Below, piece by piece: positions 1 to 46,595 of a stretch of DNA of 46,595 nucleotides. The position numbers were made by a program, and so were the translations under genes. The first letter of the stretch is position 1. Every line of letters begins with the position of its first letter. Location of the stretch: assembly GCA_004124475.1 (NCBI GenBank), contig SCKK01000027.1:1-46595 (forward strand). Reading direction: 5' to 3'. The notes under the pieces are model-generated. The model saw nothing but the letters and a program-made list of their open reading frames with translations, searched no databases and had not been told where the DNA came from. Source of the DNA: Fidelibacterota bacterium. GTDB taxonomy: Bacteria > Fidelibacterota > Marinisomatia > Marinisomatales > SCKK01.

Positions 1-154
1 TATCTGCATGGGTCACTACGCCAACCCTTATTAAATCTTTATCACCTGTTATCAATGACTTACGTTATATTGCTGTGTCAATGTATCTACTTTTATACCA
101 AAAGTGCTCAGAAATGGCAAAGTTGGGATAACATTTTTTCAAAATGAATTCTTT

Positions 155-201
155 CCTGTCTGCCCCGCCTGACCAATCTCGGCGGGCAGGCGACAGACAG
201 G
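155..201. repeat. Palindromic CCTGTCTG/CAGACAGG repeat
   Basis: An outer 8-bp stem (155-162 with 194-201) encloses a GC-rich inner stem (164-169 with 181-186). Similar CCTGYCTG palindromes occur near 4610, 7040-7160, 8170-8225, 24400, 26428 and 37856, so this is a dispersed REP-like family. Confidence 0.7.
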
Positions 202-246
202 CAGTTTCTCAATAACCGTTGACATCTCCTAAAACAACCTCTTTTT

Positions 247-268
247 ACTTTTGTCTTGATACAAAAGT
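247..268. repeat. ACTTTTGT hairpin repeat
   Basis: A perfect 8-bp stem ACTTTTGT/ACAAAAGT has a 6-base loop and is followed by ACCAAAAAATCAAG. A relative with a 12-bp stem lies at 37763-37789, also followed by CCAAAA. Similar hairpins are familiar from intergenic DNA of Bacteroidota-type genomes (recollection, not searched). Confidence 0.6.
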
Positions 269-740
269 ACCAAAAAATCAAGACCGGTTTAAAAATGTTG
301 CTAAAATTCAACGAAAATGCCTAAAAAATAAAAACTCACTTCGTTCAAACAGTTTATTTTTCTTAACGGTCTTTTCGTAGAATTTCTTAACGCCATTTTT
401 AAAATGGTCATTTTTCAGTTTAACCATATTTTAGCTTATTTTGAATTATCTATGTCGTTAGATGCATATTATATTACAGTTGTATTATTAATATGAAGTG
501 AGAAATGTTAGTGAAATGTTGACAAGTCAAATCAGCCTTATACCTAAATTGAGCGATTTTATGCTAATTATTAAAGAACATGCGTATACTCATTGGGTTG
601 TCCTCATAACTAAAGATTTTACGTCCCCGCCTGAACGATTTCAATCGGGCATGTCGTCAAGAGGACAAGTTAACAACTTATCCTACGCAAATCGCTTAAA
701 TCAGCCTTATATTTTAATCGTGAAACAACATTCCTTAGAT

Positions 741-3587
741 ATGTTTCAGACTCTATTCTATGGTCTATTTGTATTGATGTTCAATAGCTGTTCTGTGCCA
801 CAGCCAGTAGCGGTTGCGCTACCCACACTCTCCGGACTGGACTTGGATCAGCCCCTTCCCATAGATCCCAAGGTTAAGATAGGGACACTTGAGAATGGCA
901 TTCGCTACTATATCCGGGTAAACCAGAAGCCAGAAAAGAGAGCAGAATTACGTTTGGTGGTCAATGCCGGTTCCGTGTTAGAAGAAGATGACCAACAGGG
1001 ATTAGCCCACTTTGTTGAACACATGGGTTTTAACGGAACGAAGCATTTTCCTAAACAAGATCTGGTGGATTATTTAGAGTCTATCGGGATGCGGTTTGGC
1101 CCCGATTTGAACGCCTATACGGGCTTTGATGAAACCGTCTATATGCTCAAAGTTCCCACAGATAGTGCGGCAATGGTGGAAAAGGGGTTTCAGGTTCTTG
1201 CGGATTGGGCTTATGGAATTAGTTTTGAGGATGGGGAGATTGAGAAGGAACGGGGTGTGGTTATTGAGGAGTGGAGACTGGGACAAGGGGCAGAAACACG
1301 AATGAGAGACATACAGTTTCCTATCCTGTTCAAAAATTCTCGCTACGCGGTGAGACTCCCCATCGGTAAGAAGGCGGTTCTCGATACGTTCCGATATGAT
1401 AGGGTTAAGCAGTTTTATAAGGATTGGTATCGACCCGACCTCATGGCAGTAATTGCTGTGGGAGACTTTGATCCAGAATGGATTGAAAACCTTATACACA
1501 TGAATTTTAATTCCATTTCGTCACCTGATAAAATTAAACCAAGAACTATTTTCCCTGTTCCTGATCATGAAGAGACACTCTTTGCCATTGCAACCGATCC
1601 GGAGGCGACCGGTACAAGGGTGGGGGTTTATTATAAGCAGGAATTACAGCCGGAGCAAACAGTTGAAGATTATAAGCGAGAAATGGTGGAAGGACTGTAC
1701 AATAGCATGCTCAATGATAGGCTTGATGAATTGACAAAGAAACCAGATTCCCCTTTTCTATATGGATTCTCTTATCAAGGGCGGTTCATTCGATCAAAAA
1801 ATGTTTATGTACTTGGTGCAGGCGTTCAAGAAAATGGCATTGAAAAAGGGTTAGAAGCATTACTGATTGAAGCAGAACGTGTCGCTAAATTTGGCTTTAC
1901 TCCATCGGAACTGAATCGCAAGAAGAAGGAAACTTTAAGGCATCTTGAGCAGGCTTACGAAGAACGAGATAAAACCGTCTCTCGACGATTTGCAAGCGAA
2001 TATGTTAGTCACTACCTATCTAACGAACCCATTCCTGGAATTGAATTTGAGATAGAATTATACAGAAAATATCTTCCGGGTGTTCAACTGACTGATGTCA
2101 ACAGTTTGGCAAGGGAATGGGTCACAGATCAAAATAGGGTAATAATGGTAAACAGTCCTGACAAGACCGGGCTTAAAATTCCGAGTAAAGCTGATTTGCT
2201 GGTAGTGTTTGATACCATAGCGGGAAAAGAAATTACGCCGTATGAGGATTTTTTGCCTTCTGTACCCCTTGTTGAGAGGATTCCCAAGGTGGTACCGATT
2301 GTCTCAGAGAATCGAATCGATACGCTTAATGTTACACTATGGGAATTGGAGAATGGTGTTAGAGTCTTTCTAAAACCGACAGACTTCAAAAATGATGAAA
2401 TTATTTTCTCTGCTCATAGTCCTGGTGGTCACTCATTGGCACCGGATTCGGATTATGTTTCAGCCATGACAGCCGCAAGATTGATTAATGAAAGTGGAGT
2501 TGGCGTATTCAACCTAATTGAATTGGAAAAATTATTGGCTGATAAAATTGTAAGAGTGTCACCGTGGATTGGGTCATTACAGGAAGGGTTTCATGGTTCC
2601 GCATCACCACAAGACATGGAAACAATGTTTCAGCTCATTTATCTCTATTTTACAGCGTCAAGAGAAGATAGTGCAGCCTATTTAGCCTACAAAAGTAGAA
2701 TGGAAGGGTTTCTTGAAAATCGGAGCGCACGACCGGAAACTGCCTACCGAGATACCATTCAGGTTACAATGGCACGGTACCATCCACGGGAACGACCGTG
2801 GTCTGTCGAATTGTTGGCAGAATTAGATTTAGAAACATCCTTTGCCTTCTATCAAGATAGATTTTCAGATGCCAGTGATTTTACTTTCTTCTTCGTGGGG
2901 AATTTTGAATTGGAGGAGATTAAACCATGGGTACAAACTTATCTTGGTTCTCTCCCCTCTATTCATCGGCAGGAGACTGGGAACGATGTGGGAATCGAGC
3001 CGCCGGTGGGTGTTATTGAAAAATCGGTGATGAAGGGAATAGAGCCTAAAAGCCTGAGCAAAATTATTTTTACCGGATCTTTTGAGTGGGATCGTCAGAA
3101 CAGATATGATCTAAGTTCCATGGTACACATTCTTCGAATTAAGCTCAGAGAAGTGATGCGTGAAGATTTGAGTGGGACGTATTTTGTTTCTGTCCGAGAA
3201 GCTACCTCGCATTTCCCAGATGAGGAATATCAGATTTCCGTATCGTTTGGTTGTGATCCAGGGCGAGTTAAGGAACTTACTGAAGTAGTATTTAGTCAGA
3301 TCGATAGCTTAAAATCAGTCGGAACAACTGAAAAATATCTTGAGAAAGTAAAGGAAATACAGCGTCGGGAAAGAGAAGTCAATCTCAAGGAGAATCGCTT
3401 CTGGCTCAGTTCGCTAAGATTTCATGATTATCATGGAGAAGATATGGCGAATATTTTGACGTTTGATGGATTCGTGAATAACTTAACACTTGAAGCAATT
3501 CAGCTGGCTGCGCAGCGATATTTGAATACAAGTAATTATGTACAAGTATCGCTTTATCCGGAGGAGGATATCTCGCAATTTGAGTGA
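741..3587 (+). CDS. Secreted M16 family zinc metallopeptidase (lipoprotein)
   Basis: Insulinase/pitrilysin-type peptidase of 948 residues. I chose the ATG at 741 because it begins a lipoprotein signal peptide (hydrophobic stretch ending FNSC, about residue 15). An in-frame GTG at 498 would add 81 residues of no visible character. The inverted zinc motif HFVEH is at residues 90-94 and the distal ligand glutamate fits E170 in the KERGVVIEEW stretch, giving an intact active N-terminal half. The C-terminal half (about residue 530 on) looks like the usual inactive M16 repeat. By family it cleaves peptides, probably at the cell envelope. It stands alone, 79 bp before phhB, with no obvious ribosome binding site. 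Confidence 0.9.
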   Translation: MFQTLFYGLFVLMFNSCSVPQPVAVALPTLSGLDLDQPLPIDPKVKIGTLENGIRYYIRVNQKPEKRAELRLVVNAGSVLEEDDQQGLAHFVEHMGFNGTKHFPKQDLVDYLESIGMRFGPDLNAYTGFDETVYMLKVPTDSAAMVEKGFQVLADWAYGISFEDGEIEKERGVVIEEWRLGQGAETRMRDIQFPILFKNSRYAVRLPIGKKAVLDTFRYDRVKQFYKDWYRPDLMAVIAVGDFDPEWIENLIHMNFNSISSPDKIKPRTIFPVPDHEETLFAIATDPEATGTRVGVYYKQELQPEQTVEDYKREMVEGLYNSMLNDRLDELTKKPDSPFLYGFSYQGRFIRSKNVYVLGAGVQENGIEKGLEALLIEAERVAKFGFTPSELNRKKKETLRHLEQAYEERDKTVSRRFASEYVSHYLSNEPIPGIEFEIELYRKYLPGVQLTDVNSLAREWVTDQNRVIMVNSPDKTGLKIPSKADLLVVFDTIAGKEITPYEDFLPSVPLVERIPKVVPIVSENRIDTLNVTLWELENGVRVFLKPTDFKNDEIIFSAHSPGGHSLAPDSDYVSAMTAARLINESGVGVFNLIELEKLLADKIVRVSPWIGSLQEGFHGSASPQDMETMFQLIYLYFTASREDSAAYLAYKSRMEGFLENRSARPETAYRDTIQVTMARYHPRERPWSVELLAELDLETSFAFYQDRFSDASDFTFFFVGNFELEEIKPWVQTYLGSLPSIHRQETGNDVGIEPPVGVIEKSVMKGIEPKSLSKIIFTGSFEWDRQNRYDLSSMVHILRIKLREVMREDLSGTYFVSVREATSHFPDEEYQISVSFGCDPGRVKELTEVVFSQIDSLKSVGTTEKYLEKVKEIQRREREVNLKENRFWLSSLRFHDYHGEDMANILTFDGFVNNLTLEAIQLAAQRYLNTSNYVQVSLYPEEDISQFE

Positions 3588-3666
3588 TTCACAATCGATT
3601 TTCTTTCATTCGTTCTTTTGAAAACTTTGGACTAAGTTATAGAATCAAATCGGCGAGTCTTAAGGA

Positions 3667-3957
3667 ATGAACACCATGGATAAATTATCCGAAGAAAAGA
3701 TACAAACTGCTTTAAAAGAACTACTAAGTTGGGAGTTTACTAAAAACCTGATTCAAAAGGAATTCACCTTCGATACTTACATGGCAGGTATTGACTTCGT
3801 TAACCGCATCGCAGCCAAAGCAGAGGAACAAAACCATCACCCGGATTTAGAGGTTGGTTGGTGCAGGGTAAAAGTAGTGTTTACGAGCCACGATAGCGGA
3901 GGAGTAACTGAGCGAGATATTCGAATGGCAAAGATCGTGGATGGAATTGTTCAATGA
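3667..3957 (+). CDS. phhB: Pterin-4a-carbinolamine dehydratase
   Basis: 96 residues, the full length of the PCD/DCoH family. The signature EEQNHHPD is at residues 53-60, with catalytic His57 and His58, and the THDxGGxT-like segment SHDSGGVT follows at 74-81. The enzyme dehydrates 4a-hydroxy-tetrahydropterin, recycling the cofactor of aromatic amino acid hydroxylases. No such hydroxylase is in the window, so its partner is unknown. An alternative ATG lies three codons downstream. The stop overlaps the start of the next gene (ATGA), suggesting coupled translation. Confidence 0.9.
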   Translation: MNTMDKLSEEKIQTALKELLSWEFTKNLIQKEFTFDTYMAGIDFVNRIAAKAEEQNHHPDLEVGWCRVKVVFTSHDSGGVTERDIRMAKIVDGIVQ

Positions 3958-4457
3958 TAAAAGCTGTAATTATTCTCATGTTGATAATGGGTATTACGTT
4001 TGGTGGGTCAAGGCGATTAGAAAAAGGAGATATGGCTCCTGACTTTACTCTTCCTGATGAGAACGAAAGTTTACATACACTTTCAGATTATCGTGGCAAC
4101 CGAGTAGTTGTTTACTTTTATCCCAAGGACGACACTCCGGGCTGCACCAAAGAAGCATGTAATTTTCGTGATCATCACGAAACTTTTGTGAAACAGAGTA
4201 TACAAGTTTTCGGTATAAGCTACGACAGTCCGGAATCACACAAAAAGTTCAAAGAGAAATATGACCTTCCTTTTACGTTGCTCAGCGATACTGACAAAAA
4301 AGTGTCTAAAACCTATGGCGCCAAAGGGCTGTTTTTCCCGAATCGAGTAACATTTTTAATAGATGAGCAAGGAACAATTGTAAAAGTGTATGAGAAAGTC
4401 TCGGTCACAACACATGGCGAAGACATTTTACGATATTTTTCGTCATCTCAACCATAA
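3954..4457 (+). CDS. Peroxiredoxin, BCP type, probably exported
   Basis: AhpC/TSA-fold thiol peroxidase of 167 residues. The motif TPGCTKEAC places the peroxidatic cysteine at Cys64 and a second cysteine five residues later at Cys69, the atypical 2-Cys arrangement of bacterioferritin comigratory protein. Unlike cytosolic BCP it begins with a short hydrophobic segment (residues 1-17), so it probably works in the periplasm. The start ATG overlaps the phhB stop by four bases. The family reduces hydroperoxides with thioredoxin-like electron donors. The symbol bcp would be reasonable but the export signal makes a strict orthology uncertain. Confidence 0.88.
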   Translation: MIKAVIILMLIMGITFGGSRRLEKGDMAPDFTLPDENESLHTLSDYRGNRVVVYFYPKDDTPGCTKEACNFRDHHETFVKQSIQVFGISYDSPESHKKFKEKYDLPFTLLSDTDKKVSKTYGAKGLFFPNRVTFLIDEQGTIVKVYEKVSVTTHGEDILRYFSSSQP

Positions 4458-4473
4458 TTTATTGTATCGCCTG

Positions 4474-4490
4474 CCCCGATTAAATCGGGG
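4474..4490. repeat. CCCCGAT/ATCGGGG palindrome
   Basis: A 7-bp perfect stem with a 3-base loop lies 16 bp after the peroxiredoxin stop. It belongs to the CCCGA/TCGGG palindrome family. It has no T-run, so it is not a classic terminator. Confidence 0.55.
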
Positions 4491-4507
4491 TCAGGGTGGG
4501 TATTTCC

Positions 4508-4578
4508 CCACTACTCCTACGCAGGTCAAGAAGGTCACAATGGACTCTCCCAAAGGGCTCCGTCAGCTGACGGACGGG
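4508..4578 (+). repeat. Composite intergenic repeat, copy 1
   Basis: 71 bp that align without gaps to 24546-24616 with roughly ten mismatches, including the shared inverted core CAGCTGACGGACGGG. Both copies precede genes for exported proteins (TonB receptor here, M28 peptidase there). Copy 1 continues into a CTGTCTGCCGACAGGCAGG palindrome. Confidence 0.65.
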
Positions 4579-4662
4579 TCGAAGGAGCTCCTACGGAGCA
4601 TCACTCTCTGTCTGCCGACAGGCAGGCACTTCCTTTTTAATTTCCCCCGACATGTCGGGACT

Positions 4663-6957
4663 ATGTTCTTACGGACTTCTCTGATTAGATTTCTCATTAT
4701 CATTGTTCTGTTTTTTTCGATAAGTACGGGCCAACCTCTCCCTTATGAGTCAGGGGCTGTTATTTCCGGTTATGTTTTGGACAAAGCTACAGGAGAGGGG
4801 TTACCAGGAGCAAATGTATATCTATCCGGAACCGATTTTGGCATGGCTACGAATTTTGACGGTTATTTTGTGCTGTCAGAAATTCCCCCCGATCAATATG
4901 AACTGAACATAACATATTTGGGATATCAATCTATCGTGGAGCCCATAAATCTAAGTTCAGGTGAGAATATAAGAAGAAACTTTGAGCTTCAGATCGGGAC
5001 ACTTCAAATGGCAGAAGTATTGGTATCCGGGGAACGGTTGGAACGAAGGATGAACCTTCAAACCAGCCGGGTCCGTCTGAATGTTCGTCAGATGAAAAAT
5101 GTACCCCAACTCGGTGAAGCAGACCTGTTTCGTACTCTCCAAGGCCTCCCAGGCGTATTGACCGAAACAGAGTTCAGCACAGGTCTTGTTATTCGTGGCG
5201 GAAATACAGATCAAAATCTTATTCTGTTGGATGGGATTACAGTTTACAATCCCTCCCATTTAGGTGGGCTGTTTTCCAATTTTATTTTGGATGGAATAAA
5301 GGAAGTCGACTTAATAAAAGGTGGGTTTAACGTAGAATATGGTGGCCGTCTTTCTGCAGTACTCAACGTAAGGAGTCGCGAAGGAAACCAAAATGCATTC
5401 AAGGGTAAAGCCTCGATTTCACTTATATCCGCTCAAACCACTTTAGAGGGGCCTGTTGGGAAGGGAGCGTGGATTTTTTCTGCTCGTAGGACCTACTTCG
5501 ATAAAGTATTCAAAGGAACAGATTTGTATTTCCCATATTATTTTTATGATTTTCAAGGCCACATATTTCAGGATATTACAGAGAACGATCGTCTTTCTTT
5601 CAGTTGGTATACAGGTATAGATGACTTGTCGTGGGACGAATTTCAACTGAACGGTTCATGGGGGAATAAGACATTTAGCCTTAACTATCGCAAATTAATT
5701 AATGAAAAACTGGTGTCTCACTGGTTGCTGGCGAAAAGCCGCTTTGATATTCTTTTTGGATTAGGCGGATCTTCAGGAATTAATGAAGCGGATTATATTG
5801 ACGATACTACATTCCGATCAGATTGGACTTTCTTTAAGTCGAAGGATGTCCAATATCGATTTGGTCTGGAATTAAAGGACCTCTCATTTGTTTATTTTGC
5901 AACCTATCTTGATACTACTATTTTCGAAACTCGTGTTTCTCCTCTTGAGGGGGCTACGTATCTGAAAATGAAACAATGGATTTCCCCTCGATTTATGATA
6001 GAACCGGGCATTCGACTTGGGTATTATGAGATGCATCCTAAAAAGTGGTATTGGGACCCACGTGTCGGTATGAAATATCTTCTTACATTAGATCGGTACC
6101 TCAATTTTTCAGTGGGAATTTACCACCAATTCATGGGAACGGTTCAGGACGACTTTAATCCTAAAATCCTGGATGCGTGGTTTGCTGTGGATCCCTCAAT
6201 AAAACCTGCATCTGCTATCCAGTATGTGGTTGGTTATGAAGAGTATTTTTCACCATCCTATCGTCTCCAGTTGGAGGGATACTATAAACCCATGAAAAAC
6301 ATGATGACCTTTGTAGAAAGACGTTCAACTGTAGATGAAACCGTACCAGATGAATCCCTTAGCGACTTAGTTGATTTGGGAGATGGCTATGCCTACGGAC
6401 TCGAATTCTTTCTACAAAAGGAAACAGGTCGGTTAAACGGTTGGGTGGCTTATTCCTACTCTGTGGCAAGAAAGATTCTCCATGGGAATGAATACTATAC
6501 AAACTGGGACCGGAGACACGCTTTTAATATCATAGGTAATTTTAGATTGAACAAAAAGTGGGACACCAACTTAAAATGGACGTACCAGACAGGCCAGCCT
6601 TATACGCCCATCCTGGGCTATTTTATCGAAAGAATGCCAGGTGAGACAAAGTTTTACTATCGTACGATACCGGGAGGTCGAAATTCTATTCGTTACCCAA
6701 CTTTCCACAGGCTCGACATCGGTGCAGTGCGACACTATACTATTTGGGGAAAGAGAGTAGACCTGTTTATCCAAATTGTGAACACTTACTGGCGGAAGAA
6801 CGTGGTTCGTTATTTTTATCACTTTGGCAACACACATAACGGTATTGACGATGATCATGATGGTAAAGTGGATGAACTTGATGAAGGCATCCCTCAAAAG
6901 ATTCCGTTAAAAGGCTTCCCTATCATACCTACTATAGGAATAACCGTTGACTTTTGA
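4663..6957 (+). CDS. TonB-dependent outer-membrane receptor with carboxypeptidase-regulatory-like domain
   Basis: 764 residues from the ATG at 4663, where a signal peptide begins (hydrophobic core ending near STGQ). The frame is open further upstream, but that part is translated repeat DNA. Domains in order: carboxypeptidase-regulatory-like beta domain (about 30-110, with GYVLDKATGEGLPGANV), TonB plug (about 125-235, with FRTLQGLPGV and IRGGNTDQNLILLDG), then a beta barrel. The barrel is short compared with SusC proteins. Near the C-terminus there is an EF-hand-like loop, DDDHDGKVDELD. It is followed 9 bp later by a DUF4249 gene, a common partner. The substrate cannot be told from sequence. 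Confidence 0.9.
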   Translation: MFLRTSLIRFLIIIVLFFSISTGQPLPYESGAVISGYVLDKATGEGLPGANVYLSGTDFGMATNFDGYFVLSEIPPDQYELNITYLGYQSIVEPINLSSGENIRRNFELQIGTLQMAEVLVSGERLERRMNLQTSRVRLNVRQMKNVPQLGEADLFRTLQGLPGVLTETEFSTGLVIRGGNTDQNLILLDGITVYNPSHLGGLFSNFILDGIKEVDLIKGGFNVEYGGRLSAVLNVRSREGNQNAFKGKASISLISAQTTLEGPVGKGAWIFSARRTYFDKVFKGTDLYFPYYFYDFQGHIFQDITENDRLSFSWYTGIDDLSWDEFQLNGSWGNKTFSLNYRKLINEKLVSHWLLAKSRFDILFGLGGSSGINEADYIDDTTFRSDWTFFKSKDVQYRFGLELKDLSFVYFATYLDTTIFETRVSPLEGATYLKMKQWISPRFMIEPGIRLGYYEMHPKKWYWDPRVGMKYLLTLDRYLNFSVGIYHQFMGTVQDDFNPKILDAWFAVDPSIKPASAIQYVVGYEEYFSPSYRLQLEGYYKPMKNMMTFVERRSTVDETVPDESLSDLVDLGDGYAYGLEFFLQKETGRLNGWVAYSYSVARKILHGNEYYTNWDRRHAFNIIGNFRLNKKWDTNLKWTYQTGQPYTPILGYFIERMPGETKFYYRTIPGGRNSIRYPTFHRLDIGAVRHYTIWGKRVDLFIQIVNTYWRKNVVRYFYHFGNTHNGIDDDHDGKVDELDEGIPQKIPLKGFPIIPTIGITVDF

Positions 6958-6966
6958 AATTGTCGA

Positions 6967-8157
6967 TTGAAAATGTTGAATAGACGATCGAATACTTTTG
7001 GTTCTTGGCTCTCCCGACACTTCGTATACCTGCACGTCCGGCAGGCGGGCGGGATCTTCCTGCCTGGTCGCTTGCCTGCCGGCAAGGCAGGGCAGACAGG
7101 CGCAACGCTCCGATTGATTCTTGCCTGTCCCGCCAGCCTGCTCCCGAAAGGCTGGCAGGTAAGAAGCTTGCTTCTGTTCTGGGGATTTTGGTTCTTCTTA
7201 TCTTGTGAGCCTCCTGTGGATAATGAAATTTATGAGGAAAAGTTGGTTGTGTTCGGCAACCTGGTTGCCAATTCGCCTATTGTGGATACCCTGTTTGTTT
7301 CTATGTCCTACACAATTGACGATCCCCATGAAGTGGAAGAGAAGTGGGTGAAAGATGCCATCGTTACAATAATTTCTGAGGAGGATACCTTCGTTATACC
7401 ACCAGTATCTGGGAGGGTTGGACGGTATTTAGATACGACTTATAGTTATATCATTCAACCCAATAGACGTTATGAACTTGATGTGACGTGGAATGATTAC
7501 CATGTTACTTCTTCCACGTTTTTGCCGGACGAAATTCAAATAGAAAGTGTGGAATCAACCGTTTGGGAATGTGAAGGAGAATCTGTGGTGGTTTCACCTA
7601 TTGACTTACACCTGGATGAGAACAACCTTTTTGATATAGAAATAGCCATGGATACAGGAATCTTTACCAACCTGGGGATGGATACGGTTATTTACCGAGA
7701 GGGTCCATGCTATACAACAAGTTTTGCATCTGTACCCATGTTTGTTGTTAAATGGGAAACAGAGGTCGAGCCAGGTATGATTCGAGCTATATCTTTTGCT
7801 ATGGATAATAATGTTACCTCCTCAATTGTTGACACCTCCTTCTCTGCCAACACTTTTAAAGGACCCATGAATGTGAACGAGAATGGAGATTACTGGAGAA
7901 TTAATCCTGTCGTGTGGAATCTGAGCCAGCCGGAAATTCACTTTGGGTGGCTGTTTTTTAATTATTACGGTCCTCATCTGATTCTTATCCAAGCCACAGA
8001 TCATGCCTTCAGTGATTACTTTCAGGGAGACCCCTTCCGACAGAACCAATTCATTTTACCAAACAGTAATATCGAAGGGGGTTACGGTTTGTTTTCGTCA
8101 GTTTCTATGCAGTATTTTTTGGTTTACGTGGCTCAGGACGAGACTGAGGGTCAGTAA
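6967..8157 (+). CDS. DUF4249-type outer-membrane lipoprotein; N-terminus contains translated repeat
   Basis: The conserved part begins with a lipoprotein-like signal (LLLFWGFWFFLSC) and continues as a beta-rich DUF4249-like protein, a family usually found beside TonB receptors, as here. The open frame starts at ATG 6967, but the first 67 codons cross a cluster of CCTGCCTG palindromes (7035-7160). The native start may be the TTG at 7168, or the repeat may have landed between start and signal and stayed in frame. Length from 7168 is 329 residues. Function is inferred only from context: an accessory subunit of the receptor. Confidence 0.75.
   Translation: MKMLNRRSNTFGSWLSRHFVYLHVRQAGGIFLPGRLPAGKAGQTGATLRLILACPASLLPKGWQVRSLLLFWGFWFFLSCEPPVDNEIYEEKLVVFGNLVANSPIVDTLFVSMSYTIDDPHEVEEKWVKDAIVTIISEEDTFVIPPVSGRVGRYLDTTYSYIIQPNRRYELDVTWNDYHVTSSTFLPDEIQIESVESTVWECEGESVVVSPIDLHLDENNLFDIEIAMDTGIFTNLGMDTVIYREGPCYTTSFASVPMFVVKWETEVEPGMIRAISFAMDNNVTSSIVDTSFSANTFKGPMNVNENGDYWRINPVVWNLSQPEIHFGWLFFNYYGPHLILIQATDHAFSDYFQGDPFRQNQFILPNSNIEGGYGLFSSVSMQYFLVYVAQDETEGQ
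7035..7160. repeat. Cluster of CCTGCCTG palindromes inside an open frame
   Basis: At least two nested palindromes are present, among them TTGCCTGCCGGCAAGGCAGG around 7070-7090 and a GCCTGTCCCGCC/GGCTGGCAGG part near 7122-7160. The frame stays open across it, so the repeat could be translated. Confidence 0.7.
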
Positions 8158-8165
8158 TTACCATC

Positions 8166-8225
8166 TCGCCTGCCTGTCCACCTTCTTTGTGGTGGGAATG
8201 ATCCCGAAGTTTCGGGAGGCAGGCA
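8166..8225. repeat. CCTGCCTG and TCCCGAA palindromes
   Basis: GCCTGCCTG near 8168 is paired with GGAGGCAGGC near 8215, and a nested TCCCGAAGTTTCGGGA lies between. The unit sits directly after the DUF4249 stop. Confidence 0.6.
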
Positions 8226-8288
8226 AAATCTTAACAATTTTCCATTTAAAGACTTACTTTCTCACTCATTTTAAATAGGATTAACCTT

Positions 8289-8771
8289 ATGAATTACCAA
8301 CGGATTTTTGGTTCAGGTCCCACAGGTATTATTGTGACTGTATTTATCTGGACAGTAGCCCTTCAGTTGGAGGGACTATTGGAAATACCCAAGATTCACA
8401 TGGCGGTAACATTCCAGTGGATTATGTACGGTTTTTTTGCTATAGACGCAACCATCACAATTCTTTGGAGTTTTTGGGCGTTGCCACCGAAGAAGATGGG
8501 AACTTTCCTGGCTACCAAGGGTCCGTTCCATCTTGTGAGGCATCCCCTGTATTCAGCATTTATCTGGAATGGAACGGGGATGGTTGCCATGGGTTTTCGC
8601 TCTTGGGTGGTGTTATTTTCGGTTATCTTGGTAAATTTCTTTTGGACGTGGCATATCCGGAAAGAAGAGAATTATATGTTGGAATTATTTGGGAAGGAAT
8701 ACCAGAGATATATGGAAATAACAGGTCAGTTTTTCCCACGATTTGGGAAAAACGATCGAAAAGCCCTCTAA
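8289..8771 (+). CDS. Isoprenylcysteine carboxyl methyltransferase / PEMT-like membrane protein
   Basis: 160 residues with about four membrane segments. The C-terminal half has the family motif GPFHLVRHPLYSA (about residues 77-89) and the following RKEEN...FGKEYQRYM stretch, which form the SAM-binding region in this superfamily. Members methylate lipids or isoprenoid-like carboxylates; which substrate this one uses cannot be told. It begins 131 bp after the DUF4249 gene. Confidence 0.8.
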   Translation: MNYQRIFGSGPTGIIVTVFIWTVALQLEGLLEIPKIHMAVTFQWIMYGFFAIDATITILWSFWALPPKKMGTFLATKGPFHLVRHPLYSAFIWNGTGMVAMGFRSWVVLFSVILVNFFWTWHIRKEENYMLELFGKEYQRYMEITGQFFPRFGKNDRKAL

Positions 8772-8828
8772 GGTAGAATTGCTTCATTAAAAAATTTATT
8801 CATCTTTCCCTTTCAAACATCAATTAAT

Positions 8829-9725
8829 GTGAGAAATAGTTTAACCATCTGGCTGGTCATCTTTTTATTTAATGGGATAGCCTCCTTCACTCATATCGCT
8901 GGCAAGGAGGCGGTGATGAATTTATCTCCTTGGGTGGTAGGGTTTTTCAGATTTGTTTTAGGAGTGATAGCAGTTTGGGCACTGATGAAAATTCAGGGAA
9001 AAACAGTCACACTTGAGCCGGGAGATCAATGGCGGTTTTTTACATTGGCGATTCTGGCGGTGCCCATCAATCAACTTTCCTTTCTTATTGGTCTTCGCTT
9101 GACTCCTGCCTCTCATCCTGCAATTCTCTATGCAACCACCTCCGTTTGGGTGCTGTTGTTTGCTTTCTGGATGGGAATTGAACGGTTGCGCTGGTGGAAG
9201 TGGGCAGGCGTAGGACTCTCAATTGTTGGTGTATTGGTACTTATGGGTGGAGAACTGGTGAGTTTTCATAAGGGGACTGCGGTTGGAGATATAATTTTAT
9301 TAGTGGCAGTACTTTCCTGGGCGCTTTACACGACTTTGGGTAAACCCCTTGTAGAAAGATATGGGGCGCTTGAAACCACATTTATTGTGATGATATTTGG
9401 AGCACTCATGTATTTCCCATTTGGATTGATTGCCGTCCTTACTACAGATATCTCCGGTGTTGGCATGTCTGCCTGGCTCGGTGTAATTTACATGGGATTA
9501 ATTACCTCAGGAGTAGCGTATTATTTATGGTATTGGCTTTTGAAAAGGATCAGACCTTCTCAAGTGGCAGTGATTACGTGTGCTCAGCCTCCAACTGCGG
9601 CTCTCTTTGCCTGGATGATATTTGGGGATAAACCCGAAGGGAATTTGATATTGAGCGGAATAATGATTATGGCTGGTATATTTCTGATGGTGGCATACGG
9701 TGGACCCAAGCGGGAAATGCAATAG
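8829..9725 (+). CDS. EamA/DMT family transporter
   Basis: 298 residues with about ten hydrophobic segments arranged as two EamA repeats (roughly 8-140 and 150-290). The start is a GTG; no ATG is available nearby upstream. The second repeat carries the typical VAVITCAQPPTAALFAW region. DMT family members export metabolites or amino acids; the substrate is unknown. Confidence 0.88.
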   Translation: MRNSLTIWLVIFLFNGIASFTHIAGKEAVMNLSPWVVGFFRFVLGVIAVWALMKIQGKTVTLEPGDQWRFFTLAILAVPINQLSFLIGLRLTPASHPAILYATTSVWVLLFAFWMGIERLRWWKWAGVGLSIVGVLVLMGGELVSFHKGTAVGDIILLVAVLSWALYTTLGKPLVERYGALETTFIVMIFGALMYFPFGLIAVLTTDISGVGMSAWLGVIYMGLITSGVAYYLWYWLLKRIRPSQVAVITCAQPPTAALFAWMIFGDKPEGNLILSGIMIMAGIFLMVAYGGPKREMQ

Positions 9726-9828
9726 AGTATCGTTGAATTGATGTTGAATTAATTAAAGTAAAGGGATTGTAAACTAAAAATAACTTTATGAGATATATCC
9801 ACGGATCACTTCTTACTTCATAAATAGT

Positions 9829-10437
9829 ATGAAAAAACTCATTTGGATTACGATCTTTGCGGTTGCTTTTGGCTTGGTGGAAGCAGTGGTGGTTATCTAT
9901 CTTCGTATTCATTTTTATCCGGAAGGGTTTTACCTCCCACTGAATATTATTCCTACGAGAATCCTTTATATTGAGGTTATTCGTGAGGTCGCTACGTTAG
10001 TGATGTTAGTGGCTATAGGAATAATGGCCGGAAGGACAAGACTTGCCAAATTTGGTGCCTTTATGGTGTCGTTTGGAGTGTGGGACATTTTTTATTATTT
10101 CTGGCTTTATGTATTAATCGATTGGCCGAAATCACTCCTTGACTGGGATGTCCTTTTCCTCATCCCTATGCCATGGATAGGACCGGTTTTAGCGCCCGTA
10201 TTGGTAAGCTTGGGATTAACAGGCTGCGGCATGTGGATTTTTCTCCAGGAAGAAAGGGGCGTACAATTTAGGACAACACCGTTAGACTGGATTGTTGAAT
10301 TTTCTGCCACAGCACTTATGATTTCCACATTCTTTATGAATCGAGGAATGGAAACGCCGGTATTTTCTTGGTGGCTATTTCTTATTGGACTGATAGGAGG
10401 AATCGGGTATTTCCTGTGGCGTATTTTTCACTTATAA
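9829..10437 (+). CDS. Membrane protein of unknown function
   Basis: 202 residues with five or six membrane segments. A conserved-looking block reads FGVWDIFYYFWLYVL followed by LFLIPMPWIGPVLAPVL. I recognise no named family. The start ATG lies 103 bp after the EamA gene. No catalytic motif is seen. Confidence 0.7.
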   Translation: MKKLIWITIFAVAFGLVEAVVVIYLRIHFYPEGFYLPLNIIPTRILYIEVIREVATLVMLVAIGIMAGRTRLAKFGAFMVSFGVWDIFYYFWLYVLIDWPKSLLDWDVLFLIPMPWIGPVLAPVLVSLGLTGCGMWIFLQEERGVQFRTTPLDWIVEFSATALMISTFFMNRGMETPVFSWWLFLIGLIGGIGYFLWRIFHL

Positions 10438-10495
10438 AAAAATCCTCAAGATTATCCTTTAATGTGAAGAAAAATTTCTTCTCCTCGAAGATTTA

Positions 10496-11140
10496 ATGAT
10501 ATTTCATCCCAAATATTTAATCTTTCCCATAGACAGAAAGATATTCAAAAATGTCCTGACCCTTGCTCTTCCGGTTATTCTTGGGAACTTGAGCCGGGTG
10601 CTAATGAACATCACAGATGTGGCAATGGTAGGGAGGCTGGGCAAAAACGCCCTGGCAGCGGTAGGAATGGGAAGTTTTCTTATTCGGACGGTTATGTCCC
10701 GAAGGTTCGGGATGGTATTGCAGCCCGGACTGGTGTACAAACAGTGACATCAAGACGATTGGGAGAAAAGAAATTTGAGGAATGTGGGGTTGTTCTTTCT
10801 ACTCTTCCCTACAACAATTCTATCCTTTTTTACTAACGATCGTGAAGTTATTCGACTTGGTATATTTGTCTTGAGAATTTTAGGGGTGGTTCAATTTGCA
10901 GATGCCATTGGGATGACGCTCTGGTTTGCTTTGAGTGGCGCTGGGAACACTCGATATCCTGCCATTGCCGAAATGATTATTGCGTGGGGATTTTTCTTGC
11001 CGGCATGTTATATCACTGTAGTAAGAATGGGAGTCGGAATCGAATGTCCATAGATCTGTTTTTTCTTCTATCTTTTGTTTTATGCCGTGGCGGTTCTGTG
11101 GAAAGTGCTACAAGGGGATTGGAAGGAGATAAAAGTTTAA
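10496..11140 (+). pseudogene. Decayed MATE family efflux transporter
   Basis: The N-terminal segment (LTLALPVILGNLSRVLMNITD) and the C-terminal segment (ILRILGVVQFADAIGMTLWF, then ALSGAGNTRYP) are typical MATE, but only about 215 codons remain where about 450 are expected. A 16-bp TCCCGAA palindrome at 10697-10712 coincides with a frame change. Near 10795 the text jumps from the second-helix region straight to the late part (internal deletion), and another frame change after 11053 is needed to read the last residues (KVLQGDWKEIKV) to the stop at 11140. Confidence 0.85.
10697..10712. repeat. TCCCGAA/TTCGGGA palindrome
   Basis: A perfect 7-bp inverted repeat with a 2-base centre lies inside the MATE pseudogene exactly where the frame shifts. 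This suggests the unit inserted or replaced coding sequence. Confidence 0.65.
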
Positions 11141-11239
11141 TTGGAGTAAATATTGTTAATCCCAATCCGGGGGTTCTCCGGTGGAAATGTGTGTGATTTA
11201 TTCCGGATGTGACCTCAGTCATAATTTATGGACTACTTC

Positions 11240-11269
11240 TTGACAAGTAGGTGATTGGTAAATTATATT
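11240..11269 (+). promoter_or_regulatory. Candidate promoter TTGACA-N18-TATATT
   Basis: Hexamers at 11240-11245 and 11264-11269 are 18 bases apart, 145 bp before the M43 gene. The same two hexamers with the same spacing occur before the CHRD gene at 17379-17408. Sequence-based only. Confidence 0.4.
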
Positions 11270-11414
11270 AAAAATAATTCAAGGTGAGAAAATCACTTTA
11301 GAGCATAGCAAACAGAGTAGGGGAATAACCATTTCCCCTTTAGGGAGGGTGTTGTACAACCAATATATTTCTGACATTATCATACATTCAAATCATAAAT
11401 AATAAAAGATAGTT

Positions 11415-14400
11415 ATGTGGCATAGAATGCTAACACTGTTTATAGTTTTTGCCGGGTTGGTATATGGTCAGCAAAGCCGCATTGAAGCGGGAGCACAACA
11501 AACCGCTCAGTTTTCACCAGTAACTATTACACTGCCAGACGGTACAATAAAGGAATTGATACGTTGTGGAACCATTGATGAGGCATTGCCGGATATTCCT
11601 AGAGCGCCTGAGGATATTGAGCAATGGAAAACGGAAAACTTACACCTTCTAGAGAGGACTCTTGATATTCCTGTAGCATTTCACGTGATCACAGCAGCTG
11701 ATGGAACCACTGGTGATGTATCCGACCAACAAATCTATAATCAGATAGACACACTCACTACTGCCTATGCAGCTAATGGGCTATCATTTTCACTGCTAAG
11801 CATTGATCGCACGGCAAATGATGACTGGTTTTACAGCGACAATGAGTCTGCATATAAAGCGGCTCTTGCTGTCGACCCTGAACATACATTGAATATTTAT
11901 ACAACTACAGCCAGCGGTTATTTAGGCTATGCTTATTTCCCGTGGTCTTGGTCTGAAGACAATTATATGCATGGGGTTGTCCTGAACTACATTTCTCTTC
12001 CCGGTGGTATTTATCCTTACGATGAGGGGGATACAGGCACACACGAGGTGGGTCACTATTTAGGGCTTTATCATACCTTCGATGGAGGATGCACAACGCC
12101 CGGAGACTATGTGGATGATACCCCTCAGCAGCATGACGGTAATAATATTTTTAACTGTAATGAAACTTTGGATACATGCCCAAGCGATCCTGGAAACGAT
12201 CCGGTTCATAATTACATGAACTACACAGATGATCCCTGCTTATTCGAATTCACTTTAGGCCAGTTTGATAGAGTAAATTGGGCACTGTCCACTTATAAGC
12301 CGAGCCTTGGAAGTGGAGCGGTACTTACTATTGTTATTAATGAAGTTGATGCTGATCAAACTGGCACAGATAGTGCAGAATTCATCGAATTATATGATGG
12401 CGGGACAGGCAATACATCATTAGATGGATATGTTCTGGTACTCTTTAATGGGTCAGATGATGCTTCATATGGTGGTGCAATTGATCTTGATGGTTATTCC
12501 ACAGACGCTGACGGCTATTTTGTAGTGGGAAGCGCTAATGTTGCCAATGTAGACTTGATAGCATTTACAACCAATGGAATCCAGAATGGTGCTGATGCGG
12601 TAGCTTTATATTCTGGATATAACGATACAGACTTTCCTGGGGATACTCCAGTGACACTAACAAATTTAATAGACGCACTTGTTTACGATACCGATGACTC
12701 TGACGATTCTGGTTTACTTGTACTACTAAATAGCGGAGAACCGCAAATTAATGAAAATGGTAATGGCAATAAAGTTACTGAATCAAACCAAAGAAGGCCT
12801 GATGGTAGTGGAGGAGCAAGAAATACTAGTACATATATACAAGCAAGTCCTACCCCAGGAGCCACCAATAACATTCCATTTTCAATAGTCAATATTTTTT
12901 CTTTAAGCGATACCGAAACTGATGTTAAATACTCTGATAACCTGGTTTCTGTTGATGCAGCTGATTTTACAGTATTGGGAACTACTGGTATCTCCGTATT
13001 AACTGCAGCAATAGATGTTACTGATGCATCTTTAGTCCATTTAACTACTTCAGGAATCACTGCAGATATAGTTCTCGATACATTAATCGATGCGTCCCTT
13101 CCGGATACTATTGAATTTTATGCAGGAATTACTTCGATAGCTCTCACAAACACCAATAATCCTGGTGGTACAATTGATAATGTACATACGGCAACTTACC
13201 GGGGAATTGTTTCTGCAAATGACAATTATAACAATGTTTGGGTAAGTGATAGTACCGGTGAATATAATGGTGTTTTGATATTTGATTACAGTTTTGACGG
13301 CTTGGTTGCTGTGGGTGATGAAATTCTTATTACAGCCGTAAGAAACGTCAATAATAATCTTACCGAGCTAAAGAACCCCTCGCTGATTAGCACGGTATCA
13401 ACGGGCAATGAGCCTTATGCAGCTACTGTAATACCCGGCTCCGATATCGCCGAAACCCTTAGTGCCGACACTAATCCCGGTGAAAAGTGGGAAGGGCAGC
13501 TTGTAAAAATTGATAGTGCCTTTGTTGATAGTTCCGGCGATTATTTTTATCGATGCACGGATGATGGAGGTGCTACCTATTTTTATGTAGGCGACAATGT
13601 CGATTTCCAATTTGGTAGTATCTCTATGACTATTGGTTCTACCTATAATATAGTGGGTGTGGTTGATTTTGATAATGGTAAATACAGGATTAACCCCCGG
13701 GATGCGAATGATGTTGACACGGCGCTTTTGGGTAAGAGTGTATTGATTAATGAAGTTGATGCTGATCAAACTGGCACAGATAGTGAAGAATTCATCGAAT
13801 TGTATGATGGCGGGATAGGCAATACATCATTAGATGGATATGTTCTGGTACTCTTTAATGGGTCAGATGATGCTTCATATGGTGGTGCAATTGATCTTGA
13901 TGGTTATTCCACAGACGCTGATGGCTATTTTGTAGTGGGGAGCGCTAATGTTGCCAATGTAGACTTGGTAGCATTTACAACCAATCCTATCCAGAATGGT
14001 GCTGATGCGGTAGCTTTATATTCTGGATATAACGATACAGACTTTCCTGGGGATACTCCAGTGACACTAACAAATTTAATAGACGCACTTGTTTACGATA
14101 CCGATGACTCTGACGATTCTGGTTTACTTGTACTACTAAATAGCGGAGAACCGCAAATTAATGAAAATGGTAATGGCAATAAAGTTACTGAATCAAACCA
14201 AAGAAGGCCTGATGGTAGTGGAGGAGCAAGAAATACTAGTACATATATACAAGCAAGTCCTACCCCAGGAGCCACCAATAACATTCCATTTTCAATAGTC
14301 AATATTTTTTCTTTAAGCGATACCGAAACTGATGTTAAATACTCTGATAACCTGGTTTCTGTTGATGCAGCTGATTTTACAGTATTGGGAACTACTGGTA

Positions 14401-16085
14401 TCTCCGTATTAACTGCAGAAATAGATGTTACTGATGCATCTTTAGTCCATTTAACTACTTCAGGAATCACTGCAGATATAGTTCTCGATACATTAATCGA
14501 TGCATCCCTTCCGGATACTATTGAATTTTATGCAGGAATTACTTCGATAGCTCTCACAAACACCAATAATCCTGGCGGTACAATTGATAATGTACATACG
14601 GCAACTTACCGGGGAATTGTTTCTGCAAACGACAATTATAACAATGTTTGGGTAAGTGATAGTACTGGTGAATATAATGGTGTTTTGATATTTGATTACA
14701 GTTTTGACGGCTTGGTTGCTGTGGGTGATGAAATTCTTATTACAGCCGTAAGAAACGTCAATAATAATCTTACCGAGCTAAAAAATCCTTCGCTGATCAG
14801 TACGATATCAACGGGCAATGAGCCTTATGCAGCTACTGTAATACCCGGTTCCGATATTGATGAAACCCTTAGTGCCGACACTAATCCCGGTGAAAAGTGG
14901 GAAGGGCAGCTTGTAAAAATTGATAGTGCCTTTGTTGATAGTTCCGGTGATTATTTTTATCGATGCACGGATGATGGAGGTACCACCTATTTTTATGTAG
15001 GTGACAATGTCGATTTCCAATTTGGTAGTATCTCTATGACTATTGGTTCTACCTATAATATAGTGGGTGTGGTTGATTTCGATAATGGTAAATACAGGAT
15101 TAACCCCCGGGATGCGAATGATGTTGATGGCTTAATTACAGTAGTGAATCCACTCTCGGATATATCGGTTGATGAAGATTCCCCTGATACAACTCTTGGA
15201 GATCTGAATACAGTATTTTATTACCCTGGTGGTACATTAACTTTTAGCCACACAAACTCAGATACCACGCTGGTAGAAGTTATAGTTATAGGTGATACGG
15301 TATCTTTGAGTTTTTACCCCGATGCAAACGGGGATGCTGAACTGGTCTTTACCGCGACAAGCACCTCAGGAGACTCAATTTCAGATACGGTTATTGTCAC
15401 TGTTTTACCAGTAAACGATGCACCCCAATCTTTTGACTTGGTAGGTCCTGTTAATGACACGTACATTGAAATTACACCCGATAATTTAAACGAAGTTCTC
15501 ACATTTTCCTGGGGAGTCTCTATTGACATAGATGGGGATTCTATTGTTTACAGTCTGTTAGGGACAGACGGTCTTACTTTCCTCTCAGTAGATACTGTAA
15601 CGGAAACATCTATTGTGTGGTTTTATGAAGACCTTGAAGCTGCCATCGATTCCATCGATGTGGCAACAGGTACTTGGATGATAATCGCCAGTGATGATGA
15701 GTTGAACACAGAAGCTGGTAATGGTCCGTTTACATTAACAATTGACGCCGCGGCTTTGAGTGTAGACAAAGTTGAACTTATGCCAGATTTTTTTGCTCTA
15801 CACCCGAACTACCCGAACCCTTTCAACCCGGTGACGACCATTGCTTACGATATTCCTGAAGCAGCGGATGTCAGGATAGATATCTATGACATCTTAGGTC
15901 AAAAGGTACGGACATTGGTGAATAGTATGCACGAGGCAGCTTTCCATAAGGTAGTTTGGAATAGCAGGGATGACTACGGTAAGTCTGTACCGAGCGGGAT
16001 GTACATTTACCGTATCACCGCAACAGACCCATCCTCAGGTAAAACGAATTTCACTAAGGCTCGTAAGCTTGTCATGATTAAATAG
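11415..16085 (+). CDS. Secreted M43 (pappalysin/cytophagalysin) metalloprotease with lamin-tail repeats and T9SS-type sorting domain
   Basis: 1556 residues. A signal peptide (1-18, ending VYG) is followed by an M43 zinc protease domain with HEVGHYLGLYH (about 213-223), a cysteine-bearing GDYVDDTPQQ segment and the Met-turn HNYMNYTDDPC. Then come two nearly identical units of about 460 residues, each a lamin-tail domain (INEVDADQTG..., GADAVALY) plus a beta-rich, OB-like part. After that is a cadherin-like segment with VNDAP, and finally a C-terminal sorting domain beginning YPNPFNP and ending ARKLVMIK. It is probably exported and cell-surface attached or released. The last 280 bases and the terminator are identical to those of the DNRLRE gene. 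Confidence 0.9.
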   Translation: MWHRMLTLFIVFAGLVYGQQSRIEAGAQQTAQFSPVTITLPDGTIKELIRCGTIDEALPDIPRAPEDIEQWKTENLHLLERTLDIPVAFHVITAADGTTGDVSDQQIYNQIDTLTTAYAANGLSFSLLSIDRTANDDWFYSDNESAYKAALAVDPEHTLNIYTTTASGYLGYAYFPWSWSEDNYMHGVVLNYISLPGGIYPYDEGDTGTHEVGHYLGLYHTFDGGCTTPGDYVDDTPQQHDGNNIFNCNETLDTCPSDPGNDPVHNYMNYTDDPCLFEFTLGQFDRVNWALSTYKPSLGSGAVLTIVINEVDADQTGTDSAEFIELYDGGTGNTSLDGYVLVLFNGSDDASYGGAIDLDGYSTDADGYFVVGSANVANVDLIAFTTNGIQNGADAVALYSGYNDTDFPGDTPVTLTNLIDALVYDTDDSDDSGLLVLLNSGEPQINENGNGNKVTESNQRRPDGSGGARNTSTYIQASPTPGATNNIPFSIVNIFSLSDTETDVKYSDNLVSVDAADFTVLGTTGISVLTAAIDVTDASLVHLTTSGITADIVLDTLIDASLPDTIEFYAGITSIALTNTNNPGGTIDNVHTATYRGIVSANDNYNNVWVSDSTGEYNGVLIFDYSFDGLVAVGDEILITAVRNVNNNLTELKNPSLISTVSTGNEPYAATVIPGSDIAETLSADTNPGEKWEGQLVKIDSAFVDSSGDYFYRCTDDGGATYFYVGDNVDFQFGSISMTIGSTYNIVGVVDFDNGKYRINPRDANDVDTALLGKSVLINEVDADQTGTDSEEFIELYDGGIGNTSLDGYVLVLFNGSDDASYGGAIDLDGYSTDADGYFVVGSANVANVDLVAFTTNPIQNGADAVALYSGYNDTDFPGDTPVTLTNLIDALVYDTDDSDDSGLLVLLNSGEPQINENGNGNKVTESNQRRPDGSGGARNTSTYIQASPTPGATNNIPFSIVNIFSLSDTETDVKYSDNLVSVDAADFTVLGTTGISVLTAEIDVTDASLVHLTTSGITADIVLDTLIDASLPDTIEFYAGITSIALTNTNNPGGTIDNVHTATYRGIVSANDNYNNVWVSDSTGEYNGVLIFDYSFDGLVAVGDEILITAVRNVNNNLTELKNPSLISTISTGNEPYAATVIPGSDIDETLSADTNPGEKWEGQLVKIDSAFVDSSGDYFYRCTDDGGTTYFYVGDNVDFQFGSISMTIGSTYNIVGVVDFDNGKYRINPRDANDVDGLITVVNPLSDISVDEDSPDTTLGDLNTVFYYPGGTLTFSHTNSDTTLVEVIVIGDTVSLSFYPDANGDAELVFTATSTSGDSISDTVIVTVLPVNDAPQSFDLVGPVNDTYIEITPDNLNEVLTFSWGVSIDIDGDSIVYSLLGTDGLTFLSVDTVTETSIVWFYEDLEAAIDSIDVATGTWMIIASDDELNTEAGNGPFTLTIDAAALSVDKVELMPDFFALHPNYPNPFNPVTTIAYDIPEAADVRIDIYDILGQKVRTLVNSMHEAAFHKVVWNSRDDYGKSVPSGMYIYRITATDPSSGKTNFTKARKLVMIK
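12336..13717 (+). repeat. 1382-bp tandem unit, copy 1
   Basis: Repeats at 13746-15127 (offset 1410 bp, 28-bp linker) with only scattered single-base differences. It encodes one lamin-tail domain plus the following beta domain of the M43 protein. Confidence 0.95.
13746..15127 (+). repeat. 1382-bp tandem unit, copy 2
   Basis: Second copy of the unit at 12336-13717. Differences are mostly single substitutions, some changing residues (for example Thr to Ile near 13815 and Asn-Gly to Asn-Pro near 13985). The reading frame is preserved. Confidence 0.95.
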
Positions 16086-16166
16086 GAGTGGGTAATCATT
16101 CAGGAACTGAAACTGTTCTTTGAGATAAAAAATAGGGGCACAATTAATGGCCCCTATTTTTTACAA
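15806..16166 (+). repeat. Sorting-domain plus terminator cassette, copy 1
   Basis: 361 bp that appear base-for-base identical to 19969-20329 (offset 4163). It covers the coding sequence from the NYPNPFNP motif to the stop, the 3' untranslated part and the terminator hairpin. Confidence 0.93.
16127..16162 (+). terminator. Rho-independent terminator of the M43 gene
   Basis: The stem TAGGGGC/GCCCCTA, extended by an A-run pairing with a T-run, ends in TTTTTT. It lies 42 bp after the stop and is identical to the one at 20290-20325. Confidence 0.88.
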
Positions 16167-16246
16167 CCATGACACGGAAGGGACATGGTACCCACCCAAT
16201 AGAGTTAAAGAAGCCTTTTGGAATATGAATGGAAAGATGGAGGAGA

Positions 16247-17385
16247 ATGAAGAGATTGTCCCATATTGGAGTCAAGCAGTCTGCCAGAACAATACAAAAG
16301 ATCTGTCGTGAAGAAGGGTTAGGACGCAAGAAAAAGAGTAAACGTATCAAGCAACGTGATTTGCGTGCTATGGAAGGAAGCGAACTTTAAACTGCTTCGA
16401 TATTGGGTTGTGGATACGAAGGACTTTATAGATGTACCTTATTACGTTGAACGTATTTATAACGGTGGCTTTCCCCGTTATTTATATTAAGCCAGAGATG
16501 TTCGTACCAATGTACTTTTCAGCGCCTATGCTTTTGAACAGTCTAATGTGAACAGTACCTTGTTTATCCGGCGTTTATTTACCCATTTAGCATCATTGGG
16601 TATTCTTCTGAATGAGGTATCAATCCAGTCCGGTAACGGATCAGAGTTTCCACGAAACGGACTGGATTTAACTCAGCCAAGCGCATTTGAAAAAGCCATT
16701 ATGGATGTTAAGGTAAATTATATTCGAATCCCGCCAGGGGCGAAGAACCATCAGAGTGATATAGAGCGGGCAAATGGTCTTATTGAATATGAACTGTTAG
16801 AGATTGAACGATGGAGAACAAAAAGCTAACTGGTTGGGCTTTCTATCCCGACGTGTCAGCAATTTTATTAGGACATATTATTATACTTTTCATCATGCAT
16901 GTTTGAAATTATTCGAGAGGGGAACAAAGGGATTTAATGAAAAAAACCATAACCTATTATGACGGTTACAAGTATTGAAAAGTTCATATTTTTATCTCAA
17001 AACACATTTTCTGCCACAAATCGTGGGACGTAACCGCCATAATAAAATATACTATTAATCAGATATTCACGACGTGATAGTTCATTATTATGGTCGATTT
17101 AGTATAATAAACCATGCTTAGAAAATCCCTGACGTGTCGGGAGGAGTATTATTTTAATCGGTTAAGACCAACTCTTACCAGAAAAACAGAACACCTTACC
17201 AACGCATGAAACATGCGGGCATTCAATCCCAAACCGCTGAAAACGCCTGCCTCTGGACGGTAACTATTTTGGATGATCCTAAGCTGAAAAGAATTAACTT
17301 CAATTTACCCTGGCTGCCTGCCCGCAGGAGGCGGGGATACCATGTCTGTAAAGACGTCAATCCGCGCGATTATTTCACTTGACAA
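16247..17385 (+). pseudogene. Ruined integrase-core (DDE) transposase
   Basis: Fragments in changing frames: an HTH-like part (16247-16390, RTIQKICREEGLGRKKKSKR), then VVDTKDF with the first acidic residue (about 16405). Next, after stops, comes a rve-like core (16548-16829) with IQSGNGSEF, where the expected Asp of S-D-N-G is Gly, and QSDIERANG with the last Glu region. A further stretch to about 17385 (LDDPKLKRINFNLP, GYHVCKDVN) reads like the C-terminal tail. Several stops and a lost catalytic Asp mean it is dead. No clear terminal inverted repeats were found. It lies between the two sorting-domain cassettes. Confidence 0.75.
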
Positions 17386-17408
17386 CTCTTTATGTAGGAG
17401 TCTATATT
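17379..17408 (+). promoter_or_regulatory. Candidate promoter TTGACA-N18-TATATT
   Basis: Hexamers at 17379-17384 and 17403-17408 lie 45 bp before the CHRD gene start, with hexamers and spacing identical to the candidate at 11240-11269. Confidence 0.5.
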
Positions 17409-17452
17409 AATTGATAATGTCAGTCATTAATAACTAACAATAGGATATCACT

Positions 17453-19180
17453 ATGAATAAAATGTTACTATTATTCGCAGCAATAGCCTGCGTTGCAATC
17501 CCTAATGTCGTTCTCGGGCAGTCTGGGGTGGCACACTTCGGAGCCCAGCTTACAGGCGGCCAGGAAAATCCGGCTGTAACTACTGCTGCCACAGGCACCG
17601 GTACCTTTTCACTTACCGACGCGGGCCTTGCTTATGACATCACATTTGAGGGAATAACACTAACCGCCTCTCACTTCCACTTAGGTGCAACTGGAGTTAA
17701 CGGCGGCGTAGTTAGAGCCATAGACTTCGCAGGCGCCAACACCGTCTCGGGCGTCTGGGCATCCGGTGACTCTCAGCCTCTTACGGATGGTCTCGTAGCG
17801 GAACTCATTGCGGGAAACATCTATGTCAACCTGCACACGAGTGCCAATCCCGGCGGGGAAATACGAGGGCAAGTAACGCTATCAGGAGGCATAGGCCTCT
17901 CTGCAAACCTTACAGGTGCCCAGGAAAATCCAGCTGTAACTACTGCTGCCACAGGCACCGGTACCTTTTCACTTACCGACGCGGGCCTTGCTTATAACAT
18001 CACATTTGAGGGAATAACACTAACCGCCTCTCACTTCCACTTAGGTGCAATTGGAGTTAACGGCGGCGTAGTTAGAGCCATAGACTTCGCAGGCGCCAAC
18101 ACCGTCTCGGGCGTCTGGGCATCCGGTGACTCTCAGCCTCTTACGGATAGTCTCGTAGCGGAACTCATTGCGGGAAACATCTACGTCAACCTGCACACGG
18201 CTGCCTATGGCGGCGGGGAAATACGAGGACAGCTCCTACCGGGAATCATAGAAGTTCCTATAATCAATGCTCCAAAAATTTCCAATATTGAAGATGTTCC
18301 TGATGATCAGGGCGGGTGGATTTATCTTAGATGGCTTGCAAGTGAACAAGATGCGCTTGGTAATATTACTCAATATGGAATATCGGAACTAAATCTGGCT
18401 AATGAGTGGGTTTCATTAGGTAGTGTACCTTCCACACAATTCGGTGAGTATATTTTTCCTGCACATACATTTCAAGATTCTTCTGATCAAGGGATTTATT
18501 GGAGTAAATTCCAAGTCTCTGCCCATACAATTGATCCTGAAGTATTTTTTTCATCAGAAATTGACTCTGGCTTTTCAGTTGATAACTTGTCACCGGCCGT
18601 ACCTTCTGGATTATTGGCTTTAATAACCGAGCAGGATGCCGTACAATTAACTTGGGATGCGCCTGTTGATGCTGATTTTGAATATTTCAGGATATACAGG
18701 AGTAATGAGTCAGGGTTTGATCCATCAGGAATAGAGCCTTATTCTGAAAGCATCGGCACTTTGTTTATCGATACTGAAGTTAGTATTGACCAGATTTATT
18801 ATTACATACTTTCAGCAGTCGATTCTCACGGAAATGAGAGTGGGTTCTCCGAAGAGGTTAGTGCGACAATAGTAGGAATAGAGGGAGGAGAAATAATTCC
18901 TTCTGATTACGTTCTTTATGACGCATATCCTAACCCCTTCAACCCGAGTACGACTATCAAATATGGCCTTCCATATCAATCAGATGCAACATTGATAATT
19001 TACAACCTCATGGGTCAGGAAATAGTTAGGTGGGACGAGTATAATCTCACAGCGGGATATTACGAAAAAACGTGGAATGGCACTAACAAATTCGGTGTTC
19101 CTGTTGTGAGTGGAGTATACTTGTACAAGTTTATTACTGGTGATTTTGTGGTTACGAGGAAGATGCTTTTATTGAAGTAA
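17453..19180 (+). CDS. Secreted protein with two CHRD domains, fibronectin-like part and sorting domain
   Basis: 575 residues. A signal peptide (1-22, ending VLG) precedes two CHRD domains (about 25-143 and 145-263), each with ASHFHLGA and GGEIRGQ motifs. They are followed by a beta-sandwich resembling fibronectin type III (about 385-475) and a C-terminal sorting domain beginning YPNPFNPSTTIKYGL. This sorting domain differs from the identical pair in the neighbouring genes. CHRD domains are of unknown biochemical role outside chordin. The DNA of the CHRD part is visibly richer in G+C than the rest of the gene. The ATG is supported by a promoter-like sequence 45 bp upstream. Confidence 0.88.
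   Translation: MNKMLLLFAAIACVAIPNVVLGQSGVAHFGAQLTGGQENPAVTTAATGTGTFSLTDAGLAYDITFEGITLTASHFHLGATGVNGGVVRAIDFAGANTVSGVWASGDSQPLTDGLVAELIAGNIYVNLHTSANPGGEIRGQVTLSGGIGLSANLTGAQENPAVTTAATGTGTFSLTDAGLAYNITFEGITLTASHFHLGAIGVNGGVVRAIDFAGANTVSGVWASGDSQPLTDSLVAELIAGNIYVNLHTAAYGGGEIRGQLLPGIIEVPIINAPKISNIEDVPDDQGGWIYLRWLASEQDALGNITQYGISELNLANEWVSLGSVPSTQFGEYIFPAHTFQDSSDQGIYWSKFQVSAHTIDPEVFFSSEIDSGFSVDNLSPAVPSGLLALITEQDAVQLTWDAPVDADFEYFRIYRSNESGFDPSGIEPYSESIGTLFIDTEVSIDQIYYYILSAVDSHGNESGFSEEVSATIVGIEGGEIIPSDYVLYDAYPNPFNPSTTIKYGLPYQSDATLIIYNLMGQEIVRWDEYNLTAGYYEKTWNGTNKFGVPVVSGVYLYKFITGDFVVTRKMLLLK
17550..17870 (+). repeat. CHRD-coding tandem repeat, copy 1
   Basis: About 320 bp that recur at 17910-18230 (period 360 bp, 120 codons) with very few differences. 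Each encodes one CHRD domain. Confidence 0.93.
17910..18230 (+). repeat. CHRD-coding tandem repeat, copy 2
   Basis: Second near-identical CHRD unit. Changes are concentrated at the 3' edge (TSANPGG in copy 1 against TAAYGGG in copy 2). Confidence 0.93.
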
Positions 19181-19261
19181 CTACTCCCTCAACTTTACTT
19201 CGAAATAGCGCGCTAAGATAAGGATGGGTATACTGTTATCAGGATAATTATATCTATCCCT

Positions 19262-20248
19262 TTGTTACTGCTTGCTTTAAATAGCAACATCAATGCACAA
19301 ACTGAAGTAGTAATACAAGCAAACAAGGATAACACTTTATATGAAAGCAATACAGGCGCGTTGAGCAATGGTAAAGGCGCTCATTTCTTTGTAGGTAAAA
19401 CCGCCGTCGGTTCGATTAGACGCGGGCTTCTTGCGTTTGATATCGCAGGAAATATTGAGAGCGGAGTATTGATAGACAGTGTCGTATTAATATTAAGTAT
19501 GTCTAAAACGCGCACAGCAACTTCAAGAATAATTGCCCTTCACAAAATATTATCAAGTTGGGGTGAAGGCGAATCCAATGCACCCGGAAATGAAGGCGCC
19601 GGAACGGCAGCTGAGATTGGAGATGCCACATGGATACACACTTTTTATGATTCCCTCTTTTGGACAAACAACGGAGGCGATTTTTCAGATGTCATAAATG
19701 CTACAGCATCGGTAGGAGATACGAATTCTTATAGGTGGAACTCTACTTCGGAGTTGGTTGCCGATGTTCAATCCTGGTTAGACTCACCTTCAACCAATTT
19801 TGGCTGGATTCTTGTAGGAGACGAAAATGAAAGCGCAACTGCAAAACGGTTTGATTCCAAAGAAAACAGTACTGAGTCCAATAGGCCTATACTCAGAGTA
19901 TTTTATATGCCTGTTGTTGCTGTAGCCACACTGAGTAATGAACTTCCCATTCGATACGATCTTGAACAGAACTACCCGAACCCTTTCAACCCGGTGACGA
20001 CCATTGCTTACGATATTCCTGAAGCAGCGGATGTCAGGATAGATATCTATGACATCTTAGGTCAAAAGGTACGGACATTGGTGAATAGTATGCACGAGGC
20101 AGCTTTCCATAAGGTAGTTTGGAATAGCAGGGATGACTACGGTAAGTCTGTACCGAGCGGGATGTACATTTACCGTATCACCGCAACAGACCCATCCTCA
20201 GGTAAAACGAATTTCACTAAGGCTCGTAAGCTTGTCATGATTAAATAG
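19262..20248 (+). CDS. Secreted DNRLRE-domain protein with T9SS-type sorting domain
   Basis: 328 residues from a TTG start. The body (about 15-220) is a DNRLRE-type adhesion module (ANKDNTLYE..., RRGLLAFDIAG, VQSWLDSPSTNFGWIL), followed by the YPNPFNP sorting domain shared exactly with the M43 protein. The TTG start gives a signal peptide without a basic residue. The frame is open upstream and would supply Arg and a run of Ile, but no ATG, GTG or TTG is seen there; an ATG at 19225 is in another frame. The true start is therefore uncertain and the 5' end may be damaged. Confidence 0.78.
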   Translation: MLLLALNSNINAQTEVVIQANKDNTLYESNTGALSNGKGAHFFVGKTAVGSIRRGLLAFDIAGNIESGVLIDSVVLILSMSKTRTATSRIIALHKILSSWGEGESNAPGNEGAGTAAEIGDATWIHTFYDSLFWTNNGGDFSDVINATASVGDTNSYRWNSTSELVADVQSWLDSPSTNFGWILVGDENESATAKRFDSKENSTESNRPILRVFYMPVVAVATLSNELPIRYDLEQNYPNPFNPVTTIAYDIPEAADVRIDIYDILGQKVRTLVNSMHEAAFHKVVWNSRDDYGKSVPSGMYIYRITATDPSSGKTNFTKARKLVMIK

Positions 20249-20329
20249 GAGTGGGTAATCATTCAGGAACTGAAACTGTTCTTTGAGATAAAAAATAGGG
20301 GCACAATTAATGGCCCCTATTTTTTACAA
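19969..20329 (+). repeat. Sorting-domain plus terminator cassette, copy 2
   Basis: Identical, as far as I can read, to 15806-16166. Upstream and downstream of this block the two loci share nothing obvious. Confidence 0.93.
20290..20325 (+). terminator. Rho-independent terminator of the DNRLRE gene
   Basis: Same stem TAGGGGC/GCCCCTA with T-run as at 16127-16162, 42 bp after the stop. Confidence 0.88.
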
Positions 20330-20408
20330 ATTACTTGATTTATGTTTGTTCTATCTTCATATTCAGATAATAACGTGATAATAATCTGCACCTTTGGAGG
20401 GATAAACT

Positions 20409-20804
20409 ATGCATAAAGGTAGTGTTAATAAAGTAATATTAGTTGGACATCTTGGAGGCGACCCGGAGAGTCGTTATATGCCATCCGGTGACGCTGTGGT
20501 TAATTTTACTCTTGCCACAAATGAGAGTTGGCGCGATAGTGATGGAGAGATTAAAGAACGTACAGAATGGCATCGTTGTGTGATGTTTGGTAAGAGAGCA
20601 GAAACAGCCAGTAAATTGCTAAAGAAAGGAACGTTGATCTATTTTGAGGGAAAACTTAGAACACGCTCCTGGGATGACAAAGACGGAGTCAAACGGTACA
20701 CCACGGAAATTGTTGGAGATGCATTTACTATGCTTGGACGGAAAAGCGGTAGTGAAGAGACAAGCGAAGATACCGGAGAAACAGAGGATGATCTTCCCTT
20801 CTAA
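20409..20804 (+). CDS. ssb: Single-stranded DNA-binding protein
   Basis: 131 residues: an OB fold (about 5-108, [46 protein letters not shown]), then a short acidic linker and the tail DDLPF, which recruits partner proteins in this family. A ribosome binding site GGAGG lies 11 bases before the ATG. The linker is short. It is followed by 218 bp without a gene that carry a CTGTCT/AGACAG hairpin near 20880. Confidence 0.95.
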
Positions 20805-21022
20805 ACGAATATAATTTTCAGCTGATATATCCCCCTTTATTCTTGTAGTATAAGTCAGGTATTAGTGTCCCAATATCACTGTCTGTCGATAGACAGAAAC
20901 GCAGCGGTTATCGGAGTATTATATTGAGGAATCATTTATAACATTAATAGTTTTAAGTATATTTAACAAAACACCTAAATATATATTGGATTTATATAAT
21001 TTTATTTATAATATCAACTATT

Positions 21023-21487
21023 ATGTTAGATAGCAAAGACAATATAATTCTTGATCTTCTTCAAAAAAATGGTCGAATGACGGCAAAGGATATAGCAGAG
21101 CGAGTAGAATTATCCGTTCCAGCAGTGGCGGAGAGAATTAAAAAATTAGTAGAAGAAAAAATCATCAGGGAATTTCGAGCGATAGTTGATTCCAAGAAGT
21201 TAGGATACGATGTAACAGCTTTTATTCTTTTGGTTATGGCATCGTCGGAACGTTATGAAGCAATGATAAATCATGTTAAAAAATCCGACGAGATTTTAGA
21301 GTGTCATTCCATTACGGGAGAAGGGTCGCATATGTTGAAAGTCAGAATAAAAAACACTTCTTCATTGGAAATATTACTTCGGAAAATACAGTCATGGGAA
21401 GATGTGATTCGAACTCAAACCATGATCGTCATGTCGACGTTTAAAGAAGAGACTTTCCTCCTCCTTCGGAAGAAAAAACAGTTGTAA
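21023..21487 (+). CDS. Lrp/AsnC family transcriptional regulator
   Basis: 154 residues. An N-terminal winged helix-turn-helix (about 3-55: DNIILDLLQKNGRMTAKDIA, then VPAVAERIKKL) is followed by a RAM ligand domain (about 65-145, with HSITGEGSHMLKVRI). Lrp-type proteins form octamers or dimers and sense amino acids. It is the first gene before an FAD oxidase and glutamine synthetase, so control of nitrogen or glutamate metabolism is plausible but not shown. Confidence 0.92.
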   Translation: MLDSKDNIILDLLQKNGRMTAKDIAERVELSVPAVAERIKKLVEEKIIREFRAIVDSKKLGYDVTAFILLVMASSERYEAMINHVKKSDEILECHSITGEGSHMLKVRIKNTSSLEILLRKIQSWEDVIRTQTMIVMSTFKEETFLLLRKKKQL

Positions 21488-21697
21488 AGAGTTATTATAG
21501 TTGGTTGCAGGTAGAAAATAAACAAGTATCAAGTGACAAGTAAACAAGTGACTCCCATTTATATAGTGGTTGTTATATCCTCAGATTAATGCATAGACAC
21601 TGAGTCTTGGATTTTGTCCCGAAACTTCGGGGTGAAACTTAATTTCTTCCCGAAAAATTCTGTTGAGAATGTAAAAACAAATTAGAGAAAGTATTTG

Positions 21698-22831
21698 ATG
21701 AAAGTTGATTACAAAGTTGTCATTATAGGCGCAGGTGTAATTGGATTAGGTGTTGCCCGTGCTCTTGCAGAAAACAACATAACATCTGTTTTGATCATAG
21801 AAAAGGAGAAAGGATTCGGACGCGGTATTTCAAGCAGAAACAGTGAGGTTATCCACTCCGGGGTTTATTATCCTAAGGACTCTCTTAAAGCAATGTATTG
21901 CCGGATGGGACGAGAGAAATTATATCCGTTTTGTCAGAAATATGATGTGTGGCACAACCAATGTGGGAAGCTGATTGTTGCCCAGGAAGGTCAGGAGTTG
22001 TTATTAGATGAATTGTTCCAAAAGGCTCAAATCAATGAGGTTCCCCACATCCGTATGTTAAATCAAAAGGAACTTGGTTCAATGGCGCCGGATGTTTCAG
22101 CCCATTCAGCGTTGTTCTTGGGGTGTACCGGGATTCTGTCTGCCCACGAGTTGATGTCTGCCTTCCTGCGAATTTCTGCAGAGGCTGATCATGACCTTTT
22201 GATTGGAGCTACTGTTGTCGGTGGTGAACAAAAGGGCGATTTATATCAACTGTCAGTATCGAACCCAAGTGAAGGCATCTACACAGTGGTGACTACGTGG
22301 GTTGTGAATGCAGCAGGATTGAATAGTGACATTATTGCTGGTCTTATATGGAGAAAGGATAAAACAGAGGTTCCTCAATTAAAGTACTCCAAGGGATCCT
22401 ATTTTAAACTATCTTCCAAATGGCGGAATAAATTTCAACACCTTATCTATCCGATTCCGGATAAAGAATATGATTCTCTTGGTATTCACTTAGGTTTTGA
22501 TAAAGGAGGGGATGTAAAGCTCGGGCCCAGTGCAGAATGGTTGGCTGGGAGAGAAGAAGATTATTCTGTGAGAGTGGAAGATCAGGAATTATTCTACAAT
22601 GATGTAAAAGCGTATCTACCGGATTTACAATATGACGATCTCAGTCCGGATTTTTCCGGAATCAGACCAAAATTGATGATGGACAGTCATGAACCCTCAG
22701 ATTTTTATATTCACCATGAGGAAGAAAAAGGATTTCATGGTTGGATCAACCTGGTTGGGATTGACTCACCAGGACTCACTGCAGCCATTGCTATTGGCGA
22801 TGATGTGGCAAGATGGATTGCCGAAGGTTAG
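21698..22831 (+). CDS. lhgO: FAD-dependent oxidoreductase, L-2-hydroxyglutarate oxidase type
   Basis: 377 residues from the ATG at 21698. The N-terminal FAD-binding motif GAGVIGLG is near residues 11-18, followed by the LhgO-like block SSRNSEVIHSGVYYPKDSLK and a C-terminal FSGIRPKL segment typical of the family. Members oxidise L-2-hydroxyglutarate to 2-oxoglutarate and pass electrons to the membrane quinone pool. The gene ends 29 bp before glnA, so they probably share a transcript, linking 2-oxoglutarate supply with ammonia assimilation. Related DAO-fold oxidases cannot be fully excluded. Confidence 0.82.
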   Translation: MKVDYKVVIIGAGVIGLGVARALAENNITSVLIIEKEKGFGRGISSRNSEVIHSGVYYPKDSLKAMYCRMGREKLYPFCQKYDVWHNQCGKLIVAQEGQELLLDELFQKAQINEVPHIRMLNQKELGSMAPDVSAHSALFLGCTGILSAHELMSAFLRISAEADHDLLIGATVVGGEQKGDLYQLSVSNPSEGIYTVVTTWVVNAAGLNSDIIAGLIWRKDKTEVPQLKYSKGSYFKLSSKWRNKFQHLIYPIPDKEYDSLGIHLGFDKGGDVKLGPSAEWLAGREEDYSVRVEDQELFYNDVKAYLPDLQYDDLSPDFSGIRPKLMMDSHEPSDFYIHHEEEKGFHGWINLVGIDSPGLTAAIAIGDDVARWIAEG

Positions 22832-22860
22832 GAATAACATAAATACAAAGGAGAATGTAA

Positions 22861-24273
22861 ATGACACCTCAGGAGTTTTTTGAATATTGTAAAAAGAATG
22901 AAGTAGAGATGATGGATCTCAAATTTGTGGACATGTTGGGCACTTGGCAGCACTGTTCCTTTCCAATAGATGTATTGGATGAAAATACCTTCGAAGAAGG
23001 TTTGGGCTTTGATGGTTCATCTATTCGGGGCTGGCAAGGCATCCACATGTCGGACATGCTTGCAGTTCCGGATCTTGACACTGTTTGTCTTGATCCATTC
23101 TTTATGGAACCGACCGTCAGTGTGACAGCCAATATTGTGGACCCCATTACGAAGGAGGAATATACAAGAGACCCTCGACACGTAGCGAGAAAGGGGGAAG
23201 AATATCTTAAATCGACGGGTATAGCGGATACATGTTCTATCGGTCCGGAGCCGGAGTTTTTTATTTTTGATGAGGTGCGGTATTCACAGAGCCAAAATCA
23301 GGGGATGTATCATATCGATTCCATAGAAGGGGCATGGAATACTGCCCGTTTTGAGGAGCCGAATTTAGGCTACAAACCGAGCTTTAAAGGGGGTTACTTC
23401 CCGGTTAGTCCTACGGATACCTTCCATGATTTACGGGGTGAGATGGTCAAAGAGATGCGCAAAATCGGAATTATTGTAGAAGCCCATCATCATGAAGTAG
23501 GAACAGCTGGACAGAGTGAAATAGATATGAGATTCCAGCCTTTGTTGAAAATGTCAGACCAGTTCATGTGGTTTAAATATATTGTCAAGAATGTGGCAAA
23601 GCGGAAGGGAAAAACCGTCACTTTTATGCCCAAACCCATCTTTGAGGATAACGGTAGTGGAATGCACACTCACCTGTCTTTGTGGAAAAACGGCACCCCC
23701 CTCTTTGCCGGTGATGGTTATGCGGGATTAAGTAAATTGGCTCTGAATGCAATTGGTGGAATTCTCCGTCATGCACCGGCGATATTGGCATTTGCAGCAC
23801 CCACGACCAATTCGTATTGCCGATTAGTTCCAGGATTCGAAGCGCCCGTGAATCTCTGTCTGTCTGCAAGAAACCGTTCTGCAGCTGTTCGGATCCCCAT
23901 GTATTCTGACAATCCAAAAGCAAAGCGGTTTGAATTTCGCTGCCCGGATCCTACGTGCAATGGATACCTGACATGGACAGCCATGCTCATGGCGGTGATA
24001 GATGGAATTAAGAACGAAATCGATCCCGGGAAACCGCTTGACCGTGATATATACGAGATGAGTCATGAAGAATTAGAGGGATATCGCCATACGCCAGGGT
24101 CACTGAGTGAAGCTTTGACCGCATTAGAAAATGATCATGACTTTCTGAAGGCAGGAAATGTTTTCACTGAAGACCTGATTGAAACCTGGATCAGTTGGAA
24201 AAGGGATGAAGAGTTAGCTCCGCTGGCTCAAAGACCCCATCCTTTCGAGTTTCATCTCTATTACGACGCCTGA
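22861..24273 (+). CDS. glnA: Glutamine synthetase, type I
   Basis: 470 residues, the normal length of GSI. Visible signatures: FDGSSIRGW (about 49-57), PEPEFFIFD metal ligands, [17 protein letters not shown], the ATP site [14 protein letters not shown], and NRSAAVRIP. The loop DIYEMSHEE near residue 397-405 keeps the tyrosine that is adenylylated in GSI-beta enzymes, so covalent control is possible. AAGGAG precedes the ATG by 8 bases. The enzyme makes glutamine from glutamate and ammonia, and would capture ammonia released by the purine operon further right. Confidence 0.96.
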
Positions 24274-24767
24274 CCTTTCAAGTAGCAGAGAGTCTCGTTT
24301 TCCGGAACTTTCATTATTAGGTTCCCCACAGTATAATCCCTCAGAGACAGGTATATAATGGCGCTAACGTCAAGGAGAAATGCCTGTTTGCCGCCTGTCT
24401 GTCGTAACGATAGAGCAGACAGGTAGCAACAGCACAGGCAGGGAGTATTGTCCCGAAGAGGGACTCTCCCCTGGAGAAGTGATGCTCTGTAGGAGCCTCC
24501 TTTGGAGGAGAAATGAATATGTTGACGATAAACACAACTAAAATTCCACCACTCCTCCACAGGTCACGAAGGTCATAATGGACCCTCCCAAAGGGATCCG
24601 CCAGCTGACGGACGGGACATCACTCCATATTTTTCTATTCCCAACCGTGACTGAGACATTACCACGCAGTATACTTTCTGCTTGCCTGTTTCATAATCTT
24701 CCTGCAATATTTCCAATCCTAATGAGGTATTCCAAGCCCAGTTAATATTCCCTACATAGGAGGTGCT
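24274..24767. other. Intergenic region rich in repeats
   Basis: It holds a GCCTGTCTG...CAGACAGG palindrome near 24393-24423, part of the composite repeat in inverted orientation (around 24470-24515, GTGATGCTCTGTAGGAGCC), and the direct copy at 24546-24616. No gene is supported. A minus-strand frame of about 47 codons at 24640-24755 is open but unassigned. Confidence 0.6.
24546..24616 (+). repeat. Composite intergenic repeat, copy 2
   Basis: Aligns with 4508-4578 over 71 bases without gaps. It lies 152 bp before an exported M28 peptidase. Confidence 0.65.
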
Positions 24768-26174
24768 ATGAAAAAATATTACAAGTTATTCACCCTGGAA
24801 ATGATGCTAACCTTCGTAGCCTTGAATATGACCATCTGGCCTACAAGTCTCATATCACAAATAACACCTGCAGAACCGTTGATCGTGTCAAAATACCGGG
24901 AAACTGCCAATCAGCTAATCACCACTGCCCTATCAGATAGCTTTGCTTTTGATCGTCTTGCAGAATTAACCGATACATTTGGTCCCCGCTTCAGTGGCAC
25001 GCAGAATCTGGAAGATGCTATAGATTGGATTCTGGAAGAAATGAAGAAGGATGGTTTTGAAAATGTACATGGGGAAGAAGTGATGGTTCCCAAGTGGGTA
25101 CGAGGGGAAGAATGGGTTGAGTTAGTGGAACCGAGGTTCAAAAAACTGGAGATGCTTGGGTTAGGTGGAAGCATCAGCACACCTACAGAAGGTATCGAGG
25201 CTGAAGTTTTGGTAGTGGGAAGTTTTGATGAGCTTGAGACTCGAAAGGAAGAAGCTCAAGGGAAGATTGTACTATTCAATGTTCCCTTTACAACTTATGG
25301 AGAAACGGTAAGATACCGTTATGCAGGCGCCACTGCGGCAGCCAAGGTGGGTGCGGTAGCAAGTTTAATAAGATCTATTAGTCCCTATTCCATGAATACA
25401 CCTCATACAGGTGGGATGGGTTATGAGGAAGATGTGCCTAAGATTCCCCATGCGGCGATTACGATAGAAGATGCCATGATGCTCCAACGGATGGCTGACA
25501 GAGGAGAACGCGTGGTAGTAAGGATATACATGGAAGGACATTTTGAGCCGGATGTTCTATCTCGGAATGTAGTAGCCGAACTGGTTGGTCGGGAATTTCC
25601 TGAAGAGGTAATTGTGCTCGGTGGGCACATAGATTCTTGGGACGTTGGTGAGGGGGCTATGGATGATGCGGGTGGCTGTGTGGCTGCCTGGGAAGCGGTT
25701 CGGCTGATGAAGGAGCTTGATCTTCGCCCGCGGAGAACCATAAGAGTTGTGCTGTGGACCAATGAAGAAAATGGTGGACGTGGAGGGAAAGGATATCGGG
25801 ATGCCCACAAAGATGAACTACATAATCATATTCTTGCCATTGAATCGGATAATGGTGTGTTCAAACCACGAGGACTTGGCTTTACGGGATCTGAAGAAGC
25901 ACGGATAGTGGTGAATGAGATTGCTCAACTTCTCGTTTCCATCGAATCAGATGAAGTTCCTACTGATGGAAGGGCTGCCGATATTGGTCCGCTGATCGAT
26001 GAAGGAGTTCCCGGGATGTCTTTAAAGGTTGATGGATCCCGTTATTTCTGGTACCATCACACAAACGCCGACACCATGGACAAACTCAATCCCCATGAAC
26101 TGAACCTTTGCATCGCCACGTTGGCTGTAATGGCGTATGTAGTGGCGGATATGCCGGAGAGATTACCTCGATAA
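24768..26174 (+). CDS. Exported M28 family metallopeptidase (carboxypeptidase Q-like)
   Basis: 468 residues with a signal peptide or anchor at 1-33, a PA-type insert (about 120-260) and an M28 catalytic domain. Zinc-ligand and catalytic segments seen: GGHIDSWDVGEGAMDDAGG (His and bridging Asp), TNEENGGRGGK (catalytic and ligand Glu) and YHHTNADTMDKL (last His ligand). An AGGAGG ribosome binding site is 5 bases before the ATG. The family trims dipeptides or unblocked N-terminal or C-terminal residues. It works in the periplasm or outside, fitting a peptide-scavenging role. Confidence 0.92.
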   Translation: MKKYYKLFTLEMMLTFVALNMTIWPTSLISQITPAEPLIVSKYRETANQLITTALSDSFAFDRLAELTDTFGPRFSGTQNLEDAIDWILEEMKKDGFENVHGEEVMVPKWVRGEEWVELVEPRFKKLEMLGLGGSISTPTEGIEAEVLVVGSFDELETRKEEAQGKIVLFNVPFTTYGETVRYRYAGATAAAKVGAVASLIRSISPYSMNTPHTGGMGYEEDVPKIPHAAITIEDAMMLQRMADRGERVVVRIYMEGHFEPDVLSRNVVAELVGREFPEEVIVLGGHIDSWDVGEGAMDDAGGCVAAWEAVRLMKELDLRPRRTIRVVLWTNEENGGRGGKGYRDAHKDELHNHILAIESDNGVFKPRGLGFTGSEEARIVVNEIAQLLVSIESDEVPTDGRAADIGPLIDEGVPGMSLKVDGSRYFWYHHTNADTMDKLNPHELNLCIATLAVMAYVVADMPERLPR

Positions 26175-26225
26175 AATGTGATGGAAAGCGCCCAGCATTT
26201 TTGACCTGTGCATGGCGCCTTGAAG

Positions 26226-26315
26226 GTGTTCCCCGCAAACGCGGGGATGAACCGAGGCATCCACAAATACTCAAAGACGAAACAATGTATTCCCCGCAGA
26301 CGTGGGGATAATAAG
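26226..26315 (+). CRISPR. Minimal type I-E-like CRISPR: two 29-nt repeats, one 32-nt spacer
   Basis: Repeat 1 (26226-26254) has the form GTGTTCCCCGC-AAAC-GCGGGGATGAACCG, nearly the classic I-E repeat. Spacer 26255-26286 is exactly 32 nt. Repeat 2 (26287-26315) is degenerate (GTATTCCCCGC, GTGGGGATAATAAG). The 29+32 geometry and the CCCCGC/GCGGGG stem match subtype I-E. A worn last repeat suggests the leader side is on the left. No cas gene and no further repeat at 61-bp steps are in the window. Confidence 0.85.
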
Positions 26316-26427
26316 TTACTGCTACTGAAGTTAGTGAAGGTTGCTCCAACCAATAAAGGAAGGAGAGGATTGAAACTTTACTTGCGAAATGTTTAATAAC
26401 GTTATACAATAGTCTAAATGGTAAATC

Positions 26428-26447
26428 CCTGCCTGCCGCCAGGCAGG
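26428..26447. repeat. CCTGCCTG/CAGGCAGG palindrome
   Basis: Perfect 8-bp stem with a CCGC loop; a near twin at 37856-37875 has the loop CCGT. Confidence 0.75.
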
Positions 26448-26673
26448 CACTAGAACAAGGATTGTCGAAGCGGAGCGAAGATCCCGCTACTGCGGGAAAA
26501 CATCCACCCCGCCTGATCCCGAACCTTCGAGGTAGAATAAACAGCTTGTTTGTCCTCGTTATTACCCTGAAATTTCATAATAATATCGATAACCCATTCC
26601 AAAGGATCCTTTGGATAAGTAAACATATAATCGTCAATCGCATGAATAGAATCGCTCAATTTAGGTAAGAATT

Positions 26674-28395
26674 ATGCTTACTCGTCTTCGCGTTAAAAAT
26701 TACGCTCTCATTGAAGATTTGGATGTATCATTCCAGAGTGGGCTGAATGTGCTCACAGGTATTACAGGCGCTGGGAAATCTATTCTTACTGACTCCATGA
26801 ATCTGATATTGGGTGAGAAAGCAGATTTAGAGATGGTTCGCAGTGGAGCAAAAGAAGCGTTCGTGGAAGCCACATTTGAATTGATGCCCCCGGTACCGGA
26901 ACCTATCCATCGATTTCTTGCCGATGATGAGATTCTTCTCCTTAGGCGTCAGGTAATTACAACGGGTTCTCGCTGGAAAGAGGGGCGGAGTTTTGCCTTT
27001 ATCAATGACCGGCAAGTAACACTCGCTACGTTGAAGGAAGTCGGCGACGTGCTGGCAGACTTGCTTGGGCAGCATCACCACCAATCTCTTCTCAATCCCA
27101 ACATTCACATGGCACACCTGGATCGGTTTTGTCTTGAGTTGTCTCTTGTGGAAAACTATCAGCAAACGTTCTTACTTCTACTGAAGACTCAGGAAGAACT
27201 GAAAGAAGCATTGGCTCAGGAACAGCTTGGCAAAGAACGGCGGGAATTGTATCGATTCCAACTCGATGAGATAGATAGGGCAGGGCTGAAACCGGGGGAG
27301 GAGACAGAACTCCGGGAGGAAAAGAAAGTCCTGCAAAACATTCAGACGATTCTCTCTACGGCACAGCGGGTCATTTATGGTCTATCCGGAGATGAGGAAT
27401 CTGTGCTGAACCGATTAAAAGTTTTGCTGAAGGAAGTTGAATCGCTGGCTGTTCTGGATGCAAGTCTTCATGATGCAACTATCAGGTGGCGGGATGTAGT
27501 CTATTCCTTAGAGGGCTTGACGTTTGAGTTGGATCGGTATAGTGATTCCCTTGAGGCTGATCCGACCAGGCTGGAGATAGTGGAGGAACGGTTGAGGCTT
27601 TATGTCGATTTTGCTAGAAAATATGGTCGTGATTACGAGTCTATTATGGCATACAGAAAAAAGATAGAACAGGAGCTTCATACCATTGAGAACCGAGAGG
27701 AAAGAATCCACAAGTTGCGGGAGGAGATTGACAGTCTAAAATGGCAAGTCCATGAACAGGGGAAAAAAGTATCGAAAGAGCGATCAGTCGGCGCAGTCAT
27801 TTTGAAGGAGAAGATTGAGAAAGAATTACAGGAATTGGGAATGAAGGGAACAAAGTTTGACATCCGGTTTACTCCTGTCTCTGAGTCTGGCTCAGCCGTC
27901 GATGTATCCGGAAACGATTCTTCGATCTTAGCCGGTGAAAATGGTCTGGAAGAAGTGGAATTCCTGATTTCTCCCAATCCCGGAGAGCCCTTGAAACCGC
28001 TGGCAAGGATCGCCTCCGGCGGAGAGATTTCCCGCATAATGTTAGCTCTGAAGACAGTGTTAGGTAAGGTGGATAACATCCCTCTTTTGATTTTTGATGA
28101 GATTGATGTTGGAATCGGTGGAGATATTGCAGGGTTAGTGGGAAAGAAGTTGAAAAAACTGTCCCGGGACCATCAGCTTATCTGTATTACGCATCTTCAT
28201 CAGATTGCTTCCTATGCGAACGCTCATTTTTTAGTCTGGAAAGCGGAAAAGGGTGGTCGAACAGTGACTGAAGTGAAAGAGTTGTCTCAGGAAGAACGGG
28301 TGGCGGAAATAGCCCGCATGATCGCTGGAGAGGAGATCACAGAGCTTTCCCTCGAACATGCTCGGGAGTTCCTGCGCGGCTCGGCAGAGGCGTAA
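26674..28395 (+). CDS. recN: DNA repair ATPase RecN
   Basis: 573 residues, the usual RecN length. Walker A is GITGAGKS (29-36), where most RecN proteins have Glu at the second position. A central coiled-coil pair is at about 150-370. The C-terminal part has the signature ASGGEISRIMLALK, Walker B LLIFDEIDVGIGG and the THLHQIAS switch histidine. RecN is an SMC-like protein that acts at double-strand breaks. The gene stands alone and is followed by three hairpins. Confidence 0.95.
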   Translation: MLTRLRVKNYALIEDLDVSFQSGLNVLTGITGAGKSILTDSMNLILGEKADLEMVRSGAKEAFVEATFELMPPVPEPIHRFLADDEILLLRRQVITTGSRWKEGRSFAFINDRQVTLATLKEVGDVLADLLGQHHHQSLLNPNIHMAHLDRFCLELSLVENYQQTFLLLLKTQEELKEALAQEQLGKERRELYRFQLDEIDRAGLKPGEETELREEKKVLQNIQTILSTAQRVIYGLSGDEESVLNRLKVLLKEVESLAVLDASLHDATIRWRDVVYSLEGLTFELDRYSDSLEADPTRLEIVEERLRLYVDFARKYGRDYESIMAYRKKIEQELHTIENREERIHKLREEIDSLKWQVHEQGKKVSKERSVGAVILKEKIEKELQELGMKGTKFDIRFTPVSESGSAVDVSGNDSSILAGENGLEEVEFLISPNPGEPLKPLARIASGGEISRIMLALKTVLGKVDNIPLLIFDEIDVGIGGDIAGLVGKKLKKLSRDHQLICITHLHQIASYANAHFLVWKAEKGGRTVTEVKELSQEERVAEIARMIAGEEITELSLEHAREFLRGSAEA

Positions 28396-28401
28396 TTGTA
28401 G

Positions 28402-28421
28402 GACAAGCTTCTTAGCTTGTC
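28402..28421. repeat. GACAAGCT hairpin after recN
   Basis: Perfect 8-bp stem GACAAGCT/AGCTTGTC with a TCTT loop, 7 bp after the recN stop. There is no T-run. Confidence 0.6.
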
Positions 28422-28425
28422 TAGG

Positions 28426-28444
28426 GACAACCAAGATGGTTGTC
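28426..28444. repeat. GACAACC hairpin
   Basis: Perfect 7-bp stem GACAACC/GGTTGTC with a 5-base loop, directly after the previous hairpin; possibly a terminator-like pair. Confidence 0.55.
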
Positions 28445-28550
28445 TTACTTTTCCATCTCCAGAATCTGCTCGAGCTGTTTCAGATCCCACTAATTGTCGC
28501 TATAGGGAGTCATACCAAATGGCATTAAGTTGGCTGTGAGAGCATTTTGA

Positions 28551-28579
28551 TGTAGCACAAACAAAAAGCTTGTGCTACA
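28551..28579. repeat. TGTAGCACAA hairpin
   Basis: Perfect 10-bp stem TGTAGCACAA/TTGTGCTACA with a 9-base loop, 140 bp before the CHAT gene. The intervening 28396-28718 contains no gene. Confidence 0.6.
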
Positions 28580-28718
28580 GTAGCCCCTTATGTTACTATA
28601 CGACGAGCAAACGGAAGGTAAGGTGGATTATACCAGAGAAAGTTCCTATATTTGATTGTTATACAAAATATCTTCGCATAATAGTGTTAGAGTCCAAAGA
28701 CAAGCAGAAAGATTTATT

Positions 28719-31700
28719 ATGGATATAATATATCAAGCGATTTTCAAATATGATAAGAAGAATAAACTTTCGCTCACCCGAATATTGCCGGATGGTGATC
28801 GAGATACGAGCCCGGTTAATTTGGCTGATATTCACCGGATTGAAAAAAAATGCCGGGATTTTCGATGGAATAAATCAACGGATTTATCCTGTAAAATCGG
28901 TAAGGAACTGTATGACCTTCTCAACGGTGATCGGCAAACATTAACGCGGGCACTGAAAGAAGCAGGTGACCACGGTGAAAATCTTCACCTCTATGTTAGA
29001 CCCGAAGGTCCCATATCCGATCTACCCTTTGAGTTACTTTACCAAACAGATTTCCTTGTTCCTTCCGATATACATCTTGTTCGCCGGGTTTCGGATTGGG
29101 GACACAAAAGAAGTCTTCAGCCTGAGAAACGTTCTCTTAGGGTCTTGTTCATTGCCTGCTCTCCGGAAGGTTTATCCCCTATTTTGCAATTTGAAAAAGA
29201 AGAGGACACAATCTACAAAATCACTAAGGATCTTCCGGTTGAGATAGATGTGGAAGATACGGGTTCGCTGGAAGGGCTTGGTGAGTGTCTTGCACAAGAT
29301 GTATATGATGTCGTTCATCTTTCAGGTCACGCCGATATTAACAATGGAAAACCATTTTTCTGGATGGAAGATGAAGAAGGTTCACCGGTACAGGTTACGC
29401 CCTCTGAGCTTTGGGAAAAACTTAATTTAAACCTGCCGCGTCTTCTGTTTCTTTCAGGTTGCAAGACTGGACAGACTCCCCGGCACGCCGCCGCAGTATC
29501 TTTTGCACATCAACTCGTAGCCAATCATAGCTCCACCGTGCTGGGTTGGGGATTGCCCGTGTCCGACAGCGGGGCAACCCTCGCAACAAAGCATATATAT
29601 TTTGATCTAAGCCGAGGGGAAGATATTCTCTCCGCTGTGCTCTCGGCTCGCAGGAAACTTTTCAGGTATCACCGGGAAGATTGGTCGCTACTGCGCCTGT
29701 TTTCTGACGGCACGCCATTGACCATACCCCTTGTGGAAAGAGGGCAAAGAAGGAGACCGAAGCCGAGAGATCTTCAACATACCTATTTACACAATAGCCA
29801 GGTAAAAATACTCAAGGAAGGTTTTGTCGGCAGGCGAAAGCAAATCCAGCGTGGACTCAGATATTTGAAGAAGGATGAGGAAAAAATTGGTCTGCTTTTG
29901 CACGGAACCGGTGGGCTGGGCAAGAGTTGTCTGGCGGGAAAACTGTGCGAAAGGTTAAAAGACCATACCTTAATCATTGTACACGGTGAGCTTAACGCAG
30001 TCACTTTTGGTGAAGCTCTAAAAGATGGTTTTGTGCGAGGGCGGGACGAACAAGGCTTGAAGATATTGAAGGAAACCGTTGAGTTGCCCGATAAGATTCA
30101 ACGTCTTTGCTCATCGTCATTTCAGGAAAGAAACTACCTCATCCTGCTTGATGATTTTGAGCGGAATTTGTCAGGGGTGGAGGAAGGGAAGCCGGAAATT
30201 TCTCCCGAAGCAGTAGACATTCTTGAACCACTACTCAGGTATTTGCCTTACAGCGGAAATATGAGCCAGCTTATTATTACCAGCCGTTACTCTTTTCCCC
30301 TTACACTTGGAGGAGTAAATCTTGTTGAGCGCAACATGGAGTCCATTTGTTTGACAAGCTTCCGGGGTGCTGACGAGTGGAAAAAGGTTAATGAACTTAA
30401 CGAGATTGCCAACTATCCAGAACCCGCTATCAGGTTACAGCTTATCGATGCCGGTCGAGGAAATCCCCGACTTATGGAGGCACTAAATACCCTGTTAAAA
30501 GAAGCGAAGGAACTTGACCTGAAATCCCTCCTGGTAACGGTTAAAGACAAGCAGGAAGAATTTGTCCAGGACCTGATTCTAAGAAAGATCTTAGAAAGCC
30601 AGCCGGAATCGTTTCAAATGGTCATGAGACATTCTGCCGTTTTCCGCCTGCCCGTTCTTAAGGAAGGGATAAAATTGGTTTGCAAGGACATAAGGAATTG
30701 GGAACAGCACATAAACCAAGCGGTTCGCCTGAGCCTGATGGAGCAGGGCCGTACCAGCAAGAAGGAGGCTCTTTATTGGGTGACTCCCCTAATAAGTAAG
30801 GGTATTTTCGAAGAATTGGAAAAAGAGGATAGAAAAAGTTGCCACCAGTCTTCTGTCTCATATTATCAGAGAGTTCTTTCTGAAGTTTCGGACTATTCAC
30901 CTATTATAGCCATCGAGTTGATCGAACACGCTTTGAAAGCAGGGATGGATGGGGATGCAATTGAAGAAGGAGGTAAGGTGCTACCCTATTTGCGACACTC
31001 TCTCGCATACAAAGAAGCCCTATCATGCGGGGAATCTATCCTCGGGCAGATTTCTCAACGAAAAAGGGAAGAGAAATTTGCAAAATTTTTATTCGAACTT
31101 GGGTGGATAAATTACGACCTTGGAGATGCCAGGAAGGCGATCGAGTATTATGAGCAAGCGCTCTCAATCGGTAAGGAGGTCTATGGAGAAAGACATCCCA
31201 GTGTGGCAAGAATGCTCAACAACCTGGGATCAGCCTGGAGCGACATTGGAGAAACAAAGAAGGCGATCAAGTATTATGAGCAGGCGCTCTCAATTGGTAA
31301 GGAGGTCTATGGAGAAAGACATCCTGATGTGGCAGCAAGGCTCAACAACCTGGGATTGGCCTGGAACGACCTAGGAAAAGCCAAGAAAGCGATAGAGTAT
31401 TATGAGCAGGCGCTCTCAATTGATAAGGAGGTCTATGGAGGAAGACATCCTGATGTGGCAACAATGCTCAACAACCTGGGATCAGCCTGGAGCGAACTTG
31501 GAGAAACAAAGAAAGCGATCAAGTATTATGAGCAGGCGCTCTCAATCGATAGGGAGGTTTATGGAGAAAGACATCCCACTGTGGCAACAAGGCTCAACAA
31601 CCTGGGATTGGGCTGGAACGACCTTGGAGAAACAAAGAAGGCGATCGAGTATTTTGAGCAGGCTCTCTCAATCGTCAGTGAAGTATATGGTGAAAAGCAT

Positions 31701-32261
31701 CCATATGTAGCAGGTACCATAAACAACCTGGGAGGAGCCTGGAGCGACCTTGGAGAAACAAAGAAGGCGATCGAGTATTTTGAGCAGGCGCTCTCAATCG
31801 ATAGGGAGGTTTATGGAGAAAGACATCCCACTGTGGCAACAATGCTCAACAACCTGGGATTGGCCTGGAACGACCTTGGAGAAACAAAGAAGGCGATCGA
31901 GTATTATGAGCAGGCGCTCTCAATTGGTAAGGAGGTTTATGGAGAAAGACATCCCACTGTGGCAACAATGCTCAACAACCTGGGATGGGCCTGGAGCGAC
32001 CTTGGAGAAACAAAGAAGGCGATCGAGTATTATGAGCAGGCACTCTCAATTCATAAGGAGGTCTATGGAGAAAGACATCCTGATGTGGCAACAGACCTCA
32101 ACAACCTGGGAGGGGCCTGGAGCGACCTTGGAGATGTCAGGAAAGCGATAGAACATCTACAGAGAGCGTATGAAATATTTCGGGAGTTTTATGGAGACGA
32201 ACATCCGCATACAAAGAATGCAAAAGCCTGGCTCGATAGTTTGAAAAATACGGGTGAGTGA
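28719..32261 (+). CDS. CHAT protease / NTPase / TPR multidomain protein (STAND-like)
   Basis: 1180 residues from ATG 28719 (an in-frame TTG at 28656 would add 21). Domains: a CHAT caspase-like protease (about 80-340) with catalytic His204 in HLSGHAD and Cys248 in FLSGCKTG. Next is a P-loop NTPase (about 365-640), with Walker A GTGGLGKS 396-403, Walker B YLILLDDFE 474-481 and a sensor-like IITSRYSF. A helical linker follows, then TPRs of the kinesin-light-chain kind: eight 42-residue units (806-1141) plus a partial ninth. STAND proteins of this build sense a ligand with the repeats, oligomerise by ATP and fire the effector; here the effector would be a protease. No signal peptide. It is single-gene, and its protease target is not evident nearby. 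Confidence 0.85.
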   Translation: MDIIYQAIFKYDKKNKLSLTRILPDGDRDTSPVNLADIHRIEKKCRDFRWNKSTDLSCKIGKELYDLLNGDRQTLTRALKEAGDHGENLHLYVRPEGPISDLPFELLYQTDFLVPSDIHLVRRVSDWGHKRSLQPEKRSLRVLFIACSPEGLSPILQFEKEEDTIYKITKDLPVEIDVEDTGSLEGLGECLAQDVYDVVHLSGHADINNGKPFFWMEDEEGSPVQVTPSELWEKLNLNLPRLLFLSGCKTGQTPRHAAAVSFAHQLVANHSSTVLGWGLPVSDSGATLATKHIYFDLSRGEDILSAVLSARRKLFRYHREDWSLLRLFSDGTPLTIPLVERGQRRRPKPRDLQHTYLHNSQVKILKEGFVGRRKQIQRGLRYLKKDEEKIGLLLHGTGGLGKSCLAGKLCERLKDHTLIIVHGELNAVTFGEALKDGFVRGRDEQGLKILKETVELPDKIQRLCSSSFQERNYLILLDDFERNLSGVEEGKPEISPEAVDILEPLLRYLPYSGNMSQLIITSRYSFPLTLGGVNLVERNMESICLTSFRGADEWKKVNELNEIANYPEPAIRLQLIDAGRGNPRLMEALNTLLKEAKELDLKSLLVTVKDKQEEFVQDLILRKILESQPESFQMVMRHSAVFRLPVLKEGIKLVCKDIRNWEQHINQAVRLSLMEQGRTSKKEALYWVTPLISKGIFEELEKEDRKSCHQSSVSYYQRVLSEVSDYSPIIAIELIEHALKAGMDGDAIEEGGKVLPYLRHSLAYKEALSCGESILGQISQRKREEKFAKFLFELGWINYDLGDARKAIEYYEQALSIGKEVYGERHPSVARMLNNLGSAWSDIGETKKAIKYYEQALSIGKEVYGERHPDVAARLNNLGLAWNDLGKAKKAIEYYEQALSIDKEVYGGRHPDVATMLNNLGSAWSELGETKKAIKYYEQALSIDREVYGERHPTVATRLNNLGLGWNDLGETKKAIEYFEQALSIVSEVYGEKHPYVAGTINNLGGAWSDLGETKKAIEYFEQALSIDREVYGERHPTVATMLNNLGLAWNDLGETKKAIEYYEQALSIGKEVYGERHPTVATMLNNLGWAWSDLGETKKAIEYYEQALSIHKEVYGERHPDVATDLNNLGGAWSDLGDVRKAIEHLQRAYEIFREFYGDEHPHTKNAKAWLDSLKNTGE
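31134..32141 (+). repeat. Eight 126-bp tandem repeats coding TPR units
   Basis: Each unit begins KAIEYYEQALSI or a close variant and encodes 42 residues. Units start at 31134, 31260, 31386 and so on to 32016; a diverged ninth begins at 32142. Differences cluster at a few codons: the residues after ALSI, the residue after RHP, and the residues around NNLG. Confidence 0.93.
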
Positions 32262-32307
32262 AAAGATCAAGGACTCATACGGTATGTTTATGCCACACTT
32301 ATAAATC

Positions 32308-32751
32308 TCACCTCCTCCTTTCAATCTCTTTTATCCGTTCAATCTGATTCAAATTCCAATCGTCGTTGCTGAATGGCGTTTCAAACCAGGCATCGAGGAT
32401 TTCTTTGAGAAGAGCTTCGGAGGTGGTGCGCAGACTCAAGGCTAACACATTGGCGTGGTTCCAGATGCGGGCTCCTTTGGCGGTTTCGGCATCGTGGCAG
32501 AGGGCGGCTCGGACACCGGGGACTTTATTGGCAGCAATGGAGGAACCTGTTCCTGTCCAGCACATGACAATTCCTTCATCTGCTGTTCCATCTGCTACAC
32601 ACTGAGCTGCTTGTCGTGTCACATCCGGCCAGTCTGCTGATTCATCCGTAACTGGACCGAAATATGTTATTTTGTGTCCTCGCTTTTCTAATTCTTCTAA
32701 CAGGACATCGACAAGGTGAGTCCGTTCGTCGGTACTTACTGCAATTTTAAT
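32308..32751 (-). CDS. rpiB: RpiB/LacAB family sugar-phosphate isomerase, apparent ATT start
   Basis: 147 residues if read from ATT at 32751, where the family begins MKIAV; here the frame reads I-KIAVSTDER. A stop (TAA) lies seven codons upstream and no ATG, GTG or TTG lies between. The next usable start (GTG 32622) would remove the first 43 residues of the fold. AGAGGA sits 6 bases before the ATT. The active-site region MCWTGTGSSIAANKVPG has Cys64. By family it interconverts ribose-5-P and ribulose-5-P or a related sugar phosphate. Either AUU initiation or a start-codon loss is possible. It lies 49 bp behind vapC on the same strand. Confidence 0.82.
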   Translation of the reverse strand: MKIAVSTDERTHLVDVLLEELEKRGHKITYFGPVTDESADWPDVTRQAAQCVADGTADEGIVMCWTGTGSSIAANKVPGVRAALCHDAETAKGARIWNHANVLALSLRTTSEALLKEILDAWFETPFSNDDWNLNQIERIKEIERRR

Positions 32752-32800
32752 GGTTTGTCCTCTGGTGTTTTAGAGTTTGTCAAAAGGAGCCTGCGGATGC

Positions 32801-33193
32801 CTAATTGAAAATCTGCAATGGCAAGTATTCTGGAATTCGATCAAAGTCACGATTCCTGTGAAGTAGAGCAAGATTGTTTTCCATAACAATCGTAGCTATC
32901 AGGATGTCAAAGTTTTTTACAGTAATCCCTTTCCGCCGGAGCTTGTAAGCGTGATATGCGGCAACATACCAGTCACCACTTCGCACATTGATCTGTTTTA
33001 CTCCTTGCAATCGTGTTTCCCAAAACTTTCGCTCATGAGGTTTAACTCCTGCGAGAATTTCAAACGCAATGGGTTCCGTGATAACGGCTCTGTTATTTTT
33101 TAGTAGATAAGCAACTTTGTCCCTGAACCACGGGTCTCCACGTCGATTGCTGGCTTGGATCCAGGCAGATGTATCAATCAAAACATCAGCCAT
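32801..33193 (-). CDS. vapC: VapC-type PIN-domain ribonuclease toxin
   Basis: 130 residues. The four acidic positions of the PIN active site are present: Asp7 (LIDTSAW), Glu45 (FEILAG), Asp96 (FDILIAT) and Asp116 (RNRDFD). PIN toxins cut specific RNAs, often tRNA or rRNA. The start overlaps the end of vapB by eight bases, the standard coupled arrangement. Confidence 0.92.
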   Translation of the reverse strand: MADVLIDTSAWIQASNRRGDPWFRDKVAYLLKNNRAVITEPIAFEILAGVKPHERKFWETRLQGVKQINVRSGDWYVAAYHAYKLRRKGITVKNFDILIATIVMENNLALLHRNRDFDRIPEYLPLQIFN

Positions 33194-33389
33194 TTTTTCG
33201 CATTTCAGCCAGCTCTTCCAGAGTCAGATTAAAGTCTCCTTCGCCCAACCGTTCGACGAGCTCTTCACGGTACCGTGCCCTAATGAATTCTTCCAGAGCA
33301 TCATGAATGAGTGCTTTTTTAGTCTTTCTTTTTGATACGCTCATGGCCTGTACCAACAGCTCATCATCAATATCGATCAATGTTCTCAT
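33186..33389 (-). CDS. vapB: VapB-type antitoxin
   Basis: 67 residues. An N-terminal ribbon-helix-helix (MRTLIDIDDELL, KRKTKKALIHDALEEFI) is followed by a C-terminal toxin-binding tail. The ATG at 33389 is chosen because GGAGG lies 6 bases upstream; the open frame beyond it is AT-rich non-coding DNA. It should bind VapC and repress its own promoter. Confidence 0.92.
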   Translation of the reverse strand: MRTLIDIDDELLVQAMSVSKRKTKKALIHDALEEFIRARYREELVERLGEGDFNLTLEELAEMRKNG

Positions 33390-33401
33390 GACAACCTCCA
33401 A

Positions 33402-33413
33402 TTTATATATAAA
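33402..33413. promoter_or_regulatory. Candidate VapB operator palindrome
   Basis: The 12-bp perfect palindrome TTTATATATAAA lies between the candidate vapB promoter and its ribosome binding site, where RHH antitoxins usually bind. Confidence 0.35.
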
Positions 33414-33425
33414 GATAAGCGAAAT

Positions 33426-33455
33426 TATATATATTATTAAACTTTCATTTTTCAA
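33426..33455 (-). promoter_or_regulatory. Candidate vapBC promoter
   Basis: On the minus strand TTGAAA (33450-33455) and TATATA (33426-33431) are 18 bases apart, 37 bp before the vapB start. The 18-base spacing matches the two plus-strand candidates. Sequence-based only. Confidence 0.35.
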
Positions 33456-33821
33456 CCTGATTAATTCTCTTGAGTCATGCTTTGAGGTCACATGCACGGG
33501 TACAATAACCGCAGGTTCCCGACAGAACATTATAACGGTGGCTGGATGAGGAAAATGCTTAGATTGTCATAAGACATTTATGTTGGAAATGTTTTTTACT
33601 ATCTGTCCACACCGCAAAGGTTATCGAATAGACATCACTCAGAGTAAAGAATTGATAGTTAAGTCAATTGAGGTAGAATGAGAATATATGGAATAGATCT
33701 ATAGAAGAAAAATGGAAAGGGGAAATATGTATTCTGGCAAGACGGGGATATGTAGCTTGGATATTTATTAAGAGCTAAGTGAAAGAAGGATTCCTTGTAT
33801 TCGCAAAGTTACCGAACTTGC

Positions 33822-33999
33822 GTGAAAAGAAGAGATTTAATAAAGGAATTGGATAGGATGGGATGTGTATTAATACGTCATTGGTAACAAAAACGATTGG
33901 TGCCAGGCCCCAAAGACGATAATATCTCAGCAAACCACATCCCTACCTCTTTCATTGCCACTTGAACCTCAGTTTTACTATATTCTTTCACTTTGTTAG
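33822..33999 (+). pseudogene. Frameshifted HicA-like toxin fragment
   Basis: A GTG start followed by KRRDLIKELDRMGCVLIRH reads as the N-terminus of a HicA/YcfA double-stranded-RNA-binding toxin. One extra T at about 33882 shifts the frame; reading on in the next frame gives GNKNDWCQAPKTIISQ, where family members have the catalytic His region and conserved Gln. The rest to the stop at 33999 is diverged. No matching hicB is seen. The remainder of 33390-33821 shows no gene. Confidence 0.6.
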
Positions 34000-35147
34000 A
34001 GCTTATTAAGGAAATCCTGTCAGAACTTGTATCGCTTCCTCACCGGGGGTCTACCACACAAAAAGAAAGGGAAGCAGCGGAAATCATCGAAAGGCGACTC
34101 AGGGAATTCGGCTATACCACTCGAGTCGAACCCTTCCTTTCCCCCCGAACTTATTCATGGGAGGTGATCGCCTTTGCAATGCTCGTTTCCGGCGGGCTCC
34201 TTCTTTCATTAACCCGTCCTGCAATGGGAGCCATTCTATCTGTGTTAGGTCTGTGGTCTTTTGTCAGGCATTTCGATGGCCGGGATACCATTCTTGGCAA
34301 GCTTATCAGAAAGAAAACTTCCCAGAACATTGTTGGGGAGCCAAAAAACGGAGACAAACAGAAGATAGTCTATTTGATGGCTCATTACGATACAACTCGA
34401 GCGTCACATTTATTTCATCCTTTGATGGTGAAAAATTTTCGTCAATCTTTTTTAATAAGTGCGACTATTATTTTTATCTCACCATTGGTTGCTTTTTCCG
34501 GTTTGTGGTTTGGCAAGATCTTTATCTATAAAACAGTCGTTTGGGGAATGGCAATTTATGTCTCTGTTCAGATTTTATTTCTAATTCATCGGGAGTTGTT
34601 TCATAAATATGTCAACGGAGCGAATGATAATGGAAGTGGTGTCACGGCAATGCTCGCACTGGCACAATATTTTTCAGATCATGTGCTTGAAAATACCGTG
34701 GTAAAAATTGTAGCTACAGGATGTGAGGAAGTGGGATTGTATGGCGCACGTACTTTTGTAAGACGGTTCGGGGATGACCTGGCTTCCGAAAATACTTACG
34801 TGTTGAATTTTGATAATGTGGGCAAAGGGGATCTCTATTATTGTGTGGGCGAAGGTATGCTTGGGTTCCATCACTATGATTCACAATTGGTAACCATGGC
34901 GGAATATCTCTCTTTTGGAGAATTTTCAGACGTTAAACCTCTCCGTTACACTCTGGCGCAATTTGACTCGCTGATACTGACTCATGAAAATATCAAGACA
35001 ATAACTTTTATTTCGCTGGACGATCAAAAAAGAATTCCAAACTGGCACTGGTATTCAGACACCATTGAGAATATTGAATGGTCTTCTATCCGGAAAGCGG
35101 TAGATTTCGGAATTGCTATGATTCAACAAATTGATAGGAGTGGATAA
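33993..35147 (+). CDS. Membrane-anchored M28 family metallopeptidase
   Basis: 384 residues from a TTG start; the first ATG lies within the first membrane segment, too late for the fold. An N-terminal M28 lid segment precedes membrane segments at about 54-90 and 160-205. Metal-site motifs are AHYDTTR (His), NGANDNGSG (bridging Asp) and GCEEVGLYGA (Glu pair); DWHWYSDT-like NWHWYSDTIEN carries the last His. It lies 1 bp before the penicillin-acylase gene with a shared ribosome-binding region, so the two are probably co-translated in amide or peptide breakdown. Confidence 0.85.
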   Translation: MLELIKEILSELVSLPHRGSTTQKEREAAEIIERRLREFGYTTRVEPFLSPRTYSWEVIAFAMLVSGGLLLSLTRPAMGAILSVLGLWSFVRHFDGRDTILGKLIRKKTSQNIVGEPKNGDKQKIVYLMAHYDTTRASHLFHPLMVKNFRQSFLISATIIFISPLVAFSGLWFGKIFIYKTVVWGMAIYVSVQILFLIHRELFHKYVNGANDNGSGVTAMLALAQYFSDHVLENTVVKIVATGCEEVGLYGARTFVRRFGDDLASENTYVLNFDNVGKGDLYYCVGEGMLGFHHYDSQLVTMAEYLSFGEFSDVKPLRYTLAQFDSLILTHENIKTITFISLDDQKRIPNWHWYSDTIENIEWSSIRKAVDFGIAMIQQIDRSG

Positions 35148-35148
35148 T

Positions 35149-37572
35149 ATGAAATTGTGGGCAAAAATTGGATTGGGTTTGGTAATCATTGTATTCATTA
35201 TATTGTCATTTGGGTGGATTTACCTCGATTATAATTTACCTGTTTATGAGGGGGAACTTTCAATTACAGGATTGAAACAGCCTGTAGAAATTTATTTTGA
35301 TGACTATGCTGTTCCACACATTTTTGCAGAGAATGAGCACGACCTGTTTTTTACCGGTGGATATATCTCTGCCCGTGAGAGGCTGTTTCAGATGACAGTT
35401 TCCGCTGCCGCATCGGAAGGGAGCCTGTCAGAGTTGTTTGGAGAAAGCGCACTCGAGGACGACATTTATCTCCGTACCTGGGGCATACCGAAAGTGGCAC
35501 GTAGAATGGTGGATAAAATGAGTCAAGATGCCAGGGTGATTGTGGAAAGTTTCTGCGAAGGCATCAACGCCTGCATCGATGGGTTGGGAAGTCAACTTCC
35601 CATTGAATTTAAACTTTTAGGGATTAAGCCCATACGGTGGGAGCCCAAACATGTGACCGGTTTTGTAAGAATGATGGGACACAATCTAACATTTTCTTGG
35701 AAACCGGAAATAGTCCTCGGGCAGGTAGCCTATATGTTTGGGGAAGAAAAACTAAAAGAACTCCTTCCGTATTATCCGGAGGATCAACCCCTGATCGTGC
35801 CACCTGACAAAACTATTTTAAGCAGTTTGTGGCAGGTAATGTCTGAGCGGAACACACATCTAAGAGAAATCATTCAGATGGAAGGTATTCACCTTGGATC
35901 CAACAGTTGGGTTGTCTCAGGAGATCATACGGTAACCGGGAAACCTATTCTATCAAACGATCCCCATCTACCTTTTTCTCAGCCGGCGAAATGGTACGAA
36001 ATGCACCTTGTGGGGGGACGGTTCAATGTCAGTGGAATGTGCTTAACGGGTATTCCAGTACCTGTGTTAGGCCATAACGAGGTATGTGCTTGGGGGTTCA
36101 CAAATCTAATGGTGGATGATCTCGATTTTTACATGGAAACTGTAAATCCGGAAAATCATAATCAATATCTGTATGATGGGCAATATCTCAACATGGATAT
36201 TCGTGAAGAAGTTATTCATGTTAAAGGTGGAAAGGATACCACTGTTATTATTCGGGAGACCGTACATGGTCCGATTATCTCTGATATTCACTCCCTTCTG
36301 AGGAATGGGGAACATGTAATCTCCATGCGGTGGGGAGGGCACGATGTCAGTGATGAGGTTGGGTCTATCCTGAAATTGAGTTTAATGAAGAATTGGGATG
36401 ACTTTAATGACGCAGCACGCGGTTATGGCGTACCTCCCCAGAATGTGATTTATGCAGACACGATGGGAAACATCGGCTGGCGTCCCTTTGGTCAAGTCCC
36501 CATTCGGAAAGGAGGTGAATTGATGGTTCCCGTCCCCGGAGAATCTTCTGAATGGGACTGGCAGGGATATATTCCCTTTGATGAAATGCCTACCCAGTAT
36601 AATCCCCCAAGTGGTGTTATCATTACCGCAAACAATAAAGTGGTGGATGACTCGTATCCGTACTACATATCGGGTTTCTGGGAAGACCCATCCCGTTCAA
36701 AGCGTATATGGGAATTAGTGGCAGGCAAAAACGGCATGGAGGTAGCGGATATGAAAATGGCTCAGTTTGACGTATTGTCTCCTTTTGCAAGGGAGATTTC
36801 AAAATATTTCGTTATGGCCCTGGAAAATGAAGACTTGAGTTCTAATCAAAATTATGAAAGGGCATTAAAAGTACTAAAAGTTTGGGATGGGAATCATACG
36901 GTAGAATCTGCCGCTGCTGCCATTTTTAATACTTCTCTACTCCGGTTGTTTGAAAATATCTATGCAGACGAAATGAACTTAATCGGAAAGGATTTTTACC
37001 GTGGATGGATTAGACTGGGTAGTATGCCGTTGAAAAACCTTCGACTTATTTTAAAAAACGGATATTCCTCATGGTGTGATAATGTGAATACGGATGAAGT
37101 GGAAGAAACCATTCACGATTTATTGGTCCTTTCCTTTAAGCAAGGCGTCAAAGATTTGGAGGATCGATTGGGCCCCGAATTCACCAATTGGCATTGGGGG
37201 AAACTCCATACATTAACTCATCCCCATACTATCGGGAAGGCGAAACCTCTGCTGAATGCGCTGTTTGGATTCAATGTGGGTCCATTTCCAACGGGTGGGG
37301 CAGCCACCACGGTGAATAACGGCGAGTATGCTCTTTTTGCACCTTTTGATCAGATTAACGGTCCATCATTCCGCCGTATCATGGATTTATCCGATTTGAA
37401 TCATACTCAGTCTGTTATCCCAACCGGTCAGTCAGGACTGCCAAAAAGTCCTCACTATAGAGATCAAGTAGATTTGTACAACAGTGGAAGATACCGAACG
37501 GTTCCTTTTAATCCTGCAACCATTAAAAATTCAAACTATCGCCTGCTTACCCTAAATCCTTCGCACGATTAG
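35149..37572 (+). CDS. Penicillin acylase family N-terminal-nucleophile amidohydrolase
   Basis: 807 residues. The ATG at 35149 has AGGAG 8 bases upstream and starts a membrane anchor or signal (about 6-27). The precursor cleavage site is Gly250-Ser251 in HLGSNSWVVSG, so Ser251 becomes the nucleophile of the beta chain. A typical NDPHL and LGHNEVCAWGFTN stretch and the C-terminal PTGQSG...SPHYRDQVDLY segment are present. Family members cut amide bonds of acyl-amino compounds, N-acyl homoserine lactones or beta-lactams; substrate is not evident. It follows M28 in a two-gene unit. Confidence 0.92.
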   Translation: MKLWAKIGLGLVIIVFIILSFGWIYLDYNLPVYEGELSITGLKQPVEIYFDDYAVPHIFAENEHDLFFTGGYISARERLFQMTVSAAASEGSLSELFGESALEDDIYLRTWGIPKVARRMVDKMSQDARVIVESFCEGINACIDGLGSQLPIEFKLLGIKPIRWEPKHVTGFVRMMGHNLTFSWKPEIVLGQVAYMFGEEKLKELLPYYPEDQPLIVPPDKTILSSLWQVMSERNTHLREIIQMEGIHLGSNSWVVSGDHTVTGKPILSNDPHLPFSQPAKWYEMHLVGGRFNVSGMCLTGIPVPVLGHNEVCAWGFTNLMVDDLDFYMETVNPENHNQYLYDGQYLNMDIREEVIHVKGGKDTTVIIRETVHGPIISDIHSLLRNGEHVISMRWGGHDVSDEVGSILKLSLMKNWDDFNDAARGYGVPPQNVIYADTMGNIGWRPFGQVPIRKGGELMVPVPGESSEWDWQGYIPFDEMPTQYNPPSGVIITANNKVVDDSYPYYISGFWEDPSRSKRIWELVAGKNGMEVADMKMAQFDVLSPFAREISKYFVMALENEDLSSNQNYERALKVLKVWDGNHTVESAAAAIFNTSLLRLFENIYADEMNLIGKDFYRGWIRLGSMPLKNLRLILKNGYSSWCDNVNTDEVEETIHDLLVLSFKQGVKDLEDRLGPEFTNWHWGKLHTLTHPHTIGKAKPLLNALFGFNVGPFPTGGAATTVNNGEYALFAPFDQINGPSFRRIMDLSDLNHTQSVIPTGQSGLPKSPHYRDQVDLYNSGRYRTVPFNPATIKNSNYRLLTLNPSHD

Positions 37573-37762
37573 TATCAATGGGTTCATTCCTTGTTAATAG
37601 GATACTGCTGTTAACAGCGTAAAAAGGCCCTATACATCTATATTTAACTATGAAAACTCAAGTTTCACACATAGTAAGTGTTTTATATTTCAGAAGATGT
37701 TCATGAATAAAGTCATTAACTATCGTCATAAAAAAACGAATTTTTTCTTGCCGTTATTCTCT

Positions 37763-37789
37763 GTACTTTTCTTACGCTAAGAAAAGTAC
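37763..37789. repeat. GTACTTTTCTTA hairpin repeat
   Basis: Perfect 12-bp stem with a CGC loop, followed by CAAAAGAAACC; related to the hairpin at 247-268. Confidence 0.65.
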
Positions 37790-37804
37790 CAAAAGAAACC
37801 GTCG

Positions 37805-37925
37805 TCCCGACATAACAATGTCGGGATAATTCATTGTAATCCTCCCTGCCTGTCGCCTGCCTGCCGTCAGGCAGGGCAGACAGGCACGATGGATTGACGT
37901 CAATGATAATCCCGATGCATCGGGA
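37805..37925. repeat. Cluster of TCCCGA and CCTGCCTG palindromes
   Basis: Three perfect palindromes in 121 bp: TCCCGACAT/ATGTCGGGA (37805-37826), CCTGCCTG/CAGGCAGG (37856-37875, nested in a longer CCTGTC pairing), and TCCCGATGCATCGGGA (37910-37925). The two repeat families are interleaved. Confidence 0.75.
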
Positions 37926-37992
37926 CTAATGCGACATAATCACACATTCTATAAACGTCAAGTACATAAATGACCGTAAAAAGGTACGAAAC

Positions 37993-38538
37993 ATGAAAAC
38001 TAATCTTATCATTTTCATTGTTTCAATCGTTACTATGTCATGTAACATATTTTCGCCGGATAATTCAGATAACGATTCTGACAGCACGAAAAACTATACA
38101 GAAATGAAACTGGTCTTTACTCGTGACAACGAAATATGGCTTTATAATATGATGAACGAAGAGCTTGAAAAACTGATAGCCATAGGTGATACAATCTACA
38201 CCAACGACATGGGGTTTTCGTTTACACGGATATGGGCTGACGAGGATAAGTGGAGCCCGGATGGAAAGAAAATAGTTTTTATAGAAGCAGTGGTCACTGA
38301 TGGTGGAAATCTCAAAATTCTTAATCTTGAGATAGGACAACAGCAATTTTTTCAGGACTACGTGTATAGACAAGATGCTAACCCTGAATAGAGTCCAGAC
38401 GGTTTTAAGATTGTCTTTGCAAAATCGATAAGGACGCTTGGCTTGAACTATGAAATCTTCATTGTGGATGCCGATGGTTCGGATCAAAGAATGATAGTTG
38501 AAAAAGGTTCGAGTCCCGATATTTGGGGGAAAAAATAG
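37993..38538 (+). pseudogene. PD40/TolB-like lipoprotein interrupted by an amber stop
   Basis: A lipoprotein signal (hydrophobic stretch ending TMSC, Cys17) precedes beta-propeller PD40 motifs: DKWSPDGKKIVF near residue 93 and, after a TAG at 38389-38391, SPDGFKIVFAKS. In the motif xPxWSPDG the tryptophan codon TGG is replaced by TAG, and the frame continues to 38538 (182 codons). So a single G-to-A change explains the break; a sequence error is also possible. Even the full frame is short for a propeller. Confidence 0.75.
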
Positions 38539-38553
38539 AAAGGAGAATAAACC

Positions 38554-38832
38554 TTGAAATTATTCGAGAAATCTAGAGCTATGTTTGTCATTATAGTTTT
38601 GACCACTGTTGCCCTCCACACAAAGAAATCCCATACGCCAGCATTTGATAAACCCGACCATTTCGTTAAAAACACGGTAAATCCAGTTCGGCAGCCATCA
38701 GGAAAACAGTCGGTAGAGCTGATAGGTGCGCCCGAGCCACACTTTTTAATTATTTCCACTTTTCTCATTATCTGTTTTTTATTTCTTTTTCTTTTAACTT
38801 ACCACAAGTCACCCTTAACTTTACAGAAATGA
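38554..38832 (+). CDS. Doubtful small membrane protein
   Basis: 92 codons from TTG with AGGAG 8 bases upstream. The end overlaps the guaD start by four bases (ATGA), which hints at coupling. It has one hydrophobic segment near the N-terminus and one near 66-83. I recognise no family and the composition between the two looks non-coding, so it may be chance. Confidence 0.3.
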   Translation: MKLFEKSRAMFVIIVLTTVALHTKKSHTPAFDKPDHFVKNTVNPVRQPSGKQSVELIGAPEPHFLIISTFLIICFLFLFLLTYHKSPLTLQK

Positions 38833-39317
38833 ACGCAAAACGATCTATGAATAAAAAGGATTTCATGAGAGGAGCTATTCAACTCTCCAAAGAGAAGATG
38901 CTGGAAAACAATGGCGGTCCCTTCGGCGCTGTGATTGTAAAGGACGGGAGGATCATTGCCGAAGGGTATAATCAGGTGACTTCCCGGAATGACCCCACTG
39001 CTCACGCGGAGATCGTTGCTATCCGGAAAGCGTGCGATGAACTGAACACATTCCATCTGACTGGCTCGGAGATTTACTGCAGCTGTGAACCGTGTCTCAT
39101 GTGTTTAAGCGCCATCTACTGGGCGAGAATCGAAAAAATTTATTATGCCAACAGCCGGGAGGATGCCCGGCTCATCGGCTTCGACGACGATTTAATCTAT
39201 GAAGAACTTTCTAGGGAGAGGCAATACAGAAAAATTCCTGCTGTTCAACTTCTGCCTGAGGAAGGAAAAGAAGCATTTAAGGCGTGGGAAGAAAAAGTTG
39301 ATAAAACACTTTACTAA
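38829..39317 (+). CDS. guaD: Guanine deaminase (cytidine-deaminase fold)
   Basis: 162 residues, matching the short bacterial GuaD type. The zinc site is HAEIVAI (His, catalytic Glu) and CEPCLMCL (two Cys). The GGPFGAVIVKDG segment and the C-terminal GFDDDLIYEE region resemble Bacillus GuaD more than tRNA deaminases. It converts guanine to xanthine plus ammonia, feeding the xanthine dehydrogenase encoded next, 35 bp downstream. Confidence 0.9.
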   Translation: MNAKRSMNKKDFMRGAIQLSKEKMLENNGGPFGAVIVKDGRIIAEGYNQVTSRNDPTAHAEIVAIRKACDELNTFHLTGSEIYCSCEPCLMCLSAIYWARIEKIYYANSREDARLIGFDDDLIYEELSRERQYRKIPAVQLLPEEGKEAFKAWEEKVDKTLY

Positions 39318-39352
39318 ACAGTTAAATTCACCATAACAGGCTTCTGAATTCA

Positions 39353-40768
39353 GTGTCTATATCCACACAATTCATACTTAACGATCAAGATATTCAGACA
39401 AATTTCCATCCGGGTATTCTCATACTGGATTTCCTTCGGCAGAACGAGAAACTGATGGGGACCAAAGAAGGGTGCCGGGAGGGAGACTGTGGCGCCTGTA
39501 CGGTGATCATCGGCGAACTTGCCAATGGAAAAGTCACGTATAAACCTGTCACCTCCTGCCTGATGCCTTTGGGTGAACTCCACGGAAAACACCTCGTCAC
39601 TATCGAGGGGCTCAACCTTCCTGAACTCTCCCCCGTTCAGGAAGCCATCGTGGAAGAAGGAGCAACCCAATGCGGTTTTTGCACCCCGGGCATTGTGGTC
39701 TCCCTGACCGCCAGTCTTATGGAGAAAGGTTCAGAAATTTCTCGGGATTCCGTCATGCGAGCTTTAAGCGGTCACCTATGCCGCTGCACCGGCTACCGCT
39801 CTCTGATAGCCAGTGAAACTCATTTGCTGAATGCAGTGGATAATGCAACGGGCACAGATGCCCTTTTGGAAAAAGGCTTCCTACCTGGCTATTTCAGGAA
39901 GATTGCCGAAAGGCTGAACAAAATTCCTTCCTCCAGCAAACCCGATGGCGTCGTGGAGGATTTTCTCATCGCAGGCGGGACCGACCTCTACATACAGGAA
40001 AATAAAGCTATCCCAGACTCTCCTGTCACCATCCTGAACCTTCGCCAGGAATTAAAAGAAATCACTCGGAAGAATGGTTATATCAGTGTGGGAGCGCTCA
40101 CATCTTTTGAAGAATTTGCTTCTCATTCTGATATATTAGAAATCATACCCGAAATTGAGGAATACATGTTCCTGATTGCCTCCTGGCAGATCCGGAACCG
40201 GGCAACTATCGGGGGTAATATAATCAACGCTTCTCCAATCGGGGATATGACGATCCTCCTTCTGGCAATGAACGCGCATCTGGTCCTTCAGAATGGAATA
40301 GGAACACGAACCGTTCCCCTCACTTCATTTTATAAAGGCTATAAACAGCTGGACAAAACCAATTCTGAAGTCTTAACGGAAATTTTGATCCCTGTGCCCG
40401 CAAAAAAAACCAGAATCCATTTCGATAAAGTTTCTAAACGAAAGTGTCTCGACATCGCATCTGTAAACTTGGCGGTAAGGGTGGAGGAAGAGGACGGCTT
40501 TATTGAAGAGGTCGGTCTGGCTGCCGGTGGCATAGCGCCTATTCCCCTGCACCTAAAAAAGACCTGCTCCTTTTTAAAAGGGCAGATCGTCTCCAGAGAG
40601 ATCATGGAAGATGCCATAGCGGTGATGCAGGAGGAAATCTCCCCCATCACGGACATCCGCGGGAGCAGGGAGTACAAGCGATTATTGGCGCGCCAGTTGG
40701 TTATCAAATCCTTTATCAGGCTTTTTCCGAAAAGACTGTCTGCAGAGGAATTTTATGAAAAATATTGA
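39353..40768 (+). CDS. xdhA: Xanthine dehydrogenase small subunit (2Fe-2S and FAD)
   Basis: 471 residues from a GTG. The plant-type [2Fe-2S] domain is first (about 1-80: CREGDCGACTV and a later Cys), then the second [2Fe-2S] domain (about 85-160: QCGFCTPGIV and CRCTGY). The FAD domain of the CO-dehydrogenase medium-chain type follows (about 195-470: IAGGTDLY, RNRATIGGNIINASPIGD). This is the XdhA layout of two-subunit bacterial enzymes. It passes electrons from molybdenum to FAD and NAD. Its end overlaps xdhB by 14 bases. Confidence 0.93.
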   Translation: MSISTQFILNDQDIQTNFHPGILILDFLRQNEKLMGTKEGCREGDCGACTVIIGELANGKVTYKPVTSCLMPLGELHGKHLVTIEGLNLPELSPVQEAIVEEGATQCGFCTPGIVVSLTASLMEKGSEISRDSVMRALSGHLCRCTGYRSLIASETHLLNAVDNATGTDALLEKGFLPGYFRKIAERLNKIPSSSKPDGVVEDFLIAGGTDLYIQENKAIPDSPVTILNLRQELKEITRKNGYISVGALTSFEEFASHSDILEIIPEIEEYMFLIASWQIRNRATIGGNIINASPIGDMTILLLAMNAHLVLQNGIGTRTVPLTSFYKGYKQLDKTNSEVLTEILIPVPAKKTRIHFDKVSKRKCLDIASVNLAVRVEEEDGFIEEVGLAAGGIAPIPLHLKKTCSFLKGQIVSREIMEDAIAVMQEEISPITDIRGSREYKRLLARQLVIKSFIRLFPKRLSAEEFYEKY

Positions 40769-43070
40769 CGCAGCCCTCCACACCCGCGGAGAATCTGAGT
40801 ATGCAGACGATCTCCCCCAGCCGGCGGAAATGCTCTATGCGGCCGTTTACGGCTCTCCCGAAGCCCACGGCAAAGTTCTAAAGCTTGATTTCTCCGAGGC
40901 CAATAAAGTACCAGGCGTGGCAGCAGTGTTGACAGCCAAGGATATCCCAGGCGAAAACCAGATCGGACCCATCATCCAGGACGAACCCCTGCTGGCAAAA
41001 GAAGAGGTCCATTTTGCCGGTCAGCCCTTGGCGGTGGTGATCGCTTCCAGCCCTCAGACCGCCCGGAAAGGGGTCGGGTTCATTACCGCTGAATTCGAGG
41101 AACTGCCCATCATCACAGATCCAAAGGTGGCTTACGCAAAGGGCGAGATTATCGGCACTCCACGCACCCTGGCCATCGGGGATGTGGATGCTGCCTGGGA
41201 TAAGTGCGATCTCGTAGTTGAGGGGACATGCGACATGGGAGGACAGGAGCACGTCTACCTTGAAACCCATAGAGCCCGGGCCATTCCTTTGGAGGGAAAC
41301 GTCATCCGAATTCATGCCTCCACCCAGAGTCCCTATGCCTGCCAACGGGCCGCCGCCAAAATTCTGGGGGTCCGTCACCACAGGATCGAAGTAGATGTCA
41401 AGCGGATTGGTGGGGGATTTGGAGGCAAAGAAGACCAAGCTACGCCAATAGCGTGCATGGCAGCCTTGGGTGCGTGGTACACAGGAAAGCCTGTGGAACT
41501 GGTGCTGAACCGATCGGAAGATATGCGGATGACTGGAAAAAGACACCCCTACATTTCCGATTTCAAGATTGGTGCTACAAAGGATGGTAAAATCTTAGCC
41601 TTTGAGGTAAACCATTATCAGAATTCAGGGGCAACCGCTGACCTGTCTACCGCCGTACTGGAAAGAACACTTTACCACAGCACCAACAGTTATTTCATCC
41701 CCAACGCCCGGATATCCGGCGCCTGCTGCCGTACGAATCTCCCGTCCAACACAGCCTTCCGGGGTTTCGGCGGTCCACAGGGGATGTTTGTGATTGAGTG
41801 TGCCCTGGAAAAAATAGCGGAGGCCCTCAATAAACCGAAAGAGGAAATACAGCAGAAAAACCTTCTTAAGAAAGGAGACCTCTTCCCTTTCGGCCAACGG
41901 TTTCAGAATAACCATGTGCAAAGAGCGTGGAAGAACACTTTAAGCAGTTACGATATCGAAGGAATCCGAAATAGGATCGATAGGTTCAACTCGGAACACT
42001 TCGGCACGAAAAAGGGGTACGCCGTCATGCCCGTCTGCTTCGGCATCTCATTTACCACCACATTCATGAACCAGGCCAGCGCCCTGGTGCACGTCTACAC
42101 AGACGGCAGTGTAAGCGTGACCACCGGAGGGATCGAGATGGGCCAGGGACTCAGCACCAATATCGTTAAAATTGCGACAAAAGCCTTTGGTATAAGTTCA
42201 GAACGGATCAAGCTGGAGAGTACCAACACCACCCGCATCGCTAACATGTCCCCCAGCGCCGCCAGCTCCACCACCCTATTGAACGGAAATGCAACCGTAT
42301 TGGCTATTAAGCAGATCCTGTCCCGGTTAAAATCGTTTGCTGTAGAAGAACTGAATCTTCCCGACAAGGACAGCTTCACAATCTCAGAGGAGAAAATTCT
42401 CCATAATGGCAAAGACACCGGCATGACCTGGAATGATTTGGTGCATAAGGCTTATCTCTCGCGTATAGGTCTTTCCGCTCACGCCTTTTTCGCCACGCCG
42501 GACATCTGGTTCGACAAAAAGAAAGAGAGAGGTGAGCCCTTTGCCTACCATGTGGTGGGCACGGCCATTGTTGAAGTCACACTGGACTGTTTGAGCGGAA
42601 CCTACGACATCGACTCCGTTAAGATTGTTCACGATCTGGGACGGCCGCTAAACAGGAGGATCGACATGGGACAGATTGAAGGGGGGCTTGCCCAGGGGCT
42701 TGGATGGGTGACCTTGGAAGATCTTCAGTATGATGAAAAGGGTCAGCTTCTCTCAAATGCTTTGGCCAACTACAAAGTCCCTGATGTCTATTTCATGCCG
42801 GATGACATTCAGGTAAAGTTTCTTACAAACGCAGACAGCGAGCTTGGACCGTATGGCTCCAAGGCGGTAGGAGAACCGCCTCTGATGTACGGCATCGGAG
42901 CCTTCTTCGCCCTCAGGCATGCTATGAAAGCCTTCAGGCCAGACTTGGAATTTCCTCCGACCTCTCCTCTAACTCCCGAACGGGTTCTGATGTCTCTGCA
43001 CCCTGAATTTCTCGAAGAAATCAAAGAACTCGAATTCCCGTCTCACACACTCACTGAGGAAACTGTCTGA
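40755..43070 (+). CDS. xdhB: Xanthine dehydrogenase large subunit (molybdenum cofactor)
   Basis: 771 residues. Residues matching the substrate site of known xanthine dehydrogenases are in place: Glu226 (GGGFGGKE), Arg304 (AVLERTLYH) and the catalytic base Glu707 (SKAVGEPPL). The AFRGFGGPQG loop is also intact. This supports true xanthine or hypoxanthine oxidation rather than a general aldehyde oxidase. It forms a heterotetramer with XdhA. Base composition is clearly higher in G+C than in the left part of the window, as in the whole operon. Confidence 0.94.
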   Translation: MKNIDAALHTRGESEYADDLPQPAEMLYAAVYGSPEAHGKVLKLDFSEANKVPGVAAVLTAKDIPGENQIGPIIQDEPLLAKEEVHFAGQPLAVVIASSPQTARKGVGFITAEFEELPIITDPKVAYAKGEIIGTPRTLAIGDVDAAWDKCDLVVEGTCDMGGQEHVYLETHRARAIPLEGNVIRIHASTQSPYACQRAAAKILGVRHHRIEVDVKRIGGGFGGKEDQATPIACMAALGAWYTGKPVELVLNRSEDMRMTGKRHPYISDFKIGATKDGKILAFEVNHYQNSGATADLSTAVLERTLYHSTNSYFIPNARISGACCRTNLPSNTAFRGFGGPQGMFVIECALEKIAEALNKPKEEIQQKNLLKKGDLFPFGQRFQNNHVQRAWKNTLSSYDIEGIRNRIDRFNSEHFGTKKGYAVMPVCFGISFTTTFMNQASALVHVYTDGSVSVTTGGIEMGQGLSTNIVKIATKAFGISSERIKLESTNTTRIANMSPSAASSTTLLNGNATVLAIKQILSRLKSFAVEELNLPDKDSFTISEEKILHNGKDTGMTWNDLVHKAYLSRIGLSAHAFFATPDIWFDKKKERGEPFAYHVVGTAIVEVTLDCLSGTYDIDSVKIVHDLGRPLNRRIDMGQIEGGLAQGLGWVTLEDLQYDEKGQLLSNALANYKVPDVYFMPDDIQVKFLTNADSELGPYGSKAVGEPPLMYGIGAFFALRHAMKAFRPDLEFPPTSPLTPERVLMSLHPEFLEEIKELEFPSHTLTEETV

Positions 43071-43071
43071 G

Positions 43072-44058
43072 TTGACTCCCGAACCGGTGAATTCCTTTTG
43101 GCAGACAGTCGCCTCTCTGCTGGAAATGGGCCAAACCGTTTTTCTGGCCCTGGTGGTAGAACATACACAGCACTCACCTGGCACCACAGGCGCCAAACTG
43201 CTAGTGGCGCAAAATAGAGATCCTGAAGGAACCATCGGTGGCGGAATCATGGAGTACAACCTCGTGAAACGAGCGAGAGGTATCCTGAAACGGGGAAACT
43301 TCATGCCTGAAGTCCAGACGCTTATTCACAGAAAATCTGGGCCGGGAGAAAAATCGGGCATGATTTGTGCCGGAACTCAAACCAATCTTTATTACCTGTG
43401 CCGTCCCGAAAAAGATGGTGATACTGCCGAGAGAATCGTACACCTGTTAGAGTATGATCGATCGGCAACACTTACCATCGATCCGTCAGGCATGCACATT
43501 ATAGAGCATCAACCGGATGTCCACCAGCCTCAATTCAAATTATCAGATGGAGAAAACGGTTGGTTGTACGAAGAACAGCTCCTGAATTTCAAGAGAATCG
43601 CCATTATCGGCGGCGGACACTGCTCCCTTGCCCTTTCACGGGTCATGAAGCACCTTGGGTATGAAGTGTTCGTTTTCGACACCCGGGAGAATGTATTTAC
43701 AGTCCGGAAAAATAGCTACGCCCGTACGGTCTGTATTGTAAAGGATTTTCATGAGGCAGGCCCTATCATCCAACATCCTGAATTGACCCATGTGGTAGTG
43801 ATGACCACCAACGTGGATACTGATGTACAGGGACTTCTCGGAGTCATCAATTTCCCCTTTCCCTTTATCGGAGTGATGGGAAGTCAAGCGAAAATAGTCG
43901 AAATATTCAGACGACTGAAAAGTGAGGAAATTTCTAAAGATCAACTGTCATGCCTGACGGCGCCCGTGGGCATCCCCATGGGGAGCAACACGCCAGAGGA
44001 AATTGCCATCAGCGTGGCGGCACAGATTCTCCAAAACAGAGTTAAAACCACCCACTAG
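43072..44058 (+). CDS. xdhC: XdhC, molybdenum-cofactor insertion chaperone
   Basis: 328 residues from a TTG one base after the xdhB stop; a later ATG would cut into the conserved start of the fold. The N-terminal XdhC/CoxI domain (about 5-70, TGAKLLVAQN and GTIGGGIMEYN) is followed by a Rossmann-fold domain (about 180-325, IAIIGGGHCSLALSR, GVMGSQAK and a TAPVGIPMGSNTPEEIA end). It binds and delivers sulfurated molybdenum cofactor to XdhB. Confidence 0.92.
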   Translation: MTPEPVNSFWQTVASLLEMGQTVFLALVVEHTQHSPGTTGAKLLVAQNRDPEGTIGGGIMEYNLVKRARGILKRGNFMPEVQTLIHRKSGPGEKSGMICAGTQTNLYYLCRPEKDGDTAERIVHLLEYDRSATLTIDPSGMHIIEHQPDVHQPQFKLSDGENGWLYEEQLLNFKRIAIIGGGHCSLALSRVMKHLGYEVFVFDTRENVFTVRKNSYARTVCIVKDFHEAGPIIQHPELTHVVVMTTNVDTDVQGLLGVINFPFPFIGVMGSQAKIVEIFRRLKSEEISKDQLSCLTAPVGIPMGSNTPEEIAISVAAQILQNRVKTTH

Positions 44059-45423
44059 ATGCAGCACTCCCCTGACTTTGCTGTTACCAGCCAAAGAGTC
44101 GTCACTCCGGAGGGCGAAAGAGCGGCAGCAGTCCTGATCAAGGGTGAAAAAATTCTGGATGTTGTCTCGATACAAAACATCCCTGAAGGTTGCCCCACCG
44201 AAGACATGGGGAATGATGTGGTCATGCCGGGACTGGTGGACACCCACGTACATATAAACGAACCGGGCAGAGCCGACTGGGAAGGATTCGAAACAGCAAC
44301 CAGAGCAGCGGGGGCTGGGGGCATCACCACCCTTGTGGACATGCCCTTAAACTGCATCCCTGTGACCACCACCGTTGATGCACTACACAGGAAAATTGCT
44401 TCCACTCAAAACAAACTTTGGATCGATTGCGGATTTTATGGTGGTCTGATTCCGGACAACCTGGACGAAGTTGAATCGTTGGCAGAAGCGGGCGTCATCG
44501 GATTCAAAGCATTTATGAGTCATTCCGGTATTGATGAGTTCCCAAAGGTGACAGAAAAATATCTCAGGAAAGCCTTGCCGATCCTTGCCCAACAAGGGAT
44601 TCCGCTGTTGGTTCACGCTGAGCTTGAGGACGGTGCCGAAATAACAGAAGTCTCCCAAACCTATGAGAGCTACTTGGCATCCAGGCCAAAATCGTGGGAA
44701 AATAAGGCTATTAAGCTGTTGATCCAACTGTGCAGGGAGTTTCAAACACCCATACACATCGTTCATTTATCCTCATCAGAGGTCCTGACCGAAATTGCCC
44801 AAGCCCGGGAAGAAGGATTGCCCCTTTCCGTAGAAACTTGTCCCCATTACCTGCATTTCACCGCAGAAGGTATATCGGATGGTGACACTCGTTTCAAATG
44901 CGCTCCTCCGATTCGTGAAGCTGACAACCGGGAAAGATTGTGGGGAGGACTGGAAAGTGGCGCCATCGACTTTATTGCGTCAGATCATTCTCCCTGTTCT
45001 CCGGAATTGAAAAAACTGGAAACAGGAGATTTTGGAAATGCTTGGGGAGGCATTTCCTCACTCCAGTTTACTCTTTCTGTAATCTGGACCGAATGTAAAA
45101 AGCGAAATTATTCATTGGTACAACTTGCTGATTGGCTTTGTAAAGAGCCTGCAAAGTTATTGTGGGAAAACAATTTTAAGGGAGAAATTTCACCCGGCTT
45201 TTTCGCCGATCTGGTTATTTGGGACCCGGATGCGACTTTTGTTGTAGAACCATCAGTCATTCATCACAAAAACAAACTGACGCCGTATGAGGGTGAGAAG
45301 CTATTCGGTGTTGTGAAAAAGACGTTTCTTCGAGGGAGAAAAATATTTGAAAATGGGGAGTTTCTAACCGGTCCTTCAGGAAAAACCCTGCTCAGAAATC
45401 ATAATGTATCTAGAAAAGCTTAA
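44059..45423 (+). CDS. allB: Allantoinase
   Basis: 454 residues, the amidohydrolase fold. Metal ligands are His63 and His65 in DTHVHINEPGR, the carbamylated Lys in GFKAFMSHSG (about 151), and the Asp of IASDHSPC (about 314). The block MPLNCIPVTT is typical of AllB rather than dihydroorotase. It opens allantoin to allantoate. The start follows the xdhC stop with no gap. The enzyme that would make allantoin (urate oxidase or its alternatives) is not in the window. The last 46 bases are duplicated at 46306-46351. Confidence 0.92.
   Translation: MQHSPDFAVTSQRVVTPEGERAAAVLIKGEKILDVVSIQNIPEGCPTEDMGNDVVMPGLVDTHVHINEPGRADWEGFETATRAAGAGGITTLVDMPLNCIPVTTTVDALHRKIASTQNKLWIDCGFYGGLIPDNLDEVESLAEAGVIGFKAFMSHSGIDEFPKVTEKYLRKALPILAQQGIPLLVHAELEDGAEITEVSQTYESYLASRPKSWENKAIKLLIQLCREFQTPIHIVHLSSSEVLTEIAQAREEGLPLSVETCPHYLHFTAEGISDGDTRFKCAPPIREADNRERLWGGLESGAIDFIASDHSPCSPELKKLETGDFGNAWGGISSLQFTLSVIWTECKKRNYSLVQLADWLCKEPAKLLWENNFKGEISPGFFADLVIWDPDATFVVEPSVIHHKNKLTPYEGEKLFGVVKKTFLRGRKIFENGEFLTGPSGKTLLRNHNVSRKA
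45378..45423 (+). repeat. 46-bp repeat, copy in the allB 3' end
   Basis: Matches 46306-46351 with two mismatches. The two copies flank the hicAB region. Confidence 0.9.
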
Positions 45424-45468
45424 CGCCCCGACTTCCCGGGGTCCGCTGTAGGGATTGAGGTGGTGTGG

Positions 45469-45681
45469 TTATGCATACATTAATCGATGACCTTTTGGTT
45501 CCGGAACCGAATCACCATACTCTTTTGCAGTATCAATCCATAATTGAATAGCATCCTTAACATTTGCCAATGCATCATCATAGGTTTTACCATGGGCAGA
45601 ACAACCCGGTAATTCCGGAACATCTGCTATGTAAATTTGGTCATCGTTGTCCCAAAAGATTATGATTTCGTATTTATGCAT
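45469..45681 (-). CDS. hicB: HicB-type antitoxin
   Basis: 70 residues, the partial RNase-H-like HicB fold: YEIIIFWDNDDQIYIADVPE, LPGCSAHGKTYDDAL. It lacks a long C-terminal DNA-binding domain. It lies downstream of and overlaps hicA by eight bases; the pair is on the minus strand after allB. Confidence 0.92.
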   Translation of the reverse strand: MHKYEIIIFWDNDDQIYIADVPELPGCSAHGKTYDDALANVKDAIQLWIDTAKEYGDSVPEPKGHRLMYA

Positions 45682-45934
45682 TTAATTCGTCTCCAAGATT
45701 GTATTTAAGGATGATATTTCTCACCTGGCGTACTTGGTAAGCTTTTGCTTTATTGCTATCACGTTGAAGGTTAATTTTTTCTATAATTCCTGCTTTTCTA
45801 AAAATATGGTGACTTCCACGAATGTGTTCCTCGAATCCCATCCGTTTTAATAAGTTGCATAAGTCACTGAAATCAATATTCCGGTCAGATGTACCATGTA
45901 AGATTTTAAGCAAAAGTTTTTCATGTTTTCCCAC
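45674..45934 (-). CDS. hicA: HicA-type mRNA interferase toxin
   Basis: 86 residues from a GTG. The small dsRBD-like fold has the catalytic His in GSHHIF (42-43) and the C-terminal QVRNIILKYNLG. By family it cleaves mRNA and is held by HicB. The toxin gene comes first, as in classic hicAB. Confidence 0.9.
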   Translation of the reverse strand: MGKHEKLLLKILHGTSDRNIDFSDLCNLLKRMGFEEHIRGSHHIFRKAGIIEKINLQRDSNKAKAYQVRQVRNIILKYNLGDELNA

Positions 45935-45995
45935 ATGGGTAATTTAGACTAAGAATTAGTTTTACGCCACACTCCCTATCAAATTAAAAAACCTG

Positions 45996-46009
45996 CTCCG
46001 TATACGGAG
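45996..46009. promoter_or_regulatory. Candidate operator palindrome upstream of hicA
   Basis: The 14-bp perfect palindrome CTCCGTATACGGAG lies 62 bp before the hicA start. It might be a HicB-family operator or another dispersed palindrome. Confidence 0.35.
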
Positions 46010-46049
46010 TGCCGGGGTCAGGTTGATTAGAGATTAGGCAGTTTGGTAT

Positions 46050-46265
46050 TCATGCATATATCAATCTTCCTTTTGGTTCATGAATTGGGCGGTTTAATCC
46101 TTTTGCAGTCTCAATCCACTCACTGATTATGGTTTCAACATTCTGGAGTGCCTCAAAATATGTTTTACCATTTGACATACAGCCCGGCAATTCGGGAACT
46201 TCAGCAATATATGCCTCATCATCTTGACTCCAGTAAATAATTATTTCGTATTTACTCATTTTCAA
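46050..46265 (-). CDS. hicB: Second HicB-type antitoxin
   Basis: 71 residues, close to the first HicB (YEIIIYWSQDDEAYIAEVPE, LPGCMSNGKTYFEAL). Its partner toxin is reduced to the last 17 codons (46252-46305), so it is an orphan antitoxin. It may neutralise the neighbouring HicA or other HicA proteins. Confidence 0.9.
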   Translation of the reverse strand: MKMSKYEIIIYWSQDDEAYIAEVPELPGCMSNGKTYFEALQNVETIISEWIETAKGLNRPIHEPKGRLIYA

Positions 46266-46305
46266 ACTCTCCCAGTTTGTAGTTGAGAATTATATTTCTT
46301 ACCTG
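46252..46305 (-). pseudogene. C-terminal remnant of a second hicA
   Basis: 17 sense codons plus stop read P-QVRNIILNYKLGEFENE, matching the end of the intact HicA (QVRNIILKYNLG). The stop overlaps the second hicB start. The reading breaks exactly at the duplicated allB tail (46306), so about 70 codons were lost in a rearrangement. Confidence 0.85.
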
Positions 46306-46351
46306 AGGAAAGACCCTGCTCAGAAATCATAATGTCTCTAGAAAAGCTTAA
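46306..46351 (+). repeat. 46-bp repeat, second copy of the allB 3' end
   Basis: Copy of 45378-45423 including the TAA stop region; it joins directly to the truncated hicA. The remaining bases to 46595 show no gene. Confidence 0.9.
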
Positions 46352-46595
46352 CAATTGAGTACAGCAGCGGCGAGGATAACACCACCGAACTTTATAAGCA
46401 GAACAAGATTTTGATGAACCTCAAACTTTGAGAAGCGATCCACCCCCCGCCGTCCACTGCAACGATTGGTTGAACTAAGCCCCGCACCGCGGGAGCAGTT
46501 TTTCTGGTAGTTTTCCACCCAACATTTCATCAATAAAATTCCATTCCTATTTTATAGTCATCCTGTATCTTTTCCAATAACAAATAACAGAAGGA

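Follow-up and report, generated by a model that had tools for sequence, protein, structure and literature searches.

A direct repeat of a type IX sorting domain and terminator on two unrelated genes of a Fidelibacterota bacterium, probably formed by insertion of an imported gene pair at the 3' end of a resident metalloprotease gene

How two unrelated secreted proteins come to end in exactly the same DNA is the question raised by the window analysed here, a stretch of 46,595 nucleotides of contig SCKK01000027.1 from a Fidelibacterota bacterium (assembly GCA_004124475.1, hereafter G000). Upon comparison of the window with itself, positions 15806-16166 and 19969-20329 were found to form a direct repeat of 361 bp, at an offset of 4163 and with 0 mismatches, and the likeness breaks off abruptly at each side, the DNA flanking both copies being unrelated. 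Likewise, the genes bearing the copies are unrelated, one encoding a 1556-aa M43 metalloprotease with LTD domains and the other a 328-aa DNRLRE protein. The features of the locus are the following, in window coordinates:

11415..16085, + strand: M43 (pappalysin-type) metalloprotease gene, also encoding LTD domains and a T9SS sorting domain; the resident gene to which the tail belongs (Pfam PF05572, 6e-18; TIGR04183, 35 bits)
15806..16166, + strand: first copy of the 361-bp repeat, with the sorting domain from NYPNPFNP, the stop codon, the 3' UTR and the terminator (exact self-match and genome blastn)
16126..16163, + strand: Rho-independent terminator hairpin of the first copy (self-inverse match 16126-16163)
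16167..17359, + strand: remnant of an IS481-type insertion element with a degenerate transposase (aligned with copies of the IS in G000 and its sister species G001)
16846..17142, no strand assigned: further element of ~297 bp nested in the IS remnant (matches to G001:C56, C104 and C50 at 88-93%)
17379..17408, + strand: sigma-70-like promoter of the putatively imported pair, TTGACA-18-TATATT, inside the stretch homologous to genomes G196/G197
17453..19180, + strand: putatively imported CHRD-domain gene with two CHRD domains, an FN3-like segment (18235-18925) and its own, different sorting domain (PF07452, 3e-54)
19262..20248, + strand: putatively imported DNRLRE-domain gene carrying the M43 sorting domain (NF033679, 58 bits; 74% aa identity to G197)
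19969..20329, + strand: second copy of the 361-bp repeat (exact self-match)
20289-20326: terminator hairpin in the second repeat copy
20330..20804, + strand: ancestral right flank, a spacer and the ssb gene (contiguous with the tail in G001)

The repeat comprises a 93-codon sorting domain starting at NYPNPFNP, a stop codon, an 81-nt 3' UTR (16086-16166 in the first copy, with a folding energy of -29.4 kcal/mol and a z of -5.3) and a strong hairpin terminator. A blastn search of the whole 3.15-Mb assembly with the repeat returned the two copies at 100% identity (E 6e-188) and no third copy. When the 56 extractable sorting-domain tails of the genome were compared, setting aside trivially overlapping flanks of neighbouring genes, the M43 and DNRLRE tails were the sole pair more than 93% identical over more than 100 bp, which excludes chance as the source of the repeat. 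A preliminary description of this DNA, which had reported one 361-bp sorting domain, stop and terminator on two otherwise different genes, is borne out by the exact match and the unrelated flanks. Its expectation that the borders coincide with the edges of the domain and of the terminator held on the left, where the repeat begins at the conserved start of the sorting domain (NYPNPFNP), that is, at the edge of the best-conserved DNA of this domain, but failed on the right, where the border is fixed by the left end of the IS481-type element and not by the functional edge of the terminator.

The state of the locus before duplication is found in the sister species G001. In this genome the orthologous 3' part of the M43 gene ends in the same tail, present in one copy, and the gene runs straight into ssb, with the IS, CHRD and DNRLRE DNA absent, which makes it an empty site. 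Positions 1334-2404 of the G001 locus align with 15095-16166 of the window at 96.5% identity, and positions 2045-3627 with 19969-21552 at 94.7%, unbroken and with no gap across 20329/20330. Since the locus of G001 is contiguous with a single copy, the joins between M43 and tail and between tail and ssb are both ancestral, and the window exceeds it by 4,163 bp, made up of the IS481-type remnant and the CHRD and DNRLRE genes. Over the 361 bp, 0 differences are found between the two copies of the window and 13 between G000 and G001; the duplication is therefore younger than the split of these genomes, as an older one should show about 13 differences unless homogenised. The same counts contradict an old duplication later lost in G001, unless the copies were recently homogenised, and with one other genome of the genus sampled (G001), insertion and loss are told apart by this zero-divergence argument alone. 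Taken with the exact repeat, the empty site upholds the earlier proposal of an unrelated reading frame taking over the tail and terminator of another gene.

The extra DNA has its counterpart in G196 and G197, of genus g68, labelled as related to the window genome at phylum level only. In both, a CHRD gene is adjacent to a DNRLRE gene in the order seen in the window, and the two genes have T9SS sorting domains of their own. The window is 83% identical to G196 over 17367-18234, and the DNA common to the source-like loci begins at about 17367, a few bases past the right end of the IS, and includes the conserved promoter. DNRLRE is present in 5 of the 245 genomes of the phylum, one of them with a weak 31% match, and is absent from G001 and from the other relatives of the order that were searched. 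Kinship was read from pairwise identities, as the tree had too few rows for support: the DNRLRE part of the window protein is 74% identical in amino acids to that of G197 and 73% to that of G196, while between G194 and G197, two members of one family, the identity of DNRLRE is only 53%. For glutamine synthetase, whose gene also lies in the window, G000 and G197 are 59% identical. The higher identity of DNRLRE (74% vs 59%), its rarity, the same-order pair in g68 and the shared promoter DNA support the hypothesis that the CHRD-DNRLRE pair was imported horizontally from a relative of g68. The real donor is not among the sampled genomes, the closest DNRLRE being 74% identical and not near-identical.

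The FN3-like segment of the CHRD gene is missing from the versions of G196 and G197 and is closest, at 56% aa identity, to a segment on contig C3 of the window genome. The tail of this gene was assessed as a possible second swap; in the tree it falls with G000:C3 and G194 (support 81-90%), and its final codons resemble those of the source. On contig C3 itself (locus L063, 66000-76000), two neighbouring genes, at 2851 and 6773, have FN3 and sorting domain 86% alike over 452 bp, the second gene being a 154-aa fragment.

Just before the imported pair, the IS481-type remnant is recognised by a copy in G001 (contig C110) with an intact 384-aa transposase, in which the HTH, LZ_Tnp_IS481 and rve domains were matched. 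The left end of the remnant lies 0-3 bp from the end of the first repeat copy, the IS tips being located only to about 3 bp. No target-site duplication was detected, the two IS flanks sharing no match of 4 or more bases, and a simple IS481 insertion, which should leave the IS flanked by short target-site repeats, is not what is observed. The nested element of ~297 bp is also dispersed in G001.

The second joint is visible inside the DNRLRE gene. Its identity to G196, measured per 60 bp, is mostly 65-88% up to about 19983 and then falls to 58, 40 and 33%; likeness to the source thus collapses at the NYPNPFNP codons, and from there DNRLRE carries the M43 tail. At this motif the DNA of source and M43 is alike (AACTACCCGAAtCCcTTcAAtCCGGTGACGA in G197, AACTACCCGAACCCTTTCAACCCGGTGACGA in M43), with about 31 of 35 bases in common and a longest exact run of 11. 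Incoming and target DNA are alike at this joint only, the other joint being the IS end. Since both outer joins, with M43 on the left and with ssb on the right, are ancestral, the 361 bp are best read as a target duplication produced by insertion of the imported segment, for which gene conversion or a mobile tag cassette would be less apt descriptions.

We hypothesize, as the probable explanation, a one-sided-homology insertion of the IS and CHRD-DNRLRE segment at the 3' end of the M43 gene. After the split from G001, a segment with the IS481-type remnant and the imported pair would have inserted there, its right joint forming in the ~35-bp DNA that encodes NYPNPFNP(VT), where the incoming DNRLRE and resident M43 sequences resemble each other, and its left joint just past the M43 terminator, at the IS left end or no more than 3 bp from it. 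As the left joint would fall 361 bp downstream of the right one on the target, tail and terminator would be duplicated; M43 would retain its tail, and DNRLRE would lose its own and end in frame with the M43 sorting domain and terminator. A single event may have sufficed, relying on (micro)homology at one side, with a left joint that was illegitimate or assisted by the IS. The motif anchor is short, and the duplication could have arisen via a circular intermediate in several steps. In E. coli, constructs with one-sided homology yielded insertions flanked by duplications of 109-950 bp, which were explained by a single crossover with circular molecules missing part of the homology (PMC3240628).

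The main rival to this single-event insertion is a Campbell-type integration, in which a single crossover at the M43 tail took up a pre-formed circle whose DNRLRE gene already ended in the 361-bp tail. It would give an identical product, 361 bp of perfect homology are ample for RecA, the duplications of 109-950 bp in E. coli (PMC3240628) fit it, and a tandem copy and a 4,163-bp circle would be the only arrangements that the assembly graph allows; the same circle may in fact still form through recombination between the repeats. Nevertheless, an extra earlier event is needed, namely the fusion of DNRLRE to the M43 tail with closure of the circle at the IS, and the inserted segment contains no replication genes, so that we regard this rival as unlikely. 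Less probable by far is a gene conversion, as put forward in the preliminary description, by which the imported pair first stood downstream of M43 with its own tail, later overwritten by that of M43. Two shorter conversion-like tail patches of this genome, described below (L084/L137 and L097/L118), start at or near the same motif and speak for it. However, the tract would have to end exactly at the end of the original insertion and restore the ancestral join of tail and ssb without a scar, when G001 aligns across 20329/20330 gap-free, and past the motif the source DNA is only 30-60% similar, poor homology for a tract of 361 bp. A conversion tract with both borders inside homology is thus not what the locus displays, the joins of tail with M43 and with ssb being ancestral in G001. 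An assembly artefact joining two unrelated loci through the common repeat is the least credible of all: a perfect repeat of 361 bp does exceed usual short-read k-mers, but the two copies have only four neighbours and each consistent pairing would keep the in-frame fusion of DNRLRE and tail, the fusion point is the sorting-domain start in G196/G197, and both outer flanks match G001, so that pure misassembly is unlikely and the worst effect of a short-read misjoin would be a 4,163-bp circle in place of the tandem copy, with the fusion holding either way.

Returning to the favoured insertion, its consequence for DNRLRE depends on the secretion system. The type IX route that had been suggested for both proteins agrees with the profile searches: SprA (747 bits, cut-off 200) and PorU (704 bits, cut-off 420) both exceed their curated cut-offs, on the strength of which we call the predicted T9SS of this genome a true one, and the M43 and DNRLRE proteins score 35.0 and 32.7 bits, respectively, against TIGR04183 (T9SS type A sorting domain; cut-off 23). 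The captured tail is in frame with DNRLRE and presumably works, and the captured terminator could end the imported transcript. As DNRLRE carries its own sorting domain in G196 and G197, the receiving gene was already tagged in the source lineage, and the event is a tag replacement rather than the conversion of any reading frame into an export substrate, as had been imagined. The gene has no ATG or GTG start that would give a full signal peptide; the ATG codons of G197 correspond to ATC and ATA in the window (19200-19300), and the first usual start is a TTG at 19262, which leaves the signal peptide short. The usual start codon of DNRLRE thus seems to be lost.

The idea of a ready-made mobile module, in which tag and terminator travel as a cassette, did not survive the wider search, as the genome holds two copies only and no further pair of this kind was detected among 131 tails on 80 contigs. 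In these tails, which come from other phyla, no further tail swap between unrelated genes was found, nor in the partial tail sets of G001, G194, G196 and G197. The locus is a clear one-off tag swap and not a cassette system. Two nearly identical tails of a Melioribacter MAG (L152) were rejected as a swap, their owners being tandem paralogues and not unrelated genes; these paralogues, at about 2.7-3.65 kb and 7.0-7.94 kb, are 87% alike overall, and at least their last 900 bp, with sorting domain and 3' flank, are 99.9% identical. Within G000, two other tail pairs have short near-identical patches at the motif. In L084 and L137, neighbouring genes 3 kb apart on contig C44, the sorting domains are 92.5% identical over 107 bp, starting exactly at NYPNPFNP; the two are unrelated before the patch and diverged after it, which looks like a small conversion patch. 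The tails of L097 and L118 are 86% identical over 116 bp, in a patch at or near the motif. Based on these two pairs, recombination at NYPNPFNP is suggested to recur on a small scale in this genome. The DNA of the motif is near-invariant, with some 50-75 copies per genome, and it is tempting, if quite doubtful, to regard it as a general landing pad at which foreign or shuffled secreted-protein genes would recombine and gain a resident, working T9SS tag and terminator, in which case the shorter conversion-like patches would be older traces.

Compared with known systems, both genes resemble type A cargo of the T9SS (TIGR04183/Por_Secre_tail), each carrying a scoring domain in a genome that encodes SprA and PorU, but here two unrelated cargo genes have one DNA-identical tail, terminator included. 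As in homology-facilitated illegitimate recombination or a single crossover that leaves flanking duplications (PMC3240628), the inserted foreign DNA resembles the target at one joint and not at the other, and a short piece of the target is duplicated; in contrast to those constructs, the anchor measures only ~35 bp, the other joint is at an IS end, and the event is deduced from one natural genome. C-terminal displacement in Rhs and Vibrio T6SS effector arrays also involves a conserved coding stretch, where imported modules recombine and new gene ends are formed (PMC5361080). In those arrays the effector part is the end that varies and former ends become orphans, whereas in the present locus the secretion tag is the conserved end and the resident gene remains intact. 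In Porphyromonas gingivalis, recombination likewise reshuffles domains of T9SS-exported surface proteins, there adhesin domains among paralogues (PMC5266723), whereas here tag and terminator go to an unrelated imported gene. A literature search on T9SS tag swapping by transfer found nothing direct. The present locus is a recent tag swap caught with the empty site, a source-like locus and both joints visible; it points to the conserved start of the T9SS sorting domain as a possible anchor for recombination, and opens to testing how one secretion tag came to be common to unrelated proteins in these phyla and whether imported cargo must adopt the resident tag for export.

Several other repeats were observed in the window. 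The M43 gene has a recent internal duplication (12336-14045) of an LTD and the following domain, with a unit of 1410 bp and about 97% identity. The two CHRD domains of the imported gene (17549-18208) are a 360-bp duplication, 97% identical; the CHRD gene of G196 has its own, equally recent-looking domain duplication and that of G197 one CHRD domain, which suggests repeated expansion or homogenisation. A dispersed 71-bp element, present at 4508-4578 and 24546-24616 with 89% identity and containing the palindrome CCGTCAGCTGACGG, also has matches in G001. Finally, a CHAT-TPR protein encoded at 30988-32295 contains nine near-identical 126-bp TPR repeats, the inner copies being 82-89% identical, and is a candidate for rapid change in copy number.
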